In this document: piece by piece, positions 1 to 64,000 of the stretch | How the letters are laid out: every line of letters begins with the position of its first letter | How positions within the stretch are numbered: the first letter of the stretch is position 1 | Assembly: GCF_016598615.1 (NCBI RefSeq) | Contig: NZ_CP066831.1 | Span: 6,634,001-6,698,000, forward strand | From: Streptomyces liliifuscus | GTDB lineage: Bacteria > Actinomycetota > Actinomycetes > Streptomycetales > Streptomycetaceae | Direction: 5' to 3' | DNA length: 64,000 nucleotides | Program-made: the position numbers and the translations under genes | Notes under the pieces: generated by a model | Database searches by the model: none | Told to the model about the DNA's origin: nothing | The model's input: only the letters and a program-made list of their open reading frames with translations

Positions 1-3000
1 TGACCGACCGGCCGGTCCGCCGAGCCGCCCCCGCCCGGGCGCAGGTTCCTCCGGCCCGGCCACCACCGCTTCGAGGACAACCCGGAGCGTGGCCCGCCGA
101 GCCAGCTCCGTCTCGTCCGTCCGCTCCCCGCCCCCGGTCGCCGCCACCAGATGCACCCCGAGCCGCTCCCCGTCCCGCGCCACGGCTTCCAGCGCCCGCA
201 CGACCGACCCGGCCGCCGGGCGGCCGGGGGAGCCCAGCGCGGGGGAGAGCAGGGCGTCTAGGTCATCGACGACCACGACGAGCCGCGGGAGCGCAGGCCC
301 CGTGTCCGAACGCGGCCGGCTGGCGACGGGACGCAACCGGAGCGTGGAACTGGAGGGAGTGTCGATGTCCCCGGCACCGGCGGACCCACCGGCCGCACCG
401 CCCTGCCTGGCCGCTCCTGAACCGGCCGAACCGGCCGATCCAGTCGCACCCGCCGAACTCGCCGAACCTGCGGACCGCTGGGCGACGACACGGCCAGACG
501 CCCCCTGTCGGTCCTGCCGATCCTGTCGCGCCTGCCTGTCCTGTCGGTCCTGCACGGCGTGCCACTCGGCGAAGTCGAGCCGGCCGAGCAGCTCGGCCCG
601 CCGCTTCAGCTCGGCGGCCAGGGACTGGGCGAACTCCCGCATCCGTACGGGATCGTGGGCGCCCAGATGCGTCGTCACGTGAGGCAGGTCCGTACACACC
701 TGGAGCCCGTCCCCGCGCGCGGCCGCGCCACCGCTGCCCGTGCCGTCCCGGCCGTCGATGAGCACGATGCCGAGCCGGTCGGGCCGCTCGGCGGCGGCCA
801 GCGAGGCGGCCACCGAACGCAGCAGTTCCGTGCGCCCGCTGCCCGAGGGGCCCTCGACCAGCAGATGCGGCCCCTCGACCGCGAGGTCCACGCAGACGGG
901 CCCGCGGGGACCGGCGCCGAGCACGGCCGTGGCCCGGCCGCCGAGCGCCTCCGTGTCGTCGGCCGCGTCCGCCCAGCGGGCCATCAGTGACGCCGGGGTG
1001 GCCCTCGCCAGGCCCAACTCGTCGAGCAGCCGGGCGGCTTGGGGCAGCGGCGCCGACACACGGGTGTGCCGCTCGCCCACCACGCCGTCCGCGCGGAGCG
1101 GCGCCAGCGCCCGGGCGAACCGCTCGGCCCAGGCCATGGACACGGCGTCCACGGCGGCGACCGTGCCGTGGCCCACGGGCCCGCCCTGCGCGGGGGACGC
1201 GGAACCGCCCGGCTGCTTGCCGTGCGCCACGCGCAGCAGTCGCAGCGCCGTCGCCACGTCCCCGCTGAGCAGCGCGACGGCACCGCACTCGCGGAAGGCG
1301 GGCGAGGCCGCGCAGGCCGCCTCGTACGTGTCCGTCACCGGTGAGGCGGGCGACGCGGCCGGCGTCTCCACGAGACAGATGACGTGGATCCCGGCCTGGG
1401 GCCCCTCGGCCGCGAGCCGTGACACGGCCTCCCGCACACCGGCCGACCCGGGGTCCCCGTCCACCACGACGACGGTGTGGGGGCCCGGCCACTCGGTGTC
1501 CGCCGGATCGTCGGACCGCGCCCAGGAGGGCCGCCTGGCCCGCCCGCGCGAGGCCGCGTCACTGGTCTGCGTACCGCTGCGGGGGAGTCCCAGGTGGGTG
1601 ATGTTGCTGTCGCGTGCGGTGGGGTGGGCGCGGGGCAGCGCCGGGTCGGTGGAACCGGTGCGCCCACCGGCGCGGGCCGCGTCGCCGTCGGACGGGTGCC
1701 TCGACCGGGCCGGACCGTCGGAGGAGGAAGATGAAGCGGAAGAAGAGGAGGTGGTGGAGGAAGAGGAGGACCCGGGACGGCCGCTCGTGCCACCGTCATG
1801 CCCCCCAGGGCCACCCGCGCCTCCATGGCCCCGCTCGCCGCCGGGTTCCCGTCGCTCGTCGCCGTCCGACCGTCGTACGGCCGAGAAGGCTCCGCTGTCG
1901 TCCGGTGAGCCGTCGCCGAGGCGCCACGCCCCTCCGCCGGTGGACACGGAGGCCCGGCCCGCCTCCGCCAGGTGGTCCTCAAGCCTGCGGACCAGCTCCT
2001 CCGTACGCGCCGTCGCCTGTTCGCGGTCGTAGGCGAGGAGGAGACGGCAGTCCTGGCCGTGGGTGGGACGGAGATGGGGGAGCCAGCCGAGCCAGGACCA
2101 CTCGGCGGTGCGCTCCTCCACGGAACGCGAGCGGTCCGTGCTGATCAGGGTGATTTCCAGGGCGTCGGGCGAGTGCAGCGCGGCGAGCTGGGAGACCACC
2201 GCGCGGGCGAGCCCCGAGAGGCGGCCGCGCGGCCCGGCCAGGCCCAGCGCCCCGACCTCCCGCAGACCCGCGGTCACCGGCACGGAGGGGAGCAGGCCGG
2301 AGCCGTCGGGCGCGCTCCGGTCCGCCGTGCCGAGCCGCACCGTGAGTGTCTCGGGGTGTCCCGGGCCGCGCTCCCACAGTCGCGGACCCGGTCCGAGCGC
2401 GGCCAGCAGCAGCGCGGCGGGATCGGGCCACCGCTCGGGAGCGGACGCGCCCGCGACGAAGGGCTCCTCGGCTGCCGGTGTCTCGTACGCGTCGTCGTAC
2501 GTGTCGTCGTACGCCTCGTCGTGCTCCGTGTCCGGTTCGTCGCTCCGGCCGCCCGCCAGCCGCCTGGCCCATGCGGAGAGCCCGCCGCGCTTGCGCACAC
2601 CGCGTGGCACGGGTGTCCCCCGGAGGGGAGTGCCTTTTCGGCCGCCCTCACCGGGGGCGGGTGCGTCCGGGTTCTCCTCGGGGGCTGCTGCCGAGGGCGC
2701 TCCGGGGTCCGTGCTCTCGATCCGGGGTGCCCGGCCCTGCCCGGGCACGACGGTCGGGCCCGCGGGCGTGAGCCCCTGGGGCGAGGACGTGGCCCCGGCG
2801 GCCCCGTGGGAGCGCCCGCCCTCGGCGGAGCCCCACCCCGCGGTGCCGTACCCGTGATGCGTCTCGGCGGTCGGCGGCGCGCTCCGGAAAGGCGACGCCG
2901 CCTCAGGAGCGCCCCCGTCGCCCCCGTCGTGCCTGTCCCCCCGAACGCCCCCGTCGCGCGCGTGGGGCACCCTCGCCGCTCCGGCTGCCTCACCCGGTGC

Positions 3001-3708
3001 CGGCGCCGGTGCCTGCTGTCCCGTACGACCGGACGTGGCCGTCGGCTGTTCCCGCTCGGGGGTCTCCGGTGCCGTCACGACCCGGATGTGGCCCTCGCCG
3101 TCCGGTGCGGTCTCCCGCACGACGGCCGGTTCGCCCGCCGGGGCCAGGCGCAGCGCGGACTCGCCCACCCGAAGGAGTGCCCCAGGCGCGAAGCGCACCT
3201 GGCGCTCGCCCACGCGCCGGCCGTCCAGCGTCGTGCCGTTCGTGGAGCCCAGGTCCACCACCGAGACGCGGCCGTCCGCCGCGACCGTCACGGCGCAGTG
3301 CAGACGGGAGACGTCCGGGTCGTCCAGCGGCACGTCGGCGTCGGCCGAGCGGCCGATGTCGATCCGGCCGCCGTGCAGGAAATGGACGCCTCCGGCGTCG
3401 GGTCCGGCCACCACGCGCAGCTGTGCCGCGGCGGGGTCGAGGTCGGGACCGGGCTCCGCGGGGGAGCCGAGCGACAGCACGGCGCCGTCCATGAGAGGTG
3501 GCTCGCCCAGCGTGCAGCGCTGCGCGTCGAGCCGCTCCGCCCCCGCGTACAGCACCCCGGCTCCCTCGCCCCCGACCGCCGAGGCGAGGCCGGAGGCCAC
3601 CGCCGCGAGCGCGGTCCCGGCGGGTGCTGTCACCAGCACGTCGCAGGACGCGGGGCGTCCCTCGGGGCGCGTCCCCAGCGGGTCTACGACGGTCAGCCGG
3701 ATCTGCAT
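1..3708 (-). CDS. FHA domain-FtsK/SpoIIIE (EccC-like) ATPase, partial at its C-terminus
   Basis: The reading frame is open from an ATG at 3708 to the window edge (at least 1,236 residues), so the C-terminus is missing. The N-terminus reads MQIRLTVVDP. An FHA phosphothreonine-binding domain follows near residues 105-185, with the motifs IGRSADADVP, SRLHC and DLGSTNGT. A long Pro/Gly/Ser-rich linker comes next, then an FtsK/EccC-type region (LARAVVSQLAALHSPDALEI), a poly-Ser stretch and a P-loop ATPase with Walker A GPSGSGRTE (about 835-850) and a Walker B-like LVVVVDDLDAL. I see no membrane segment in the part present. It is divergent from two Ser/Thr kinases, so a role in reading kinase-dependent phosphorylation is a reasonable inference. 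Substrate unknown: DNA pump or type VII-like secretion motor are both possible. Confidence 0.85.
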   Translation of the reverse strand, partial: MQIRLTVVDPLGTRPEGRPASCDVLVTAPAGTALAAVASGLASAVGGEGAGVLYAGAERLDAQRCTLGEPPLMDGAVLSLGSPAEPGPDLDPAAAQLRVVAGPDAGGVHFLHGGRIDIGRSADADVPLDDPDVSRLHCAVTVAADGRVSVVDLGSTNGTTLDGRRVGERQVRFAPGALLRVGESALRLAPAGEPAVVRETAPDGEGHIRVVTAPETPEREQPTATSGRTGQQAPAPAPGEAAGAARVPHARDGGVRGDRHDGGDGGAPEAASPFRSAPPTAETHHGYGTAGWGSAEGGRSHGAAGATSSPQGLTPAGPTVVPGQGRAPRIESTDPGAPSAAAPEENPDAPAPGEGGRKGTPLRGTPVPRGVRKRGGLSAWARRLAGGRSDEPDTEHDEAYDDTYDDAYETPAAEEPFVAGASAPERWPDPAALLLAALGPGPRLWERGPGHPETLTVRLGTADRSAPDGSGLLPSVPVTAGLREVGALGLAGPRGRLSGLARAVVSQLAALHSPDALEITLISTDRSRSVEERTAEWSWLGWLPHLRPTHGQDCRLLLAYDREQATARTEELVRRLEDHLAEAGRASVSTGGGAWRLGDGSPDDSGAFSAVRRSDGDERREPGGERGHGGAGGPGGHDGGTSGRPGSSSSSTTSSSSASSSSSDGPARSRHPSDGDAARAGGRTGSTDPALPRAHPTARDSNITHLGLPRSGTQTSDAASRGRARRPSWARSDDPADTEWPGPHTVVVVDGDPGSAGVREAVSRLAAEGPQAGIHVICLVETPAASPASPVTDTYEAACAASPAFRECGAVALLSGDVATALRLLRVAHGKQPGGSASPAQGGPVGHGTVAAVDAVSMAWAERFARALAPLRADGVVGERHTRVSAPLPQAARLLDELGLARATPASLMARWADAADDTEALGGRATAVLGAGPRGPVCVDLAVEGPHLLVEGPSGSGRTELLRSVAASLAAAERPDRLGIVLIDGRDGTGSGGAAARGDGLQVCTDLPHVTTHLGAHDPVRMREFAQSLAAELKRRAELLGRLDFAEWHAVQDRQDRQARQDRQDRQGASGRVVAQRSAGSASSAGATGSAGSAGSGAARQGGAAGGSAGAGDIDTPSSSTLRLRPVASRPRSDTGPALPRLVVVVDDLDALLSPALGSPGRPAAGSVVRALEAVARDGERLGVHLVAATGGGERTDETELARRATLRVVLEAVVAGPEEPAPGRGRLGGPAGRS

Positions 3709-4146
3709 CGCCGTCAGCGGTCCCTTCTGTCGCGGGCGCCCGCGACGAGGCTGCCCCGCGGTCCCCCACCGCAGATTCCCCCCACCGCACACGGGCACGT
3801 CGGCCAGTACGGAAAGCATCCTCGCACCTGCCACTGACAACACGCCCGTCCTCCACCGGCATGTGATCTTGATTGGTCGGCTCTGCCCGCAAAAGTGCCT
3901 GACCAATGCCCGAGCGATGTCCGCTTGAGATCGGTCACGTCAAGATGCGGCAACCAAACCACCCAAAGCGAGCGTCTTTTCATCGAACACATACAGGAAC
4001 GGCTTACGTAATGCATGGGCAGGCAGGGTGAGGGAAACCGCAGCGGGACGACAGCCCGGTGCCACGTTCGACGGCACTACAGTGGGTCGGAACCATCCGT
4101 AGCAGGGTGGACGGATCAGTCAGGCAAGCAGCAGGGAGCGCATGAC
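3709..4146. other. Divergent intergenic region between the FHA-FtsK gene and pkaA
   Basis: About 440 bases separate the two divergent starts and must hold both promoters. The middle part (3840-4010) is clearly more AT-rich than its surroundings, which fits promoter DNA. I find no convincing -35/-10 pair, RNA gene or conserved small reading frame. Confidence 0.5.
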
Positions 4147-5826
4147 GTGCGGCCGGTAGGGAGCAAGTACCTCCTTGAGGAGCCGCTTGGGCGCGGCGCC
4201 ACAGGCACCGTCTGGCGCGCCCGCCAGAGGGAGACAGCGGGCGCCGAGGCGGCAGTACCCGGTCAGCCGGGTGAAACGGTGGCGATCAAGGTCCTCAAGG
4301 AGGAGCTCGCCAACGACGCGGACATCGTGATGCGGTTCCTGCGCGAGCGCTCCGTGCTGCTCCGCCTGACCCACCCGAACATCGTGCGCGTACGGGACCT
4401 CGTGGTCGAGGGTGATCTGCTGGCCCTGGTCATGGACCTGATCGAGGGCCCCGACCTCCATCACTATCTGCGCCAGAACGGCCCGTTCTCGCCGGTCGCC
4501 GCCGCGCTCCTGACCGCCCAGGTCGCGGACGCGCTCGCCGCCAGCCACGCCGACGGAGTCGTGCACCGCGACCTCAAGCCCGCGAACGTCCTGCTCAAGC
4601 AGGGAGGCGGCCAGATGCACCCGATGCTGACCGACTTCGGCATCGCGCGCCTCGCCGACTCCCCGGGCCTGACCCGCACCCACGAGTTCGTCGGCACGCC
4701 CGCCTATGTCGCGCCCGAGTCGGCCGAGGGCCGCCCGCAGACCTCCGCCGTCGACATCTACGGCGCCGGAATCATGCTGTACGAGCTGGTCACCGGCCGT
4801 CCCCCGTTCGGCGGCGGATCGGCCCTGGAGGTCCTGCACCAGCATCTGAGCGCCGAGCCGCGCCGGCCCTCCACGGTCCCCGACCCGCTGTGGACCGTCA
4901 TAGAGCGCTGCCTGCGCAAGAACCCGGACGAGCGGCCCAGCGCCGAGAACCTCGCCCGCGGGCTGCGTACGGTCGCCGAGGGCATCGGCGTGCACGCGAA
5001 CTCCGCGCAGATCGCCGCCGCCGAGGCCGTGGGCGTCATGCTCGCCCCGGACCTGGCGCCCGCCGCCGTGCCGGGCGACTTCGGTGCCGCCGACCCCACC
5101 CAGGTGCTCCCGCAGGGCGCGGCCTCGTACGACCCGAACGGCGCGACCAGCGTCCTGCCGCACACCGGCGCCGCCGACCCCACCGCCGTACTGCCCAACC
5201 GTGGCGCGGCCGACCCGACGGCCGTGATGCCGCCGGTGCCCCCGGGGCAGCCCGGGGGCGGTCCCGAGGACCCGCACCCCTGGCAGAACCAGCTGCGGGC
5301 GGCCCGCGACCGCAACGAGCCGACGCAGATGCAGCCGTACCTCGACCCGAACGAGGACCCGCTGCGGCGGCGCCCGCAGCGCCAGGTCGCCAGGCCCCAG
5401 CAGCAGCCACCGCCGCAGCCGAGGCCCCAGCAGCCGCAGCAGCGCCGGCAGCGACCGCCCCAGAACCAGCCCGGGTACGGCTATCCGCAGCAGGGGCAGC
5501 AGCCCCAGGGGTACGCGCCCCAGCACCAGCCCCACCAGCCGCAGCAGCGGCACGCTCCGCCCCAGCAGCCTCAGCAGCCCGCGCCGAGGCCGCCGCGCGA
5601 GCCCCGGCAGCGCAGCGCCAACCCGATGAAGATCCCCGGCCTCGGCTGCCTCAAGGGATGCCTGTTCACCATCGTCATCCTGTTCCTGGCCGGGTGGGCG
5701 ATCTGGGAGTTCAGCCCGCTCCAGGGCTGGATCGGCACGTCCAAGAGCTACTGGGACCAGCTGACGGACTGGGTCGGCACGGTCTCCGGCTGGGTCGAGG
5801 ACCTGGGCGGCGGTTCCGGGAAGTAA
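4147..5826 (+). CDS. pkaA: Membrane-anchored Ser/Thr protein kinase PkaA-like
   Basis: This is a 559-aa Hanks-type kinase. The GTG at 4147 is chosen because AGGGAG lies 8 nt upstream and the protein then begins VRPVGSKYLLEEPLGRG, directly at the kinase fold. Visible motifs are the glycine loop GRGATGTV, ATP lysine K48 (AIKVLKEE), catalytic loop HRDLKPANVLL (D142), DFG at 163-165 and APE. After residue 290 the chain becomes acidic, then extremely Pro/Gln-rich (about 400-490). One transmembrane helix (GCLFTIVILFLAGWAIWEF, about 505-525) leaves a short outside tail with no PASTA repeats. Gene order with pkaB and prfB matches the Streptomyces pkaA locus. The Gln/Pro-rich linker is the unusual feature. 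Confidence 0.88.
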   Translation: MRPVGSKYLLEEPLGRGATGTVWRARQRETAGAEAAVPGQPGETVAIKVLKEELANDADIVMRFLRERSVLLRLTHPNIVRVRDLVVEGDLLALVMDLIEGPDLHHYLRQNGPFSPVAAALLTAQVADALAASHADGVVHRDLKPANVLLKQGGGQMHPMLTDFGIARLADSPGLTRTHEFVGTPAYVAPESAEGRPQTSAVDIYGAGIMLYELVTGRPPFGGGSALEVLHQHLSAEPRRPSTVPDPLWTVIERCLRKNPDERPSAENLARGLRTVAEGIGVHANSAQIAAAEAVGVMLAPDLAPAAVPGDFGAADPTQVLPQGAASYDPNGATSVLPHTGAADPTAVLPNRGAADPTAVMPPVPPGQPGGGPEDPHPWQNQLRAARDRNEPTQMQPYLDPNEDPLRRRPQRQVARPQQQPPPQPRPQQPQQRRQRPPQNQPGYGYPQQGQQPQGYAPQHQPHQPQQRHAPPQQPQQPAPRPPREPRQRSANPMKIPGLGCLKGCLFTIVILFLAGWAIWEFSPLQGWIGTSKSYWDQLTDWVGTVSGWVEDLGGGSGK

Positions 5827-5879
5827 GTCTTCTCAGGCGCCAATAAGCCTTTTCAGGTATTTCAGAGCATTGCCCCTTC

Positions 5880-5914
5880 AAATCCCCGGAACCGCGGTGC
5901 GGTTCTGGGGATTT
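5880..5914 (+). terminator. Hairpin terminator after pkaA
   Basis: Arms 5880-5895 and 5899-5914 pair over 16 bp with one G-U and a 3-nt loop. The structure lies 54 bp after the pkaA stop and before pkaB. It has no long T-run, as is usual in Streptomyces. It suggests that pkaA and pkaB are at least partly separate transcripts. Confidence 0.7.
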
Positions 5915-6007
5915 GTCGACACCTGGGGGGTGATTTCTGTCGCCGAAGAGGAGGTTGGCGCTCTGGGCGCGTAGCTTTATCGGCAACACGCGCCCGTAGG
6001 AGCAGTC

Positions 6008-7252
6008 TTGGTACGGAAGATCGGCAGCCGGTACACCGCCAACCAGATTCTGGGGCGGGGCAGCGCCGGCACGGTGTGGCTCGGCGAGGGGCCCGAGGGC
6101 CCCGTCGCCATCAAGCTGCTGCGCGAGGACCTCGCGTCCGACCAGGAGCTCGTGGGCCGTTTCGTGCAGGAGCGGACGGCCCTGCTGGGCCTGGACCACC
6201 CGCACGTCGTCTCCGTACGGGACCTCGTGGTCGACGGCAACGACCTCGCCCTGGTCATGGACCTAGTCCGGGGTACGGATCTGCGGACCCGGCTCGACCG
6301 GGAGCGGCGGCTCGCGCCCGAGGCGGCCGTCGCCATCGTGGCCGACGTCGCGGACGGACTCGCCGCGGCGCACGCGGCGGGGGTCGTGCACCGGGACGTC
6401 AAGCCGGAGAACGTGCTGCTCGACATGCAGGGGCCGCTCGGGCCCGGCGGCTCGCACCCCGCGCTGCTCACCGACTTCGGGGTCGCCAAGCTCATCGACT
6501 CCCCGCGGCGGACGCGGGCGACGAAGATCATCGGCACGCCGGACTATCTGGCGCCCGAGATCATCGAGGGGCTGCCCCCGCGGGCGGCCGTCGACATCTA
6601 CGCGCTGGCGACCGTGCTCTACGAACTCCTCGCGGGATTCACGCCGTTCGGCGGCGGTCACCCGGGGGCGGTCCTTCGCCGGCACGTCACCGAGACCGTC
6701 GTCCCGCTGCCCGGGATTCCCGAGGAGCTGTGGCAGCTGCTCGTGCAGTGCCTGGCGAAGGCGCCCGCGTCCCGGTTGCGGGCGTCCGAGCTGGGCGAGC
6801 GGCTGCGGGAGCAGTTGCCGCTGCTGGCGGGGATGCCACCGCTGGACGTGGACGAGCCGGACGGGGGCGAGGACGGGAGCGGCGGGTACGACGACGCGCC
6901 GGACGAGCCGCAGGCTCCGCGGGAGCGGGTCCGGCGGGGGGCCGTTCCGCTCGTGCCCGGGGCCAAGCCGGACTCCAACCGTGACACGCATACGTCGATG
7001 AGGGTGCCGGGGCCCGACGAGCTCGCGGGCGGCGCCCGTGGCACGGCCCGGGCGCCGCGGGCAGCGGGGGCGCCGCGGCCGGGGTCCGCGCGCCATCGGG
7101 CCGCCGCGGCCCGGCGTCGGAGGATCACGTTGGGGGCGGCGGGGGTGGCGCTCGTCGCTGCGGTGGGGGTTGGCGCGTGGCTCGCCACCTCGGGGGACGA
7201 CGCGGGTGCGACGCCCTCCGAGACGGAGACGTCGGCGCCGGCTTCGCCCTGA
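6008..7252 (+). CDS. pkaB: Membrane-anchored Ser/Thr protein kinase PkaB-like
   Basis: This 414-aa Hanks-type kinase probably starts at the TTG at 6008: AGGAG lies 5 nt upstream, and the protein then opens VRKIGSRYTANQILGRG, in register with PkaA. Motifs are GRGSAGTV, ATP lysine K36 (AIKLLRED), HRDVKPENVLL (D130), DFG at 156-158 and APE. The tail is Gly/Arg/Ala-rich with one transmembrane helix at about 373-395 and a short Thr/Ser/Ala-rich outside end. It is a tandem paralogue of the upstream kinase with a different linker. Like PkaA it lacks a recognisable external sensor domain, so its signal cannot be read from sequence. Confidence 0.87.
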   Translation: MVRKIGSRYTANQILGRGSAGTVWLGEGPEGPVAIKLLREDLASDQELVGRFVQERTALLGLDHPHVVSVRDLVVDGNDLALVMDLVRGTDLRTRLDRERRLAPEAAVAIVADVADGLAAAHAAGVVHRDVKPENVLLDMQGPLGPGGSHPALLTDFGVAKLIDSPRRTRATKIIGTPDYLAPEIIEGLPPRAAVDIYALATVLYELLAGFTPFGGGHPGAVLRRHVTETVVPLPGIPEELWQLLVQCLAKAPASRLRASELGERLREQLPLLAGMPPLDVDEPDGGEDGSGGYDDAPDEPQAPRERVRRGAVPLVPGAKPDSNRDTHTSMRVPGPDELAGGARGTARAPRAAGAPRPGSARHRAAAARRRRITLGAAGVALVAAVGVGAWLATSGDDAGATPSETETSAPASP

Positions 7253-7296
7253 CGGGCCGCTTGTCGTTTTTCGGGTGCGGGTTCGTTTGGGCTGAG

Positions 7297-7402
7297 CGCG
7301 CAGTTCCCCGCGCCCCTCAACAGCACGGGGCTACCGCCCCTGAAGACGAAAGGCAGGGGCGGTAGCCCCTCTTTCGTCTTCAGGGGCGCGGGGAACTGCG
7401 CG
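7297..7402. repeat. Nested inverted repeats with alternative hairpins between pkaB and prfB
   Basis: An outer perfect 21-bp inverted repeat (7297-7317 with 7382-7402) encloses two 16-bp inverted repeats that overlap each other: 7327-7342 with 7354-7369, and 7337-7352 with 7371-7386. Because their left arms overlap, only one inner hairpin can form at a time. The structure probably ends pkaB transcription. The outer arm belongs to a repeat also found at 10054 and 49640. Confidence 0.75.
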
Positions 7403-7503
7403 ACCGGCCCCCACCGGCCCGCACCCGACGAACCGAGCCCCGCCAATCACAAGCCCCCCGTTCCACCGGCGGAGCCACTTCGTGGAGCCGTTACGCTGGA
7501 GGC

Positions 7504-8610
7504 GTGGCAGTCGTCGATGTATCCGAAGAGCTCAAGTCCCTCTCCTCGACCATGGAGTCGATCGAGGCCGTCCTGGACCTCGACAAGCTGAGGGCAGACA
7601 TCGCCGTGCTCGAGGAGCAGGCGGCAGCGCCGTCCCTGTGGGACGACCCGGACGAGGCGCAGAAGATCACCAGCAAGCTGAGCCACCTCCAGGCCGAGGT
7701 GCGCAAGGCCGAAGCGCTCCGCGGGCGTATCGATGATCTCAGTGTCCTCTTCGAGATGGCCGAGGAGGAGGACGACCCGGACACCCGGGCCGAGGCCGAG
7801 ACCGAGCTCACCGCCGTCAAGAAGGCGCTGGACGAGATGGAGGTCCGGACCCTGCTCTCCGGGGAGTACGACTCCCGCGAGGCGCTCGTCAACATCCGCG
7901 CGGAGGCCGGTGGCGTCGACGCCGCCGACTTCGCCGAGAAGCTGCAGCGCATGTACCTGCGCTGGGCCGAGCAGCACGGATACAAGACGGAGGTCTACGA
8001 GACCTCGTACGCGGAAGAGGCCGGCATCAAGTCGACCACCTTCGCCGTCCAGATCCCGTACGCGTACGGGACGCTCTCGGTGGAGCAGGGCACGCACCGG
8101 CTGGTGCGCATCTCGCCCTTCGACAACCAGGGACGGCGCCAGACCTCCTTCGCGGGTGTGGAGATCCTTCCCGTCGTCGAGCAGACCGACCACATCGAGA
8201 TCGACGAGTCCGAGCTCCGGGTGGACGTGTACCGCTCGTCCGGGCCCGGCGGCCAGGGCGTCAACACGACCGACTCCGCGGTGCGGCTCACCCACCTCCC
8301 CACCGGAATCGTCGTCTCCTGCCAGAACGAGCGGTCGCAGATCCAGAACAAGGCGTCCGCGATGAACGTGCTGCAGGCCAAGCTCCTCGACCGGCGCCGG
8401 CAGGAGGAGCAGGCCAAGATGGACGCCCTCAAGGGCGACGGCGGCAACTCCTGGGGCAACCAGATGCGTTCGTACGTCCTGCACCCGTACCAAATGGTCA
8501 AGGATCTGCGCACGGAGTTCGAAGTCGGAAACCCCGAGGCCGTTTTCAATGGCGAGATCGACGGGTTCCTCGAGGCCGGAATTCGCTGGCGCAAGCAGCA
8601 GGAGAAGTAG
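7504..8610 (+). CDS. prfB: Peptide chain release factor 2
   Basis: This 368-aa class I release factor ends translation at UGA and UAA. The anticodon-like SPF tripeptide lies in [15 protein letters not shown] (about residue 204), and the GGQ motif that triggers peptidyl-tRNA hydrolysis lies in [15 protein letters not shown] (about 250). The frame is continuous, so the programmed frameshift of many bacterial prfB genes is absent. The GTG start at 7504 sits just after GGAGG and 6 nt after a TACGCT -10-like hexamer, so the mRNA may be leaderless. Most of the other genes near it concern division and trans-translation, a conserved Streptomyces arrangement. Confidence 0.97.
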
Positions 8611-8914
8611 GCGACATTTGTAGACGTCGTTTTGTCGACAGGGCAACTGCCATCCATCGGACGGCAGTTGCCCTTTGTGTAGGCCGATGTCTGGGTTTTA
8701 CATCACACTCACATGACGCTGTGCCGGTCAAAAGAGCTTGATCTGGACATCGCGGTCGCAACGACCTTGACGTTGCATTGAAAAGTGGGAAAGCTGACGC
8801 GCGGCATGCGTATCTCTGGGGCGCATGTGAACCGGGAGCTCCACCGAGCTTTCCCCGACGTCGCGGCCCCGGGCGCTGCACCATTGACGATGAGCTACTG
8901 GGGGTAGCAACCAG
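8611..8914. other. Intergenic region between prfB and the LAETG wall-protein gene
   Basis: It holds the prfB terminator, then about 240 bases with lower GC (8690-8790) that presumably contain the promoter of the wall-protein gene. I see no additional gene. A weak GGGGGT Shine-Dalgarno sits 9 nt before the next ATG. Confidence 0.5.
8640..8674 (+). terminator. Hairpin terminator after prfB
   Basis: A perfect 12-bp stem (8640-8651 with 8663-8674) and 11-nt loop, followed by TTGTGT, lies 30 bp after the prfB stop. Confidence 0.85.
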
Positions 8915-9529
8915 ATGACCAAGAAGACGCGTATCCGGATCGCGCGGATAGCCGCCGGCGCGGTGATCGCCGCCGGTGCTTCGCTGACCGCCGCCGGTGC
9001 CGCTTCGGCTCTCGACGTCGGTGTCGAGGTGGGCGGTCTGAACGTCGGCGCCAAGGCCGACGAGAGCGGTGTCGAGGTCGGCATCGGTGTCGAGGACCCG
9101 ACGACCCCGGCCCCGACTCCCACGGAGCCGACCGAGGAGCCGACGGTTATTCCGACGGACCCGACCGACCCTCCCACCGAGGAGCCCACGGAGGAGCCGA
9201 CCGAGGAGCCCACTGAGCCGACGGAGGAGCCGACCGACGAGCCCACCGACGAGCCGAGCGACCCGGGCAACGGCAACGGCGGCAGCGCCGGTGGCAACGA
9301 CACCGACCCCGACGGCGGCTCCCAGCCGGTCGAGCAGGGCGCGGGCAAGGAGAGCCTGACCGACACCGGTTCGGACACCTCCGCCCAGGGCACCGGCGGC
9401 GAGCTGGCCGAGACCGGCGCCGCCGAGAACATCACGTACCTGCTGATCGGCGCCGCCACGATGATCGCCGGTGGCATCGGCTTCCGTATGCTGCCCCGCC
9501 TCATGAACGGCCGCGGCGCGGCTGCCTGA
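8915..9529 (+). CDS. LAETG-type sortase-anchored cell-wall protein
   Basis: The 204-aa protein has a signal peptide (MTKKTRIRIARIAAG..., cleavage likely after ASA near residue 31), a short DVGVEVGGLNVG region, and a Pro/Thr/Glu repeat domain built from EEPT/DEPT units (about 65-120). A Gly/Asn/Asp-rich spacer follows, then the sorting signal LAETG (about 165), a hydrophobic helix (ITYLLIGAATMIAGGIGF) and a positively charged tail. LAxTG is the motif used by class E sortases of Streptomyces, so the protein should be covalently linked to peptidoglycan. It has no recognisable enzymatic domain; a spacer or surface-display role is my inference. No sortase gene lies in the window. Confidence 0.85.
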   Translation: MTKKTRIRIARIAAGAVIAAGASLTAAGAASALDVGVEVGGLNVGAKADESGVEVGIGVEDPTTPAPTPTEPTEEPTVIPTDPTDPPTEEPTEEPTEEPTEPTEEPTDEPTDEPSDPGNGNGGSAGGNDTDPDGGSQPVEQGAGKESLTDTGSDTSAQGTGGELAETGAAENITYLLIGAATMIAGGIGFRMLPRLMNGRGAAA

Positions 9530-9572
9530 CATCATGGGCGTACGCGCGTGAGTGTGTGACGTGAGTGCGTGA

Positions 9573-9605
9573 GAAGGGCCCGGAGCTTGAAGCTCCGGGC
9601 CCTTC
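9573..9605. terminator. Strong hairpin terminator
   Basis: A 15-bp perfect stem (9573-9587 with 9591-9605) and 3-nt loop sits between the LAETG gene (+) and the convergent zinc-ribbon gene (-). It can serve both strands. Confidence 0.85.
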
Positions 9606-9680
9606 CTCATGTCTTGTCCGCGCCTTGTCGTCCGCTGCGGTCGTGCCTCGTGCGTGCCCGGTCGTGCCTCGCGCGCGTCC

Positions 9681-9875
9681 CTACGCGGTCTGGTGGGCCA
9701 GCAGGGCCACTGCCGCGATCAGGATGGCGAGCAGTGCGATCAGGGCCATGGGGTTGAGGCCGCCGCCGAAGGGGCCCTCCTGCTGCAGCCGCGCACGGTT
9801 CGCGCGGCAGACGGGGCAGCGGCCCTCGTTCACGGGCGCGGCACAGTTCGCGCACACCAGCCGGTCGTACGTCAT
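9681..9875 (-). CDS. Small zinc-ribbon membrane protein
   Basis: This is a 64-aa protein starting at the ATG at 9875, chosen because AAGGAGG lies 8 nt upstream on the minus strand. It begins MTYDRLVCANCAAPVNEG and has two CxxC pairs (CANC, CPVC) about 13 residues apart, the pattern of a zinc ribbon. A Gly-rich hinge and one C-terminal transmembrane helix (MALIALLAILIAAVALLAHQ) follow. Zinc-ribbon plus one helix is a common build for small actinobacterial membrane proteins of unknown function. It is convergent with the LAETG gene and divergent from ftsE. No function assigned. Confidence 0.7.
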   Translation of the reverse strand: MTYDRLVCANCAAPVNEGRCPVCRANRARLQQEGPFGGGLNPMALIALLAILIAAVALLAHQTA

Positions 9876-10220
9876 GCGCTCGCCCTCCTTGCACCGGTTC
9901 CACGTACACAACGCTCTCGGGAACGGATACGTTCCCCCTCCACTGTGCCAGGTTCCTCCGGAGGGTGCGCGGGTTCTTGTGCGGGGGCTGGGCAGGGCGC
10001 CTCCTGAGGGGTGGCTTGCGTTGTCTCGCGGCTACAGGCCGTGTGTGGCCGGTCGCGCAGTTCCCCGCACCCCTTCGGGGCGCGGCCCCTCTCAGAGGTT
10101 GCCCCGCACAAAAGCGCACAACCCTTGCGCAACCTCTCCCGGCGACTGCGCGCGTGTACCCGGGTCGCGTATGGTCACGCTCATCTAACCCCGATATCCC
10201 CGACGGCCTGTGGTGCATCC
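9876..10220. other. Intergenic region upstream of ftsE, with a copy of the dispersed repeat
   Basis: About 345 bases between divergent starts. It contains the 15-nt core CGCGCAGTTCCCCGC at 10054-10068 followed by a short GC hairpin (10069-10090). A TATGGT hexamer near 10168 is a possible -10 for ftsE but lacks a good -35. No gene is apparent. Confidence 0.5.
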
Positions 10221-10910
10221 GTGATCCGATTCGACAACGTGTCCAAGGTCTACCCCAAGCAGACCCGCCCCGCTCTGAGGGATGTGTCCCTGGAGGTCGA
10301 GCGAGGCGAGTTCGTGTTCCTGGTGGGGTCCTCCGGCTCCGGAAAGTCCACCTTCCTGCGGCTGATCCTCCGCGAGGAGCGGACCAGCCACGGTCAGGTG
10401 CACGTCCTGGGCAAGGACCTCGCGCGCATCTCCAACTGGAAGGTGCCGCAGATGCGCCGCCAGCTCGGGACGGTGTTCCAGGACTTCCGCCTCCTGCCGA
10501 ACAAGACGGTCGCCGAGAACGTGGCCTTCGCGCAGGAGGTCATCGGCAAGTCGCGCGGCGAGATCCGCAAGTCCGTGCCGCAGGTGCTCGACCTCGTCGG
10601 GCTCGGCGGCAAGGAGGACCGGATGCCCGGTGAGCTGTCCGGCGGTGAGCAGCAGCGGGTGGCGATCGCGAGAGCGTTCGTCAACCGGCCCAAGCTGCTG
10701 ATCGCGGACGAACCCACCGGAAACCTCGACCCGCAGACCTCCGTCGGCATCATGAAGCTGCTCGACCGGATCAACCGGACGGGCACGACCGTCCTGATGG
10801 CGACGCACGACCAGAACATCGTGGACCAGATGCGCAAGCGCGTCATCGAGCTGGAGAAGGGCCGACTAGTCCGCGACCAGGCGCGCGGCGTGTACGGCTA
10901 CCAGCACTGA
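10221..10910 (+). CDS. ftsE: Cell-division ABC transporter ATP-binding protein FtsE
   Basis: This 229-aa ATPase is the cytoplasmic partner of FtsX. The GTG at 10221 gives [19 protein letters not shown], the usual FtsE N-terminus; longer in-frame extensions upstream are not credible. Motifs are Walker [10 protein letters not shown] (about 36-44), the Q-loop in [12 protein letters not shown] signature LSGGEQQR (about 139), Walker [10 protein letters not shown] and the switch histidine in MATHD. FtsEX does not transport a solute. In other bacteria it activates peptidoglycan hydrolases during growth and division. The gene is followed after 88 bp by ftsX. Confidence 0.97.
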
Positions 10911-10998
10911 CCGCGACCTCCCTCACGCTCTCGGCGCCACCGCAGAGCAGGGGGAGGACTCCCCACGCATCCGCCACGGAAAGGCCTGAGAAGACGCC

Positions 10999-11916
10999 AT
11001 GCGCGCCCAGTTCGTTCTGTCGGAGATCGGTGTCGGTCTCCGCCGCAATCTGACGATGACCTTCGCGGTCGTCGTCTCGGTCGCCCTGTCCCTCGCCCTG
11101 TTCGGCGGTTCGCTCCTGATGAGCGACCAGGTGAACACGATGAAGGGCTACTGGTACGACAAGGTCAACGTCTCGATCTTCCTCTGCAACAAGAGCGACG
11201 CGGAGTCCGACCCCAACTGCGCCAAGGGAGCGGTCACCACCGAGCAGAAGAAGCAGATCGAGACCGACCTCGACAAGATGTCCGTCGTCGAGACCGTCTC
11301 GCACGAGTCCAGCGACCAGGCGTACAAGCACTACAAGGAGCAGTTCGGCGACTCCCCGCTCGCCGCCTCGCTCACTCCGGACCAGATGCAGGAGTCCTTC
11401 CGCATCAAGCTGAAGGACCCGGAGAAGTACCAGGTCATCGCGACCGCCTTCGACGGCCGTGACGGCGTGCAGTCCGTGCAGGACCAGAAGGGCATCCTCG
11501 ACAACCTCTTCGGGCTCCTCAACGGCATGAACTGGGCCGCCCGCGCGGTGATGGCGATGATGCTCGTCGTCGCGCTGATGCTCATCGTCAACACGGTGCG
11601 CGTCTCCGCCTTCAGCCGTCGGCGTGAGACCGGGATCATGCGCCTGGTGGGCGCCTCCGGCTTCTACATCCAGGCGCCGTTCATCATGGAGGCCGCGGTC
11701 GCCGGACTGATCGGCGGCGGGGTGGCGTGTGCCTTCCTGCTGATCGCCCGGTACTTCATCATCGACCACGGTCTGGCCCTGTCGGAGAAGCTGAATCTGA
11801 TCAACTTCATCGGCTGGGACGCCGTTCTCACGAAGCTGCCGCTCATCCTCGCGACGAGTCTGCTGATGCCCGCGCTTGCCGCGTTCTTCGCGTTGCGCAA
11901 GTACCTGAAGGTGTGA
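10999..11916 (+). CDS. ftsX: Cell-division protein FtsX
   Basis: This 305-aa membrane protein is the FtsE partner. It starts MRAQFVLSEIGVGLRRNLTMTFAVVVSVALSLALFGGSLL (cytoplasmic N-terminus plus helix 1). An extracellular loop of about 120 residues follows, with one pair of cysteines (CNKSDAESDPNC). Three more helices make up the FtsX/MacB permease region (about 175-300), with the conserved SRRRETGIMRLVGAS segment. The extracellular loop is where FtsX proteins contact hydrolases; the cysteine pair could form a disulfide there. Probably cotranscribed with ftsE and closed by the terminator that follows. Confidence 0.96.
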   Translation: MRAQFVLSEIGVGLRRNLTMTFAVVVSVALSLALFGGSLLMSDQVNTMKGYWYDKVNVSIFLCNKSDAESDPNCAKGAVTTEQKKQIETDLDKMSVVETVSHESSDQAYKHYKEQFGDSPLAASLTPDQMQESFRIKLKDPEKYQVIATAFDGRDGVQSVQDQKGILDNLFGLLNGMNWAARAVMAMMLVVALMLIVNTVRVSAFSRRRETGIMRLVGASGFYIQAPFIMEAAVAGLIGGGVACAFLLIARYFIIDHGLALSEKLNLINFIGWDAVLTKLPLILATSLLMPALAAFFALRKYLKV

Positions 11917-11927
11917 CGCATGCCAAG

Positions 11928-11959
11928 AGGGCCGTACCGGCAAGCGCCGGTACGGCCCT
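11928..11959 (+). terminator. Hairpin terminator after ftsX
   Basis: A 14-bp stem (11928-11941 with 11946-11959), 4-nt loop and short T-rich tail lies 11 bp after the ftsX stop. Confidence 0.85.
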
Positions 11960-11970
11960 TCTCGTTGTCC

Positions 11971-11976
11971 TAGACT
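11971..11976 (+). promoter_or_regulatory. Putative -10 element for a leaderless S41 protease mRNA
   Basis: TAGACT fits the TAnnnT -10 pattern and ends 7 nt before the ATG at 11984, which would put the transcription start at or next to the start codon. No Shine-Dalgarno is present. The -35 is poor. Confidence 0.4.
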
Positions 11977-11983
11977 CACCGGC

Positions 11984-13150
11984 ATGTCAGGCCGTGACCT
12001 GTTCTGTCAGCCCCGCCGTTTCGGCCGCGGGGCGGCCCTGACGTTGGTCTTCGCGAGCGTTCTCGCGGCGGGCGCCGCGACCGGCTCGTTCGACACCCCG
12101 GGCCGCAAGAACGCCTCCCCGTCCGCGAAGTCGGCCCCGGCGGGCCACCAGGAGGACGTCGCCGACGCCGCCGCCGAGGCGATGGCCGACGGCAAGTCCC
12201 CGGTCGAGGCCGCCGAGCGGGCCGTCAGCCGCAGCGGCGACCGCTGGGGCGCCGTCTACTCCCAGGGCGAGTACGAGGAGTTCGAGGAAGCCCTCGACGG
12301 CCAGTACACCGGCGTCGGCCTGTGGGCCCGGCGCGAGCGCGACGGACGTATCGAGGTGACCCGCGTGCAGTCCGGCTCGCCCGCGCAGGCCGCCGGGATC
12401 CGCCAGGGCGACCGGCTGCGCAGCATCGACGGCCACCGGGTCGACGGCAGGCCCGTCACGGAGGTGGTCTCATTACTGAGGGGCGACGCCACCGACGCGA
12501 GCGCCGGAACGACCGTCGCTCTCGGCCTTGAGCGCGGCACGCGCACATGGCGCGAGACCCTGCGCCGGGCCCGCCTGTCCACCGACTCCGTGACGGTCCG
12601 CGAACTGCCCGGCGGCGTCACCGTGATCAAGGTCGCCGCCTTCACCAAGGGTTCCGGAGACCTCGTACGGACCGCCGTGGCCGACGCCCCCACGGGCACC
12701 GGGGTCGTCCTGGACCTGCGCGGCAACTCCGGCGGCCTGGTCACCGAGGCCGTCACCGCCGCCTCCGCCTTCCTCGACGGCGGCCTCGTCGCCACGTACG
12801 ACGTGAACGGCGACCAGCGTGCCCTGCACGCCGATCCCGGCGGTGACACCACCAGACCCCTGGTCGCGCTCGTCGACGGCGGCACGATGAGCGCGGCCGA
12901 GCTCCTCACGGGGGGCCTGCAGGACCGCGGCCGGGCGGTCGTCGTGGGCTCCAGGACCTTCGGCAAGGGCTCGGTCCAGATGCCGAGCCGGCTGCCCGAC
13001 GGCTCCGTCGCCGAGCTGACCGTCGGGCACTACCGCACCCCCTCCGGCCGCGGCGTCGACGGCCGCGGCATCACTCCCGACCTGGAGGCCGAGGAGAGCG
13101 CGCTGGAGCGGGCCGAGACCGTACTGAGCGGGCTCGGCGACCCCTCGTAG
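11984..13150 (+). CDS. S41 family carboxy-terminal processing protease, with a TTA codon
   Basis: This 388-aa secreted or membrane-anchored protease has an N-terminal signal/anchor helix ([17 protein letters not shown]), a helical region, a PDZ domain (about 108-185) and an S41 catalytic domain. The nucleophile is Ser303 in [10 protein letters not shown] and the general base Lys328 in TFGKGSVQ. CtpA-type enzymes process or degrade envelope proteins. It follows ftsX across a terminator. The gene contains an in-frame TTA leucine codon at 12473-12475 (VVSLLRG, in the PDZ region), so full-length synthesis should need the bldA tRNA. The ATG start is supported by a -10 element giving a near-leaderless mRNA. 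Confidence 0.93.
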
Positions 13151-13254
13151 CCGACCGGACCCGGCATTCCGGGCCGACGGTCCGCGTCTCCCGTAATCGG
13201 CTTTCCCTCGTGGGCCCCTCTAGTGCGAAAATGGCCAGCACTATGAGCAAGGGC

Positions 13255-13788
13255 ATGTACGTACCGAAAGAATCCCAGCCGAAGCAGGGAGGGGGCACCT
13301 CCGGCAAGGTCAAGGACGGCAAGCGCAAGATCGTCGCGCAGAACAAGAAGGCGCGGCACGACTACGCCATCATCGACACCTACGAGGCCGGGCTCGTCCT
13401 CACCGGCACGGAGGTGAAGTCCCTGCGCCAGGGCCGGGCCTCGCTGACCGATGGCTTCGTCCAGATCGACGGGAACGAGGCGTGGCTGCACAACGCCCAC
13501 ATCCCGGAGTACAGCCAGGGCACGTGGACCAACCACACCGTGCGCCGCAAGCGGAAGCTGCTCCTGCACCGCGAGGAGATCGACAAGCTGGCGTCGAAGT
13601 CCGAGGAGACGGGTCACACGATCGTGCCCCTCGCCCTCTACTTCAAGGACGGCCGCGCGAAGGCCGAGATCGCGCTCGCCCGGGGCAAGAAGGAGTACGA
13701 CAAGCGGCAGACCCTCCGCGAGAAGCAGGACCGGCGGGAGTCGGACCGGGCCATCGCGGCGGCCAAGAGGAAGCAGCGGGGCGAGTAG
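13255..13788 (+). CDS. smpB: SsrA-binding protein SmpB
   Basis: SmpB binds tmRNA and brings it to stalled ribosomes. The core is plain: [34 protein letters not shown], then [20 protein letters not shown] and the basic tail [21 protein letters not shown]. Several in-frame ATGs compete (13231, 13243, 13255). I chose 13255 ([13 protein letters not shown]), the form I associate with streptomycete SmpB, giving 177 aa, although the AAGGG before it is only 1-2 nt away. The upstream starts remain possible. The gene is followed by ssrA, its RNA partner. Confidence 0.93.
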
Positions 13789-13947
13789 CGGCCGGTGGGC
13801 GCCGGGCCGCCGGGCCGCCGTGCCGCCGTGCCGCAGGGAATACGGTGGCATGGGTGCGCGTTGGTCACGTACGATGGCACTGCACCTCATAGCGGGTGCG
13901 CACCTCTTCGCTTGGAGAAGTTCCGAAGAGGCTTGAAAAATCAACAT

Positions 13948-14335
13948 GGGGATGATCGGTTTCGACAGCGGCTGTTGAAGCAGGGGAAGCGTGTCGAGGA
14001 AGCGGCAATGATCTCGTTAACCATATGTCGCAACCAATAATCGCCAATTCCAAGAGCGATTCCCAGTCCTTCGCCCTCGCTGCCTAATAACAGCGACTGA
14101 AGGACCCTAAAAGGGTGTCAGCCCGGGGGTGTTCCCGACCCGGACCCTGGCATAATCTAGGGAACTAAACCATCGAGCCCGGTCACGGGGTTCGATGGGA
14201 AATCAAACAGTGACTGGGCCCGTCGGCGACTTGTTCGCGTGATCACCGGGGCCGAGAAAATCGCAGCGAACTGCACACGGAGAAGCCCTGATTCTGCACC
14301 GGTGGACGCGGGTTCGATTCCCGCCATCTCCACTC
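13948..14335 (+). ncRNA. ssrA: Transfer-messenger RNA (tmRNA)
   Basis: The 5' end GGGGATGATCGGTTTCGACAG can pair with CATCTCC at 14325-14331. The T-arm GGTTCGATTCCCGCC precedes the acceptor strand, as in tRNA. The tag reading frame starts at GCC 14043 and reads ANSKSDSQSFALAA, then TAA TAA (14085-14090). The LAA end is the proteolysis signal. A pseudoknot-rich region follows the tag. The genomic 3' end reads ACTCA rather than ACCA, so the CCA must be added after transcription; the mature 3' end is probably near 14332. Confidence 0.97.
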
Positions 14336-14349
14336 ATCCCATGTTAAAC

Positions 14350-14381
14350 AAAGGCCCCGCTGCCCAGGCAGCGGGGCCTTT
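14350..14381 (+). terminator. Hairpin terminator after ssrA
   Basis: Arms 14350-14364 and 14367-14381 are perfectly complementary, ending in TTTGTCGT. Confidence 0.85.
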
Positions 14382-14505
14382 GTCGTGCCTGGACCCTTGT
14401 CATGAGCCGCGGGGCACACGGCGCGCGGCTCCGCCGTGGGGTTCGGCTGATTGCCTCCGGAGGCCTACTGTCCACGGGGCGCGTCGTCCGGGATGCTCCT
14501 GTGGC

Positions 14506-16119
14506 ATGAGCAGACCCGTGAGTAGAACCGCGAAGAGTTCTGGGGAGCGCGTCGACTCCCGAATGAAACGGTGGATCTGGCCCGTCGTGATCGGGCTCGC
14601 GGCGGCCGCGCTCGGTTCGGGTTCGCCGGCCGGTGCGGACGCCGACCGGAGCGGACTGCCGGAGGCCATCGACACCATCCTCGGGGACAGCCGGATGGAG
14701 GGCGGGGCGGCGAGTGTCGTGGTCGCCGATGCCACGAGCGGCGACGTGCTGTACCAGCACCGGCCGACCGAGCGGCTGATGCCCGCCTCCAACACCAAAC
14801 TGCCCACCTCGGCCGCGGCGATGGAGATCCTCGGCCCCGACCACAGGTTCACGACGGACGTCCTGACGAACGGCAGACGGCAGGGCTCCGTCCTGCGCGG
14901 CGATCTGTATCTGCGCGGCAGCGGTGACCCGACCGCACTCGCCAAGGACTACGACAAACTGGCCGCCGACCTCGCCACGTCGGGTGTCACCCGTGTCGAC
15001 GGGCGGCTCCTCGCCGACGACACCCGCTTCGACAGCGCCCGGCTCGGCCGCTCCTGGGCCGCCGACGACGAGTCCGCGTACTACTCCGCGCAGATCAGCG
15101 CGCTGAGTGTCGCCCCCGACACCGACTACGACACCGGGACCGTGATCGTGGAGGTCGCGCCGGGCGCGGAGGCCGGGGACGAGCCGACGGTCACCGTCAC
15201 ACCGAAGACGGACTACGTCGACCTGGACGTCCGGGCCACCACCGTCGCCGCGGGAGGCTCGAACGACCTCACCGTCGAGCGGGAGCACGGCACCAACACC
15301 ATCGTGGTCGGCGGTACGACGCCCGTGGGCGGCTCCGGCGCCACGGAGTGGGTGAGCGTGTGGGAGCCCACCGGGTACGCGGTCGCCGTCTTCCGGGACG
15401 CGCTCGCCGCACACGGGGTGAAGGTGACCGGGCCGACACGGCTCGGGCGCGCCACGCCCGCGGGGGCACGGCAGCTCGCCTCGCACGCCTCGATGCCGCT
15501 CAAGGACCTGCTGATCCCCTTCATGAAGCTGTCCAACAACATGCACGCCGAGATCCTCACCAAGGCCATGGGCCTGAAGGTCTCGGGGGAGGGGAGCTGG
15601 AGCGCCGGGCTCGCCGCCGTCAGCGGTTACGCGAAGGGCGTCGGCGTCGAAACGGGCAAGCTGCGGCAGGTCGACGGCTCGGGGCTGTCCCGGATGAACA
15701 ACTTCACCGCAGGCCAGTTCGCCAAGCTGCTGCTCGCGGTGCGGGCCGAACCCTGGTACGCCGACTGGTACAAGTCCCTGCCGGTCGCCTGCGGCCCCGA
15801 CCGGTTCGTGGGCGGCACACTGCGGACCAGGATGTGCGGGACGCCCGCGGCGCTCAACGCCCGTGCCAAGACAGGCTCGTTGACCGGGGCGTCCGGCCTC
15901 TCCGGGTACGTGACGGACGCGGGCGGACGTGAACTCGTCTACAGCATCGTGCTCAACAACTACCTCGCCTCCTCCGTGAAGCCGCTGGAGGACGCGATCG
16001 TGGTGACACTGGCGCGGTCCACGGCGGACGCGGCCGCACTGGTGAAGCCGGGCAGCGCGCGGGCGGCCGAGCGGAACGGGGACCTGGAGTGCTCGTGGCG
16101 CAAGCCGGTGAAGTGCTGA
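14506..16119 (+). CDS. dacB: D-alanyl-D-alanine carboxypeptidase/endopeptidase, PBP4 (S13) family
   Basis: This roughly 537-aa secreted penicillin-binding protein trims or cleaves peptidoglycan peptides. A signal peptide (MKRWIWPVVIGLAAAALGSGSPAGA) is visible, and the three penicillin-binding motifs follow: SNTK (S95), SNN (about 343) and KTG (about 455, AKTGSLTGASGLSGYV). The large insert between motifs 1 and 2 is typical of S13 enzymes. The start is uncertain: ATG 14506 adds 19 residues before the signal peptide, while ATG 14563 begins exactly at MKRWIW but has GGGGAG 15 nt away. Convergent with the LacI gene. Confidence 0.92.
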   Translation: MSRPVSRTAKSSGERVDSRMKRWIWPVVIGLAAAALGSGSPAGADADRSGLPEAIDTILGDSRMEGGAASVVVADATSGDVLYQHRPTERLMPASNTKLPTSAAAMEILGPDHRFTTDVLTNGRRQGSVLRGDLYLRGSGDPTALAKDYDKLAADLATSGVTRVDGRLLADDTRFDSARLGRSWAADDESAYYSAQISALSVAPDTDYDTGTVIVEVAPGAEAGDEPTVTVTPKTDYVDLDVRATTVAAGGSNDLTVEREHGTNTIVVGGTTPVGGSGATEWVSVWEPTGYAVAVFRDALAAHGVKVTGPTRLGRATPAGARQLASHASMPLKDLLIPFMKLSNNMHAEILTKAMGLKVSGEGSWSAGLAAVSGYAKGVGVETGKLRQVDGSGLSRMNNFTAGQFAKLLLAVRAEPWYADWYKSLPVACGPDRFVGGTLRTRMCGTPAALNARAKTGSLTGASGLSGYVTDAGGRELVYSIVLNNYLASSVKPLEDAIVVTLARSTADAAALVKPGSARAAERNGDLECSWRKPVKC

Positions 16120-16144
16120 GCGAGTGCTGAAGGAGTGAGGTGCG

Positions 16145-16173
16145 GTCCAGGGCGTCTCGTCGACGCCCTGGAC
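16145..16173. terminator. Bidirectional hairpin terminator
   Basis: A perfect 12-bp stem (16145-16156 with 16162-16173) and 5-nt loop lies between the convergent dacB and LacI genes. Confidence 0.8.
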
Positions 16174-16191
16174 CCCACAGGGCCCGGGCGG

Positions 16192-17199
16192 TCAGGGCCG
16201 CGGCATCGTGCTCGCGCGTACCGTCAGCCGGGGCGACAGCAGCGTGGCCTCCGGTACGGCCGTGGCGCCGCCGAGCTTCCTCATCAGCAGTTCCACCGCC
16301 CCCGTGCCCACCTCGGCGGTCGGTATGGCGATCGAGGTGACGGGGACGCGGGTCTGCTCGGCCACCTCGTCCGGGCAGATCGCCGTGACCGACAGATCCC
16401 CCGGGACCCGTAACCCGAGTGCCTCGAACGCGTCGATCAGTGGCTCCAGGACCGGCTCGTTGTGCACCACGACACCCGTCAACGCGGGCCGCTCCCGCAG
16501 GAGTTGCTCGGCGACCCGCCGGGCCGCCGCGGGTGCCGCCTCGCACGGGTGCACCGAGGAGGCGATGCCGTTGCGGTCGGCCGCGGCGGTGAAGCCCTGG
16601 ACCACCCGCTGGGCGAACCCGGTCTCCCGTACGTACACCTCGGGCGGTGAGCCCACCAGGCCGATCACCCGGTGTCCGAGGCCCGCGAGATGCTCGACGC
16701 ACAGCTCGCCCGCCGCCCTGAAGTCCAGGTCGATGCAGGTCAGCCCGGCGGGCTCGGCGGGGAAGCCGATGAGGACCGACGGGCGGTCCAGGGCGCGCAG
16801 CAACGGCAGGCGCCGGTCGTGGAGTTGGATGTCCATCACGATCAGCGCGTCCACGAGGGCGGTGTCCGCGACCCGTCGCAGCCCGTCCTCGCCCTCCTCC
16901 TGCGTGAGCAGCAGCACGTCGTGGTCGTGCCGGCGCGCGGCGGTCACGACGGACACCGCGAACTGCATCACCACCGGCACATGGATTCCGGTCCGCAGTG
17001 GCACCACCAGTGCCAGCACGTTCGACCGGCTGCTGGCGAGGGCCCGGGCGCCCGCGTGCGGCCGGTAGCCCAGCTCGCGGATGCTGTCCTCGATGCGCTG
17101 CCGGGTCTCCTCGGAGATCGGGCGCTTGCCGCTCAGCGCGTACGAGACGGTGCTGGGGGACACCCCGGCGTGCCGTGCCACGTCGGTGATCTTCACCAT
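16192..17199 (-). CDS. LacI family transcriptional regulator of the xyloside operon, with a TTA codon
   Basis: This 335-aa repressor has an N-terminal LacI helix-turn-helix (MVKITDVARHAGVSPSTVSYALSG), a hinge helix (PHAGARALASSRSN) and a periplasmic-binding-like effector domain. It starts 2 bp after the stop of the GH31 gene on the same strand, so it is the last gene of the operon and probably regulates it. Operators of LacI type stand before the first gene. A rare TTA leucine codon occurs at 16413-16411 (EALGLRVPG), so its full-length product should depend on bldA tRNA. The inducer is probably a xyloside or xylo-oligosaccharide; that is inference from the neighbours. Confidence 0.93.
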   Translation of the reverse strand: MVKITDVARHAGVSPSTVSYALSGKRPISEETRQRIEDSIRELGYRPHAGARALASSRSNVLALVVPLRTGIHVPVVMQFAVSVVTAARRHDHDVLLLTQEEGEDGLRRVADTALVDALIVMDIQLHDRRLPLLRALDRPSVLIGFPAEPAGLTCIDLDFRAAGELCVEHLAGLGHRVIGLVGSPPEVYVRETGFAQRVVQGFTAAADRNGIASSVHPCEAAPAAARRVAEQLLRERPALTGVVVHNEPVLEPLIDAFEALGLRVPGDLSVTAICPDEVAEQTRVPVTSIAIPTAEVGTGAVELLMRKLGGATAVPEATLLSPRLTVRASTMPRP

Positions 17200-17201
17200 G
17201 C

Positions 17202-19517
17202 TCAGCCCCGCTCCTGCTCGGGTCCCGGCTCAAGGGACTCGGGGTCCGACTTCGGGTCCGACTCGGGGCCCAGTTCGAGGGAGAGGAACCCGGTCCCGGC
17301 CTTCGCCCGCGCCACCCGTTCCCCGGCCGCAAGCGCCCAGGGCGCCGACGGGTCGCTCGACGAGGCACGCAGTGTGTCACCTTCGCGTACGACGGTGAAG
17401 GTCACGCCGTCCACGGGCACCGTGACCTGCGCGCCGCGGTCGAGCCCGTACGCGTGCAGGGTCACCCCGTCCGCGTGCGGATAGTCCGGCCGGTCGTCGA
17501 CGGCTCCCACCGGGATCACCGCGCCCGGCCTGACGAGGAGCGGCACGCTGGAGAAGCCGTGCCTCTCGCGCACCCAGCGGGGCCCGGTCACCGGCCGGCC
17601 GGTCAGGAAGTGGGTCCAGGTGCCCTCGGGCACGTAGTACGACACCTCGCCCTCGTCGGAGAACACCGGCGCGACCAGCAGGTCCGGACCGAGCATGTAC
17701 TGCCGTTCCAGATGCGCGCACCCGGGGTCGTCCGGGAACTCCAGGAGCATCGCGCGCATCATCGGGACGCCCTCGGTGTGCGCGGTGCGGGCGGCCTCGT
17801 ACAGATACGGCATGAGGCGCAGCTTCAGCCGGGTGAACAGGCGCAGGACGTCCACGGCCTCCTCGTCGAAGAGCCAGGGCACCCGGTAGGAGGAGCTGCC
17901 GTGCAGGCGGCTGTGCGAGGAGAGCAGGCCGAAGGCGAGCCAGCGCTTGAAGAGGGCGGGTGTCGGGGTGCCCTCGAAGCCGCCGATGTCGTGGCTCCAG
18001 TAGCCGAACCCGGAGAGGCCGAGCGACAGGCCGCCGCGCAGCGACTCGGCCATCGACTCGTAGGTCGCCTCGCAGTCGCCGCCCCAGTGCACGGGGAACT
18101 TCTGGCTGCCGGCGGTCGCCGAGCGCGCGAAAACGACGGCCTCGCCCTCGCCGCGGTGCTTGCGCAGCACGTCGAAGACGGTCCGGTTGTAGAGGTAGGT
18201 GTAGTAGTTGTGCATCCGCTCGGGGTCGCCGCCGTCCGCGTACGCCACGTCGAGCGGGACCCGCTCCCCGAAGTCGGTCTTGAAGCAGTCGACGCCCTGC
18301 GCGAGCAGCGCCTCCAGCTTCGACGCGTACCAGTCGCGGGCGGCCTCACTCGTGAAGTCGACCAGTGCCATGCCGGGTTGCCACAGGTCCCACTGCCAGA
18401 CGCTGCCGTCGGGCCGCTTCAGCAGGTGTCCGAGGGCCTTGCCCTCCGCGAACAGCGGGGAGCGCTGCGCGATGTACGGGTTGATCCAGACGCTGATGTG
18501 CAGCCCGCGCTCCTTGAGGCGGGCCAGCATCCCCTCCGGGTCGGGGAAGACCCGGGGATCCCACTCGAAGTCGCACCAGTTGAACTCCCGCATCCAGAAA
18601 CAGTCGAAGTGGAAGACGGAGAGCGGGAGTTCACGCTCCTTCATGCCGTCGATGAAGGAGGTCACGGTCGTCTCGTCGTACGACGTGGTGAAGGACGTCG
18701 ACAGCCACAGCCCGAACGACCAGGCGGGCGGCAGCGCCGGACGGCCGGTGAGGGCCGTGTACTTGCGGAGGATGTCCTTCGGCGTCGGACCGTAGATGAC
18801 GTAGTACGTCAACTGCTGTGTCTCGGCGCTGAACTGCACCCGGGACACCGCCTCCGAGCCGACCTCGAACGACACCCGGCCCGGATGGTCGACGAACACG
18901 CCGTAGCCGGCGTCCGTCAGATAGAACGGCACGTTCTTGTACGCCTGTTCCGTGGCCGTGCCCCCGTCGGCGTTCCACATGTCGACGACCTGGCCGTTCT
19001 TGACCAGCGGCCCGAAGCGTTCGCCGAGTCCGTAGACCTGGGTCCCCACACCGAGGTTGAGCTGCTCGCGCAGATAGTGGCCGCCCGTGCCCGCGTCCCG
19101 CATGATGCCCATGCCCTTGGCGCCGCTGGTGGTCAGGGTGCGGCCGTCCGCGAGGAAGTCGACGTGCCAGGGGCCGGTGCGGCTCACCCGTACGGACAGG
19201 GCGCCCGCGGTGAGGGTCGCGGACTCCTCGTCGTACTCGGCGTGCGCCGCGAACTCCTCCCTCCCCAGTTCGAATCGGGGCCCGCGCGGCTCCTCGCCCT
19301 CGAAGTGCGTGAACGTGACGCCGATGACGTCCGGCATCGGCGCGTGTGCGCTGATCGTCACGACCGGTCCCTTCAGCAGGTCGCCGCGGTGGCGGATGGG
19401 CTGGGTCGGCGCGTGGATCGCCAACACGCCCTGCCCGGCGGTCACATCGAGGACCTCGACCGGATGGGCCGCGCTCACGCCCTCGCGCAGCATCCAGTAG
19501 CCGTCGGTGAACTTCAC
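17202..19517 (-). CDS. yicI: GH31 alpha-xylosidase (YicI type)
   Basis: This is a 771-aa cytoplasmic enzyme with no signal peptide. The GTG at 19517 is chosen because AAGGGG lies 7 nt upstream; it gives VKFTDGYWMLREGV, the usual N-terminus of YicI-like enzymes. The nucleophile is Asp415 in FKTDFGERVPLD, and the acid/base is Asp481 in HWGGDCEATYES; both positions agree closely with E. coli YicI. The segment DCFWMREFNWCDFEWDPRVFPDPEGML is diagnostic for alpha-xylosidases rather than alpha-glucosidases. It should release xylose from alpha-xylosides such as isoprimeverose imported by the adjacent transporter. Downstream of the two permease genes, upstream of the LacI gene. Confidence 0.93.
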   Translation of the reverse strand: MKFTDGYWMLREGVSAAHPVEVLDVTAGQGVLAIHAPTQPIRHRGDLLKGPVVTISAHAPMPDVIGVTFTHFEGEEPRGPRFELGREEFAAHAEYDEESATLTAGALSVRVSRTGPWHVDFLADGRTLTTSGAKGMGIMRDAGTGGHYLREQLNLGVGTQVYGLGERFGPLVKNGQVVDMWNADGGTATEQAYKNVPFYLTDAGYGVFVDHPGRVSFEVGSEAVSRVQFSAETQQLTYYVIYGPTPKDILRKYTALTGRPALPPAWSFGLWLSTSFTTSYDETTVTSFIDGMKERELPLSVFHFDCFWMREFNWCDFEWDPRVFPDPEGMLARLKERGLHISVWINPYIAQRSPLFAEGKALGHLLKRPDGSVWQWDLWQPGMALVDFTSEAARDWYASKLEALLAQGVDCFKTDFGERVPLDVAYADGGDPERMHNYYTYLYNRTVFDVLRKHRGEGEAVVFARSATAGSQKFPVHWGGDCEATYESMAESLRGGLSLGLSGFGYWSHDIGGFEGTPTPALFKRWLAFGLLSSHSRLHGSSSYRVPWLFDEEAVDVLRLFTRLKLRLMPYLYEAARTAHTEGVPMMRAMLLEFPDDPGCAHLERQYMLGPDLLVAPVFSDEGEVSYYVPEGTWTHFLTGRPVTGPRWVRERHGFSSVPLLVRPGAVIPVGAVDDRPDYPHADGVTLHAYGLDRGAQVTVPVDGVTFTVVREGDTLRASSSDPSAPWALAAGERVARAKAGTGFLSLELGPESDPKSDPESLEPGPEQERG

Positions 19518-19528
19518 ACGCACACCCC

Positions 19529-20350
19529 TTACTTGACCGCGCCCACGGCGATGCCGCGGGTGAGCGTCCGCTGGAAGACCAGGAAGAAGACGAGGGCGGG
19601 CAGGACACCCAGGAGCGCGGCCGCGTTCGTCATCGTGGCGTCCATCAGGCGCTGGCCCTGGAGGACACCGAGCGCCACCGACACGGTCTGGTTGTCGTTG
19701 GAGATCAGCATGACCAGGGGAAGCAGGAACTCGTTCCAGGTCCAGATGAAGAAGAAGACCAGGAGCACGCCGATGGTGGGCCGGCTGACGGGCACCACGA
19801 TCCGCCACAGCACCTGCCACTTGTTCGCCCCGTCGATCCGGGCGGCCTCGATGATCTCGCGCGGGAACTGTCCGAGGACGGAGGCGAGGAGATACGTGCC
19901 GAAGGCGGCCTGGATCACGACGAAGACGATGATCACGCTCAGCCTGGTGTCGTACAGGCCCGCTTCCTTGCTCAGGTAGTAGACCGGGTAGACCAGCGCC
20001 TCCTGCGGCAGCATGTTCGCCAGCACGAAGAAGGCGAGCACCCAGGTGCGGCCCTTGATGCGGCCGATGCCGATCGCGTACGCGTTGAGGACCGACAGGA
20101 CGACGGCGCCCAGGGCCACAGACCCGCTGATGAGCACCGAGTTGACCAGCTTCTGCCCGAAGTCGACGCGCTGCCAGAAGTCCTTCAGACCGTCGAGGTA
20201 GACGCCCTCGGGAAGGCTGAGCGGGCCGTTCGCCGAGTACTCGGCGGGCGACTTCACCGCGTTGACGGCGACGATCAGGAAGGGCAGGACCATGAAGAGG
20301 GCCCCGATGAACAGGGCGACGAGCACCGGATAGCGGCGGGCGGCGGTCAT
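19529..20350 (-). CDS. ABC sugar transporter permease (MalG type)
   Basis: A 273-aa inner-membrane permease with six predicted helices, starting at the ATG at 20350 (MTAARRYPVLVALFIGALF). It carries the EAA loop for contact with the ATPase (EIIEAARIDGANKWQVLWRIVVP). Its ATG overlaps the stop of the preceding permease by 4 nt, indicating translational coupling. No ATP-binding gene is present, as is common in Streptomyces, where MsiK-type ATPases serve several sugar transporters. Confidence 0.93.
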   Translation of the reverse strand: MTAARRYPVLVALFIGALFMVLPFLIVAVNAVKSPAEYSANGPLSLPEGVYLDGLKDFWQRVDFGQKLVNSVLISGSVALGAVVLSVLNAYAIGIGRIKGRTWVLAFFVLANMLPQEALVYPVYYLSKEAGLYDTRLSVIIVFVVIQAAFGTYLLASVLGQFPREIIEAARIDGANKWQVLWRIVVPVSRPTIGVLLVFFFIWTWNEFLLPLVMLISNDNQTVSVALGVLQGQRLMDATMTNAAALLGVLPALVFFLVFQRTLTRGIAVGAVK

Positions 20351-21348
20351 ACTCGGAGCCCTTCCTCGGCGTCTTCGGCCCGGGTCTGGAGCTTCAGTCC
20401 CACGAGGGCGAGGACGAGGATGATCACGGTCAGGACGGTGGAGATCGCCGCCCCGTAGCCCACCTGCGTCTTCTCGAAGAACGTGGTGAAGGAGAAGTAG
20501 GAGGGCACGTTCGTCGCCCCGCCGGGCCCGCCCTTCGTGAGGACGTACACCGCCCCGAAGACCTTGAGCGCGGCGATCGTGCACCACAGGAGTACGACGT
20601 GGATCTCGGGCCTGATCTGCGGCAGCGTGATGTGCCAGAACCGCCGCCACCAGCCGGCGCCGTCCAGCTCGGCGGCCTCGTACAGCTGGGGATCGACGCG
20701 TTGCAGGCCCGCCATGAAGACCACGAGCGGGAAGCCGATCTGCACCCAGACCATCACGCCCATGACGGTGTAGAGGGCGAGGTCGGGGTCGCCGAGCCAG
20801 TCCTGCTGGAGGCCGCCGAGCCCGACGGCCTTCAGGAGCTCGTTCAGCGAGCCGTTCTCCGGCGCGAGGATCCAGCTCCACACGATGCCCGCGACCGCGA
20901 TCGGCAGGACCTGCGGCAGATAGAAGCAGGCCCGCAGCACGGCGACCGTCCTGCTGCCGAAGTGCTTGCCGACGAAGTCGAAGAGGGCGGCGGCCAGCAC
21001 GAGTCCCACGACGGTCGGCACGGCCGCCATCGCCACGACCATGAACAGGCTGTGCCGGAAGGACGCCCAGAACTCCGAGTCGTCCATCAGCTCCCGGTAG
21101 TTGGCGAGCCCGGTCCACTTCGGCGTACCCACGCCCTGCCACTCGGTGAAGCTCACGCCCGTGTTCATCAGGAACGGCACGACGATGATCACGAAGAAGG
21201 CGAGCGCTCCGGGGAGCAGGAACAGCGCGTACGAGTCGCGGGGGCGGTGCGGTCCCTTCGCCCGGTGATGCGCTTCGACAGCATCACCGCCCCGACTGCC
21301 CCGTCCGCTCCGACTGCCCCGGCCGCCCCGTTCGACGGTGACCGTCAT
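20347..21348 (-). CDS. ABC sugar transporter permease (MalF type)
   Basis: This is a 333-aa permease starting at the ATG at 21348 (MTVTVERGGRG). A basic, Gly/Ser/Arg-rich 35-residue N-terminal tail precedes helix 1 (LFLLPGALAFFVIIVVPFLM). The EAA motif is YEAAELDGAGWWRRFWHITLP. Its start overlaps the binding-protein stop by 4 nt (ATGA), and its stop overlaps the next permease start in the same way. Together with the neighbouring genes it forms a CUT1-type importer for an oligosaccharide. Confidence 0.93.
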   Translation of the reverse strand: MTVTVERGGRGSRSGRGSRGGDAVEAHHRAKGPHRPRDSYALFLLPGALAFFVIIVVPFLMNTGVSFTEWQGVGTPKWTGLANYRELMDDSEFWASFRHSLFMVVAMAAVPTVVGLVLAAALFDFVGKHFGSRTVAVLRACFYLPQVLPIAVAGIVWSWILAPENGSLNELLKAVGLGGLQQDWLGDPDLALYTVMGVMVWVQIGFPLVVFMAGLQRVDPQLYEAAELDGAGWWRRFWHITLPQIRPEIHVVLLWCTIAALKVFGAVYVLTKGGPGGATNVPSYFSFTTFFEKTQVGYGAAISTVLTVIILVLALVGLKLQTRAEDAEEGLRV

Positions 21349-22643
21349 GGGGCCTGTACGCCCTTCTCGTACGCCGATTCCACCGCGTCCAGGTAGGCGT
21401 CCGGTTTCGCGCTTCCCGTCATCAGCTTCTGGGTCTCGGAGACGAGCACGTCGTAGAAGCCGGCGACCGGCCAGTCGGGGTAGAAGGCCAGCCCGTCCCG
21501 CTCGGCGAGGGTGTTGAAGTTGGCGATCAGCCCCTTGGAGCGCGGGTCCGTGATGGCGGCGGGGTCGGCGGCCACCGGGACTCCGCCGTTGTTGCCGAGC
21601 AGGTTCTGGATCTTCTTCGACATGGTGATGTCGATGAAGTCGTACGCCAGGTCCTTGTTCTTGGCGCCCTTGGGGACCACCCAGAGGTTGCCGCCCGAGC
21701 CGAGGGTCATGTTCGACTCCGGCCACAGGAAGGTGCCCCAGTCGACCTTGCTCTCCGCGACGAACCGGCCGTACCACCAGCTGCCGGAGAACAGGATCGG
21801 GCTCTTGCCCTGGATGAAGGAGACCCCGGCGTCCTCCGCCTTCGTACCGGTGGACTTCTCGCTGATGTACCCCTTCTTCACCCAGTCCGCGAAGGTCTCG
21901 GCGCCGTACGTCCAGGCGGCGTCGTGGAAGTCGGGCTCGCCCTTGTAGAGCTCGTACGAGTCCACCCAGGCGCGATCGGCCTTCGACAGGGCCAGCTGGT
22001 AGAGGTACTGGTGGGCGATGTACTCGGCGCCCGCGTTGGCGAGCGGGGTGATGCCCTCGTCGACGAACCTGTCCATGGCGGCGGTCAGTTCGTCGAACGT
22101 CTTCGGCTCGGCCAGCCCGTACTTCTTGAAGAGGTCCTTGTTGTAGAACACCATCGTGTACTCGGCGTAGTTGGGGATTCCGTACCACTTCCCGGAACCC
22201 ATCACGCCCTTGGCGTCGTACTGGCTGGTGGTCCGCACACCGGCGCTGAGCTTCTTGTCCCAGCCGCGGTTCGCCGCCTCCGCGGACAGGTCGGTGAGCA
22301 GCCCCTGTCGGGAGAGGTGCCCGGCCGTCGCGTTGCCCTTGTTGTACTCCATGAGGTCGGGCGCGTCATTGGAGTTGAGGACCATCGGGGCCGTCTTCTG
22401 GATCTGTTCGAAGCCCTTCTCCTCGAACTTCACCTCGACGCCCGGGTGGGTCTTCTCGAACTCCTTGATGGCCTCCGTCCAGGCCACGCCCATCGCGCTG
22501 TTGGGTGCCTCGTAGTGCCACAGCTTCAACGTCTTCCCGTCGGAGGACTCGCTGCCCGAGTCGCCGCCGCAGGAGGCCAGCAGCAGGGTGGTGCTCACCA
22601 CCGCCGCGGCCACGGCCATCACACGCCTTCGTGCCGTCAACAT
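21345..22643 (-). CDS. ABC transporter sugar-binding lipoprotein
   Basis: A 432-aa extracellular solute-binding protein. The lipoprotein signal is MLTARRRVMAVAAAVVSTTLLLASCGGD, with lipobox LLASC. The mature part begins with DGKTLKLWHYEAPNSAMGVAWTEAIKEF, the family 1 solute-binding fold. It is the first gene of the minus-strand operon and lies downstream of two palindromic operators. Substrate specificity is inferred from the GH31 alpha-xylosidase in the same operon: most likely an alpha-xylose-capped oligosaccharide, such as a xyloglucan fragment. Confidence 0.93.
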   Translation of the reverse strand: MLTARRRVMAVAAAVVSTTLLLASCGGDSGSESSDGKTLKLWHYEAPNSAMGVAWTEAIKEFEKTHPGVEVKFEEKGFEQIQKTAPMVLNSNDAPDLMEYNKGNATAGHLSRQGLLTDLSAEAANRGWDKKLSAGVRTTSQYDAKGVMGSGKWYGIPNYAEYTMVFYNKDLFKKYGLAEPKTFDELTAAMDRFVDEGITPLANAGAEYIAHQYLYQLALSKADRAWVDSYELYKGEPDFHDAAWTYGAETFADWVKKGYISEKSTGTKAEDAGVSFIQGKSPILFSGSWWYGRFVAESKVDWGTFLWPESNMTLGSGGNLWVVPKGAKNKDLAYDFIDITMSKKIQNLLGNNGGVPVAADPAAITDPRSKGLIANFNTLAERDGLAFYPDWPVAGFYDVLVSETQKLMTGSAKPDAYLDAVESAYEKGVQAP

Positions 22644-22692
22644 CCAGTGCCTCCGGGGGAGTCGGATGGGTATCGGGACATCACGCAGCGTT

Positions 22693-22710
22693 CATCGAAT
22701 CGTTTCGATG
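22693..22710. promoter_or_regulatory. LacI-type operator 1 upstream of the xyloside operon
   Basis: CATCGAATCGTTTCGATG has 7-bp inverted arms around a 4-nt centre, and lies 50 bp before the binding-protein start. Its centre is 23 bp from that of operator 2. Confidence 0.65.
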
Positions 22711-22716
22711 CGCGAC

Positions 22717-22732
22717 GTCGAAGCGCTTCGAC
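22717..22732. promoter_or_regulatory. LacI-type operator 2 upstream of the xyloside operon
   Basis: GTCGAAGCGCTTCGAC is a perfect 16-bp palindrome with the CG-centred form typical of LacI-family sites (half site related to TCGAA). It is the likely target of the LacI regulator encoded at the end of the operon. Confidence 0.7.
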
Positions 22733-22821
22733 GGGGGAACGTATGTGGGGGCTGTGGGCGCGTCAATGGGGTGCGCGCGAATTGGGGCGGGTGTTCGGCG
22801 GGTCGGACGGGTGGGGTGTCG

Positions 22822-24315
22822 TCAGGGTTGGGCTTCGGCCTGGGCTTGGGCCTCGGCTTGGGCTTGGACTTGGACTTGGGGTGAGGCTTGGGGCTGGGGC
22901 TGGGCTTGGGCTTGGGGTGAGGCCTGAGCGTGGGCGTGGGCGTGGGCCGGGGCCGGGCGGCCCGTCGTTGCCGTGACCGAGATCAGGAGGGCGGTCGCCG
23001 CCGCTGCGACCGGTACTCCGTAGCCCGCGGTCGTCGACACGTGTTCCACGGCCCATCCGCCGGCCGCCGCCCCGCAGGCGATCCCGCCCAGCAGTCCCGT
23101 CACCGCCAGGGTCATCCCCTCGTTCAACCGGCCCTCGGGCGTGCGGTGCTGGACCAGGGTCATGCCCGTGACCATCGCGGGGGCGGTCGCCATCCCCGCC
23201 AACAGCAGCGCCCCGGCGAGCACCACGAGGGAACCCGTGAGGGAGGCGGCCAGCAGCGGCAGCCACATCAGGAGGGCCATCGCGGCGAGGGTCCACGGAT
23301 GCCGCCGCTCGGCCGGGCCCGTTGCCCTCAGGGCCCCGTAGAGGAGCCCGGCGGCGCACGATCCGGCGGCCTGTAGCCCGAGGACGATCCCGGCCGCCGC
23401 CCGGTGCCCCTGCGCGTCGGCGAACGCGATCGTCACCACCTCCATCGAGCCGAACACCGCACCCGTGGCGAGGAATCCCACCAGCAGCGGCGGCATCCCG
23501 GGCGCCCGGACCGGCGACCGCGTCGCTGTGCTCGTACGGCCCCGGGCGGGCGGTTCCGTCGAGCGCTGGGCGGCGAAGGTGAGCACGCCGGTCAGCAGCA
23601 GGACGACCCCGACGAGGGTGCCGGCCTCCGGGAACAGCGCCCCGCACAGGGACGCGGCCAGTACCGGCCCGAGCATGAAACACAGCTCGTCGGCGGCCTG
23701 CTCGAAGGAGTTCGCGGTGTGGAGGCGTACCGGATCGCCCTTCAGCAGATACGCCCAGCGTGCCCGGGACATACCGCCGGTGTTGGGTGTGGTGGCCGTG
23801 GCGGCGTACGCGGCGAACAGCGTCCAGTCGGGTGCCCCGTACCGGACGCAGAGCATCAGCGCGAGCGAGCCGAGCGCGGCGATCGCCGTCGCGGGCACGG
23901 CGATCCGCGCCTGTCCGTGCCGGTCGACCAGCCGTGCCGTCCAGGGTGCCACGACCGCCGTCGCAGCCAGCCCGGTCGCCGTGACGGCACCGGCGAGCGC
24001 GTACGAGCCCCGCGCCCCCGCGATCATGATCACCGCGCTCACGCTGAACATGCCCATGGGGAGCCGGGCGATCAGATTCCCGAGGGTGAAGGCCCGGGTG
24101 CCGGGGATGGTGAAGAGGCGGCGGTACGGGTTGGTTCCGCGCCGAGGCCGCCCTTCCGGGCGGGAGGCCCGCCGCCGCGGTCCGAAATCGGCCACCACCA
24201 GGCTGTCGGCGGTGACGGCGGGGACGGTCGTACGTGCGTCGGGGTGGGGGCGGGACCGGGGTCGGGGGTACGGCCGAGGGGGCTGCTGGAGGGGTGGTCG
24301 GGGTGGTCGGGGCAT
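22822..24315 (-). CDS. MFS transporter with low-complexity tail
   Basis: A 497-aa major facilitator protein with about 12 hydrophobic segments between residues 68 and 445 (NLIARLPMGMFSVSAVIMIAG onward). It resembles actinobacterial drug or sugar efflux MFS proteins of the type RLFTIPGTRAFTLGN. The first 60 residues are Pro/Arg-rich, and the true start may lie downstream, since no Shine-Dalgarno precedes the ATG at 24315. The C-terminus is a repeated Gln/Ala/Pro/His tail (QAQAEAQ units) encoded by tandem hexamer-like DNA at 22826-22950. It is divergent from a LysR regulator 83 bp away, which probably controls it. Substrate unknown. Confidence 0.82.
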   Translation of the reverse strand: MPRPPRPPLQQPPRPYPRPRSRPHPDARTTVPAVTADSLVVADFGPRRRASRPEGRPRRGTNPYRRLFTIPGTRAFTLGNLIARLPMGMFSVSAVIMIAGARGSYALAGAVTATGLAATAVVAPWTARLVDRHGQARIAVPATAIAALGSLALMLCVRYGAPDWTLFAAYAATATTPNTGGMSRARWAYLLKGDPVRLHTANSFEQAADELCFMLGPVLAASLCGALFPEAGTLVGVVLLLTGVLTFAAQRSTEPPARGRTSTATRSPVRAPGMPPLLVGFLATGAVFGSMEVVTIAFADAQGHRAAAGIVLGLQAAGSCAAGLLYGALRATGPAERRHPWTLAAMALLMWLPLLAASLTGSLVVLAGALLLAGMATAPAMVTGMTLVQHRTPEGRLNEGMTLAVTGLLGGIACGAAAGGWAVEHVSTTAGYGVPVAAAATALLISVTATTGRPAPAHAHAHAQASPQAQAQPQPQASPQVQVQAQAEAQAQAEAQP

Positions 24316-24398
24316 GGATCAACGTTCGCCCGGCCCGTCGGCGGGGGTCCAACACTTACTCCGTACCGATTCACGCACCCGCGTTGTAGGTTCGCCGG

Positions 24399-25370
24399 AT
24401 GCCCGCCCACCTCGACCCCCGCCTGCTGCGCGCCTTCCTCGCCGTCGCCGAGGACCTGCACTTCACTCGCGCGGCCGCCCGGCTGTACGTCGCCCAGCAG
24501 GCCCTCAGCCGTGACATCCGGCGGCTGGAGCGGGAGTTGGGCGCCACCCTCTTCGTACGCACCACCCGGCAGGTGACGCTCACCCTCGACGGCGAGCGGC
24601 TGCTGCCCCACGCGCGGCGGGCGCTGGAGGCGCAGGACGAGCTGCTGGCCGCCTTCGGGCGGCCGGACGCCGAGCGGCCCCTGCTCGTGGACGTGAACAG
24701 CCCCGGGCTGGTCTCCGGGCGCGTGCTGGCCCTGGCCCGTGAACTCGCCCCCGACTGCGAGCTGATGACCCGCTTCGAGAGCGGCCTCACCGGCGCCGCC
24801 GCCGAGCTGCTCGCGGGGCGGCTCGACGCGTCCTTCGGGCGGTTCGCGGGCCTGGACCCGGCGGTCCGCGCCCGCCTGGAACAGCAGCCCGTGCGGTACG
24901 AACCCATGGCCGTCGTGCTGCCGGAGGACCACCGACTGGCCGAAATGGATGCCATACCACTCGACGCGCTGGCGGGCGAACAGGTGTACGCGGGAGCCGG
25001 GAATCCCCGGACGCTGGAGTGGACCGACCTCGCCCGTCAGCTTTTCGAGGGACGCGGGATCGAGGTCGCGGCGCCGGCGCCACTCGCCGTCGGCACGGAG
25101 GAGTTCCAAAGGATCATGGCCAAGAAACGAAACCCCGTCCTGGCCGTGATGGATTTTCCGGCCATGCCCAAATCCGTCCTCCGGCCCCTGGTCGACCCGG
25201 TTCCGCTGTCACCGGTGTCGCTGGTGTGGCGGAAGGGACTGGTGCATCGTGGAGTGGAGGCGTTGCGCACTGCGGCGGCTCGGCTTGCGGGGGCGGAAGG
25301 GTGGCTGGAGCGTCCATCGGAGGGTTGGATTCCGGCCACAGATGCACTCATCATGATGAGCCGGGCCTGA
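24399..25370 (+). CDS. LysR family transcriptional regulator
   Basis: This 323-aa regulator has an N-terminal winged helix (LDPRLLRAFLAVAEDLHFTRAAARLYVAQQALSRDIRRLE) and a LysR substrate-binding domain (about 95-300). The AQQALSRDIRRLE helix is the DNA-recognition helix. LysR proteins usually control the divergent gene, here the MFS transporter, from the shared 83-bp promoter. The inducer cannot be predicted from sequence. Confidence 0.93.
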   Translation: MPAHLDPRLLRAFLAVAEDLHFTRAAARLYVAQQALSRDIRRLERELGATLFVRTTRQVTLTLDGERLLPHARRALEAQDELLAAFGRPDAERPLLVDVNSPGLVSGRVLALARELAPDCELMTRFESGLTGAAAELLAGRLDASFGRFAGLDPAVRARLEQQPVRYEPMAVVLPEDHRLAEMDAIPLDALAGEQVYAGAGNPRTLEWTDLARQLFEGRGIEVAAPAPLAVGTEEFQRIMAKKRNPVLAVMDFPAMPKSVLRPLVDPVPLSPVSLVWRKGLVHRGVEALRTAAARLAGAEGWLERPSEGWIPATDALIMMSRA

Positions 25371-25530
25371 CACAGAACCCTCACTGTTGCTTACGTGCGC
25401 TACATTCATGGGCCGGGTGCAGTGTGATAAAGGGGGCGCTCGGGCCGGATGGGGGTCCGGTCCGGACGACGAGTACGAGTGCCCGGGTCGTACATGCACC
25501 CCTGTGAACCAGTCCCGTGGGGGGATGTGC

Positions 25531-27174
25531 GTGCGCGTGGAAAGTTGGCGGGAAGACGCCCAACCGGGTCGGAGCGATTCCGATCATCCGGGTGAGGGTG
25601 GAGCCGATCCGTCGGCCCGTCGTAAGGACGCCCTGTCGTTCCGTGGTGAGGCCGGTCAGGCGGCCCCTCGGGAGACCGATCAGCCGTTTCGCGGCGACTC
25701 CGATGGCGATGGGTTCGACGGCAGAGCCTCCGGCGGCAGAGCCTTCGGCCGTGGGGACTTCGGCCGTGGGGATTCCGGCCGTGGGGATTCCGGCCGTGGT
25801 GACTCCGCCCGTGGTGATTCCGGGCGGTGGGATTCCGATCGGCGCGACATCGACGGGCGTGACATCCAGGGGCGTGACGCCGACCGGCGTGACACCGACC
25901 GGCGTGACGCCGATGAGCGTGGGACCGACGTGTGGTTCCGCCGTGCTGCGGCGCCGTCGGTGCCGCGGCAGAGAGACGACGAGCCGAACGACCACGAGCC
26001 GAACGACAGCGACTACGAGCCGAACGACGACGGGCGGAACAACGACGTGCTGAGCGACGACCGGCGCGGTGACAGCCTGCGTGGTGATGGCCTGCGTGGT
26101 CAGGCCCTGCGTGGTGACGGCCCGTGGAGCGACGGCGAGTATCGGAAGTACGGCGAGCGCGGTGAACACGGTGCACGCGGTGAGCGCGGCGAGCGCGGGG
26201 AACAGAGAGACGGTGACTCGGGCGTGAGCCTGTCGCAGCCCGGCAGGTCCGGAGGGTCCGCCGGGCCGGTCGGGCCCGTGGTGTCCACCGAGCCCGCCGT
26301 GTCCACCGAGACCGTCATATCCACAGGGTCGGCCGGATCCACAGGGTCGGCCGGATTCACTGGGTCGGCGGGATCCGTCGGGTCCGCCGGGTCCCCCGGG
26401 TCCCCCGGATCCGTATGGGACGACGCCGATTCCGACGCCGCCCAGGACTCCTGGCAGGAGTCCGAGCACCCCGAGCACACCCACGACCCGCACGAGGTCA
26501 CGGTCCAGCTCGACGGTGTGGGGCGGCAGTTGGAGGACTGGCTCGTCCAGCAGGCCAAGGGTGCCCCCAGCACCAAGGAGGCCTCGGACGGCCCGGTGTT
26601 CGTCGACGAGACGGGCCGCCGCAGCCGCAGGTACCGCAGGATCGGCATGGCTGTCGGCATGGCCTGCGCGGTCTACGCGGTGGTCATCCTCGCCACGCTC
26701 ATGTCGGGCAACTCCAGCGCGCCCTGGCTCCCGGAACTGGGCCAGGAGCAGGAGGACAAGCCCGCCGGAAAGGTCGAGATCCCGCCGCTGCCCGCCGACT
26801 CCGCGGACCCGTCCGGCTCGGTGGTCCCCTCGCCAGGCGTGACGCCGTCGGCGGGTGGCACGGTGAGCGACGCGCCGGGCGCCGGCACCTCGACGGGCCC
26901 GTCGGCCAGCCCCACGGGCACGGGGAAGAGCGCCGATCCGAAGCCGTCGGCCACCAACACGAAGCCCGCCTCACCGAAGCCGACGAACACCGCGCCGTCG
27001 AACACACCCCCGGTCACGCCCGACCCCGAGCCGAGCGTCACCGAGAGCAGCGACCCCTCGGATCCGCCGGCCGACACCGACACGGTCGCCGGTGACCCGC
27101 TCACGCCCGGGCCGGTCGTCTCGCCGGACCCGAGCGCCGCCCCAACCGCACAGTCCCCGGAGAACACCCTCTGA
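25531..27174 (+). CDS. matA: MatA-like single-pass membrane protein with repeat-rich N-terminus
   Basis: A protein of about 547 aa. The GTG at 25531 (VRVESWREDAQPG) is chosen because a GGGGGG run lies 6 nt upstream; ATG 25525 is also possible. The cytoplasmic part (1-370) is strongly charged and repetitive: degenerate 5-residue GRGDS/DRRDT repeats (about 71-131) and STGSAG repeats (about 263-293). One helix (GMAVGMACAVYAVVILATLM, about 371-392) is followed by a Pro/Ser/Thr-rich outside tail. Its stop overlaps the start of the deacetylase/glycosyltransferase gene (TGATG). Position and build match MatA of the Streptomyces mat (mycelial aggregation) locus; the sequence itself has no enzymatic motif. 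Confidence 0.72.
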   Translation: MRVESWREDAQPGRSDSDHPGEGGADPSARRKDALSFRGEAGQAAPRETDQPFRGDSDGDGFDGRASGGRAFGRGDFGRGDSGRGDSGRGDSARGDSGRWDSDRRDIDGRDIQGRDADRRDTDRRDADERGTDVWFRRAAAPSVPRQRDDEPNDHEPNDSDYEPNDDGRNNDVLSDDRRGDSLRGDGLRGQALRGDGPWSDGEYRKYGERGEHGARGERGERGEQRDGDSGVSLSQPGRSGGSAGPVGPVVSTEPAVSTETVISTGSAGSTGSAGFTGSAGSVGSAGSPGSPGSVWDDADSDAAQDSWQESEHPEHTHDPHEVTVQLDGVGRQLEDWLVQQAKGAPSTKEASDGPVFVDETGRRSRRYRRIGMAVGMACAVYAVVILATLMSGNSSAPWLPELGQEQEDKPAGKVEIPPLPADSADPSGSVVPSPGVTPSAGGTVSDAPGAGTSTGPSASPTGTGKSADPKPSATNTKPASPKPTNTAPSNTPPVTPDPEPSVTESSDPSDPPADTDTVAGDPLTPGPVVSPDPSAAPTAQSPENTL

Positions 27175-29369
27175 TGGCACCCCGCACCAGCCGCCGCGGT
27201 GCAGAGCGGGGCGCCGTCCGGCGTCGACGCCTGCCCATGCGCTATCTACTGCCCTCGCTCATCCTCGTCGCCCTGATGGCGATGCTGATGCTGCGCGGCT
27301 TCGTCCACAGCGAGATCCTCGCCGACCACCGCGTCCAGTCGCCGGCCGCGTCCGACCGGGTCCCCAAGGAGATCCTGGAGGGCGGCCCGGTGATCGACAC
27401 CCGCAACGGCCGCGCGGACAGTGTGAACATCCCGGACCGCAAGCTGGTTCTGACCTTCGACGACGGCCCGGACCCCGAGTGGACGCCCAAGGTGCTCGAC
27501 GTGCTCAAGAGGCACGACGCGCACGCCGTCTTCTTCATCACCGGCACCATGGCCTCGCGCCACCCGGACCTCGTTCAGCGCATGGTCGACGAGGGCCACG
27601 AGATCGGCCTGCACACCTTCAACCACCCGGACCTCTCGCTCCAGTCCAAGAGCCGGGTCGACTGGGAGCTGTCCCAGAACCAGCTCGCGCTGGCGGGCGC
27701 GGCCGGCATCCGGACCTCTCTCTTCCGGCCGCCGTACTCGTCGTTCGCGGGCGAGATGGACAACAAGTCGTGGCCGGTGACCGAGTACATCGGCAGCCGT
27801 GGCTACATCACGATCGTCAACAACACCGACAGCGAGGACTGGCGCAGGCCGGGCGTCGAGAAGATCATCAGCAACGCCACGCCCAAGGGCGGCAAGGGCG
27901 CCGTCGTGCTGATGCACGACTCCGGCGGCGACCGCTCGCAGACCGTGGCCGCGCTCGACCGGTTCATCTCCGGACTCCAGGACGACGGCTACCGCTTCGA
28001 CACGCTCACCGCCGCCCTGAAGGTGCCCAGCGCGCACACCGAGGTCGCCGGCCTCGACCTGTGGAAGGGCAAGGCGTGGGTCGTGGCGGTCCAGGCCTCC
28101 GAGAACACGACCTCCGTGCTGGTCGTCGGCCTCGCCATCATCGGTGCCCTCGTCCTCGCCCGCTTCGGGCTGATGCTGCTGCTCTCCGTCCTGCACGCGC
28201 GCAAGGTCCGCCGCCGCGGCTTCAGTTGGGGGCGGCCGATCACCGAGCCGGTCTCCGTCCTGGTGCCCGCCTACAACGAGGCGAAGTGCATCGAGCAGAC
28301 GGTCCACTCGCTCGTGGCGAGCGATCACCCCATCGAGGTGATCGTCATCGACGACGGGTCGAGCGACGGCACCGCGCGCATCGTCGAGAACCTGCGCCTG
28401 CCGAACGTACGCGTCGTGCGCCAGCTCAACGCGGGCAAGCCCGCCGCCCTCAACAGGGGTGTGGCGAACGCCCGTTACGACCTCATCGTGATGATGGACG
28501 GCGACACCGTCTTCGAACCGGCCACCGTCCGCGAACTGGTCCAGCCCTTCGGCGACCCGAGCGTCGGCGCCGTCGCGGGCAACGCGAAGGTCGGCAACCG
28601 CGACTCGCTGATCGGCGCCTGGCAGCACATCGAGTACGTGATGGGGTTCAACCTCGACCGCCGTATGTACGACATGCTCAACTGCATGCCGACCATCCCG
28701 GGCGCGGTCGGTGCCTTCCGGCGCTCCGCGCTCAAGCGCGTCGGTGGCATGAGCGACGACACGCTCGCCGAGGACACGGACATCACCATCGCGATGCACC
28801 GCGACGGCTGGCGGGTCGTGTACGCGGAGAACGCCCGCGCGTGGACCGAGGCACCGGAGTCCGTCCAGCAGCTGTGGTCGCAGCGCTACCGCTGGTCGTA
28901 CGGCACGATGCAGGCGATCTGGAAGCACCGCAGGGCGGTCATCGAACGGGGCCCGTCGGGCCGCTTCGGCCGGGTCGGCATGCCCCTCGTCTCCCTCTTC
29001 ATGATCCTTGCCCCGCTCCTGGCCCCGCTGATCGACGTATTCCTTCTCTACGGGCTCGTGTTCGGCCCCACCGAGCAGACGATCCTCGCCTGGTTCGGCG
29101 TCCTGGCGGTCCAGGCGATCTGCGCGGCGTACGCGTTCCGCCTCGACAAGGAACGCATGACCCACCTCCTGTCCCTCCCACTCCAACAGATCCTGTACCG
29201 CCAGCTCATGTACGTAGTGCTGCTCCAGTCCTGGATCACCGCCCTGACCGGCGGCCGACTGCGCTGGCAGAAGCTCCGGCGTACGGGCGCGGTCGGCCTT
29301 CCCGGCGCCGCGGGCCCGGGCGGCACCGCCGCGCAACAGCCGGAGATGGACCGGAGGCCGGTCGGATGA
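27174..29369 (+). CDS. matB: MatB-like bifunctional polysaccharide deacetylase/family 2 glycosyltransferase
   Basis: This 731-aa membrane enzyme has an N-terminal helix (about 23-44) and a NodB-type deacetylase domain (about 90-285) with TFDDGPD and the metal-binding HTFNH. Two helices lie near 312-340. A GT2 domain (about 358-590) follows, with VPAYNEAK, DDGSSDGT, DGDT, the AEDTD acceptor motif and QRYRW. C-terminal helices form the export channel as in PgaC/IcaA. One protein can thus polymerise and partly deacetylate a beta-1,6-GlcNAc (PNAG-like) glycan. In Streptomyces, MatAB makes such an extracellular polymer that causes pellet formation. Cotranscribed with matA and the acyltransferase. 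Confidence 0.9.
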   Translation: MAPRTSRRGAERGAVRRRRLPMRYLLPSLILVALMAMLMLRGFVHSEILADHRVQSPAASDRVPKEILEGGPVIDTRNGRADSVNIPDRKLVLTFDDGPDPEWTPKVLDVLKRHDAHAVFFITGTMASRHPDLVQRMVDEGHEIGLHTFNHPDLSLQSKSRVDWELSQNQLALAGAAGIRTSLFRPPYSSFAGEMDNKSWPVTEYIGSRGYITIVNNTDSEDWRRPGVEKIISNATPKGGKGAVVLMHDSGGDRSQTVAALDRFISGLQDDGYRFDTLTAALKVPSAHTEVAGLDLWKGKAWVVAVQASENTTSVLVVGLAIIGALVLARFGLMLLLSVLHARKVRRRGFSWGRPITEPVSVLVPAYNEAKCIEQTVHSLVASDHPIEVIVIDDGSSDGTARIVENLRLPNVRVVRQLNAGKPAALNRGVANARYDLIVMMDGDTVFEPATVRELVQPFGDPSVGAVAGNAKVGNRDSLIGAWQHIEYVMGFNLDRRMYDMLNCMPTIPGAVGAFRRSALKRVGGMSDDTLAEDTDITIAMHRDGWRVVYAENARAWTEAPESVQQLWSQRYRWSYGTMQAIWKHRRAVIERGPSGRFGRVGMPLVSLFMILAPLLAPLIDVFLLYGLVFGPTEQTILAWFGVLAVQAICAAYAFRLDKERMTHLLSLPLQQILYRQLMYVVLLQSWITALTGGRLRWQKLRRTGAVGLPGAAGPGGTAAQQPEMDRRPVG

Positions 29370-30922
29370 GCACGCCGCCCCCCGGGACTCCGTGGCCGGG
29401 GTCACCCGGCACTCCGGGCACTCCCGGCACTCCGTGGCCGGGCACGGACGCAGGAGCAGGCACAGGTACCGGAATCGGTACGGGTACGGGTACCGGAATC
29501 GGTACCGGCACAGGCACATGGGCCGGACAGGACACCTCGATGCACGACTCGTACGACGGGACATTCCCCGGCCCCGCCACGGCACCGGCCTACCCGGACG
29601 GAGGCCCGACGGCGACGAGGCCGGGGCCGGGTTCGGGTGCGGGTTCTGGGCCGGTGTCTGAGCCGGGCTGGGGTTCGGGACCGGGCGGGACTTCGGCCGA
29701 CGCGTCGGACTCGGGGTCTGGCTCGGGGTCGAACTCTGCTTCGGACGCTGCTCCGGACTCCGCCAAGCGTTCCGGCCCCGTCCGGGACCGTTACTTCGAC
29801 CTGCTCCGCGCGCTCGCCCTCTTCCGCGTGGTCCTCTATCACCTCACGGGCTGGGCCTGGCTGCCGCTGGTGTTCCCGTCCATGGGCGTGATGTTCGCGC
29901 TGGCCGGCAACCTGATGGCCCGCTCGCTGAAGCGCCCGGCCCCGCAGGTCATCCGCAGCCGCATCCGCCGCCTCATCCCCCCGATCTGGCTGCTGGGCGC
30001 GATCGGCGTCACCGGCATGGTCCTCCAGGGCTGGGGCCCGGACGAGGACGGCCACCCGGGCTGGTGGCTCCTCCACCTCACCTTCTGGATCCTCCCGATC
30101 AGCGATCCGCCGTACGCCGAGGGGCTGCCCGGAATCCACGGCTTCATCGGCGACAACTGGGCCTCGGACCTGGCGGGCCCGCTCTGGTACGTCCGCGCGT
30201 ACCTCTGGTACGTACTGCTGTCGCCGTTCCTGCTCCGCGCCCTGCGCGCGCTGCCGGTGGCGACGATCGCGGCGCCGATCGCGCTGTCGGCGGCGTTCCA
30301 GCTCGAGTACCTGTCGCTGCCCGGTGAGCGGATTCCGTCCGCGCTGACGGACTTCAGCACGTTCGGTGCGTGCTGGATCCTGGGCATGGCGCACCAGGAG
30401 GGAATCCTGCAGCGCCTCCCGCGCTATGTGGTCCCCTCCGTCGCCCCGGCCATCGCTCTGCTGGGCCTCTGGTACGCCACGAACAACAACTTCACCGAGG
30501 GACACGACCTGGACAGCATCCCGCTGGCCCAGGCCCTCTGGTCGTGCGGCACTGTGATGCTGCTGCTGCACTTCAGCCCGTCCTGGTCGGAATGGCCGCG
30601 CAGGCTGCGCCGCTGGGACAAACCGATCACCCTGCTCAACTCCCGTGCCGTGACGATCTACCTCTGGCACAACACGTGCATCCTCATCGCCGCGACGCAG
30701 TGGGACCGCCTGTGGAACTTCGACGTGCTGTGGCAGAACGTGCCCTGGCTCCTGGAAAGCCCCTGGCCCGTCCTCGCCCTCACGTGGGTCCTCATCGGAG
30801 CCTGCGTCCTCTCCTTCGGCTGGGCGGAGGACCTGGCAGCCAAACGCCGCCCACAGCTGTGGCCGACGGGTTCGAAGAAGCCGGGCCCGAGCTCGCGGGG
30901 ACACCGGGCCAAGGTGCGGTAG
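29366..30922 (+). CDS. Acyltransferase 3 family membrane protein of the mat operon
   Basis: A 518-aa protein. Its ATG overlaps the matB stop by 4 nt. The first 138 residues are low-complexity Gly/Thr/Pro/Ser, including GTGTGIGTG units encoded by a tandem DNA repeat (29464-29520). The acyltransferase 3 core starts at RDRYFDLLRALALFRVVLYHLTGWAW (conserved R and H) and has about 10 membrane helices. Such proteins move acetyl or similar groups across the membrane onto sugars. The likely target is the polymer made by MatB, which would add O-acylation to a PNAG-type glycan; that link is inference from the coupling. Confidence 0.83.
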   Translation: MSTPPPGTPWPGSPGTPGTPGTPWPGTDAGAGTGTGIGTGTGTGIGTGTGTWAGQDTSMHDSYDGTFPGPATAPAYPDGGPTATRPGPGSGAGSGPVSEPGWGSGPGGTSADASDSGSGSGSNSASDAAPDSAKRSGPVRDRYFDLLRALALFRVVLYHLTGWAWLPLVFPSMGVMFALAGNLMARSLKRPAPQVIRSRIRRLIPPIWLLGAIGVTGMVLQGWGPDEDGHPGWWLLHLTFWILPISDPPYAEGLPGIHGFIGDNWASDLAGPLWYVRAYLWYVLLSPFLLRALRALPVATIAAPIALSAAFQLEYLSLPGERIPSALTDFSTFGACWILGMAHQEGILQRLPRYVVPSVAPAIALLGLWYATNNNFTEGHDLDSIPLAQALWSCGTVMLLLHFSPSWSEWPRRLRRWDKPITLLNSRAVTIYLWHNTCILIAATQWDRLWNFDVLWQNVPWLLESPWPVLALTWVLIGACVLSFGWAEDLAAKRRPQLWPTGSKKPGPSSRGHRAKVR

Positions 30923-30973
30923 GCGTAGGCGACACGGGACTCCGATGTCGAGGTGACGCTTCCGGTTTGTTTG

Positions 30974-31002
30974 CGCGGGCCAAGTCGAGGACTTGGCCCG
31001 CG
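30974..31002 (+). terminator. Hairpin terminator after the mat operon
   Basis: A 13-bp stem (30974-30986 with 30990-31002) and GAG loop lies about 50 bp past the acyltransferase stop. Confidence 0.75.
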
Positions 31003-31168
31003 ACTTGGAGTAGTCGCCTCGCTGCTCTTTAGGCCATCTCCTGTACCGAAATGCGAGCTTTGACGCCCAGTTCGTGACGCGGTTGATGCAATTCGCTCTG
31101 GTGTCGTCTCTTACCCCCTCGGTAGCGTGGCTGGGCTCATGTCCCCCTCGCCCCACCGGGAGCCGTCC

Positions 31169-31828
31169 GTGAACCGCCGCCCCACCCTGCTCGCAGCGAT
31201 CGCGCTGACCGCCGCCGCGGCCCTGTCGCTGTCCGCCTGCGGTAGCGACGACAGTTCCAAGGACAAGGACAACGACAAGATCGCGGGCGCCGACACAGGC
31301 ACCGAGAAGTCGGCTTCGCCAAGCGCTTCCGCTGCAGCGGCTGCTGGCCGGCCGAAGATCGAGCTGCCTTCGGATCTCCACTACACCTTTGAGTGGGACA
31401 AAACGGGTGACGCGGACAAGGACGCTGTCCTGTCCGACGGTGAGCAATTCATCAAGGCAACGGACCAGGCCATCGCCAACCAGGATCCGCTGGACCCCGC
31501 GTATCGCTTCTACTCCGAGGGGGAGTTGGCGGCGACCACTCAGGAGTACGTGCAGCGATTCGTGGATCACAAGGCTCGCACTACCGGGACCTACCGCTTC
31601 TATGACGAGTCGGTGACGGTCCGCGGCGATGGAACAGCGACGCTCACGTACTGCGAAGACCAGGGCAAGGCCTACAACAAGTACGTCAAGACTGGGAAAG
31701 TCGATAAGACCCCGGTGACCAAGAACAGTTACGTGCTCTACAACACGGCCTTGAAGAAGAACAAGGCCGGCGTATGGGTGACCCAGGACATGCTTTCAGA
31801 GAGGGCGAGTGGCAAATGCCAGCCGTGA
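31169..31828 (+). CDS. Secreted lipoprotein of unknown function
   Basis: A 219-aa lipoprotein. The GTG at 31169 has CGGGAG 6 nt upstream and gives VNRRPTLLAAIALTAAAALSLSACGS, with lipobox cysteine C24. A Lys/Asp- and Ser/Ala-rich spacer follows. The folded part (about 60-215: ELPSDLHYTFEWDKTGD... to ERASGKC) contains YRFYDESVTVRGDGTATLTY and looks like an alpha+beta fold, possibly NTF2-like. The next gene's start overlaps its stop. I do not recognise a specific family. Together they open the accessory stretch that leads into the type VII-like genes. Confidence 0.75.
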   Translation: MNRRPTLLAAIALTAAAALSLSACGSDDSSKDKDNDKIAGADTGTEKSASPSASAAAAAGRPKIELPSDLHYTFEWDKTGDADKDAVLSDGEQFIKATDQAIANQDPLDPAYRFYSEGELAATTQEYVQRFVDHKARTTGTYRFYDESVTVRGDGTATLTYCEDQGKAYNKYVKTGKVDKTPVTKNSYVLYNTALKKNKAGVWVTQDMLSERASGKCQP

Positions 31829-32862
31829 AGAGGCGGGGAGTCGTTGTCGGCTCAGCTGTCGTCCTGATGCTCTTGGCCAACTCGGGCCTCGCATCAGCTG
31901 ACGACGACTTCGGAAGTGGCAGTCAGAAGCCGAGTCCCCCACCGGTCTCCGGAAACGCCGATGACGACGGCACGCTTTCGTCAACGGCAGGTGCCGTTGT
32001 CTTCGACCGCTCGAAGAACGGCTCCGGGCAGTCGGCCGGTCCGGTCACCTCCACGGCGTCCAACTGGACTCCGCCCGCCTGCTATTACGCCCCCAAGTAC
32101 TCCCCGGACCAGCTGAAGAATTACCTGGAGCCGATCTGGGAGGCGGGCTCGACCGGATACGAGTGGGACGCGGAGCAGCGTAAGAAGTTCGTCGGTGGTG
32201 ACCCGTACAAGGACTTCAACAAGGACAAGGCCGGCGAGGGCTATTTCTGGGCCTCCTACGTCACGGAGGGCAGGGAGGGCGATCCCGGTGCGCTCGACTG
32301 CACCAGGGACTACTTCTGGGTGGACACGGGCGACCCGCCGCCGCCCGAGATCCCGCAGGCGATCACTCCCGAAATGCTGGCCCAGCTCGCGTACGCAGAG
32401 ATCCGCGTGCCCTCGACCAAGGTTGAACTCGCCCCGGAGGGCACCACAAAGGTGAACCTGCCGACGTGGGCGTGGCTGGACGCTGCGGACTTCAAGCCGG
32501 TCTCGGTGACGGCGTCCGTCCCGCTGCTGGGCGTCCAGGCGACGACCACGGCCGAGCCGATCTCCCTGAAGATCGAACCGGGCACGGCCGACGCGACGAC
32601 CTACCCGGCTTCCGGCGTGTGTGAACTCAACGGCGACCAGATCGGCGAGGCCTTCGCGAAGGGCAAGGCGGACGAGACCCCACCGTGCGGTGTGAAGTAC
32701 CTCCGTTCCTCGGGCGACGACTCCTACAAGCTCCAGGCCACGGTCACCTGGAAAATCCACTGGACCGGCACCGGTGTGAACGGTGACCAGCCTCTGCCCG
32801 ACGGCGAGTTCGGTGCCGACCAGGACGTGATCGTCCAGGAGATCCAGGCCGTCAACCGCTGA
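31816..32862 (+). CDS. Exported protein of unknown function
   Basis: About 348 aa. The ATG at 31816 gives MPAVKRRGVVVGSAVVLMLLANSGLASADDD, a clear signal peptide cut after ASA; a GTG at 31825 forming GTGA with the previous stop is equally possible. The mature protein begins with a Ser/Pro/Asp linker, then WTPPACYYAPKYSPDQLKNYLE, a DYFWVDTGDPPPPEIPQ segment and a beta-rich C-terminal half with two further cysteines. The overlap with the lipoprotein gene points to joint action at the cell surface. No enzymatic motif seen. Confidence 0.75.
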   Translation: MPAVKRRGVVVGSAVVLMLLANSGLASADDDFGSGSQKPSPPPVSGNADDDGTLSSTAGAVVFDRSKNGSGQSAGPVTSTASNWTPPACYYAPKYSPDQLKNYLEPIWEAGSTGYEWDAEQRKKFVGGDPYKDFNKDKAGEGYFWASYVTEGREGDPGALDCTRDYFWVDTGDPPPPEIPQAITPEMLAQLAYAEIRVPSTKVELAPEGTTKVNLPTWAWLDAADFKPVSVTASVPLLGVQATTTAEPISLKIEPGTADATTYPASGVCELNGDQIGEAFAKGKADETPPCGVKYLRSSGDDSYKLQATVTWKIHWTGTGVNGDQPLPDGEFGADQDVIVQEIQAVNR

Positions 32863-32886
32863 CCGAGTTGCCTGCTTAAGCCGACT

Positions 32887-32917
32887 GGCCAACCGCTTTC
32901 CCGACGAGCGGTTGGCC
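32887..32917 (+). terminator. Hairpin between the exported-protein gene and the WXG100-like gene
   Basis: An 11-bp perfect stem (32887-32897 with 32907-32917) and 9-nt loop lies 25 bp after the stop. Its right arm overlaps the putative -35 of the next unit. Confidence 0.65.
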
Positions 32918-32942
32918 GAGCGCCGTGAAGAACGGATAGCGT
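32912..32942 (+). promoter_or_regulatory. Putative promoter of the type VII-like operon
   Basis: TTGGCC at 32912-32917 and TAGCGT at 32937-32942 are 19 bp apart. The start site would fall near 32949, giving a 40-nt leader that contains the strong Shine-Dalgarno GGGGAGAGG of the WXG100-like gene. Confidence 0.35.
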
Positions 32943-32988
32943 GATTCCGCTCTCAGTACGGCGGGCGAAACGGGGAGAGGTAACGGTC

Positions 32989-33306
32989 GTGGCGGAGCGG
33001 TTAGCGGTCGACGGGGATGAGCTCGGGCGCTTCATGAAGATGCTGAACAAGTCGACGGACTCGCTCAAGGGCGTCCGCAGGGCGTTGTCCGAAGCGAACA
33101 TCACGGGCCTCGGCACCGACGACCTGGACTCCGCGTGCGAGGACTTCCAGGAGGACTGGAAGTACGGCTCGGAGGAGATCGGCAAGCAGACCGAGGACCT
33201 GGCCGAGATCATCGGCAAGAGCCGGGACAGCTACCGCGAGGTCGACAAGGCGCTGGAGGAAGCGCTGAAGAAGGCCGGGGACGGTAGCGGAGGCGGCAAG
33301 AAGTGA
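32989..33306 (+). CDS. WXG100/ESX-like small helical protein, with a TTA codon
   Basis: A 105-aa protein. The GTG at 32989 lies 8 nt after GGGGAGAGG. It is almost wholly helical: LAVDGDELGRFMKMLNKSTDSLKGVRRAL, a turn with ITGLGTDDLD, then DFQEDWKYGSEEIGKQTEDLAEIIGKSRDSYREVDKALEEAL. The size, two-helix hairpin and W-x-x-G in the turn resemble WXG100 (EsxA/B-like) secretion partners. Codon 5 is TTA (33001-33003), so bldA tRNA should control its translation from the outset. Its stop overlaps the GTG of the 450-aa WXG-domain gene, which suggests the two products act together. Confidence 0.75.
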   Translation: MAERLAVDGDELGRFMKMLNKSTDSLKGVRRALSEANITGLGTDDLDSACEDFQEDWKYGSEEIGKQTEDLAEIIGKSRDSYREVDKALEEALKKAGDGSGGGKK

Positions 33307-34655
33307 CTCAAACGCCCGGTATCGAGCCGTCGCCCTTTTCCCAGTCCGAGGCCGCGAGGAACGGTCCTCTTCCACAGGGACTGAAATCCTCCCCGAGGAT
33401 CGCGAACCCCGATTACCCCAACCTGGGCTTCAACCCCGTGCCGGGCAGCACCGAGACCGTGAGCGGCCTGCACAAGAAGCTCGCCGGCTGCGCGAAGGTC
33501 CTCGAAGACACGCGTGACCTGGTCACCAAGTTGATGGACGGCAGCTACTGGAAGGGTGACGCGGCCGTCGCCTTCCGGGAGCAGCTCGACGAGGGCCCGC
33601 TGCCGCTGAACCTGAAGAACGCCGCGCGTTCCCTTCGTAAGGCGGCCAAGCAACTGAGCCTCTGGGAGGGCGAACTCGACGACTTCCAGCGGCGAGCGAA
33701 ACGCCTCGACGAGGAGGCGAAGGATGCGCGCGCTGCGGTCGACACGGCCAAGGGCAAGGCGACAACAGCGGGCGACGATCCGGCCCTGGACAAGAAGAAG
33801 AGCGCCGGACACGACGACGCTCAGAAGGCCCTGAACAGCGCGAACACAGCCGTCGATGAGGCAGAGGCCGACCTCGAGAAGATCCTGGGCAGAGCTCGGA
33901 AACTCGCCGAGGAGCATGAGAGTCAAGCTCAGTACCGAGCAGGCAAGATCCGTGACGCGACGAAGAAGCTGGCGCCACACGAGCCGGGGTGGTTCGACTC
34001 GGCGATGGACTGGCTCTGGGAGAACCTGCCGGACATCCTCAGTTTTGTGGCGGGGGTCGTCGGGCTGGTGGCGATCATCTTCGCCGGTCCGCTCGGGATC
34101 GCGATGGTGGCGGCGTTGATGCTGACAGCGTCGGCGATGAGTGCTACGGCCCTGTCGCTACGGCTCTCTGACGCCGAGACGTGGGAGTCCCTGAAAGACG
34201 GCTTCACCAAGGGGGAACTGGATGCCGACTTCTGGAGCAACGCCGTTTCGGTAGGAGCTGATCTTGCTGGGGCCCTGCCGGGAATTGGAGCAGTGGTCAA
34301 GGGCGGTGTTGAGGCCACCCACGCAATTCGAGCGGGAAGCCAATCACTTGGCTTCTGGCAGAGAGCCGCCACCTACGGTACGAAGACCCTGGATGAGGCG
34401 GGCGCCATCACGAGCCTTGACAACCCCTTGATCGCACGAGCGGTGCGGGGTCTCAGCAACCCTGAAGCGGCAGCCAAGGCAGTGTCGGCGACGTCGGGCG
34501 GGGTTGGTGCGGGCACCGGCGGCTTCGGCCTGTACAACAAGGTGGTGGACGCGGACGACGATGGCATCAAGAGCGGCGCCACTGCCGGAATCGACGGTAC
34601 CCGCCTTGTCGTCGACAACGGCGGAATTCTCAACCTGGTCCGCCATGTCTTCTGA
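33303..34655 (+). CDS. Putative type VII secretion-associated protein with WXG-type N-terminal domain
   Basis: This is a 450-aa protein whose GTG start forms GTGA with the preceding stop. Residues about 50-235 are long helices with a W-x-G turn (SYWKGDAAVAFREQL, W83) and a strong coiled coil (LDDFQRRAKRLDEEAKDARAAVD), matching the T7SS signal-type domain of actinobacterial polymorphic proteins. Two or more hydrophobic helices follow (about 244-285: DILSFVAGVVGLVAIIFAGPL). A Gly/Ala-rich C-terminus ends at GGILNLVRHVF. No toxin domain is visible, so it is either not a toxin or has lost that module. Could be a membrane-acting effector or a structural partner of the WXG100-like protein. Confidence 0.72.
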   Translation: MTQTPGIEPSPFSQSEAARNGPLPQGLKSSPRIANPDYPNLGFNPVPGSTETVSGLHKKLAGCAKVLEDTRDLVTKLMDGSYWKGDAAVAFREQLDEGPLPLNLKNAARSLRKAAKQLSLWEGELDDFQRRAKRLDEEAKDARAAVDTAKGKATTAGDDPALDKKKSAGHDDAQKALNSANTAVDEAEADLEKILGRARKLAEEHESQAQYRAGKIRDATKKLAPHEPGWFDSAMDWLWENLPDILSFVAGVVGLVAIIFAGPLGIAMVAALMLTASAMSATALSLRLSDAETWESLKDGFTKGELDADFWSNAVSVGADLAGALPGIGAVVKGGVEATHAIRAGSQSLGFWQRAATYGTKTLDEAGAITSLDNPLIARAVRGLSNPEAAAKAVSATSGGVGAGTGGFGLYNKVVDADDDGIKSGATAGIDGTRLVVDNGGILNLVRHVF

Positions 34656-34682
34656 CGCCTCGTGCACGGAGAGGAAAAGTCT

Positions 34683-35345
34683 GTGAATCCCGCCGACCAC
34701 CGCACTGCCTGGGACCATCCGCCAACTCGCCGGGCCTGGACAGAACACATGACTATGACCGTCATCGCTCTCGTCGGCTGGGTTACTGCCTGGTGGACCC
34801 TGCTCTATGTTCTGATCGTATTCCTGTCCCCTGGGTTCGCCGTCCTTTTCGTGCTGCCTCTCCTCTACTCTCTACATCGAGCCGTCACCCAACTGCGCTA
34901 TTTCCGCCCAGCACTCTTCATGCGGCGCATTCTACGGGCTTACCCCTGGCAGATCCTGCGAGATGTCCCGCACGGACTGACCAAGCGTCCCGAAGTCGTC
35001 GGCAAGCACTACGGATGGTTCGAGTTTCCCAACCCCGCTCGCTCCGACCAGCAACTGCCGCTCGTTTTCCCGCAGCACCTTCGTGTGGAGTGGTGGGCGC
35101 GTCGCATGGCTCCTCGCGCCAGGCCTCAGCTGAAGGATCAGATCGAGATCGTCTGGTTCGCAGGCGATCCGCGTTTCGTCGGACTCATTGCTGCCCCCAC
35201 AAGCAGGGGAACGGCCCCCCGACGCCTGCACGTCATTGAGCAACGGACGGATGCGCAGACTGGTCAGCGTTTCGCGGACTGGGGTGCCACCCCCGAGGAC
35301 ATCGAACGTGGCCGACGGGCTGGCGTCCATCCCGTCCATCTCTGA
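34683..35345 (+). CDS. Membrane protein of unknown function
   Basis: A 220-aa protein. The GTG at 34683 has GGAGAGG 8 nt upstream. Two adjacent hydrophobic segments (TMTVIALVGWVTAWWTLLYVLIVFLSPGFAVLFVLPLLYSL, about 22-60) are followed by a soluble, Arg- and Trp-rich domain (LRVEWWARRMAPRARPQLKDQIEIVWFAGDPRFVGLI). It lies 27 bp after the WXG-domain gene. An immunity or accessory role for that protein is possible, but nothing in the sequence proves it. Codon use in this and the next two genes is visibly less GC-biased than in flanking core genes. Confidence 0.65.
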   Translation: MNPADHRTAWDHPPTRRAWTEHMTMTVIALVGWVTAWWTLLYVLIVFLSPGFAVLFVLPLLYSLHRAVTQLRYFRPALFMRRILRAYPWQILRDVPHGLTKRPEVVGKHYGWFEFPNPARSDQQLPLVFPQHLRVEWWARRMAPRARPQLKDQIEIVWFAGDPRFVGLIAAPTSRGTAPRRLHVIEQRTDAQTGQRFADWGATPEDIERGRRAGVHPVHL

Positions 35346-35366
35346 TTCGTATTGGGAAGCGTGCTC

Positions 35367-36053
35367 GTGAGTGCCCCCACCGTTATCCTCACCGACTCCG
35401 TCAACGACCCCGAAGCGGAGCTCTGGTTCGCCGAACCCGCAGGTTTCACATCCCTTCCCCTCGACGGCCTGCTGCCCGAGCCAGGGTCCCCGGCTGCTGA
35501 CACCCTCCGTACTGCCGTTGCCCCGTTCCTCGACGCGGCGCCCAACGAGATGGTCCGCCAGCAATTCATCTCCCACTTCGCCTCAGGGCAGCAGTTGCTT
35601 TGGGCGTTGAGAGAGGTAGGCACCGTCCACTGCTCGATCGGCCTGCACCGCGACGACGTGGACGAGGCGGGCATGAATAGTGGCCAGCCGTTGCTCTCAC
35701 TCTTCACTCTCTCCTGGCGGGACACGGCAGTGGCTCCTCGTGGCGTGACGGCCGCCCGAGCGCTAGCCGTCAACGAGGGCCGCACGCACATCGAGTATCT
35801 CGAACTACCCTGCGGTCCAGCCACGTTCAGCGAGTCAGTGTGCACACCATCAGCCGACAGTGGTCTCCCGCAGTTGTCTCTCTTGCAAGTCCACGCCCAC
35901 TTGCCACACCCGGACTGCAAGCGCCTGGTCGTCCTCACACTCAGCACAACGGCTGTGGCTCGCCGCGAGCAGTACCGAGCGGTCCTCCAGCAGATCGCCG
36001 AAACGGTCAGTTTTGACGATCCGCTGGTACCCGGCACGAGCGAAGCGCGTTGA
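35367..36053 (+). CDS. Hypothetical protein, possibly Mog1/PsbP (LpqN)-like
   Basis: A 228-aa soluble protein. The GTG at 35367 has GGGAAG 7 nt upstream and lies 21 bp after the previous gene. There is no signal peptide. The pattern of strands (PAGFTSLPLDG near the start; LLSLFTLSWRDT; RTHIEYLELPCG; KRLVVLTLSTTAVARREQYRAVLQQIAETVSF at the end) resembles the Mog1/PsbP-like fold of LpqN/LpqT proteins found with actinobacterial secretion genes. This is a weak resemblance read by eye. Its stop overlaps the next start. Confidence 0.6.
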   Translation: MSAPTVILTDSVNDPEAELWFAEPAGFTSLPLDGLLPEPGSPAADTLRTAVAPFLDAAPNEMVRQQFISHFASGQQLLWALREVGTVHCSIGLHRDDVDEAGMNSGQPLLSLFTLSWRDTAVAPRGVTAARALAVNEGRTHIEYLELPCGPATFSESVCTPSADSGLPQLSLLQVHAHLPHPDCKRLVVLTLSTTAVARREQYRAVLQQIAETVSFDDPLVPGTSEAR

Positions 36054-36595
36054 CCGTGGAAACCGTGGGAGAAGGCTCTGCCGGCGGCGAGGACGGCACG
36101 AAGCGACGGCGTGGCCTGTCTTGTCTCATCATGGTGGGCCTCATCCTCGGGCTCTTCGTCGTCCCTGGTGTTGGAAAGGGGCAGTGGGGCCCGGAGGTCT
36201 GGCGCTGGGCTGGGACCTCCTGGCCCGGTGGGGCTTACGGGTTCGCGGTCGCAGTTGGTCTCGCCGTTCCCCTTCTGGCCGTGGTCTTCCTCCTCTGTGT
36301 GTCCAAGGCCGTGGAGCTGTGGGAGCCCGGACTCCGGCGCTTCACCTGGGGTGTGGGTGCCGTCGTCTGCATCGTCGTGCTTGAAGTTCTCTTCGGCGCC
36401 ATCCTTGAAACGTGGCCCTTCGGCGGAGGCCGACGCGGCAGTCCCGGCGGTACAGACACCTCCAGGCGATACCCGGCCCTCTGGGTGACCGGCCTCGCCG
36501 CCACCCTTGTCGGAGTTCCTTTGGCCAAGCTGTTCATCCGCGTGTACGACAGGCTCTTCCCGCCTCATGCGCGCAGCGAGCCGTCGCGGCCCTGA
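36050..36595 (+). CDS. Small integral membrane protein of unknown function
   Basis: About 181 aa, starting at the TTG at 36050 that overlaps the previous stop, or at the GTG at 36056. Four hydrophobic helices are visible (CLIMVGLILGLFVVPGVG; AYGFAVAVGLAVPLLAVVFLLCV; FTWGVGAVVCIVVLEVLFGAIL; LWVTGLAATLVGVPLAKLFI), with short charged ends. It is the last gene of the apparent six-gene accessory block before the convergent DUF397 gene. No family recognised. Confidence 0.62.
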   Translation: MTVETVGEGSAGGEDGTKRRRGLSCLIMVGLILGLFVVPGVGKGQWGPEVWRWAGTSWPGGAYGFAVAVGLAVPLLAVVFLLCVSKAVELWEPGLRRFTWGVGAVVCIVVLEVLFGAILETWPFGGGRRGSPGGTDTSRRYPALWVTGLAATLVGVPLAKLFIRVYDRLFPPHARSEPSRP

Positions 36596-36661
36596 TTCCT
36601 GAGGCAGCCTTCGCGCACGCATCGGCGGCGCGTGCTTGGGTGTCCCAAGGTGTCCAACCGT

Positions 36662-36856
36662 TCAGGTGGTGCGTGGGGACGAATGCGCCTTCAGTGTTCG
36701 TATCAGCTCATGTAGGCGAGGGCGGGTGGTGACGAGGATGACGTCGGGTTCGTCGCTCTCGCGGAGGTGGACCGTTCCCGTAGAGGTGGTCGCCACGTAG
36801 ACACAGTTGGCAGCTTCGGCGCTGTACGACGACTTCTGCCAGGTGAGTTCGGGCAT
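36662..36856 (-). CDS. DUF397 protein
   Basis: A 64-aa DUF397 protein: MPELTWQKSSYSAEAANCVYVA, then VHLRESDEPDVILVTT. The ATG at 36856 lies 6 nt after GAGGAG and 9 bp after the stop of the XRE regulator on the same strand, so the two are cotranscribed. In Streptomyces, DUF397 proteins are regularly paired with XRE-DUF5753 regulators (WhiJ and AbaA-type clusters) and are thought to modulate them in development. Confidence 0.9.
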   Translation of the reverse strand: MPELTWQKSSYSAEAANCVYVATTSTGTVHLRESDEPDVILVTTRPRLHELIRTLKAHSSPRTT

Positions 36857-36865
36857 GGAGGCTCC

Positions 36866-37717
36866 TCAGAGGTCTTGTGCGAGGCGCTGGATGAGGTCTC
36901 GGGACTTCCGCTCAGGCAGGGCTCGCGATTCCATGCGGTCCAGCACCGAGCGGTAGCGCTCCAACTGTGCCTCTGCGTCCAGGAATTCGCAGCCATGGTC
37001 GGTGTCCAGGACGATGGTGTCGAGCCCTGGAACAGAACCGACAGCGCAGGTGATGGGCTGGCCGGATGCCGGGAACCCCGCCTTCCCGAACGGGATCACC
37101 AGGATGGTGATCGTGGGCTGCTCGCTCATCTCCAGTAGATAGCCGAGTTGCGCTCGGCCGATCTCAGGTCCGCCGAAACCCATGCGCAGCGCCGCCTCGT
37201 GCACGATGGCCGTGTATGGGGTTGCGATTCGCTCGAAGAGAACGGCTTGGCGCTTCACGCGGTGCGAGACGCGGTGCTCGATCTCGTAGGACCGTAGCGA
37301 TGGAACCGCTTCGCGCATCACCGCGCGGGCATGCTCCGCGGTCTGCAGCAGGCCGGGCATGTGGATCGTGACGGCCACCCGGAGTGCGGTGGCGTGGTAC
37401 TCCAGCTCGGCTAGGTCCAGCAAGTTGGAGGGGAGCACGTCGCGGTACTCCTCCCACCAGCCACGGGTCCGTCGGCCGGTCATGGTGGCGATGGCGTCGA
37501 CCAGCCGCTCGTCCGCGCAATCGTACGAGCGCGCCAGGGCGCGGACGCGGTCGGCGCTGAGGGAGCTGCGGCCGGTCTCGATCATGCTGACGCGTCCCTG
37601 GTTGACGCCCAGCAGCGTGGCGGCGCCGGTGACTGTCAGCCCAGCCCGCTCACGGAGTTTGCGGAGTTCGGCGCCCATTCGCCGCTGGCGCAGAGTCGGG
37701 GCGTTGGTGGGCGGCAA
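36866..37717 (-). CDS. XRE family regulator with DUF5753 (WhiJ-like)
   Basis: A 283-aa regulator. The TTG at 37717 is chosen because AAGGAGG lies 4 nt upstream; ATG 37678 is an alternative. The helix-turn-helix is LRKLRERAGLTVTGAATLLGVNQGRVSMIETGRSSL (about 15-60). The C-terminal 190 residues form the DUF5753 ligand domain (ALRVAVTIHMPGLLQTAEHARAVM ... RLAQDL). With DUF397 downstream and an anti-sigma-like HATPase divergent, it makes the standard WhiJ-type trio. A 14-bp palindrome in the divergent promoter is a candidate operator. Confidence 0.92.
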   Translation of the reverse strand: MPPTNAPTLRQRRMGAELRKLRERAGLTVTGAATLLGVNQGRVSMIETGRSSLSADRVRALARSYDCADERLVDAIATMTGRRTRGWWEEYRDVLPSNLLDLAELEYHATALRVAVTIHMPGLLQTAEHARAVMREAVPSLRSYEIEHRVSHRVKRQAVLFERIATPYTAIVHEAALRMGFGGPEIGRAQLGYLLEMSEQPTITILVIPFGKAGFPASGQPITCAVGSVPGLDTIVLDTDHGCEFLDAEAQLERYRSVLDRMESRALPERKSRDLIQRLAQDL

Positions 37718-37792
37718 GACGCCTCCTTCCGGCCGCGTCGCGGCGCTCGGGTACCCCACACGAGGTAATCGCTGATGGATATCGAAGGTTTG

Positions 37793-37806
37793 GGAGATGC
37801 ATCTCC
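37793..37806. promoter_or_regulatory. Palindrome in the XRE/HATPase divergent promoter
   Basis: GGAGATGCATCTCC is a perfect 14-bp palindrome 76 bp upstream of the XRE start and 157 bp upstream of the HATPase start. It is a candidate autoregulatory operator; no binding evidence exists here. Confidence 0.45.
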
Positions 37807-37962
37807 TGGATGGCGCTAGCTTAAGACCGTACCGCCAACTGCCCGCGCCCCCAAGCCGGAAGCGCACCCGCCCAGGCACTGCCACCGCAAGGCGCGGACG
37901 TTGAGCGAGCCCAAGTTCTCTCTCCCATTCCTCTCCCTCTCCCCTTCCTCCCGGAGGCGTTC

Positions 37963-38439
37963 ATGGTCACCGTAGCCCCGCCCGATACCTGGGCGTACGC
38001 CCTTCGCCTGCCCCATGACCCCCGTGCTGCACGCGTCGCACGTATGACCGTGCGGGCCGTGCTGAACGGGCATGGAATGGCCGAAGTCCTCGATGTGGTC
38101 GAGCTGTTGACGTCCGAGTTGGTCACCAATGCGTACCGGCACACGAAGGGGCCCGCCTCCCTGCGGCTGCGCGCGCCGGGTGAAGGCCGCCTGAGGGTCT
38201 TCGTGTGGGACACCAGCCCGTACATCCCCCCACCCTTCGATCGATCCTCGGACACCCACGCCCCGCCCCCGGCCTCGGCGGACGCCGAAGCCGGCCGCGG
38301 CCTCCTCCTCGTCCAGCAGTGCGCGGACCTCTGGGGCTGCTGGCCGCTCGGTGACGGCCGTCTGGATCGGGGCGCGGGGAAGCTGATGTGGTTCGAGGTG
38401 GGCGGGGCGGGAGCCCGGGGGAAGCGGGCGGCCGCATGA
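37963..38439 (+). CDS. Anti-sigma-factor-like ATP-binding protein (HATPase, RsbW-like)
   Basis: A 158-aa GHKL-type ATP-binding protein; the ATG at 37963 has GGAGG 5 nt upstream. The N box is ELLTSELVTNAYRHT, the G1-like motif is VWDTSPYIPPP, and G2 is AGRGLLLVQQCADLWG. Proteins of this type sit in WhiJ/AbaA-type clusters and may act as anti-sigma kinases or as stand-alone regulators. Divergent from the XRE gene with 245 bp between starts. Confidence 0.88.
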   Translation: MVTVAPPDTWAYALRLPHDPRAARVARMTVRAVLNGHGMAEVLDVVELLTSELVTNAYRHTKGPASLRLRAPGEGRLRVFVWDTSPYIPPPFDRSSDTHAPPPASADAEAGRGLLLVQQCADLWGCWPLGDGRLDRGAGKLMWFEVGGAGARGKRAAA

Positions 38440-38590
38440 TGCCCGACCGCCAGCCTGCCCAGGGCATCGAGCCCAAGACCGCGCCGCGCTCGCCGCAGTA
38501 CACAACACGGGCAGCAGGGAAGACCCCGCATTCCGGTCCGGCATGGACGAACTGACCGCAGTCGAAGCGGAGGCGCAGGGCGGTGTCCGC

Positions 38591-38843
38591 GTGACCTGGC
38601 AATGGGAAGTACGACCCGGACGAACTGCACGTGGCAGGCGGCGCCCCTCCCGCCTTCCTTGCGGAGGTCGAGAAGCGGGTCGACGAGCTGGTCCGCGCCG
38701 CCGCAGCCTTCTGCGTCGACGGCACCACCCGCCAGGGCGAAGGGCCGAATGGAGGCTTCGCCCACGTGCCTGGCGGCTTCTTCAACTACTTGATCGTCCC
38801 CCGGCATGAACGGCTCTACATCATGCAGGTGACCTTCCTGTGA
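38591..38843 (+). pseudogene. Frameshifted small gene of unknown function
   Basis: A coherent protein end lies in one frame (KYDPDELHVAGGAPPAFLAEV ... GGFFNYLIVPRHERLYIMQVTFL, stop at 38841-38843). Its natural start (VTWQWE, GTG 38591) is in another frame. Dropping the single G at 38609 joins them as VTWQWEYDPDELHVAGG, giving about 83 residues. The C-terminal VPRHERLYIMQVTF segment looks like the end of a small RelE/ParE-like fold, but I cannot name the family. A GTG at 38631 could instead start a 70-aa protein without any frameshift. Confidence 0.45.
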
Positions 38844-39458
38844 CTGGCTTACCCCTGCCCCCTTTCCCCTGCATCCGTTGTCATCGCAGGGGAGGGGCTC
38901 AGTGAGCGCAGCCGGGTAGTTCGGCGGATGGAATGACGCTGCCGGCGAATCCGGTCAGCGCCCGTCAAGTGCCGTGCGAGTCCGAGTGACACGCCGCCTG
39001 CACAGCGTGTCACTGGGACTGAGCGCCCAATTGGCTCTCGTTCAGCGATTCGCCAACAACATCCGTACGCCGCCGCAGGCCCCTGGTCGCCCGTGAGCCC
39101 TACCCCCAGCCCCGGCTCGTACCCCCCACCCCGGCCGCCCGGCTCGTGCCCTGTTCATCGGGCCCCCGCCGCCAGCCCGTGGGGCGGCACGCCAGTCGGC
39201 TCCTGCGTCGATCCGGGCGCGGCCCCGCACCGCGGCAGCCGCACGAGTACAGGCCTGAGCACCCGCAGGAGTCTTCGCAGTCGCAGCCCTGGCACCCCCC
39301 TCACCAGTAGAAACCCCCCACCCCCCGAAAAAACCCTCACCGTGCCCCCCGCCCCGGGGTGAGAGCAAAGTTCCCGGGTGGTCACCCGTTGGCACAGGCC
39401 GGAAACGAGTCGTCCCTACCTTCGGGTGGACCAGCCGGAGAAATTGTGGAGGCGTGAG
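38844..39458. other. Gene-free stretch upstream of narK
   Basis: About 615 bases without a credible gene. The first part has mixed composition; 39080-39360 is extremely C-rich on the plus strand (runs of CCCC and ACCCCCC). A possible GlnR-type half site (GGCAC, 6 nt, GAAAC) lies at 39391-39406, 53 bp before narK. Confidence 0.5.
39391..39406 (+). promoter_or_regulatory. Possible GlnR-like half site upstream of narK
   Basis: GGCAC-6 nt-GAAAC approximates the GTnAC-n6-GaAAC half of a GlnR box; a further GTCAC lies at 39381. The match is imperfect. GlnR is known to control nitrate genes in Streptomyces. Confidence 0.28.
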
Positions 39459-40841
39459 ATGACAGCCCCGAGCAGCAGCATCGCACCGCGCAAGGGGGGC
39501 CGCTGGATCGAGCAGTGGGACCCGGAGGACGAGACGTTCTGGAAGGAGACGGGGGAGAAGGTCGCCCGGCGCAACCTGTTCTTCTCCGTTCTTTCCGAGC
39601 ACATCGGGTTCTCGATCTGGACCCTGTGGTCCGTGATGGTGCTCTTCATGGGGCCCGAGTACGGGCTCACCCCGGCCGACAAGTTCTTCATCATCTCCAT
39701 GGCCACGCTGGTCGGCGCCATCGTGCGCGTGCCGTACACCTTCGCGGTCGCGCGCTTCGGTGGCCGGAACTGGACCATCGTCGCGGCGAGCATGCTGCTC
39801 ATCCCCACGATCGCGGCGTTCATCGTGATGGAGCCGGGGACGTCCTTCGGGACCTTCCTCGTGTGCGCCATGCTCGCCGGCGTCGGAGGCGGCAACTTCG
39901 CCTCCTCCATGACCAACATCAACTCGTTCTTCCCGTTGCGGAAGAAGGGGTGGGCTCTTGGGCTCAACGCCGGCGGCGGCAACATCGGGGTGCCGGTCGT
40001 ACAGCTCGTCGCGCTCGCCGTCATCGGGGCCAGCGGCGGTCCGCGGGTGCTGCTCGGGATCTACATTCCGCTGATCGTCGTCGCCGCCGTGCTCGGGGCC
40101 CTCTACATGGACAACATCACGTCCGTGAAGAACGACACCGGTGCCGCCAAGGAGGCGGTGAAGGACCCGCACACCTGGATCATGTCCTTCCTCTACATCG
40201 GGACGTTCGGGTCGTTCATCGGATACAGCTTCGCCTTCGGGCTCGTGCTCCAGACGCAGTTCGGGCGTACGCCGCTGGAGTCGGCCTACGTCACCTTCAT
40301 CGGGCCGCTGCTCGGCTCGCTGATCCGGCCCGTGGGCGGCTGGCTCGCCGACAAGTACGGCGGCGCGAAGATCACCCTGTGGAACTTCGTCGGCATGGGC
40401 GCCGCGACCGCCGTCATCGTGGCCGCCTCCATGGAGGAGTCACTGGCCCTGTTCACCACGGCGTTCATCGTGCTGTTCGTGCTGAGCGGGCTCGGCAACG
40501 GCTCCACGTACAAGATGATCCCCGGCATCTTCCAGGCCAAGGCCGCCGCCCTGGGGCTCACCGGTGAGGAGGCCGCGTCCTACGGGCGGCGGCTGTCCGG
40601 TGCCTCGATGGGGCTCATCGGGGCCGTGGGCGCGGTCGGCGGTCTCGGCATCAACCTCGCCTTCCGGCAGTCGTTCCTGAGCGTGGGCTCGGGCACCGGG
40701 GCCTTCGTCGCCTTCCTCGCCTTCTACGCGGTCTGCTTCGGGGTCACCTGGGCCGTATACCTTCGCCGCCCGGCGGCCGCCGAGTCCCCGGCGGTGACCG
40801 CTTCCGAGGCGAAGCCGCAGCTCAGCTACGCGGAAGTGTGA
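39459..40841 (+). CDS. narK: Nitrate/nitrite transporter NarK
   Basis: A 460-aa major facilitator of the nitrate-nitrite porter family. The ATG at 39459 has GGAGG 6 nt upstream. It has 12 hydrophobic segments and the nitrate signature sequences GVGGGNFASSMTNINSFFP (about 140-160) and, in the second half, SGLGNGSTYKMIPGIF. It starts with a soluble 45-residue segment (RWIEQWDPEDETFWKETGEKVARRNL) typical of actinobacterial NarK. Followed by the regulator nnaR, so nitrate uptake for assimilation is likely. Confidence 0.95.
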   Translation: MTAPSSSIAPRKGGRWIEQWDPEDETFWKETGEKVARRNLFFSVLSEHIGFSIWTLWSVMVLFMGPEYGLTPADKFFIISMATLVGAIVRVPYTFAVARFGGRNWTIVAASMLLIPTIAAFIVMEPGTSFGTFLVCAMLAGVGGGNFASSMTNINSFFPLRKKGWALGLNAGGGNIGVPVVQLVALAVIGASGGPRVLLGIYIPLIVVAAVLGALYMDNITSVKNDTGAAKEAVKDPHTWIMSFLYIGTFGSFIGYSFAFGLVLQTQFGRTPLESAYVTFIGPLLGSLIRPVGGWLADKYGGAKITLWNFVGMGAATAVIVAASMEESLALFTTAFIVLFVLSGLGNGSTYKMIPGIFQAKAAALGLTGEEAASYGRRLSGASMGLIGAVGAVGGLGINLAFRQSFLSVGSGTGAFVAFLAFYAVCFGVTWAVYLRRPAAAESPAVTASEAKPQLSYAEV

Positions 40842-40866
40842 CGTAACACGGATGACATCAAGCGGA

Positions 40867-40900
40867 ACCGAGCCTGTCACGCATGATTGACAGGCTCGGT
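40867..40900 (+). terminator. Hairpin terminator after narK
   Basis: A perfect 13-bp stem (40867-40879 with 40888-40900) and 8-nt loop lies 25 bp after the narK stop. Confidence 0.85.
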
Positions 40901-41057
40901 CATCCGCCATGATGCGGGCAAATAGGGCGTTCAGTGAACGCCCCGGAGCAGGACGCACCGGCCCTGGGACCGGGCGCCCCACCACGGAGGCTCCACGCGG
41001 TACGCCCCAACCCAGCGGGTGACGCAGGACGAACACCACTCGAGCGGGACGAGAGCC

Positions 41058-42299
41058 ATGTACGAAGAGCAGCGACCGGAGCAACGCCCTGAGCCACGAC
41101 CCGAGCAGCGAGCAGAGCAGCGATCCGAGCAGCGGGCCGAACAGCGGGCCGAACAGCGCGCCGACCGGCCCGATCACGGTCCCCTCGCCGGGTTCACCGT
41201 CGGTGTGACCGCCGCCCGCCGTGCCGACGAACTCGGAGCCCTGCTCCAGCGGCGCGGCGCCGCCGTCATGCACGCGCCCGCCCTGCGCATCGTGCCCCTC
41301 TCCGACGACAGCGAGCTGCTCGCGGCGACCAAGCAACTGCTCCACGAGGCCCCGGACATCGTGGTCGCGACCACCGCGATCGGGTTCCGCGGGTGGGTCG
41401 AGGCCGCCGACGGGTGGGGGCTGGGCGAGGACCTGCTCGACACACTCCGCGGAGTCGAGCTGCTCGCCCGCGGACCCAAGGTCAAAGGTGCGATACGGGC
41501 CCAGGGGCTGACCGAGGAATGGTCCCCGTCCTCCGAATCCATGGCCGAGGTGCTCGACCGGCTGCTGGAGGAGGGAGTCGAAGGGCGCCGGATCGCCGTC
41601 CAGTTGCACGGTGAGCCGCTGCCCGGGTTCGTCGAGTCGCTGCGGGCCGCGGGCGGGGACGTCGTCGGCGTGCCCGTGTACCGGTGGATGCCGCCGGAGG
41701 ACATCGCCCCCGTCGACCGGCTGCTGGACGCCACGGTCACCCGCGGTGTGGACGCGCTGACCTTCACCAGCGCCCCGGCCGCCGCCTCGCTGCTGGGCCG
41801 CGCCGAGGACCGCGGACTGCTGCCCGAACTGCTCGCCGCCCTCAGCCACGACGTGCTGCCCGCCTGCGTCGGCCCGGTCACCGCGCTGCCGCTGCAGGCC
41901 AGGGGCATCGACACGGTCCAGCCGGAACGCTTCCGGCTCGGCCCTCTCGTACAGGTGCTGTGTCAGGAACTTCCGTCCCGGGCGCGAACGTTGCCGATCG
42001 CCGGTCACCGGGTGGAGATCCGGGGGCACGCCGTGCTGGTGGACGACACACTGCGGCCCGTGCCGCCCGCCGGAATGTCCCTGCTGCGCGCGCTGTCCCG
42101 GCGGCCCGGCTGGGTGGTGGCCCGCGCCGAACTGCTGCGGGCCCTGCCCGGCGCCGGCAAGGACGAGCACGCCGTGGAGACCGCGATGGCCCGGCTGCGT
42201 ACGGCACTGGGGGCGCCCAAGCTCATCCAGACCGTCGTCAAGCGCGGCTACCGGCTGGCGCTCGACCCGGTGGCCGACTCCAAGTACGGCGACGACTGA
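41058..42299 (+). CDS. nnaR: NnaR-like nitrate regulator: HemD-like domain plus winged helix
   Basis: About 413 aa. The ATG at 41058 gives MYEEQRPEQRPEPRPEQRAEQ; a GTG at 41019 would add 13 residues. The N-terminal 35 residues are EQR/PEQR repeats. A uroporphyrinogen-III synthase-like domain follows (about 43-305: GFTVGVTAARRADELGALLQRRG ... ACVGPVTALPLQARGI). It ends in an OmpR-type winged helix (about 320-405: PPAGMSLLRALSRRPGWVVARAELLRAL ... TVVKRGYRLAL). HemD enzymes lack the winged helix. Next to narK this is the NnaR architecture, a co-activator with GlnR of nitrate/nitrite assimilation. Catalysis of uroporphyrinogen-III is doubtful. Confidence 0.88.
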   Translation: MYEEQRPEQRPEPRPEQRAEQRSEQRAEQRAEQRADRPDHGPLAGFTVGVTAARRADELGALLQRRGAAVMHAPALRIVPLSDDSELLAATKQLLHEAPDIVVATTAIGFRGWVEAADGWGLGEDLLDTLRGVELLARGPKVKGAIRAQGLTEEWSPSSESMAEVLDRLLEEGVEGRRIAVQLHGEPLPGFVESLRAAGGDVVGVPVYRWMPPEDIAPVDRLLDATVTRGVDALTFTSAPAAASLLGRAEDRGLLPELLAALSHDVLPACVGPVTALPLQARGIDTVQPERFRLGPLVQVLCQELPSRARTLPIAGHRVEIRGHAVLVDDTLRPVPPAGMSLLRALSRRPGWVVARAELLRALPGAGKDEHAVETAMARLRTALGAPKLIQTVVKRGYRLALDPVADSKYGDD

Positions 42300-42829
42300 C
42301 GACCGCTCCGGCCGTGCCGCCCGTACAGCACCAGAGCCTGCGCCAGCAGGCCGAACGCCACGACGTGCAGTACGGCGCGTACGACGTTCCAGGCCACCCA
42401 CGGGTCCTCGAACCTCTCGCGCACGGCGGCCGGATCGGCCGTCGTGGCCGGATTCCCGGCGTCCATGATCTCGTTGTTCAGCGGGATGTTGAAGACGACG
42501 GTGACCAGGAACGCGAGCGCGTACACGACGAGTGCCGCGAAGACCCACACCCGGACCCGTGGCGAGCCGCGCAACTGCCAGGCCGAGAAGGCCGTGAGCA
42601 GCAGGGCGCCGTTGAAGCTCAGCAGGAACACCGGGTTCTGGATGACGTCGTTGATGTTCTGGATGACCTCGATGTAGACGCGGTCGTCGCTGCGGGCCAG
42701 CGCCGGCATCACGTTGTTCGCGTACGCGTAGAAGAGCCCGGCGACCAGACCCGTGACGACCGTGGCCGCGACCAGTACACCCCCGGCGGTCGAACGCCGC
42801 CCCTTGTTGCTCTCTGTGGTGGTTGCCAT
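42248..42829 (-). CDS. DUF1772-type membrane protein
   Basis: A 193-aa protein with four hydrophobic helices: GGVLVAATVVTGLVAGLFYAYANNVMPALA, VFLLSFNGALLLTAFSAWQL, VWVFAALVVYALAFLVTVVFNIPLNNEI, and VAWNVVRAVLHVVAFGLLAQALVLYG. The FNIPLNNEI and W-x-x-W-N segments are typical of DUF1772 (anthrone oxygenase-like) proteins. Its 3' end overlaps the 3' end of nnaR by 52 nt on the opposite strand. Function unknown; family members in bacteria are mostly uncharacterised. Confidence 0.8.
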   Translation of the reverse strand: MATTTESNKGRRSTAGGVLVAATVVTGLVAGLFYAYANNVMPALARSDDRVYIEVIQNINDVIQNPVFLLSFNGALLLTAFSAWQLRGSPRVRVWVFAALVVYALAFLVTVVFNIPLNNEIMDAGNPATTADPAAVRERFEDPWVAWNVVRAVLHVVAFGLLAQALVLYGRHGRSGRQSSPYLESATGSSASR

Positions 42830-43072
42830 GTCTTTCAGTCAACCGGCGGGTCCCGGCGGACGACATGCTTCGGACGCGCGCCCGCATAAGCGGACGTCCA
42901 GCGGGGAGAGCCGGGCGGCGCGAGGGAGGGTACGGCCCGGCGCGGGGCTTCCCGCCGCGCGCGGGGGAAGGCACTGTAGGGAGTACGGGCCCTGCACGGC
43001 CCCCTCCCGTACCCCCACTCACGACCACTCACCGACCCCGCATGGCGGCAACCCCAAGGCGGTGACAGGCAC

Positions 43073-43672
43073 ATGGCACTGGGCACGGCCACAGCCACGG
43101 CCTCGTACGAGCTGCGGTTCGACTCCGGACGGATCTGTCTCGATCTCCTGGCGACCACGCACCCCGAGGAACGGCTCGACTCGGCGGAGCCGTTGCGGGC
43201 CTGGATCACCGGATCCGGACTCGTCCCGGCGGGCACACCGCTCGCGTCCGTCGACTCCTCCTGGCTCGTCGGATTTCGCGAACTACGCAGCCATATAGGC
43301 CAGTTGGTGCGTTCTGAGCCCTCCAGGGACTCCCGGCCCTTCGTCATCGCGCTGGCCCGCGTGAACGAACTCGCCCGCACCGCACCGCCCGTGCCGAACG
43401 CGGTGTGGGACGCCGGAGGCTCGCTCGTACGCGCCCTGGACGGCCCGCCGGCCCCCGCCGCGCTGCTCGCCGCCGTCGCCCGTGACACAGTGGAGCTGCT
43501 GACGGATCCGGCCGCCCGCGCGAGCATTCGGCAGTGTGAGGGAGACAACTGCCCCATCGTGTACCTGGATACGTCCAGAGGGCGTCGTCGCAGGTGGTGC
43601 TCCAGTGAGGTGTGCGGGAACCGCGAACGCGTTGCCAGGCACCGGCGCAGAGCAGCCCTCGCGCGGGCTTAG
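43073..43672 (+). CDS. CGNR zinc-finger (ABATE domain) protein
   Basis: A 199-aa protein. An N-terminal ABATE domain (YELRFDSGRICLDLLATTHP...) precedes a C-terminal CGNR zinc finger: IRQCEGDNCPIVYLDTSRGRRRRWCSSEVCGNRERVARHRRR, with the four cysteines and the CGNR motif intact. Such proteins are putative DNA-binding regulators of stress or detoxification genes. It stands alone with about 140 bp to the sigma-factor gene. Confidence 0.93.
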   Translation: MALGTATATASYELRFDSGRICLDLLATTHPEERLDSAEPLRAWITGSGLVPAGTPLASVDSSWLVGFRELRSHIGQLVRSEPSRDSRPFVIALARVNELARTAPPVPNAVWDAGGSLVRALDGPPAPAALLAAVARDTVELLTDPAARASIRQCEGDNCPIVYLDTSRGRRRRWCSSEVCGNRERVARHRRRAALARA

Positions 43673-43813
43673 AGTTCCTCCGTGAAGGAGAGCCCCCAAC
43701 TTCCCCACACTCTCCTCACAAAGAATGCCCGTCACTTTGAACACAGCCGCGCCTGCGCCCGTATCCCGGGATGAGCGACCGACTGGGGGATCCCCCGGAC
43801 ACCGGAGGTAGGC

Positions 43814-44389
43814 GTGCGCAAGGATTCCGCCGTGGCCGATGAACGATTGCCGAGGGCCCGACATCGTATGTCCCAGCCCTCGGAGCCGGACGAGGAGCTG
43901 ATGCGTGCGCTCTACCGTGAACACGCCGGGCCTCTGCTCGCCTATGTGCTGCGGCTGGTCGCCGGGGACCGGCAGCGCGCGGAGGACGTCGTACAGGAGA
44001 CGCTCATCCGTGCGTGGAAGAACGCCGGGCAGCTCAACCGAGCTACCGGTTCGGTACGCCCCTGGCTGGTGACGGTCGCTCGGCGCATCGTCATCGACGG
44101 GCACCGCAGCCGGCAGGCCCGGCCGCAGGAGGTGGACCCGTCGCCGCTGGAGGTCATTCCCGCGGAGGACGAGATCGACAAGGCGTTGTGGCTGATGACA
44201 CTCTCTGACGCGCTCGACGACCTGACCCCCGCCCACCGGGAGGTACTGGTCGAGACGTACTTCAAGGGGCGTACCGTAAACGAGGCCGCCGAAACCCTGG
44301 GGATACCCAGCGGCACGGTGCGCTCACGGGTGTTCTATGCCCTGCGTTCGATGAAGCTCGCACTGGAGGAGCGGGGGGTGACGGCATGA
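43814..44389 (+). CDS. ECF RNA polymerase sigma factor (SigL-like)
   Basis: A 191-aa sigma-70 family factor. The GTG at 43814 has GGAGGT 4 nt upstream. Region 2 is LMRALYREHAGPLLAYVLRLVAGDRQRAEDVVQETLIRAWKN, and region 4 is LDDLTPAHREVLVETYFKGRTVNEAAETLGIPSGTVRSRVFYALRSMK. Its stop overlaps the start of a zinc-binding anti-sigma factor by 4 nt, the classical cognate arrangement. The controlling signal is unknown. Confidence 0.93.
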   Translation: MRKDSAVADERLPRARHRMSQPSEPDEELMRALYREHAGPLLAYVLRLVAGDRQRAEDVVQETLIRAWKNAGQLNRATGSVRPWLVTVARRIVIDGHRSRQARPQEVDPSPLEVIPAEDEIDKALWLMTLSDALDDLTPAHREVLVETYFKGRTVNEAAETLGIPSGTVRSRVFYALRSMKLALEERGVTA

Positions 44390-45198
44390 GCACATACGGG
44401 GGATACGGAACGGGTAGTCCTGGACCCATGCAAAGTTCGCAAGGGCAGGGCGATGTGCACGAGACGGTTGGTGCCTATGCGCTCGGCATCCTCGACGACG
44501 CCGAAGCCACCGCCTTCGAGGCGCACCTCGCGACCTGCGAGTGGTGCGGCCAGCAACTCGACGAACTCGCCGGCATGGAGCCGATGCTCGCCGCCCTGGC
44601 GGATCTGCCGGCGGCCCAGGGCACACCTGCCATCGGTGAGTCGCTTTCCGCCCGCCCGAGCCCACAGCTCGCGGACCGGCTGGTCGGCGAAGTCGTGGAG
44701 CGTCGGGTCAAGGCGAAGAGGAGCCGTCGCGCCTTCTTCGGGCTCGCGGCCTCACTGATCATCGGCGGCCCCATCGTCGCGATCGCGGCCACCGGCGGCG
44801 ACACGGCCCAGGAGGCCAAGCCCCTGCAGTCCGCCAGTCCCGCCAAGGACGCCTTCACGCACATGACCGACAAGGTCGAGGCCACGGACCCGACCACCAA
44901 GGTCAGCGCCGTGGTGGGCATGGAGGGCAAGGCCTGGGGCACCCATTCGGTCCTGGAGCTGAAGAACGTCAAGGGGCCGGAGAAGTGCTCCCTCATCGCC
45001 GTCGGCAAGAACGGTGAGCGGGAGACGGCCACCACCTGGGCGGTCCCGAAGTGGGGCTACGGCATCAAGAACGCCACGACGGAGCAGGCCAAGAACCCGC
45101 TCTACGTACACGGTGGCGTCGCCATGAACCCCGAGGACATCGACCACTTCGAGGTCATGACCTTCGCCGGCAAGAAGCTGGTCGAGGTCGACGTGTAG
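44386..45198 (+). CDS. Zinc-binding anti-sigma factor, single-pass membrane protein
   Basis: A 270-aa protein coupled to the sigma gene (ATGA). The N-terminal zf-HC2/ZAS domain reads HETVGAYALGILDDAEATAFEAHLATCEWCGQQL, with the His-x3-Cys-x2-Cys motif (HLATCEWC). A basic stretch (RRVKAKRSRRAF) precedes one transmembrane helix (FFGLAASLIIGGPIVAIAATG, about 115-135). The extracellular domain (about 140-270) is beta-rich (LELKNVKGPEKCSLIAVGKNGERETATTW). It should hold the ECF sigma factor inactive at the membrane and release it on an envelope signal. Confidence 0.9.
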   Translation: MSTYGGYGTGSPGPMQSSQGQGDVHETVGAYALGILDDAEATAFEAHLATCEWCGQQLDELAGMEPMLAALADLPAAQGTPAIGESLSARPSPQLADRLVGEVVERRVKAKRSRRAFFGLAASLIIGGPIVAIAATGGDTAQEAKPLQSASPAKDAFTHMTDKVEATDPTTKVSAVVGMEGKAWGTHSVLELKNVKGPEKCSLIAVGKNGERETATTWAVPKWGYGIKNATTEQAKNPLYVHGGVAMNPEDIDHFEVMTFAGKKLVEVDV

Positions 45199-45280
45199 GC
45201 GATCAAGAGCGGAAACGTAGCCTCACGGGCTCCCCTTCGCGTACGGTTGACGGCTGCCATGCACGTCAGAAGGGGGCCCG

Positions 45281-47734
45281 GTGGCCGCTCAGGTTCAGCA
45301 GGAAACGGCGTTCGATCCGGTGGGCGACTCCGTGCGCGACCGCGAGATCGGCGTCGAACAGGAACACCTGGACCGGGTGTACCAGCGCCTCGAGGAAAAG
45401 ATCCACGAGGCGGAGTTCCTGATGAACGACGCCGCCCAGCGCGGCCAGGTCGGTACACCCGGAGCACTCGCGGAGCGTGACGCGCAGGTGTTCCGGGCGG
45501 GGATCCACCTCAACCGCCTGAACAACGAGTTCGAGGACTTCCTCTTCGGAAGGATCGACCTCCTCGCCGGCAAGGACGGCAAGAAGGGCCCGGACGGCGC
45601 GTACACGGCGGTGGAACCCGCCGAGGGCGCCGTACGGCCCGACAACACCGCGGAGATCGCGGAGACCCTCCACATCGGCCGTATCGGCGTCCTGGACTCG
45701 GACTACGCGCCGCTGGTCATCGACTGGCGGGCCCCGGCGGCCGCGCCGTTCTACCGCTCCACACCGGTCGATCCCGGCCGGGTGGTACGCCGCAGGGTCA
45801 TCCGCTCCAAGGGCCGCAGGGTCCTCGGGGTCGAGGACGACCTGATGCGCCCGGAGCTGAAAGCTTCCCTCTCCGGCCGCGAACTGCCGGTGATCGGTGA
45901 CGGCGCGCTGATGGCCGCGCTCGGCCAGGCCCGCAGCCACACCATGCGGGACATCGTCGCCTCCATCCAGGCCGAGCAGGACCTGGTCATCCGGGCACCC
46001 GCCGCCTCCGTCACGTACGTGGAGGGCGGGCCGGGCACCGGCAAGACGGCGGTCGCCCTGCACCGGGCCGCCTACCTGCTCTACCAGGACCGCAGGCGGT
46101 ACGCGGGCGGCATCCTGATCGTCTCGCCCACGCCCCTGCTGGTCGCGTACACCGAGGGCGTCCTGCCGTCGCTCGGCGAGGAGGGCCAGGTCGCCATCCG
46201 CGCGGTCGGCTCCCTGGTCGACGGCGCCGAGGCCACGCTGTACGACTCCCCGGCGGTGGCCCGCGCCAAGGGCTCGTACAGGATGCTCAAGGTGCTGCGG
46301 AAGGCGGCGCGAGGGGCACTGGAGGCGCCGGGCGGACCCGGCCAGGGGCCCGCGCGCGGCAGGCGGAACGGGCAGGCCAGCCGCAACGGCCACAACGGTC
46401 AGGCCGGTCAGCTCGCGTTCGGCGACCCGGAGGACGGCTTCGCCGACGCCGACGACTCCGACGACGAATCGCAGGCTCCCTCCGCCGTATCCACCACCCG
46501 TCTCCGCGTCGTCGCCTTCGGGCGCCGGCTGGAGCTGGAGGCGCCCGAGCTGGACCGGATCCGCCAGAACGCGCTCTCGGGGACCGCCCCCGTGAACCTG
46601 CTGCGCCCGCGCGCCCGCAAGCTGCTGCTCGACGCCCTCTGGTCGCGGTCCGGCGCCGGGACCCGGCACACGGACCCCGAGCTGGCGGCCGAGCTGCGCT
46701 CCTCGTTCGACGAGGACGTCAGCTCCGAGGACAGCTTCATCGCGTTCGTCGACGCCTGGTGGCCCGAGCTGGCACCGAGTGCCGTTCTGGAGGCGATGGC
46801 CGACGAGAAACGGCTCGGCCGCTGGGCACGGCGGATCCTCAACCCCGGTGAGGTACGGCGGGTCGCCCGCTCCCTCAAGCGGGACGGCCTCTCCGTGCAC
46901 GACGTGGCCATGCTCGACGAGCTCCAGGCGATCCTCGGCACGCCGGCCCGCCCCCGCAAGAAGCGGGACCTCGACCCGCTCGACCAGCTGACGGGCCTGG
47001 AGGAGCTCATGCCCGTACGCGAGGAGTCGCAGCGCGAGCGGGCCGAGCGGCTGGCCCAGGAGCGTACGGAGTACGCGCACGTCATCGTCGACGAGGCGCA
47101 GGACCTCACGCCCATGCAGTGGCGCATGATCGGCCGCCGGGGCCGGCACGCCACGTGGACGGTGGTCGGCGACCCCGCCCAGTCCTCGTGGTCGGACCCG
47201 GACGAGGCCGCCGAGGCCCGTGACGAGGCCCTCGGCACCCGCCCGCGCCGCCGCTTCACGCTCACCGTGAACTACCGGAACCCGGCCGAGATCGCCGAGC
47301 TCGCCGCCAAGGTCCTGGCCCTGGCCATGCCCGGCTCGACCTCCCCGTCCGCGGTGCGCTCCACGGGCGTACGGCCGCGGTACGCGGTCGTACGGGACTC
47401 CCTGGCCAAGACCGTGCGGGAGGAGGCGGCGCGGCTGCTCGACCAGGTCGACGGCACGGTCGGTGTCGTCGTCGCCATGAACCGCCGCGCCGAGGCCGCG
47501 CGCTGGCTCGCGGGGCTCGGCGACCGCGTGGTGGCGCTCGGCAGCCTGGAGGCGAAGGGCCTGGAGTACGACGCCACGGTGGTCGTCTCCCCGGCGGAGA
47601 TCGCCGACGAGTCGCCGGCCGGGCTGCGTGTGCTGTACGTGGCGCTGACACGGGCCACCCAGCAGCTCACCGTCGTCTCGGCCGACCGCGACGAACCGGA
47701 CGCGAACGGGGTGCCGGACCTGCTGCGGGACTGA
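45281..47734 (+). CDS. helD: HelD-type RNA polymerase recycling ATPase
   Basis: This 817-aa protein is related to UvrD/Rep helicases. The GTG at 45281 has AGGGGG 4 nt upstream. The long helical N-terminal arm (about 25-90) is the segment that enters the polymerase secondary channel. Walker A is EGGPGTGKTAVALHRAAYLLY (about 249-260), Walker B-like HVIVDEAQDLTPMQW (about 600), then VVGDPAQSSW and LTVNYRNPAEIAELA, with the C-terminal AKGLEYDATVVV. A Gly/Asn/Gln-rich insert lies at about 345-390. HelD removes stalled RNA polymerase from DNA and nucleic acids and can give rifampicin tolerance in actinobacteria. I saw no rifamycin-associated element upstream. Confidence 0.9.
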   Translation: MAAQVQQETAFDPVGDSVRDREIGVEQEHLDRVYQRLEEKIHEAEFLMNDAAQRGQVGTPGALAERDAQVFRAGIHLNRLNNEFEDFLFGRIDLLAGKDGKKGPDGAYTAVEPAEGAVRPDNTAEIAETLHIGRIGVLDSDYAPLVIDWRAPAAAPFYRSTPVDPGRVVRRRVIRSKGRRVLGVEDDLMRPELKASLSGRELPVIGDGALMAALGQARSHTMRDIVASIQAEQDLVIRAPAASVTYVEGGPGTGKTAVALHRAAYLLYQDRRRYAGGILIVSPTPLLVAYTEGVLPSLGEEGQVAIRAVGSLVDGAEATLYDSPAVARAKGSYRMLKVLRKAARGALEAPGGPGQGPARGRRNGQASRNGHNGQAGQLAFGDPEDGFADADDSDDESQAPSAVSTTRLRVVAFGRRLELEAPELDRIRQNALSGTAPVNLLRPRARKLLLDALWSRSGAGTRHTDPELAAELRSSFDEDVSSEDSFIAFVDAWWPELAPSAVLEAMADEKRLGRWARRILNPGEVRRVARSLKRDGLSVHDVAMLDELQAILGTPARPRKKRDLDPLDQLTGLEELMPVREESQRERAERLAQERTEYAHVIVDEAQDLTPMQWRMIGRRGRHATWTVVGDPAQSSWSDPDEAAEARDEALGTRPRRRFTLTVNYRNPAEIAELAAKVLALAMPGSTSPSAVRSTGVRPRYAVVRDSLAKTVREEAARLLDQVDGTVGVVVAMNRRAEAARWLAGLGDRVVALGSLEAKGLEYDATVVVSPAEIADESPAGLRVLYVALTRATQQLTVVSADRDEPDANGVPDLLRD

Positions 47735-47828
47735 CCGGGCCCCGGCTCGCGGCCCGGTTCCGGCCCGCCCAGCGGGCCGGACCGGACCTCGCCGGAAGAA
47801 CCTTCTCCGTGAACCTCCGGTACGGGAA

Positions 47829-47856
47829 TTGCCTTACGGGGATCGTTTGTTACGGT
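47829..47856 (+). promoter_or_regulatory. Putative promoter of a leader or small RNA
   Basis: TTGCCT at 47829-47834 and TACGGT at 47851-47856 are 16 bp apart. The start would lie near 47863. Confidence 0.45.
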
Positions 47857-47862
47857 TGGTGT

Positions 47863-48021
47863 GGCACCGGCCCGATCCAAGCCCCCGGGCCCAACCTTCG
47901 TCGCTACGAGCGACCACTTGCCGCGAGGCGAGCATGGCGGGTCGGTGTCATTGAACGAGTTCCGCTCGACATGTCGTGAGCGGAAGAGAGGTCCCTGTCA
48001 CCCAGTGACAGGGGCCTCTCT
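47863..48021 (+). ncRNA. Candidate small RNA or attenuator leader
   Basis: From the predicted start near 47863 to the terminator at 48021 is about 160 nt. It contains a possible six-codon reading frame (ATG 47934, MAGRCH, TGA 47952-47954) behind GAGG. The unit ends in a strong hairpin, well before the malic enzyme ATG at 48151. It could be a free small RNA, or a leader whose terminator controls the malic enzyme gene. The exact ends are guesses. Confidence 0.4.
47985..48021 (+). terminator. Strong hairpin terminator between helD and the malic enzyme gene
   Basis: A 16-bp stem (47985-48000 with 48006-48021, one G-U) and 5-nt loop, followed by TTGATTG. It lies 250 bp after helD and 130 bp before the malic enzyme gene. 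Confidence 0.85.
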
Positions 48022-48150
48022 TTGATTGAGAACAAAACGTTCGCAATCCGGGGCGGCTACCACGTACTCCGCGGTAGGTGCGACGATCGGACGGCAAACC
48101 CGCGAACCAGTAGCGCTCGCAGTACCCGGTGAAAGCAGAGGAAGTCGGCC

Positions 48151-49566
48151 ATGGCAACGGCGCCCAGCGTCTCCTACTCGATTACGGTCCGGTTGGAGGT
48201 GCCCGCGAGCGGAACCGCGGTCTCCCAGATCACCACGGCCGTGGAGTCCCACGGAGGCTCGGTGACCGGCCTCGACGTGACGGCCTCCGGCCACGAGAAG
48301 CTCCGGATCGACGTCACCATCGCGGCGTCGTCCACGGCGCACGCGGACGAGATCGTCGAGCAGCTGCGCGGCATCGAGGACGTCACGCTCGGCAAGGTGT
48401 CCGACCGTACGTTCCTGATGCACCTCGGCGGCAAGATCGAGATGCAGTCCAAGCACCCGATCCGCAACCGTGACGACCTCTCGATGATCTACACCCCGGG
48501 CGTGGCCCGCGTGTGCATGGCGATCGCCGAGAACCCCGAGGACGCCCGCCGTCTGACCATCAAGCGCAACACCGTCGCGGTCGTGACGGACGGCTCGGCG
48601 GTGCTGGGCCTGGGCAACATCGGCCCGATGGCCGCCATGCCGGTCATGGAGGGCAAGGCGGCCCTCTTCAAGCGCTTCGCCGACATCGACGCCTGGCCGC
48701 TGTGCCTGGACACCCAGGACACCGACGAGATCGTCGCGATCGTCAAGGCGATCGCCCCGGGCTTCGCGGGCATCAACCTCGAGGACATCTCGGCCCCGCG
48801 CTGCTTCGAGATCGAGGCCCGCCTCCGTGAGGCCCTCGACATCCCCGTTTTCCACGACGACCAGCACGGCACGGCGATCGTCGTGCTCGCGGCCCTCACG
48901 AACGCGCTGCGCGTGGCGGGCAAGGCGATCGGTGACATCCGGGTCGTCATGTCCGGCGCGGGCGCGGCCGGTACGGCCATCCTGAAGCTGCTGCTCGCCG
49001 CCGGCGTCAAGCACGCCGTCGTCGCCGACATCCACGGTGTCGTGCACGCGGGCCGTGAGGACCTGGTGAAGGCCGCCGCCGACTCGCCGCTGCGGTGGAT
49101 CGCCGACAACACCAACCCCGAAGGGGTCACGGGGACGCTCAAGGAGGCCGTGCGCGGCTCGGACGTCTTCATCGGTGTCTCGGCCCCGAACGTGCTGGAC
49201 GGCGACGACGTGGCCGCCATGGCCGAGGGCGCCATCGTGTTCGCGCTCGCGAACCCCGACCCCGAGGTCGACCCGGCGATCGCCCGCCAGACCGCGGCCG
49301 TCGTGGCCACCGGCCGCTCCGACTTCCCGAACCAGATCAACAACGTGCTGGTCTTCCCGGGTGTCTTCCGCGGTCTGCTGGACGCCCAGTCCCGCACGGT
49401 CAACACGGAGATGATGCTTGCGGCCGCAACCGCCCTGGCGGACGTGGTGACCGAGGACGAGCTCAACCCGAACTACATCATCCCCAGCGTCTTCAACGAC
49501 AAGGTCGCGGGCGCGGTCGCCGGCGCGGTCCGCACCGCGGCGAAGGCGGCGGGCGCGACGGCCTGA
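48151..49566 (+). CDS. NAD-type malic enzyme (malate oxidoreductase) with N-terminal ACT domain
   Basis: A 471-aa enzyme that converts malate to pyruvate and CO2. An ACT-like regulatory domain occupies about 8-85 (SYSITVRLEVPASGTAVSQITTAVESHGG). The malic enzyme part follows, with YTPGVARVC (the catalytic Tyr region), KRNTVAVVTDGSAVLGLGNIGP (substrate-binding Lys), DDQHGTAIVVLAAL (metal-binding Asp) and the dinucleotide fold VVMSGAGAAGTAILKLLL. The short form with an ACT domain is the one usually NAD-dependent in Streptomyces. It can supply pyruvate during growth on C4 acids. The cofactor is inferred. Confidence 0.92.
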   Translation: MATAPSVSYSITVRLEVPASGTAVSQITTAVESHGGSVTGLDVTASGHEKLRIDVTIAASSTAHADEIVEQLRGIEDVTLGKVSDRTFLMHLGGKIEMQSKHPIRNRDDLSMIYTPGVARVCMAIAENPEDARRLTIKRNTVAVVTDGSAVLGLGNIGPMAAMPVMEGKAALFKRFADIDAWPLCLDTQDTDEIVAIVKAIAPGFAGINLEDISAPRCFEIEARLREALDIPVFHDDQHGTAIVVLAALTNALRVAGKAIGDIRVVMSGAGAAGTAILKLLLAAGVKHAVVADIHGVVHAGREDLVKAAADSPLRWIADNTNPEGVTGTLKEAVRGSDVFIGVSAPNVLDGDDVAAMAEGAIVFALANPDPEVDPAIARQTAAVVATGRSDFPNQINNVLVFPGVFRGLLDAQSRTVNTEMMLAAATALADVVTEDELNPNYIIPSVFNDKVAGAVAGAVRTAAKAAGATA

Positions 49567-50179
49567 GCGGTCGTACCGCCCCTTCTGGGGCCGGGGGTGG
49601 CAGGTTCGTGGTGACGGGTGCGGGTCCGCTGTAGCCGGCCGCGCAGTTCCCCGCGCGCCTGGGTATCTCGGCCCCGAGGTCTCTCGAAACCCCGGGCATT
49701 TCAGCCCCTCCGGCGATTGAGGCGCGGGGGTTCGGGGGCGGAGCCCCTGAAATGCACGGGACTGGGTAGGGGAGGCGGGGGCGGGGAAATTCCCCGCCAG
49801 GTGGCGACTGTGACGGTTGCCACCCGGCCCCCGTACCGGCGCGTCGCCGGACGTGGGGCGACAGGCCGCCTCTAGGGTGGCGGCCATGGCTCAGTCCCTG
49901 ACGGCCCACCAGGCCTTTCAGGCCCTGCGGTCCGCTGCCGGGAACCGACGGAGCGTCACCAATTCGAGGCCGTGGCGCTTTTCGTGTGACTCCCAGGGGT
50001 GCCGGATTGGCTTTCCCGCCGCAGGTGGGGGCAGGATGCGTCTTCGGGCGCGAGGGTCCGGCCACGGACCCGGGTCCGGGGACCGACGAGGAACCTGGCA
50101 GCATCGGCTTCGACGTGCCCAATATGCGGCTCCGCCGCGTGGCACGCCTCAACGGCAAGAAGAACACGGGAGTAACAAC
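49567..50179. other. Intergenic region between the malic enzyme gene and hupA
   Basis: About 613 bases. The first 200 hold the palindromic repeats. The remainder (49860-50170) has no credible gene and presumably contains the hupA promoter; GGGAG at 50168-50172 is the hupA ribosome-binding site. Confidence 0.5.
49640..49760. repeat. Streptomyces intergenic palindromic repeats
   Basis: The 15-nt core CGCGCAGTTCCCCGC at 49640-49654 is identical to copies at 7297 and 10054 (and inverted at 7388). It is followed by a second element (about 49698-49755) containing CAGCCCCTCCGGCG, ATTGAGG and GGGGGCGGAGCCCC, with outer arms CATTTCAG and CTGAAATG. This second motif is a dispersed repeat I recognise from many Streptomyces intergenic regions. 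Confidence 0.6.
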
Positions 50180-50461
50180 ATGAACCGCAGTGAGCTGGTG
50201 GCCGCGCTGGCCGACCGTGCCGAGGTGACCCGCAAGGACGCCGACGCCGTTCTGGCCGCCTTTGCCGAGACCGTCGGTGAGATCGTCGCCAAGGGCGACG
50301 AGAAGGTCACCATCCCCGGCTTCCTGACCTTCGAGCGCACCCACCGTGCCGCTCGCACCGCGCGGAACCCGCAGACCGGCGACCCGATCCAGATCCCCGC
50401 CGGCTACAGCGTCAAGGTCTCCGCGGGCAGCAAGCTCAAGGAAGCCGCCAAGGGCAAGTGA
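50180..50461 (+). CDS. hupA: HU-type nucleoid-associated DNA-binding protein HupA
   Basis: A 93-aa HU protein with the complete fold: MNRSELVAALADRAEVTRKDADAVLAAFAETVGEIVAKGDEKVTIPGFLTFERTHRAARTARNPQTGDPIQIPAGYSVKVSAGSKLKEAAKGK contains the DNA-intercalating NPQTG arm and no basic C-terminal extension. That separates it from HupS, the long developmental HU of Streptomyces. It bends and compacts DNA during vegetative growth. The ATG has GGGAG 7 nt upstream, and the gene ends at a strong terminator. Confidence 0.97.
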   Translation: MNRSELVAALADRAEVTRKDADAVLAAFAETVGEIVAKGDEKVTIPGFLTFERTHRAARTARNPQTGDPIQIPAGYSVKVSAGSKLKEAAKGK

Positions 50462-50531
50462 CCTTGCCGTCTACACCTCGCGGGACGGTGTTCGGCAGGT
50501 AGTGGCAGCTAGGTAGGCAGTAGTAGGAAGT

Positions 50532-50572
50532 GCGATGGGGCGGCACCCGGGATCCGGGTGCCGCCCCATCGC
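50532..50572. terminator. Very strong bidirectional terminator between hupA and murA
   Basis: A perfect 19-bp stem (50532-50550 with 50554-50572) and 3-nt loop lies between the convergent hupA and murA genes. Confidence 0.9.
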
Positions 50573-50657
50573 TGTCGCGCTCACCAATGGCCTCGAACGC
50601 CGGCCGGGCTGGACAGTGCCCGGCCGGGCCGAGTGGCGCCGGCCGGGCGGAGTCCCG

Positions 50658-52004
50658 CTAGCCGAGCGCCTTGCCCGGCAGCTCGACCTTCGCGCCCAGT
50701 TCCACGAGCTTCTCCATGAAGTTCTCGTAGCCGCGGTTGATCAGGTCGATGCCGTGGACGCGGGACGTGCCCTGGGCCGCCAGCGCGGCGATGAGGTACG
50801 AGAAGCCGCCGCGGAGGTCCGGGATGACCAGGTCGGCGCCCTGGAGCTTCGTGGGGCCCGACACGACCGCCGAGTGGAGGAAGTTGCGCTGGCCGAAGCG
50901 GCAGTGCGAGCCGCCGAGGCACTCGCGGTAGAGCTGGATGTGCGCGCCCATCTGGTTGAGCGCGGAGGTGAAGCCGAGGCGGGACTCGTACACCGTCTCG
51001 TGGACGATGGAGAGGCCGGTCGCCTGCGTGAGGGCGACGACGAGCGGCTGCTGCCAGTCCGTCTGGAAGCCCGGGTGGACGTCCGTCTCCAGTGCGATGG
51101 ACTTCAGCTGGCCGCCCGGGTGCCAGAAGCGGATGCCCTCGTCGTCGATCTCGAAGGCACCGCCCACCTTCCGGTAGGTGTTCAGGAACGTCATCATCGA
51201 GCGCTGCTGGGCGCCGCGGACGTAGATGTTGCCTTCGGTCGCCAGGGCCGCGGAAGCCCACGAGGCGGCCTCCAGGCGGTCCGGCAGGGCCGCATGGGTG
51301 TAGCCGCCGAGCTTGTCGACACCGGTGACACGGATGGTGCGGTCGGTGTCCATCGCGATGATCGCGCCCATTTTCTGCAGAACGCAGATCAGGTCCTCGA
51401 TCTCCGGCTCCACGGCCGCGTTCGACAGCTCCGTCACGCCCTCCGCGAGGACGGCCGTCAGCAGCACCTGCTCGGTCGCGCCCACCGACGGGTACGGCAG
51501 CGTGATCTTCGTGCCGCGCAGCCGCTGCGGAGCCTCCAGATACTGGCCGTCCGCGCGCTTCTCGATCGTCGCGCCGAACTGGCGCAGCACCTCGAAGTGG
51601 AAGTCGATCGGCCGGCCGCCGATGTCGCAGCCGCCCAGCCCCGGGATGAACGCGTGCCCGAGGCGGTGCAGGAGCGGACCGCAGAGGAGGATCGGGATAC
51701 GCGACGAGCCCGCGTGCGCGTCGATGTCCGCGACGTTCGCGCTCTCCACGTGCGACGGGTCCATGACGAGCTCGCCCGGCTCCTCGCCCGGACGGACCGT
51801 CACACCGTGCAGCTGCAGCAGCCCGCGTACGACCCGTACGTCACGGATGTCGGGGACGTTGCGCAGTCGACTCGGAGCACTACCGAGCAGCGCGGCGACC
51901 ATGGCCTTCGGTACGAGGTTCTTCGCACCGCGGACACGGATCTCGCCCTCCAGCGGGGTTCCGCCGTGGACAAGGAGTACGTCGTCTGAGCCGTTGACGG
52001 TCAT
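50658..52004 (-). CDS. murA: UDP-N-acetylglucosamine 1-carboxyvinyltransferase MurA
   Basis: This 448-aa enzyme makes the first committed step of peptidoglycan synthesis, adding phosphoenolpyruvate to UDP-GlcNAc. The ATG at 52004 gives MTVNGSDDVLLVHGGTPLEGEIRVRGAKNLVPKAM, with the catalytic K and N (GAKN). The active-site cysteine is Cys126 in GLGGCDIGGRPIDFH, so the enzyme should be fosfomycin-sensitive, unlike the Asp-containing mycobacterial form. The end includes DLRGGFSYLIAALAAQG. Convergent with hupA and divergent from yqgE. Confidence 0.97.
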   Translation of the reverse strand: MTVNGSDDVLLVHGGTPLEGEIRVRGAKNLVPKAMVAALLGSAPSRLRNVPDIRDVRVVRGLLQLHGVTVRPGEEPGELVMDPSHVESANVADIDAHAGSSRIPILLCGPLLHRLGHAFIPGLGGCDIGGRPIDFHFEVLRQFGATIEKRADGQYLEAPQRLRGTKITLPYPSVGATEQVLLTAVLAEGVTELSNAAVEPEIEDLICVLQKMGAIIAMDTDRTIRVTGVDKLGGYTHAALPDRLEAASWASAALATEGNIYVRGAQQRSMMTFLNTYRKVGGAFEIDDEGIRFWHPGGQLKSIALETDVHPGFQTDWQQPLVVALTQATGLSIVHETVYESRLGFTSALNQMGAHIQLYRECLGGSHCRFGQRNFLHSAVVSGPTKLQGADLVIPDLRGGFSYLIAALAAQGTSRVHGIDLINRGYENFMEKLVELGAKVELPGKALG

Positions 52005-52246
52005 GTATCTCGCGTTCCGGTTGGTTGGGCAGGGGCGAAGAAGCAAGCGTAATGGCCGCCTACCCCCCTTCAGTAAGCCCAAGGGCGCCCCAGGGACGTC
52101 ATAGCTTTGCCACAACACGAACCGCTCCTAAACGGACACACGGGGTCACCGGCGGGGGCGTGCGCTCCACCTGCATCTGTACGCCCTGAGCTGCATTCAC
52201 CCGGGTACGGGTATTGCCTCCCCCCGCACGGGGAAGATGCGGGATC

Positions 52247-52828
52247 ATGTCTCGCATGACCGAGGTGTCCTCGCTCACAGGGCGGCTGCTCGTGGCCACG
52301 CCCGCCCTGGCGGACCCGAACTTCGACCGTGCGGTGGTGCTGCTCCTCGACCACGACGAGGAGGGCTCCTTGGGTGTCGTCCTCAACCGCCCCACACCGG
52401 TGGATGTGAGCGACATCCTCTCGGGCTGGGCGGATCTCGCGGGCGAGCCAGGCGTGGTCTTCCAGGGCGGCCCGGTCTCGCTCGACTCCGCGCTCGGGGT
52501 GGCGGTGATCCCGGGGGGCGCGTCGGGGGAGCGCGCTCCGCTGGGCTGGCGCCGGGTGCACGGGGCGATCGGGCTCGTGGATCTGGAGGCCCCGCCGGAG
52601 CTGCTGGCCTCGGCCCTCGGCTCGCTCCGGATCTTCGCCGGATACGCGGGCTGGGGCCCCGGACAGCTGGAGGACGAGCTCGGCGAGGGCGCCTGGTACG
52701 TGGTGGAGTCGGAGCCAGGAGACGTCTCCTCGCCCTCTCCGGAACGGCTGTGGCGCGAGGTGCTGCGCCGCCAGCGCAACGAGCTGGCGATGGTGGCCAC
52801 CTACCCGGACGACCCTTCGCTCAACTGA
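52247..52828 (+). CDS. YqgE/AlgH (DUF179) family protein
   Basis: A 193-aa protein. The ATG at 52247 gives MSRMTEVSSLTGRLLVATPALADPNFDRAVVLLLDHDEEGSLGVVLNRPT, the standard N-terminus of the UPF0301 family; ATG 52256 is an alternative. Other family segments present are VFQGGPV, RIFAGYAGWGPGQLEDEL and GAWYVV. The family's role is unclear; in some bacteria AlgH affects gene regulation. Divergent from murA by about 240 bp. Confidence 0.93.
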   Translation: MSRMTEVSSLTGRLLVATPALADPNFDRAVVLLLDHDEEGSLGVVLNRPTPVDVSDILSGWADLAGEPGVVFQGGPVSLDSALGVAVIPGGASGERAPLGWRRVHGAIGLVDLEAPPELLASALGSLRIFAGYAGWGPGQLEDELGEGAWYVVESEPGDVSSPSPERLWREVLRRQRNELAMVATYPDDPSLN

Positions 52829-52857
52829 TGCCTCCCGGCTTCAGTACTCTTGCGTCT

Positions 52858-53157
52858 ATGAGCACTCTTGAGCCTGAGACCCAGCCCCAGCGAGGCACTG
52901 GGACGGGGACCCTCGTAGAGCCGACGCCGCAGACGTCGCACGGCGACGGGGACCACGAGCGCTTCGCCCACTACGTCCAGAAGGACAAGATCATGGCGAG
53001 CGCGCTGGACGGCACGCCCGTCGTGGCGCTCTGCGGCAAGGTGTGGGTGCCGGGCCGCGACCCGAAGAAGTACCCCGTGTGCCCCATGTGCAAGGAGATC
53101 TACGAGTCCATGGGCGCCGGCGGCGACGAGGGCAAGGGCGGCGGCGACAAGAAGTGA
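52858..53157 (+). CDS. DUF3039 small zinc-binding-like protein
   Basis: A 99-aa protein: MSTLEPETQPQRGTGTGTLVEPT, then DHERFAHYVQKDKIMASALDGTPVVALCGKVWVPGRDPKKYPVCPMCKEIYESM and a Gly/Lys tail. The three cysteines (CGK, CPMC) are conserved in DUF3039. A TACTCT hexamer ends 7 nt before the ATG, so the mRNA may be leaderless and separate from yqgE. Function unknown; the family is almost confined to actinobacteria. Confidence 0.9.
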   Translation: MSTLEPETQPQRGTGTGTLVEPTPQTSHGDGDHERFAHYVQKDKIMASALDGTPVVALCGKVWVPGRDPKKYPVCPMCKEIYESMGAGGDEGKGGGDKK

Positions 53158-53292
53158 CGCCCCCGGCGCGCCTCCGGTGACCTCCCGCCCGGTGCGGGGT
53201 GCCGCCGGGCGCAGTGGCGCCGGGCGAAGCGCCGCGCGGTGCCTTGTCGTGGTCCAACTTCCCGGTGGGCGGACGGCGTTGCCGTGAGTGTG

Positions 53293-53327
53293 GGCCCCGG
53301 ATGCGTTCTTTGGGCGCTTCCGGGGCC
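53293..53327 (+). terminator. Hairpin terminator after the DUF3039 gene
   Basis: A 9-bp GC stem (53293-53301 with 53319-53327), extended by 3 bp beyond a mismatch, and followed by TTTG. Confidence 0.7.
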
Positions 53328-53383
53328 TTTGCACTGCCCGTGTACGAGCCACTCGTTGCACGGAGTGCTTCGAGTGGTCACAG

Positions 53384-53399
53384 AGTGGTTGAGACCTCT
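53384..53399. promoter_or_regulatory. DasR-responsive-element-like site
   Basis: AGTGGTTGAGACCTCT matches the dre consensus A(C/G)TGGTCTAGACCA(C/G)T at 13 of 16 positions. It lies 97 bp before the binding-protein start. DasR controls GlcNAc and chitobiose genes in Streptomyces, which fits the GH20 enzyme in the operon. Confidence 0.5.
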
Positions 53400-53495
53400 T
53401 GTGGCCGTGTTCATGTACTCCATAGCCTCCGACGTGTTGTGCAGCGCAAAACCACCATTGCACGTGCTGCAACGCGCTCCCCCGGAGGACGCCTC

Positions 53496-54809
53496 GTGAA
53501 GCTCTCGAAACTCATCGCCCGAACGGCCGCCCCGATAGCGGCGCTCGTCGTCGCCGGGCTCACGGCCACCGCCTGCGCCCCCGAGTCCTCCGACAACTCC
53601 GGGGGCAAGGACGAGAAGAGCGGCACCCTGCGGGTGTGGCTCTTCCAGGAGGTCGACACCGCACCGAAGGAGAAGGTCGTCGACGGTGTCGTCGCCGCCT
53701 TCGAGAAGGCCCACAAGGGCACGAAGGTCGACGTCCAGTACATCCCCGTCGAGACCCGCGCCGAGAAGATCAAGGCCGCTTTCAACGACCCCAAGAGCGC
53801 GCCGGACATCATCGAGTACGGGAACACGGACACGGCCGGTTACGTCAAGGACGGCGGACTCGCCGACGTCACCAAGGAGTTCACGGACTGGAACGAGTCC
53901 AAGGACACCGACCCGACCGCCAAGCAGTCCGTCACGGTCGACGGCAAGATCTACGGCGCCCCCTACTTCGTCGGCGTCCGCGCCCTCTACTACCGCACGG
54001 ACGTGTTCGAGGAGCTGGGCCTCGAAGTACCCAAGACCCAGGCCGAGTTGATCAGCACCGCCAAGGCGATCCGACAGGCGAAGCCGGACCTGTACGGGCT
54101 CGCGGTCGGCGGCGCCTACACGTACGGCGCGATGCCGTTCATCTGGTCCAACGGCGGCGAGATCGCCGAGGGCAAGGGCGGCTCGTACGCCTCGACGATC
54201 GACGGCGCGGACGCCCAGAAGGGCATCAAGGCGTACACCTCGCTGTTCGGTGACGACAACTGTCCGGCCGCCAAGTGCGCGGGCATGGGCGGCAACGACA
54301 CCGTCACCGCGTTCGCCTCGGGCAAGGCGGGCATGGCGATCGGCGGCGACTTCAGCCACGCGGCGATCGAGGCCGGGAAGGTCAAGGGCAAGTACGCGGT
54401 CGTGCCGCTGCCCGGCGTGAAGTCCGGTGAGATCGCTCCCGCGTTCGCGGGCGGCAACAACCTCGGTGTGCTGAACAGCACCTCGCACCGCACGCTCGCC
54501 GTCGACCTGATGGAGCAGCTCGCCTCGAAGAAGTCGCAGGACAAGCTCTTCGACGCGATGGGCTTCCTGCCGACGTTCACGGACGTGCGCCAGGACGTCG
54601 CCAAGCGCGAGCCGTTCGTCGCGCCCTTCGTGAAGACCCTCGGCGCGGGCGCCAAGTTCGTCCCGGCCTCGCCGGCCTGGTCCCAGATCGACGCGTCCCT
54701 CGTACTGCCCACGATGTTCCAGGAGGTCGTCAGCGGGCGTAAGAGCGTGGACGCGGCCTCGAAGGACGCGGCGAAGAAGATGAACGCCGCGTTCAGCTCC
54801 GCGGGGTGA
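53496..54809 (+). CDS. ABC transporter sugar-binding lipoprotein (amino-sugar type)
   Basis: A 437-aa extracellular binding protein. The GTG at 53496 has GGAGG 7 nt upstream. The lipoprotein signal is VKLSKLIARTAAPIAALVVAGLTATACAPESS, with the cysteine near residue 28. The mature part begins SGTLRVWLFQEVDTAPKEKVVDGVVAAFEKAHKGTKVDVQYIP, a family 1 solute-binding fold. It heads an operon with two permeases and a GH20 hexosaminidase, so a GlcNAc oligomer such as chitobiose is the likely ligand. The stop overlaps the next start. Confidence 0.92.
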   Translation: MKLSKLIARTAAPIAALVVAGLTATACAPESSDNSGGKDEKSGTLRVWLFQEVDTAPKEKVVDGVVAAFEKAHKGTKVDVQYIPVETRAEKIKAAFNDPKSAPDIIEYGNTDTAGYVKDGGLADVTKEFTDWNESKDTDPTAKQSVTVDGKIYGAPYFVGVRALYYRTDVFEELGLEVPKTQAELISTAKAIRQAKPDLYGLAVGGAYTYGAMPFIWSNGGEIAEGKGGSYASTIDGADAQKGIKAYTSLFGDDNCPAAKCAGMGGNDTVTAFASGKAGMAIGGDFSHAAIEAGKVKGKYAVVPLPGVKSGEIAPAFAGGNNLGVLNSTSHRTLAVDLMEQLASKKSQDKLFDAMGFLPTFTDVRQDVAKREPFVAPFVKTLGAGAKFVPASPAWSQIDASLVLPTMFQEVVSGRKSVDAASKDAAKKMNAAFSSAG

Positions 54810-55894
54810 GCCGGATGACGAACCGTCCGCTGCCGGGCCCGTCCGCCCAATCGCCCTCGCGCGAGGACGGGCCGGACGGGGCGGAGCCCGGGGCCGCGGC
54901 CTTGCCCGCGGCCCGTCGGGGCGCGGGGTCAGGTCCGGCGAAGGGTGCCTCGCCCGCACCCGTGACCGCGGCGGCCCGCCCGGGCCGCCGCGGCGGCGGG
55001 GGCCGCAGGTCCCCGCTCGCGCGCGGCGGATGGACTCCCTGGCTCTACCTCGCCCCCGCGCTCGTCGTCATCGGCGGGCTGCTCGTCTACCCCGTCTACC
55101 AGCTCGGGCTGATCTCGTTCCTGGAGTACACACAGGCACAGGTCAGCGGCGGGGAGCCGGCGACCTTCCAGGGGTTCGGGAACTACACGACGCTCTTCGG
55201 GGACCCGCAGTTCTGGCAGGTCCTGCTGGCCACCGTGCTGTTCGCCGGCGCGTGTGTGGTGTCGACGCTCGCGGTGGGCTGCGCGCTCGCCGTCCTCCTG
55301 ACACGTGTCCGTGCCGTGCCGCGGCTCGCGCTGATGCTGGCCGCGCTCGGCGCGTGGGCGACACCCGCGGTGACCGGGTCGACGGTGTGGCTGCTCCTCT
55401 TCGACCCCGACTTCGGTCCGGTCAACCGGATCCTCGGGCTCGGCGACCACTCCTGGACGTACGGCCGCTACAGCGCCTTCGCCCTCGTCCTGCTCGAAGT
55501 GGTCTGGTGCTCCTTCCCGTTCGTGATGGTCACGGTGTACGCGGGCATCCGCGCCGTACCGGCCGAAGTGCTGGAGGCCGCGTCCCTGGACGGCGCCTCC
55601 CAGTGGCGGATCTGGCGCTCGGTGCTCGCCCCGATGCTCCGGCCGATCCTCGTGGTCGTCACCATCCAGTCGGTCATCTGGGACTTCAAGGTCTTCACGC
55701 AGATCTACGTCATGACGGGCGGCGGCGGCATCGCAGGCCAGAACCTCGTACTGAACGTGTACGCCTACCAGAAGGCCTTCGCGTCCTCCCAGTACAGCCT
55801 CGGCTCGGCGATCGGAGTGGTGATGCTGCTGATTCTGCTCGCCGTCACGCTCGTATATCTGAGGCTGATCAGAAGGCAGGGGGAGGAGCTGTGA
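54806..55894 (+). CDS. ABC sugar transporter permease (MalF type)
   Basis: A 362-aa permease. GTG 54806 forms GTGA with the preceding stop; ATG 54815 is an alternative start. A 70-residue Pro/Gly/Arg-rich cytoplasmic tail precedes helix 1 (WLYLAPALVVIGGLLVYPVYQLGL). The EAA motif is VLEAASLDGASQWRIWRSVLAP. No ATPase gene is present in the operon, so a shared ATPase such as MsiK is expected to power it. Confidence 0.92.
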   Translation: MSRMTNRPLPGPSAQSPSREDGPDGAEPGAAALPAARRGAGSGPAKGASPAPVTAAARPGRRGGGGRRSPLARGGWTPWLYLAPALVVIGGLLVYPVYQLGLISFLEYTQAQVSGGEPATFQGFGNYTTLFGDPQFWQVLLATVLFAGACVVSTLAVGCALAVLLTRVRAVPRLALMLAALGAWATPAVTGSTVWLLLFDPDFGPVNRILGLGDHSWTYGRYSAFALVLLEVVWCSFPFVMVTVYAGIRAVPAEVLEAASLDGASQWRIWRSVLAPMLRPILVVVTIQSVIWDFKVFTQIYVMTGGGGIAGQNLVLNVYAYQKAFASSQYSLGSAIGVVMLLILLAVTLVYLRLIRRQGEEL

Positions 55895-56775
55895 GTTCCG
55901 CAAGTCCCGTGAAAACAGAAGGCTTTGTACGTGATTTCGCACGCCGTTCCGTACAGCGGCCGTGGCGGCTGGCCGCCGAGGCGTCCGCACTGCTGATCGC
56001 GGCGGTCGTCGCATTCCCCCTCTACTGGATGGTGCTCAGCGCCTTCAAGCCCGCCGGGGAGATCGAGTCGACCGAGCCGCGGCCCTGGACGCTGGACCCG
56101 ACGGTCGATTCCTTCCGACGCGTCTTCGGGCAGCAGGAATTCGGCCGGTACTTCCTCAACAGCCTCGTCGTGGCGGTCACCGTGGTCGCCGTCTCGGCGC
56201 TCATCGCGTTTCTCGCGGCGACCGCCGTGACCCGATTCCGCTTCCGTTTCCGCACCACCCTGCTCATCATGTTCCTGATCGCGCAGATGGTGCCCGTCGA
56301 GGCCCTGACGATCCCCCTCTTCTTCCAGATGCGGGACCTCGGTCAGCTCAACACGCTGGGCGCGCTGATCCTGCCGCACATCGCCTTCTCGCTGCCCTTC
56401 GCGATCTGGATGCTGCGCGGCTTTGTGAAGGCCGTCCCGGAGGCGCTGGAGGAGGCCGCCTACATCGACGGGGCGAGCAGGACGCGGTTCCTGTGGCAGA
56501 TCCTTTTCCCGCTGGTCTTTCCCGGGCTCGTCGCCACCAGCGTGTTCTCGTTCATCTCCGCGTGGAACGACTTCCTCTTCGCCAAGTCCTTCATCATCAG
56601 CGACACTTCGCAGTCCACTCTGCCGATGGCCCTCCTTGTCTTCTACAAGCCCGACGACCCCGACTGGGGCGGTGTGATGGCCGCGTCCACGGTGATGACC
56701 ATTCCGGTACTGATCTTCTTCGTACTCGTACAGCGACGGCTGGTCTCCGGACTGGGCGGCGCGGTGAAGGACTGA
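55891..56775 (+). CDS. ABC sugar transporter permease (MalG type)
   Basis: A 294-aa permease whose GTG overlaps the preceding stop by 4 nt. It has six helices and the EAA motif ALEEAAYIDGASRTRFLWQILFP. Helix 1 is ALLIAAVVAFPLYWMVLSAFKP. The GH20 gene starts 3 bp after its stop, which indicates one transcription and translation unit. Confidence 0.93.
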   Translation: MSSASPVKTEGFVRDFARRSVQRPWRLAAEASALLIAAVVAFPLYWMVLSAFKPAGEIESTEPRPWTLDPTVDSFRRVFGQQEFGRYFLNSLVVAVTVVAVSALIAFLAATAVTRFRFRFRTTLLIMFLIAQMVPVEALTIPLFFQMRDLGQLNTLGALILPHIAFSLPFAIWMLRGFVKAVPEALEEAAYIDGASRTRFLWQILFPLVFPGLVATSVFSFISAWNDFLFAKSFIISDTSQSTLPMALLVFYKPDDPDWGGVMAASTVMTIPVLIFFVLVQRRLVSGLGGAVKD

Positions 56776-56778
56776 GAC

Positions 56779-58434
56779 ATGACCACCACGGAACTGATTC
56801 CCGGGCCGCGGACCACGTCGACCTGGGGCGACGGTGTCTTCCCGCTCGACGAGGAGACGACCCTCACGGCGGGGCCCGAGACCGACGGCACGGCACGCTG
56901 GCTGCGCGCGGTGCTCGTCGCCGCCACGGGGCTTCCCCTGCGCGAAGGCGAACCCGGGCCGCCCGGAGGCGCGGCGGAGAACTCCGTCGAACTGCGCCTC
57001 GACCCGCAACTGCCGCCCGAGGGCTACCGGATCACGGTCCGCGACCGGCGGGCCCTCGTCGCCGGAGGCGGCCCGGCCGGGGTGTTCTGGGGCGCCCAGA
57101 CGCTACGGCAACTGCTGGGCCCCGACGCCTTCCGGCGCGCCCCTCTGAGGCGCACCGGCTGGCAGTTGCCGGAAACCGAGATCCAGGACGCCCCGCGATT
57201 CGCCTGGCGCGGCCTCATGCTCGACGTCTCACGGCACTTCATGCCCAAGGACGGTGTCCTGCGCTATCTCGACCTGATGGCGGCGCACAAGCTGAACGTC
57301 TTCCACTTCCACCTCACCGACGACCAGGGCTGGCGTATCGAGATCAAGCGGTACCCGAAGCTCACGGAGACCGGATCGTGGCGGGCGCGCACCAAATTCG
57401 GCCATCGCGCCTCGCCCCTCTGGGAGGACAAGCCGCACGGGGGCTTCTACACCCAGGACGACATCCGCGAGATCGTCGCGTACGCCACCGAGCGGCATAT
57501 CGCCGTCGTCCCCGAAATCGACATCCCGGGGCACTCGCAGGCCGCCATCGCCGCATATCCGGAACTGGGCAACACCGACGTCATCGACACGACCTCCCTC
57601 TCCGTCTGGGACACCTGGGGCGTCTCGAAAAACGTACTCGCCCCCACTGACAACGTCCTTCGCTTCTACGAGGGCGTCTTCGAGGAAGTCCTCGGTCTGT
57701 TCCCCGCGGACGCGGTCGCCTTCTCGGAGTTCGTCCACGTCGGCGGCGACGAGTGCGCCAAGGACCAGTGGGAGGCGTCGCCGACCGCGAAGACGCGGAT
57801 CGTGGACCTCGGTCTCGCGGACGTGGACGAACTCCAGTCGTGGTTCATCCGGCACTTCGACAACTGGCTGGCCGCGCGCGGGCGCCGGCTGATCGGCTGG
57901 GACGAGATCCTGGAGGGCGGCCTCGCCCCGGGCGCCGCAGTGTCCTCGTGGCGCGGCTACCGGGGCGGCATCACCGCCGCGCGGGCGGGCCACGACGTCG
58001 TCATGTGCCCCGAGCAGCAGGTCTACTTGGACCACCGTCAGCACGACGGTCCCGACGAGCCGGTGCCGATCGGGTTCGTACGCACCCTTGAGGACGTCTA
58101 CCGCTTCGAGCCCGTTCCACCGGAGTTGACCTCCGATCAGGCGCGGCACGTCCTGGGCACCCAGGCCAACCTGTGGACCGAGGTCATGGAGGACCGCACA
58201 CGCGTCGACTACCAGGCGTTCCCCCGGCTCGCGGCCTTCGCCGAGGTCGCCTGGAGCGCACTGCCCGACCCCGCGGAGCGCGACTTCGCCGACTTCGAGC
58301 GGCGGATGGCCGCCCACTACGGGCGACTTGACGCCCTCGGGGTCTCCTACCGGCCCCCCGCCGGGCCGTTGCCGTGGCAGCAGCGTCCAGGAGTGCTCGG
58401 ACGCCCGATCGAGGGAGCGCCCCCGAACGTGTGA
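56779..58434 (+). CDS. GH20 beta-N-acetylhexosaminidase, cytoplasmic
   Basis: A 551-aa enzyme. An N-terminal GH20b domain (about 1-140) precedes the catalytic barrel, which starts at APRFAWRGLMLDVSRHFMPKDGVLRYLDLMAAHKLNVFHFHLTDDQGWRIEIKRYP. The catalytic Asp-Glu pair is D324-E325 in FVHVGGDECAK. Later motifs are LIGWDEILEGG and GTQANLWTE. No signal peptide is present, so it should cut chitobiose or other GlcNAc-ended sugars after import by the coupled transporter. Last gene of the operon. Confidence 0.94.
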   Translation: MTTTELIPGPRTTSTWGDGVFPLDEETTLTAGPETDGTARWLRAVLVAATGLPLREGEPGPPGGAAENSVELRLDPQLPPEGYRITVRDRRALVAGGGPAGVFWGAQTLRQLLGPDAFRRAPLRRTGWQLPETEIQDAPRFAWRGLMLDVSRHFMPKDGVLRYLDLMAAHKLNVFHFHLTDDQGWRIEIKRYPKLTETGSWRARTKFGHRASPLWEDKPHGGFYTQDDIREIVAYATERHIAVVPEIDIPGHSQAAIAAYPELGNTDVIDTTSLSVWDTWGVSKNVLAPTDNVLRFYEGVFEEVLGLFPADAVAFSEFVHVGGDECAKDQWEASPTAKTRIVDLGLADVDELQSWFIRHFDNWLAARGRRLIGWDEILEGGLAPGAAVSSWRGYRGGITAARAGHDVVMCPEQQVYLDHRQHDGPDEPVPIGFVRTLEDVYRFEPVPPELTSDQARHVLGTQANLWTEVMEDRTRVDYQAFPRLAAFAEVAWSALPDPAERDFADFERRMAAHYGRLDALGVSYRPPAGPLPWQQRPGVLGRPIEGAPPNV

Positions 58435-58711
58435 GGTGCCTCCCAAGGGGTGTCGTCCGAAGCCGTTGCCCTGGGACGGTGACCCTCAAGGAGAAAGGCC
58501 CCCAAGGGCCATCGAAGGCTGCCAATTCGCGCTGACGGGCGATGTGGTGCGAAAACGGACCATCCGCTGGTGGCGGTAGGAATGCCTCCTAGCGGACCCC
58601 CGCGTCGAGGGGCGGGGAAGATGTGCCAGAGTTGCCACGTCCGCCCTGTCAGCACGTACCGTACGGCAACACAGGTGGGACCAGGTGGGGCAGCGGGAAG
58701 GGGCAGCCGGT

Positions 58712-59605
58712 TTGACCACGCACGCACCGCAGGCGGCGCAGGCCGTGACGCTGCCCGCCTCGCTGGACGAGGCCGTGGCGGCTCTCGCAGCCATGCCCGC
58801 GGCCGTTCCCGTGGCCGGCGGCACCGACCTCATGGCCTCCGTCAACTCCGGGCAACTGCGGCCCGCCGCACTCGTCGGCCTCGGCCGGATCAGCGAGATC
58901 CGCGGCTGGCAGTACCAGGACGGCCACGCGCTCCTCGGCGCGGGCCTCACCCACGCCCGCATGGGACGCCCCGACTTCGCCGCACTCATCCCCGCCCTCG
59001 CGGCCGCCGCCAGAGCCGCGGGACCGCCGCAGATCCGCAACGCGGGCACCCTCGGCGGCAACATCGCCTCGGCGTCCCCCACGGGGGACGCGCTTCCCGT
59101 GCTCGCCGCACTGGAGGCGACGCTCATCATCGCGGGCCCCGGCGGCGCCCGCCGCGAGATCCCCGTCTCCCACCTGCTCGCGGGCATGGAGATGCTCCGC
59201 GGCGGCGAACTCATCGGGTACGTGCGCGTGCCGCTCCTGCACGCCCCGCAGGTCTTCCTGAAGGCGACCGGACGGACCGGGCCCGGGCGCGCCATCGCGT
59301 CCGTCGCGCTCGTCCTCGACCCCGCCAGGCGCGGAGTGCGGTGCGCGGTGGGCGCCATAGCGCCGATGCCGTTGCGGCCCCTGGACGCCGAGCAGTGGGT
59401 CGCCTCGCTGATCGACTGGGACAACAACCGCGCGATCGTCCCCGAGGCGCTGCACGCCTTCGGGGAGTACGTCGCCGCGGCCTGCATCCCGGACCCCGCG
59501 CCCGCCGAGGACGGCTCCGCCCAGCAACTGCCACCCGCCGTACTGCACCTGCGGCGCACCGTCGCCGCGCTGGCCCGACGAGCACTGGGGAGGGCACTTT
59601 CGTGA
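58712..59605 (+). CDS. Xanthine-dehydrogenase-type FAD-binding subunit
   Basis: A 297-aa subunit. The TTG at 58712 is chosen because AAGGGG lies 8 nt upstream; a GTG at 58685 would add nine residues. FAD-binding motifs are AVPVAGGTDLM (about 36-46) and RNAGTLGGNIASASPTGD (about 110-127). The C-terminal CO dehydrogenase flavoprotein domain follows (FLKATGRTGPGRAIASVAL). It passes electrons from the iron-sulfur subunit to FAD. Its stop overlaps the GTG of the 2Fe-2S gene. The substrate of the complex is not evident from sequence. Confidence 0.9.
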   Translation: MTTHAPQAAQAVTLPASLDEAVAALAAMPAAVPVAGGTDLMASVNSGQLRPAALVGLGRISEIRGWQYQDGHALLGAGLTHARMGRPDFAALIPALAAAARAAGPPQIRNAGTLGGNIASASPTGDALPVLAALEATLIIAGPGGARREIPVSHLLAGMEMLRGGELIGYVRVPLLHAPQVFLKATGRTGPGRAIASVALVLDPARRGVRCAVGAIAPMPLRPLDAEQWVASLIDWDNNRAIVPEALHAFGEYVAAACIPDPAPAEDGSAQQLPPAVLHLRRTVAALARRALGRALS

Positions 59606-61167
59606 CCGACGACCAGCACGGAGAGAGCGGCCCCCGGTCGGGCAGCCGCTGGGATCCGCTGCCCCAGGGCGACTACGACGACGGCGCCACGGCCTTCGTC
59701 AAGCTCCCCGAAGGGGGCATCGACGCACTCCTGGCGGACTCGCCGCTCGCCGCGCCCGGCCACGGCTACGTACCGCCGCCGATAGCGCCCTCGCCCGCCA
59801 CGGAGGACGGCGCCAATCAGGCCGCGCCCGGCTCCTGGGCCGCGCCGCCCGAGGGCGGACAGCCGCAGCCCGTGCAGTGGCCCGACTCCAACGCCCTGCC
59901 CGAGGAGCACCGGCAGGGCACCCAGGACGCTTTCGCGTACAACCCGGGGGCCACCGGCCAGTGGACCTTCGACGAGCCCGCACAGGGCGGCCAGGGCGGT
60001 CACGGGGACCAGGGCGCGCCCGGCCAGGACGTGACCGGACAGTGGTCCATTCCCGTCGCCGACGGTGATCTGCCCGACGAGTCCGGCGAGTTCACGACGT
60101 CGGCCCTGGTCGAGCAGTGGGGCGGCACGCCTCCGGCCACCCTGCCGGGCGGAGCGGCGGCGCCCTGGGCCAACGAGCCCTGGGCCCAGCAGCCGGCTCC
60201 CGAACAGCAGTCGCCCGCCGAGGAGGCCGCGGCCCACGCCGAGCACGGCGGCGTCGGGCCCAGCGCCGCGGAGATCGAGGCCGCCGAGATCATCGACGTC
60301 TCCGGAGAGCACGCCGACGAGATCGCCGTCTCCGTGGACCGCGAAGAATCGATGCGCGAAGGTACGATGCGCGACGAGCCGGGTGAGGCACCGGCCGGTC
60401 ACGGCTCCCCGGAACGGTCCGACGAACCGGCCTCCGAGCCCGGGGCGCACTCCCCGGAGGAGACCACCGAGTCACCTGTCGACGCCGCCGAGGGACCCGC
60501 GGCCGACGACACCCCGGGTACGCCCGCGCACAACGACCACCCCCTCGCCTCGTACGTCCTGCGGGTGAACGGCGTCGAACGGCCCGTGACGGACGCCTGG
60601 ATCGGCGAATCGCTGCTCTACGTACTGCGCGAGCGGCTCGGTCTCGCGGGCGCCAAGGACGGCTGCTCGCAGGGCGAGTGCGGGGCCTGCAACGTGCAGG
60701 TGGACGGCAGGCTCGTGGCGTCCTGCCTGGTGCCCGCCGTGACCGCCGCCGGGAGCGAGGTGCGCACCGTCGAGGGACTCGCCGCCGACGGACAGCCCTC
60801 CGACGTCCAGCGGGCGCTCGCCAAGTGCGGTGCCGTGCAGTGCGGATTCTGCGTCCCGGGCATGGCGATGACCGTGCACGACCTCCTGGAGGGCAACCCG
60901 GCGCCGACCGAACTGGAGACGCGCCAGGCCCTGTGCGGCAACCTCTGCCGCTGCTCCGGCTACCGCGGCGTCCTGAACGCCGTACGCGACGTCGTCGCCG
61001 AGCGGGAGGCCCACGCGTCCGGCGACAACGCCCCGGACGCCGCGCCCTCTGCGGATGCCCGTATCCCGCACCAGGCGGGCCCCGGCGCCGGAAGCGTCAA
61101 CCCGTCCGCGTTCGAGTCACCACAGCCGCACCAGCAGCCGTACGGCCAGGACGGAGGCCAGGCGTGA
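59602..61167 (+). CDS. 2Fe-2S subunit of a molybdenum hydroxylase, with long disordered N-terminal extension
   Basis: A 521-aa protein, against about 160-200 aa for usual family members. Residues 1-315 are acidic and rich in Gly, Pro, Gln, Ala and Glu with no hydrophobic core, and include repeated tryptophan-containing units such as GQWTFDEPAQGGQ and GQWSIPVADGD. The normal domain begins at SYVLRVNGVERPVTDAW (about 318). All eight cluster cysteines are present: CSQGECGAC, then SCLVP, and CGFCVPG with CGNLCRC. A short disordered tail ends the protein. Coupled on both sides by GTGA overlaps. Confidence 0.92.
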   Translation: MTDDQHGESGPRSGSRWDPLPQGDYDDGATAFVKLPEGGIDALLADSPLAAPGHGYVPPPIAPSPATEDGANQAAPGSWAAPPEGGQPQPVQWPDSNALPEEHRQGTQDAFAYNPGATGQWTFDEPAQGGQGGHGDQGAPGQDVTGQWSIPVADGDLPDESGEFTTSALVEQWGGTPPATLPGGAAAPWANEPWAQQPAPEQQSPAEEAAAHAEHGGVGPSAAEIEAAEIIDVSGEHADEIAVSVDREESMREGTMRDEPGEAPAGHGSPERSDEPASEPGAHSPEETTESPVDAAEGPAADDTPGTPAHNDHPLASYVLRVNGVERPVTDAWIGESLLYVLRERLGLAGAKDGCSQGECGACNVQVDGRLVASCLVPAVTAAGSEVRTVEGLAADGQPSDVQRALAKCGAVQCGFCVPGMAMTVHDLLEGNPAPTELETRQALCGNLCRCSGYRGVLNAVRDVVAEREAHASGDNAPDAAPSADARIPHQAGPGAGSVNPSAFESPQPHQQPYGQDGGQA

Positions 61168-63473
61168 GCAACGACACCGCCACCGCGACCACCGCGGAGC
61201 CCGGCACCGCCCCGGAGCCGCTGCCCCACGGCCTCGGCGTGTCCCTGCCGTCCGCGGAGGCCCGCGCCAAGACCGAGGGCACCTTCCCGTACGCGGCCGA
61301 CCTGTGGGCCGAGGGCCTCCTGTGGGCCGCCGTCCTCAGATCACCGCACCCGCACGCGCGCATCCTGTCCATCGACACCACCCACGCGCGCGAGATGCCC
61401 GGAGTACGGGCCGTCATCACCCACGAGGACGTGCCCGGCACCGCCCTGCACGGCCGCGGCCGGGCCGACCGCCCGGTGTTCGCCTCCGAGGTCGTACGCC
61501 ACCACGGGGAGCCCATCGCGGCCGTCGCCGCCGACCACCCCGACACCGCCCGCATGGCCGCGGCCGCCGTCATCGTCGAGTACGAGGCACTCGACCCGGT
61601 GACCGACCCGGAGCAGGCCTTCGAGGCCGAGCCCCTGCACCCCGACGGCAACCTGATCCGCCACATCCCGCTGCGCCACGGCGACCCGGACGCGGCCGGT
61701 GAGATCGTCGTCGAGGGCCTGTACCGCATCGGCCGCCAGGACCCGGCCCCGATCGGCGCGGAGGCCGGCCTCGCCGTGCCCCGCCCCGACGGCGGGGTCG
61801 AGCTCTACGTGGCGTCCACCGACCCGCACGCCGACCGCGACACGGCCGCCGCCTGCTACGGCCTGGAACCCGAGCGCGTGAAGGTCGTCGTCACGGGCGT
61901 GCCCGGCGCCACCGCCGACCGCGAGGACCAGAGCTTCCAGCTCGCCCTCGGACTGCTCGCCATGAAGACCGGATGTCCGGTCAAACTCACCGCGACACGC
62001 GAAGAGTCCTTCCTGGGCCACGCCCACCGCCATCCCACGCTCCTGCGCTACCGGCACCACGCCGACGCCGAGGGCAAGCTGGTCAAGGTCGAGGCGCAGA
62101 TCCTGCTCGACGCGGGCGCGTACGCCGACACGTCGTCCGAGGCCCTCGCAGCCGCCGTCTCCTTCGCCTGCGGCCCGTACGTCGTCCCGAACGCCTTCAT
62201 CGAGGGCTGGGCCGTACGCACCAACAACCCGCCCTCCGGACACGTACGCGGCGAGGGCGCCATGCAGGTGTGCGCCGCCTACGAGGCCCAGATGGACAAG
62301 CTGGCGAAGAAGCTGGGCGTCGACCCGGCCGAACTGCGCCTGAGCAACGCGATGGCCACGGGGGACGTGCTCCCCACCGGCCAGACCGTGACGTGCCCCG
62401 CCCCGGTCGCCGAACTGCTGCAGGCCGTCCAGGACTTCCCGCTGCCCGCCCTCCCGAAGGACACGCCCGAGGACGAGTGGCTGCTGCCCGGCGGACCCGA
62501 GGGCGCCGGCGAACCCGGTGCCGTACGGCGTGGCGTCGGCTACGCCCTGGGCATGGTCCACATGCTCGGCGCCGAGGGCGCCGACGAGGTCTCGACCGCC
62601 ACCGTGAAGGTCCACGACGGCATCGCCACCGTGCTCTGCGCGGCCGTGGAGACCGGCCAGGGCTTCACCACACTGGCCCGGCAGATCGTCCAGGAGACGC
62701 TCGGCATCGAAGAGGTGCACGTCGCCTCCGTGGACACCGATCAGCCCCCCGCCGGGCCCAGCTGCCGCGGCCGCCACACCTGGGTGTCCGGCGGCGCCGT
62801 CGAACGGGCCGCCAAGATGGTCCGTACGCAGCTGCTGCAGCCCCTGGCCCACAAGTTCGGGATGTCCACCGAGCTCCTCCAGATCACCGACGGCAAGATC
62901 ACCTCGTACGACGGTGTGCTGTCGACGACCGTCACGGAGGCGATGGACGGCAAGGAGCTGTGGGCCACCGCGCAGTGCCGCCCGCACCCCACCGAGCCGC
63001 TCGACGGCACCGGCCAGGGCGACGCCTTCGTGGGGCTCGCCTTCTGCGCGGTCCGCGCGGTCGTCGACGTCGACATCGAGCTGGGTTCGGTGCGGGTCGT
63101 GGAGATGGCGCTCGCCCAGGACGTGGGACGGGTGCTGAACCCCGCGCAGCTCGCCTCCCGGATCGAGGCCGGAGTCACCCAGGGCATCGGTGTCGCCCTC
63201 ACGGAGAACCTGCGCACCGCGCGCGGGCTGGTGCGCCACCCCGACCTCACGGGGTACTCGCTGCCGACCGCCCTCGACACCCCCGACATCCGCATCGTCA
63301 AGCTCGTCGAGGAGCGTGACGTGGTCGCGCCCTTCGGCGCGAAGGCCGTCAGCGCGGTGCCGGTGGTCACCTCCCCGGCCGCGGTCGCCTCCGCGGTACG
63401 GGCGGCCACGGGGCGTCCGGTGAACCGGCTGCCGATAAGGCCGCAGGCGGCCGTGGTGACGGCGACGCAGTGA
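61164..63473 (+). CDS. Molybdopterin-binding catalytic subunit of a xanthine-dehydrogenase-type hydroxylase
   Basis: A 769-aa subunit. The GTG at 61164 has GGAGG 6 nt upstream. The a/b hammerhead domain occupies about 20-140 (TFPYAADLWAEGLLWAAVLRSPHPHARI); molybdopterin-binding motifs follow, including VRGEGAMQVCAAYEAQMDKLAKKLGVDPAELR, ETGQGFTTLARQIV and GQGDAFVGLAFCAV. It ends in the usual APFGAKAVSAVPVVTSPAAVASAVRAATG. With the FAD and FeS subunits it forms a three-subunit oxidase or dehydrogenase for purines or related heterocycles. Exact substrate unknown. Confidence 0.92.
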   Translation: MSNDTATATTAEPGTAPEPLPHGLGVSLPSAEARAKTEGTFPYAADLWAEGLLWAAVLRSPHPHARILSIDTTHAREMPGVRAVITHEDVPGTALHGRGRADRPVFASEVVRHHGEPIAAVAADHPDTARMAAAAVIVEYEALDPVTDPEQAFEAEPLHPDGNLIRHIPLRHGDPDAAGEIVVEGLYRIGRQDPAPIGAEAGLAVPRPDGGVELYVASTDPHADRDTAAACYGLEPERVKVVVTGVPGATADREDQSFQLALGLLAMKTGCPVKLTATREESFLGHAHRHPTLLRYRHHADAEGKLVKVEAQILLDAGAYADTSSEALAAAVSFACGPYVVPNAFIEGWAVRTNNPPSGHVRGEGAMQVCAAYEAQMDKLAKKLGVDPAELRLSNAMATGDVLPTGQTVTCPAPVAELLQAVQDFPLPALPKDTPEDEWLLPGGPEGAGEPGAVRRGVGYALGMVHMLGAEGADEVSTATVKVHDGIATVLCAAVETGQGFTTLARQIVQETLGIEEVHVASVDTDQPPAGPSCRGRHTWVSGGAVERAAKMVRTQLLQPLAHKFGMSTELLQITDGKITSYDGVLSTTVTEAMDGKELWATAQCRPHPTEPLDGTGQGDAFVGLAFCAVRAVVDVDIELGSVRVVEMALAQDVGRVLNPAQLASRIEAGVTQGIGVALTENLRTARGLVRHPDLTGYSLPTALDTPDIRIVKLVEERDVVAPFGAKAVSAVPVVTSPAAVASAVRAATGRPVNRLPIRPQAAVVTATQ

Positions 63474-63592
63474 CCCCTCCCGAGCCGCCGCGCTACGAAC
63501 CGGGGCCGAGTGTCGGGAAACTGATGCTGTGGCTGCTGGTGTTCGTGCTGGCGGCGGTCGTGGTCGTCGCGGGCGGCGTGTACTTCGGTTGA
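63470..63592 (+). CDS. 40-aa single-pass membrane protein coupled to the Mo-hydroxylase
   Basis: This tiny gene starts at a GTG that overlaps the stop of the molybdenum subunit (GTGA). It encodes a Pro-rich 17-residue N-terminus (TPPEPPRYEPGPSVGK), one transmembrane helix (LMLWLLVFVLAAVVVVAGGVYF) and a stop. The coupling and clean helix argue that it is real. A membrane anchor or assembly partner for the hydroxylase is a possible role. Family unknown. Confidence 0.65.
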   Translation: MTPPEPPRYEPGPSVGKLMLWLLVFVLAAVVVVAGGVYFG

Positions 63593-63884
63593 GGCCGGCT
63601 GAGGTCGGTTGGGGCCGGGCTGAGGTCGGTTGAGGTCCGGACCCGGCCGAGCGTTGTCGGGAATCCGCTGGTCACGGCGGTGCCGGGGCGTTGTCAGTGG
63701 TGCCGCGTAATGTTCTGGGCAGTGGGGAGGACCGCTGGGCGGCGGGGCATCCTCCACGGATTCTCCATGCGTTTTCCGTGAGTCTGTCCACAGGTTCCGT
63801 GCGTGGTTTTCCGTGGTTTTCCCTGAGTGTGCCGCCCGGTCCGGTCCTGCCGGGGGACTGTGAACAACCATGCGCGGGGGAACG
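63593..63884. other. Intergenic region after the Mo-hydroxylase operon
   Basis: It starts with imperfect direct repeats (two copies of GGCTGAGGTCGGTTG at 63596-63610 and about 63619-63633). The rest (63700-63860) is AT-richer for this genome and presumably contains the promoter of the last gene. No gene seen. Confidence 0.45.
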
Positions 63885-64000
63885 ATGAGCACGACGGACG
63901 CCGGCACCAGGACGATCACCCTGACCGAGGACGAACTGGACCCGTATGTCACGCACGCGGCGACGCGGCGCTGGCTGGCGGGCCCCGGACTGCCGGGCGA
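63885..64000 (+). CDS. Unidentified gene, N-terminal fragment only
   Basis: The ATG at 63885 follows GGGGGAAC and gives MSTTDAGTRTITLTEDELDPYVTHAATRRWLAGPGLPG, open to the window end. An ATG at 63870 is in frame too. The THAATRRWLAGPGLP segment resembles the N-terminus of SUKH-4-type proteins of actinobacteria. With 38 residues this is only a suggestion. Confidence 0.5.
   Translation, partial: MSTTDAGTRTITLTEDELDPYVTHAATRRWLAGPGLPG

Follow-up and report, generated by a model that had tools for sequence, protein, structure and literature searches.

An operon of Streptomyces liliifuscus appears to encode a retired hydroxylase. We consider it somewhat probable that an enzyme resembling xanthine dehydrogenase lost its chemistry once, and that it has been kept as an iron-sulfur (Fe-S) and FAD complex with a redox or scaffold role, with a long arm on the Fe-S subunit that would dock partners. 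The loss of the catalytic residue, the altered molybdenum (Mo)-binding loops, the Fe-S and FAD sites that remain and the motifs of the arm together suggest, as far as sequence goes, that an enzyme has become a device for docking or sensing which still carries redox centres.

Genes of this large-subunit kind are easily named xanthine dehydrogenase, and family searches would do just that. We take SCO2940 to be the Streptomyces coelicolor orthologue of the gene described here. In the accessible part of PMC3770449, SCO2940 is tabulated as ‘xanthine dehydrogenase, putative’. If the complex is catalytically dead, such a label would mislead metabolic models. The genus that produces most antibiotics would then also offer a tractable example of how an enzyme turns into a scaffold with a redox link: a pseudoenzyme with flavin and iron-sulfur sites, without a molybdenum site, and with a conserved arm of motifs.

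The window is the whole stretch of DNA that was analysed, 64,000 nucleotides from a genome of 11.35 Mb. In the operon, the gene for the FAD subunit comes first, followed by the Fe-S subunit and then the Mo-type large subunit (Table 1). Pfam families on these subunits are PF00111, PF01799, PF00941, PF01315, PF02738 and PF20256.

Table 1. Features of the operon, in positions of the window.
Feature	Position	Strand	Remarks
FAD-binding subunit (PF00941)	58685..59605	+	AGGTDLM and GTLGGN..P.GD motifs intact
[2Fe-2S] subunit gene, 521 aa, GTG start	59602..61167	+	4-base overlap with FAD gene
N-terminal arm, residues 1-315, acidic, low-complexity	59602..60546	+	
Arm block 1, residues 17-36, WDPLPQGDYDDGATAFVKLP	59650..59709	+	
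Arm block 2, residues 47-59, SPLAAPGHGYVPP	59740..59778	+	
First TGQW block, residues 117-125	59950..59976	+	
Second TGQW block up to SGEF...EQW, residues 144-173	60031..60120	+	
Arm block PPATLPGGAAAPWA, residues 177-190	60130..60171	+	
Variable acidic linker, residues 191-315	60172..60546	+	dN/dS 0.78-0.80 over 191-313
Fer2 and Fer2_2 enzyme domain, residues 318-465, eight cluster cysteines	60553..60996	+	
C-terminal tail with IPHQAGPGAG motif	60997..61164	+	
Molybdopterin-type large (Mo) subunit, 769 aa, apparently inactive	61164..63473	+	
TGVPGATAD in place of GG[AG]FG cofactor loop (Mo subunit)	61893..61919	+	
A731 codon, catalytic glutamate position (Mo subunit)	63354..63356	+	
40-aa membrane-span protein, optional operon member	63470..63592	+	4-base overlap with large-subunit stop

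The catalytic position of the large subunit

Alignment with solved relatives puts an alanine (A731) at the position of the catalytic glutamate, with PFGAKAVSAVPV where the relatives have GE or SE. The residue is alanine in 85 out of 85 sequences of the clade, which consist of the window's own, 77 full-length ones from named Streptomyces, and 7 others. Outside the 77 stand L220, which is at a contig end, and L261, a Streptomyces record in which the large-subunit frame is broken. The original prediction had the arm serving a hydroxylase. Because the glutamate is absent in all 85, that premise is probably wrong. In aldehyde oxidases and xanthine oxidoreductases this glutamate is strictly conserved, according to the accessible part of the review PMC3509653. 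The review also states that mutation at the equivalent of human Glu1262 left the enzyme completely inactive, and it tabulates a change to alanine.

The GG[AG]FG cofactor loop has changed as well. Its first glycine is a proline in 85/85 clade sequences. Its phenylalanine has given way to another residue in at least about 96%, and its last glycine in about 95%. Both glutamate and loop are kept in 30/30 pucD-type controls from the phylum, in 5/5 outgroups (L279-L283) and in 7/7 paralogues from the same genome. The 30 controls are best matches and lean canonical, and three of them come from Streptomyces, including L312, the window's own paralogue; outgroup L284 gave no large-subunit match.

Of 198 positions that are invariant in 34 active-type rows, the clade has kept 139 and switched 44. 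Residues 218-221, 247-251, 360-364, 529-538, 665-666 and 728-731 hold 20 of these 44, and going by alignment, these six stretches presumably touch cofactor or substrate. The 34 rows exclude L315 and L316 as more distant, and count one gene twice (L270 and L312). Rooted on the active side, a tree of 25 rows places a single origin of the altered clade on a 0.47 branch, with support 100/100.

The Mo subunit is likely catalytically dead, and we infer that it has lost cofactor binding. A rather unlikely alternative is a Mo enzyme with changed chemistry, which would still bind a pterin cofactor but catalyse a different reaction in which some other residue serves as the base. It draws on the 139 positions kept, which include RG at 362-363, on GQG at 498-500, present in most rows shown, and on strong purifying selection (dN/dS 0.10 over 36 pairs). 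There are also remnants of the loop, AFG in L286 and the last glycine in L278 and L266, which like RG and GQG count against the dead-enzyme reading. Changed chemistry would however have to accommodate alanine for glutamate in 85/85 sequences and the replacement of both TQW at 218-220 and the SASRQ stretch, next to the inactivation of xanthine oxidoreductase by mutation of this glutamate, as given in the accessible part of PMC3509653.

The other sites look untouched. All eight cysteines, for two [2Fe-2S] clusters, are found in 129/129 distinct Fe-S subunits (136 before merging identical sequences). The FAD motifs AGGTDL and GGN..P.GD are there in the window's own subunit and in six aligned clade members, where L276 reads AGATDLM. 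With the Fe-S and FAD sites intact, the change looks selective for the Mo site.

Composition and selection of the arm

On the 521-residue Fe-S subunit, Pfam finds Fer2 at 334-370, Fer2_2 at 389-462, and nothing else. Since these matches lie within 334-462, some 315 residues are N-terminal of the Fe-S domain. The N-terminal half that was originally predicted is therefore real as a reading frame (521 aa at 59602-61167, domain from about 318). It is also acidic and of low complexity, as had been claimed: residues 1-315 have a net charge of -50, are 78% A, P, G, Q, E, D, S or T, and contain zero cysteines. The 56-residue tail at the other end of the subunit bears an IPHQ motif. AlphaFold gives the arm little structure, in a model that is of low confidence as a whole. 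Mean pLDDT is 54 for the Fe-S subunit (36 rows) and 52 for the Mo subunit (16 rows), and is low over the conserved domains too. Arm residues 171-190, with mean pLDDT of 68 and 81, are the sole hint from these low-confidence models.

Repeated GQW units had been noted in the arm. They are present and conserved, but they do not stand alone, being part of a longer ordered set: DxxATAFVxLP, PLAAPGxGYVPP, TGQW, TGQWSIPVA..DESGEF..QW and PATLPGGAxAPWA. The window's own arm holds VQW and EQW besides its two TGQW units. When this arm was shuffled 5,000 times, at least two TG.W appeared in 0.18% of cases and at least four QW in 0.08%. Conservation in relatives, which had been proposed as a check, is high: TG.[WFY] and [GATV][QEH]W each occur in 127 of the 129 distinct Fe-S subunits, [AST]T.F[VILF].[LF]P in 126, [SQT]GE[FYW] in 125, PL.APG in 121 and LPGG[AT] in 117. 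These patterns are loose, and the shuffle control covers TG.W and QW of the window's own arm. In 36 aligned rows, W17, T30, L35, P36, W148, P151, G162 and E163 are invariant.

The arm is almost surely translated, judging by the layout of the genes and by its blocks, whose evolution is about as slow as that of the enzyme core (dN/dS 0.13 against 0.11). A ribosome-site-like GGGGAGGG precedes the GTG start, which overlaps the FAD gene by 4 bases. A start at this same overlap is found in 80/81 loci (75 GTG, 5 ATG), which are 80 named Streptomyces and the window's own, with one locus lacking an Fe-S start. A second set of loci has it in 47 of the 48 where the FAD gene was found. The exception there is L038, with an unsure start, and L008, L047 and L052, where the FAD gene was not found, fall outside the 48. 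The counts took the in-frame start nearest the FAD stop, so they establish the presence of a start at that point rather than its use.

Taken over 38 independent pairs, dN/dS is lowest in the enzyme core, at 0.11. Residues 1-190 come to 0.36, the C-terminal tail to 0.46 and the linker to 0.80. Within the arm, strict blocks have 0.13 and the spacers between them 0.60, which supports the idea that the short motifs evolve like binding motifs; the low block value is partly expected, since conservation was the criterion for selecting blocks. They were selected on 47 genus-search sequences and dN/dS was computed on the named-relative loci, so that species overlap is possible. The named-relative loci are the best 80 out of 564 relatives; all 80 are Streptomyces, and the choice leans to close members and is not random.

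A downstream start near residue 315 is disfavoured by the start overlap and the block dN/dS. More generally, the arm could be non-functional, either a neutral decoration or the product of a wrong gene start. Its linker is nearly free to evolve (dN/dS 0.78) and its length ranges from 193 to 586 residues among the 129 distinct subunits. Set against the shared start in 80/81 loci and the 0.13 of the strict blocks, we find this very improbable.

The arm might also be regulated by phosphorylation, an idea that can be combined with that of a retired enzyme. Its T-x-x-bulky units (TAFV, TGQW, SGEF) would then be sites for an actinobacterial Ser/Thr kinase or for an FHA-domain reader. T30 is invariant and T145 and S161 are nearly so in 36 rows, and each unit has its bulky residue at +3, in which we see a resemblance to PknB/GarA sites. 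In some relatives, however, the first TGQW unit has another residue in place of its T. In addition, the main text of the Streptomyces rimosus phosphoproteome (PMC9600765), in its accessible part, has no xanthine, 2Fe-2S or iron-sulfur. The accessible part of PMC4304846 contains no site motif. All in all, phosphorylation is quite unlikely to be what the arm is for.

Range of the arm and its neighbourhood

At E up to 0.01, a profile of residues 1-190 has a match in 260 out of 293 genomes from the order. Two of the 260 come from two other genera of the family, and all the rest belong to the same genus. One way for the original prediction to fail was for relatives to lack the extension, and within Streptomyces this is not so. 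There are 19 Streptomyces with no match or a weak one, and 13 of these have a close core. Wherever the upstream sequence is readable in such genomes, the arms are long and more divergent. The remaining 6 are five fragmented or incomplete assemblies, and one (G180) with a run of N in the gene. The counts on upstream sequence omit loci cut by an edge and loci without a located FAD stop; L171, L174 and L175 gave no core.

In two further genera the arm is 291 (L139) and 212 residues (L146) long, and its blocks are reduced. The arm with its motif blocks is thus found on the Fe-S subunit of Streptomyces, and in reduced form in two more genera. Three sister members from the family, L152-L154 (the genomes of L274-L276), have only 12-49 residues before the core, but C-terminal tails of 174-202 residues. 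Motifs such as DEYPVY and VLPHQGT recur in both L152 and L153. Long C-terminal tails are also seen in L016, which runs 143 residues beyond the core anchor and has QSFGGN/QSFNAD-like repeats, and in L020, with 145 residues. In the distant relatives L176-L178 the extension is absent.

The nearest active-type relative, L279, is from another family of the order and has an N-terminal extension of 466 residues without these blocks. This means that long low-complexity segments on the Fe-S subunit may predate the loss of catalysis, and that the blocks may be younger. Given the armless L274-L276 and the extension of L279, arm and catalysis loss are not strictly tied.

A hydrophobic frame of 25-90 aa was looked for from -30 to +60 bases around the large-subunit stop. 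It is found in 29/77 loci, 28 times at -4 and once at +21. The 40-aa membrane protein, which had been proposed as a target of the arm, is for this reason not supported as a general one. As a general partner it was rejected, with no such frame found in 48/77 loci.

This bears on the possibility that the arm is a localisation tag, taking the complex to a membrane, a condensate or a protein compartment. Like its family, the complex is probably dimeric, and a dimer with such an arm would present its motifs multivalently; the optional membrane-span gene follows in the 29 loci. But the frame was not found in the other 48, and searching the genome with the arm profile gave no second protein (E up to 1; 150/153 candidates scored), so the arm is not a shared tag. 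We regard localisation as unlikely. A tag shared with other proteins was also rejected after a search with the profile and with a GQW[ST/other WSN]IP DNA pattern, which found this gene only in the genome.

Upstream of the operon, 53199-58434 holds genes for a solute-binding protein, a permease and a GH20 hexosaminidase, and downstream from 63870 (L059:871-2055) there is a SUKH-4 immunity-type gene. Of the 71 loci with full flanks, 70 also contain the GH20 gene and 68 contain a member of the SUKH-4 family, which makes the operon's site look like a stable place on the chromosome.

Interpretation and comparison with known systems

For the retired enzyme, the course of events might be as follows. 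Hydroxylase chemistry would have been lost once, on the branch to the sampled Streptomycetaceae, and the complex would since have been retained in a non-hydroxylating role, redox or scaffold. FAD and two [2Fe-2S] clusters would still be bound and able to accept or pass electrons. The motifs of the arm, above all TGQWSIPVA..DESGEF..QW and DxxATAFVxLP, may be docking sites for one or several partner proteins, or may fold back onto the complex itself; the acidic linker would then be a flexible spacer. Folding back onto the former cofactor channel would be an alternative to partner docking.

A more specific version is less likely than not. In it, Streptomycetaceae would have made a xanthine dehydrogenase into a pseudo-hydroxylase conserved across the family, which uses FAD and [2Fe-2S] without Mo to sense redox state or to relay electrons as a hub. 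In Streptomyces and near genera, an arm of at least five ordered docking motifs on the Fe-S subunit would assemble partners by redox state.

Among the open PMC matches listed, there is no described case of a dead subunit in the xanthine oxidase family and nothing on the arm; in one set, with 15 of 114 papers listed, TGQW is in none of the 15.

The operon has the homologous Fe-S, FAD and Moco-binding subunits of the xanthine oxidase family (Mo hydroxylases). It lacks that family's catalytic glutamate and an unaltered GG[AG]FG cofactor loop. The PucC/PucD/PucE xanthine dehydrogenase (TIGR03199, TIGR03196, TIGR03198) likewise comes as three separate subunits, with the Fe-S cysteines and FAD motifs; compared to this type, the glutamate is gone here and the loop is altered. 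The best match of the large subunit is pucD (TIGR03196), at 662.1 bits and E 1e-198, below the cut-off of 783.65. The intact paralogue L270 (L312), at 764.3 bits, is also just under this cut-off, so the pucD score alone decides little.

Among solved structures, 4-hydroxybenzoyl-CoA reductase (1rm6) and aldehyde oxidoreductase (1sij, 1dgj) are of the same family, with E from 1e-66 to 1e-53. At the site of A731 these carry glutamate, and in place of VPGAT they read GGGFG or GGTFG. Solved single Fe-S subunits are about 160 aa long, versus 521 aa here.

The closest active-type protein within the genome is a paralogue resembling xanthine dehydrogenase (L270, the same as L312), at 571 bits to the Mo subunit. 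Unlike that subunit, it retains GE and GGAFG, so purine hydroxylation need not depend on the complex described here. In pseudoenzymes generally, the fold is conserved and a catalytic residue is lost, while purifying selection continues. The complex resembles them in this: its glutamate is lost, and purifying selection goes on.
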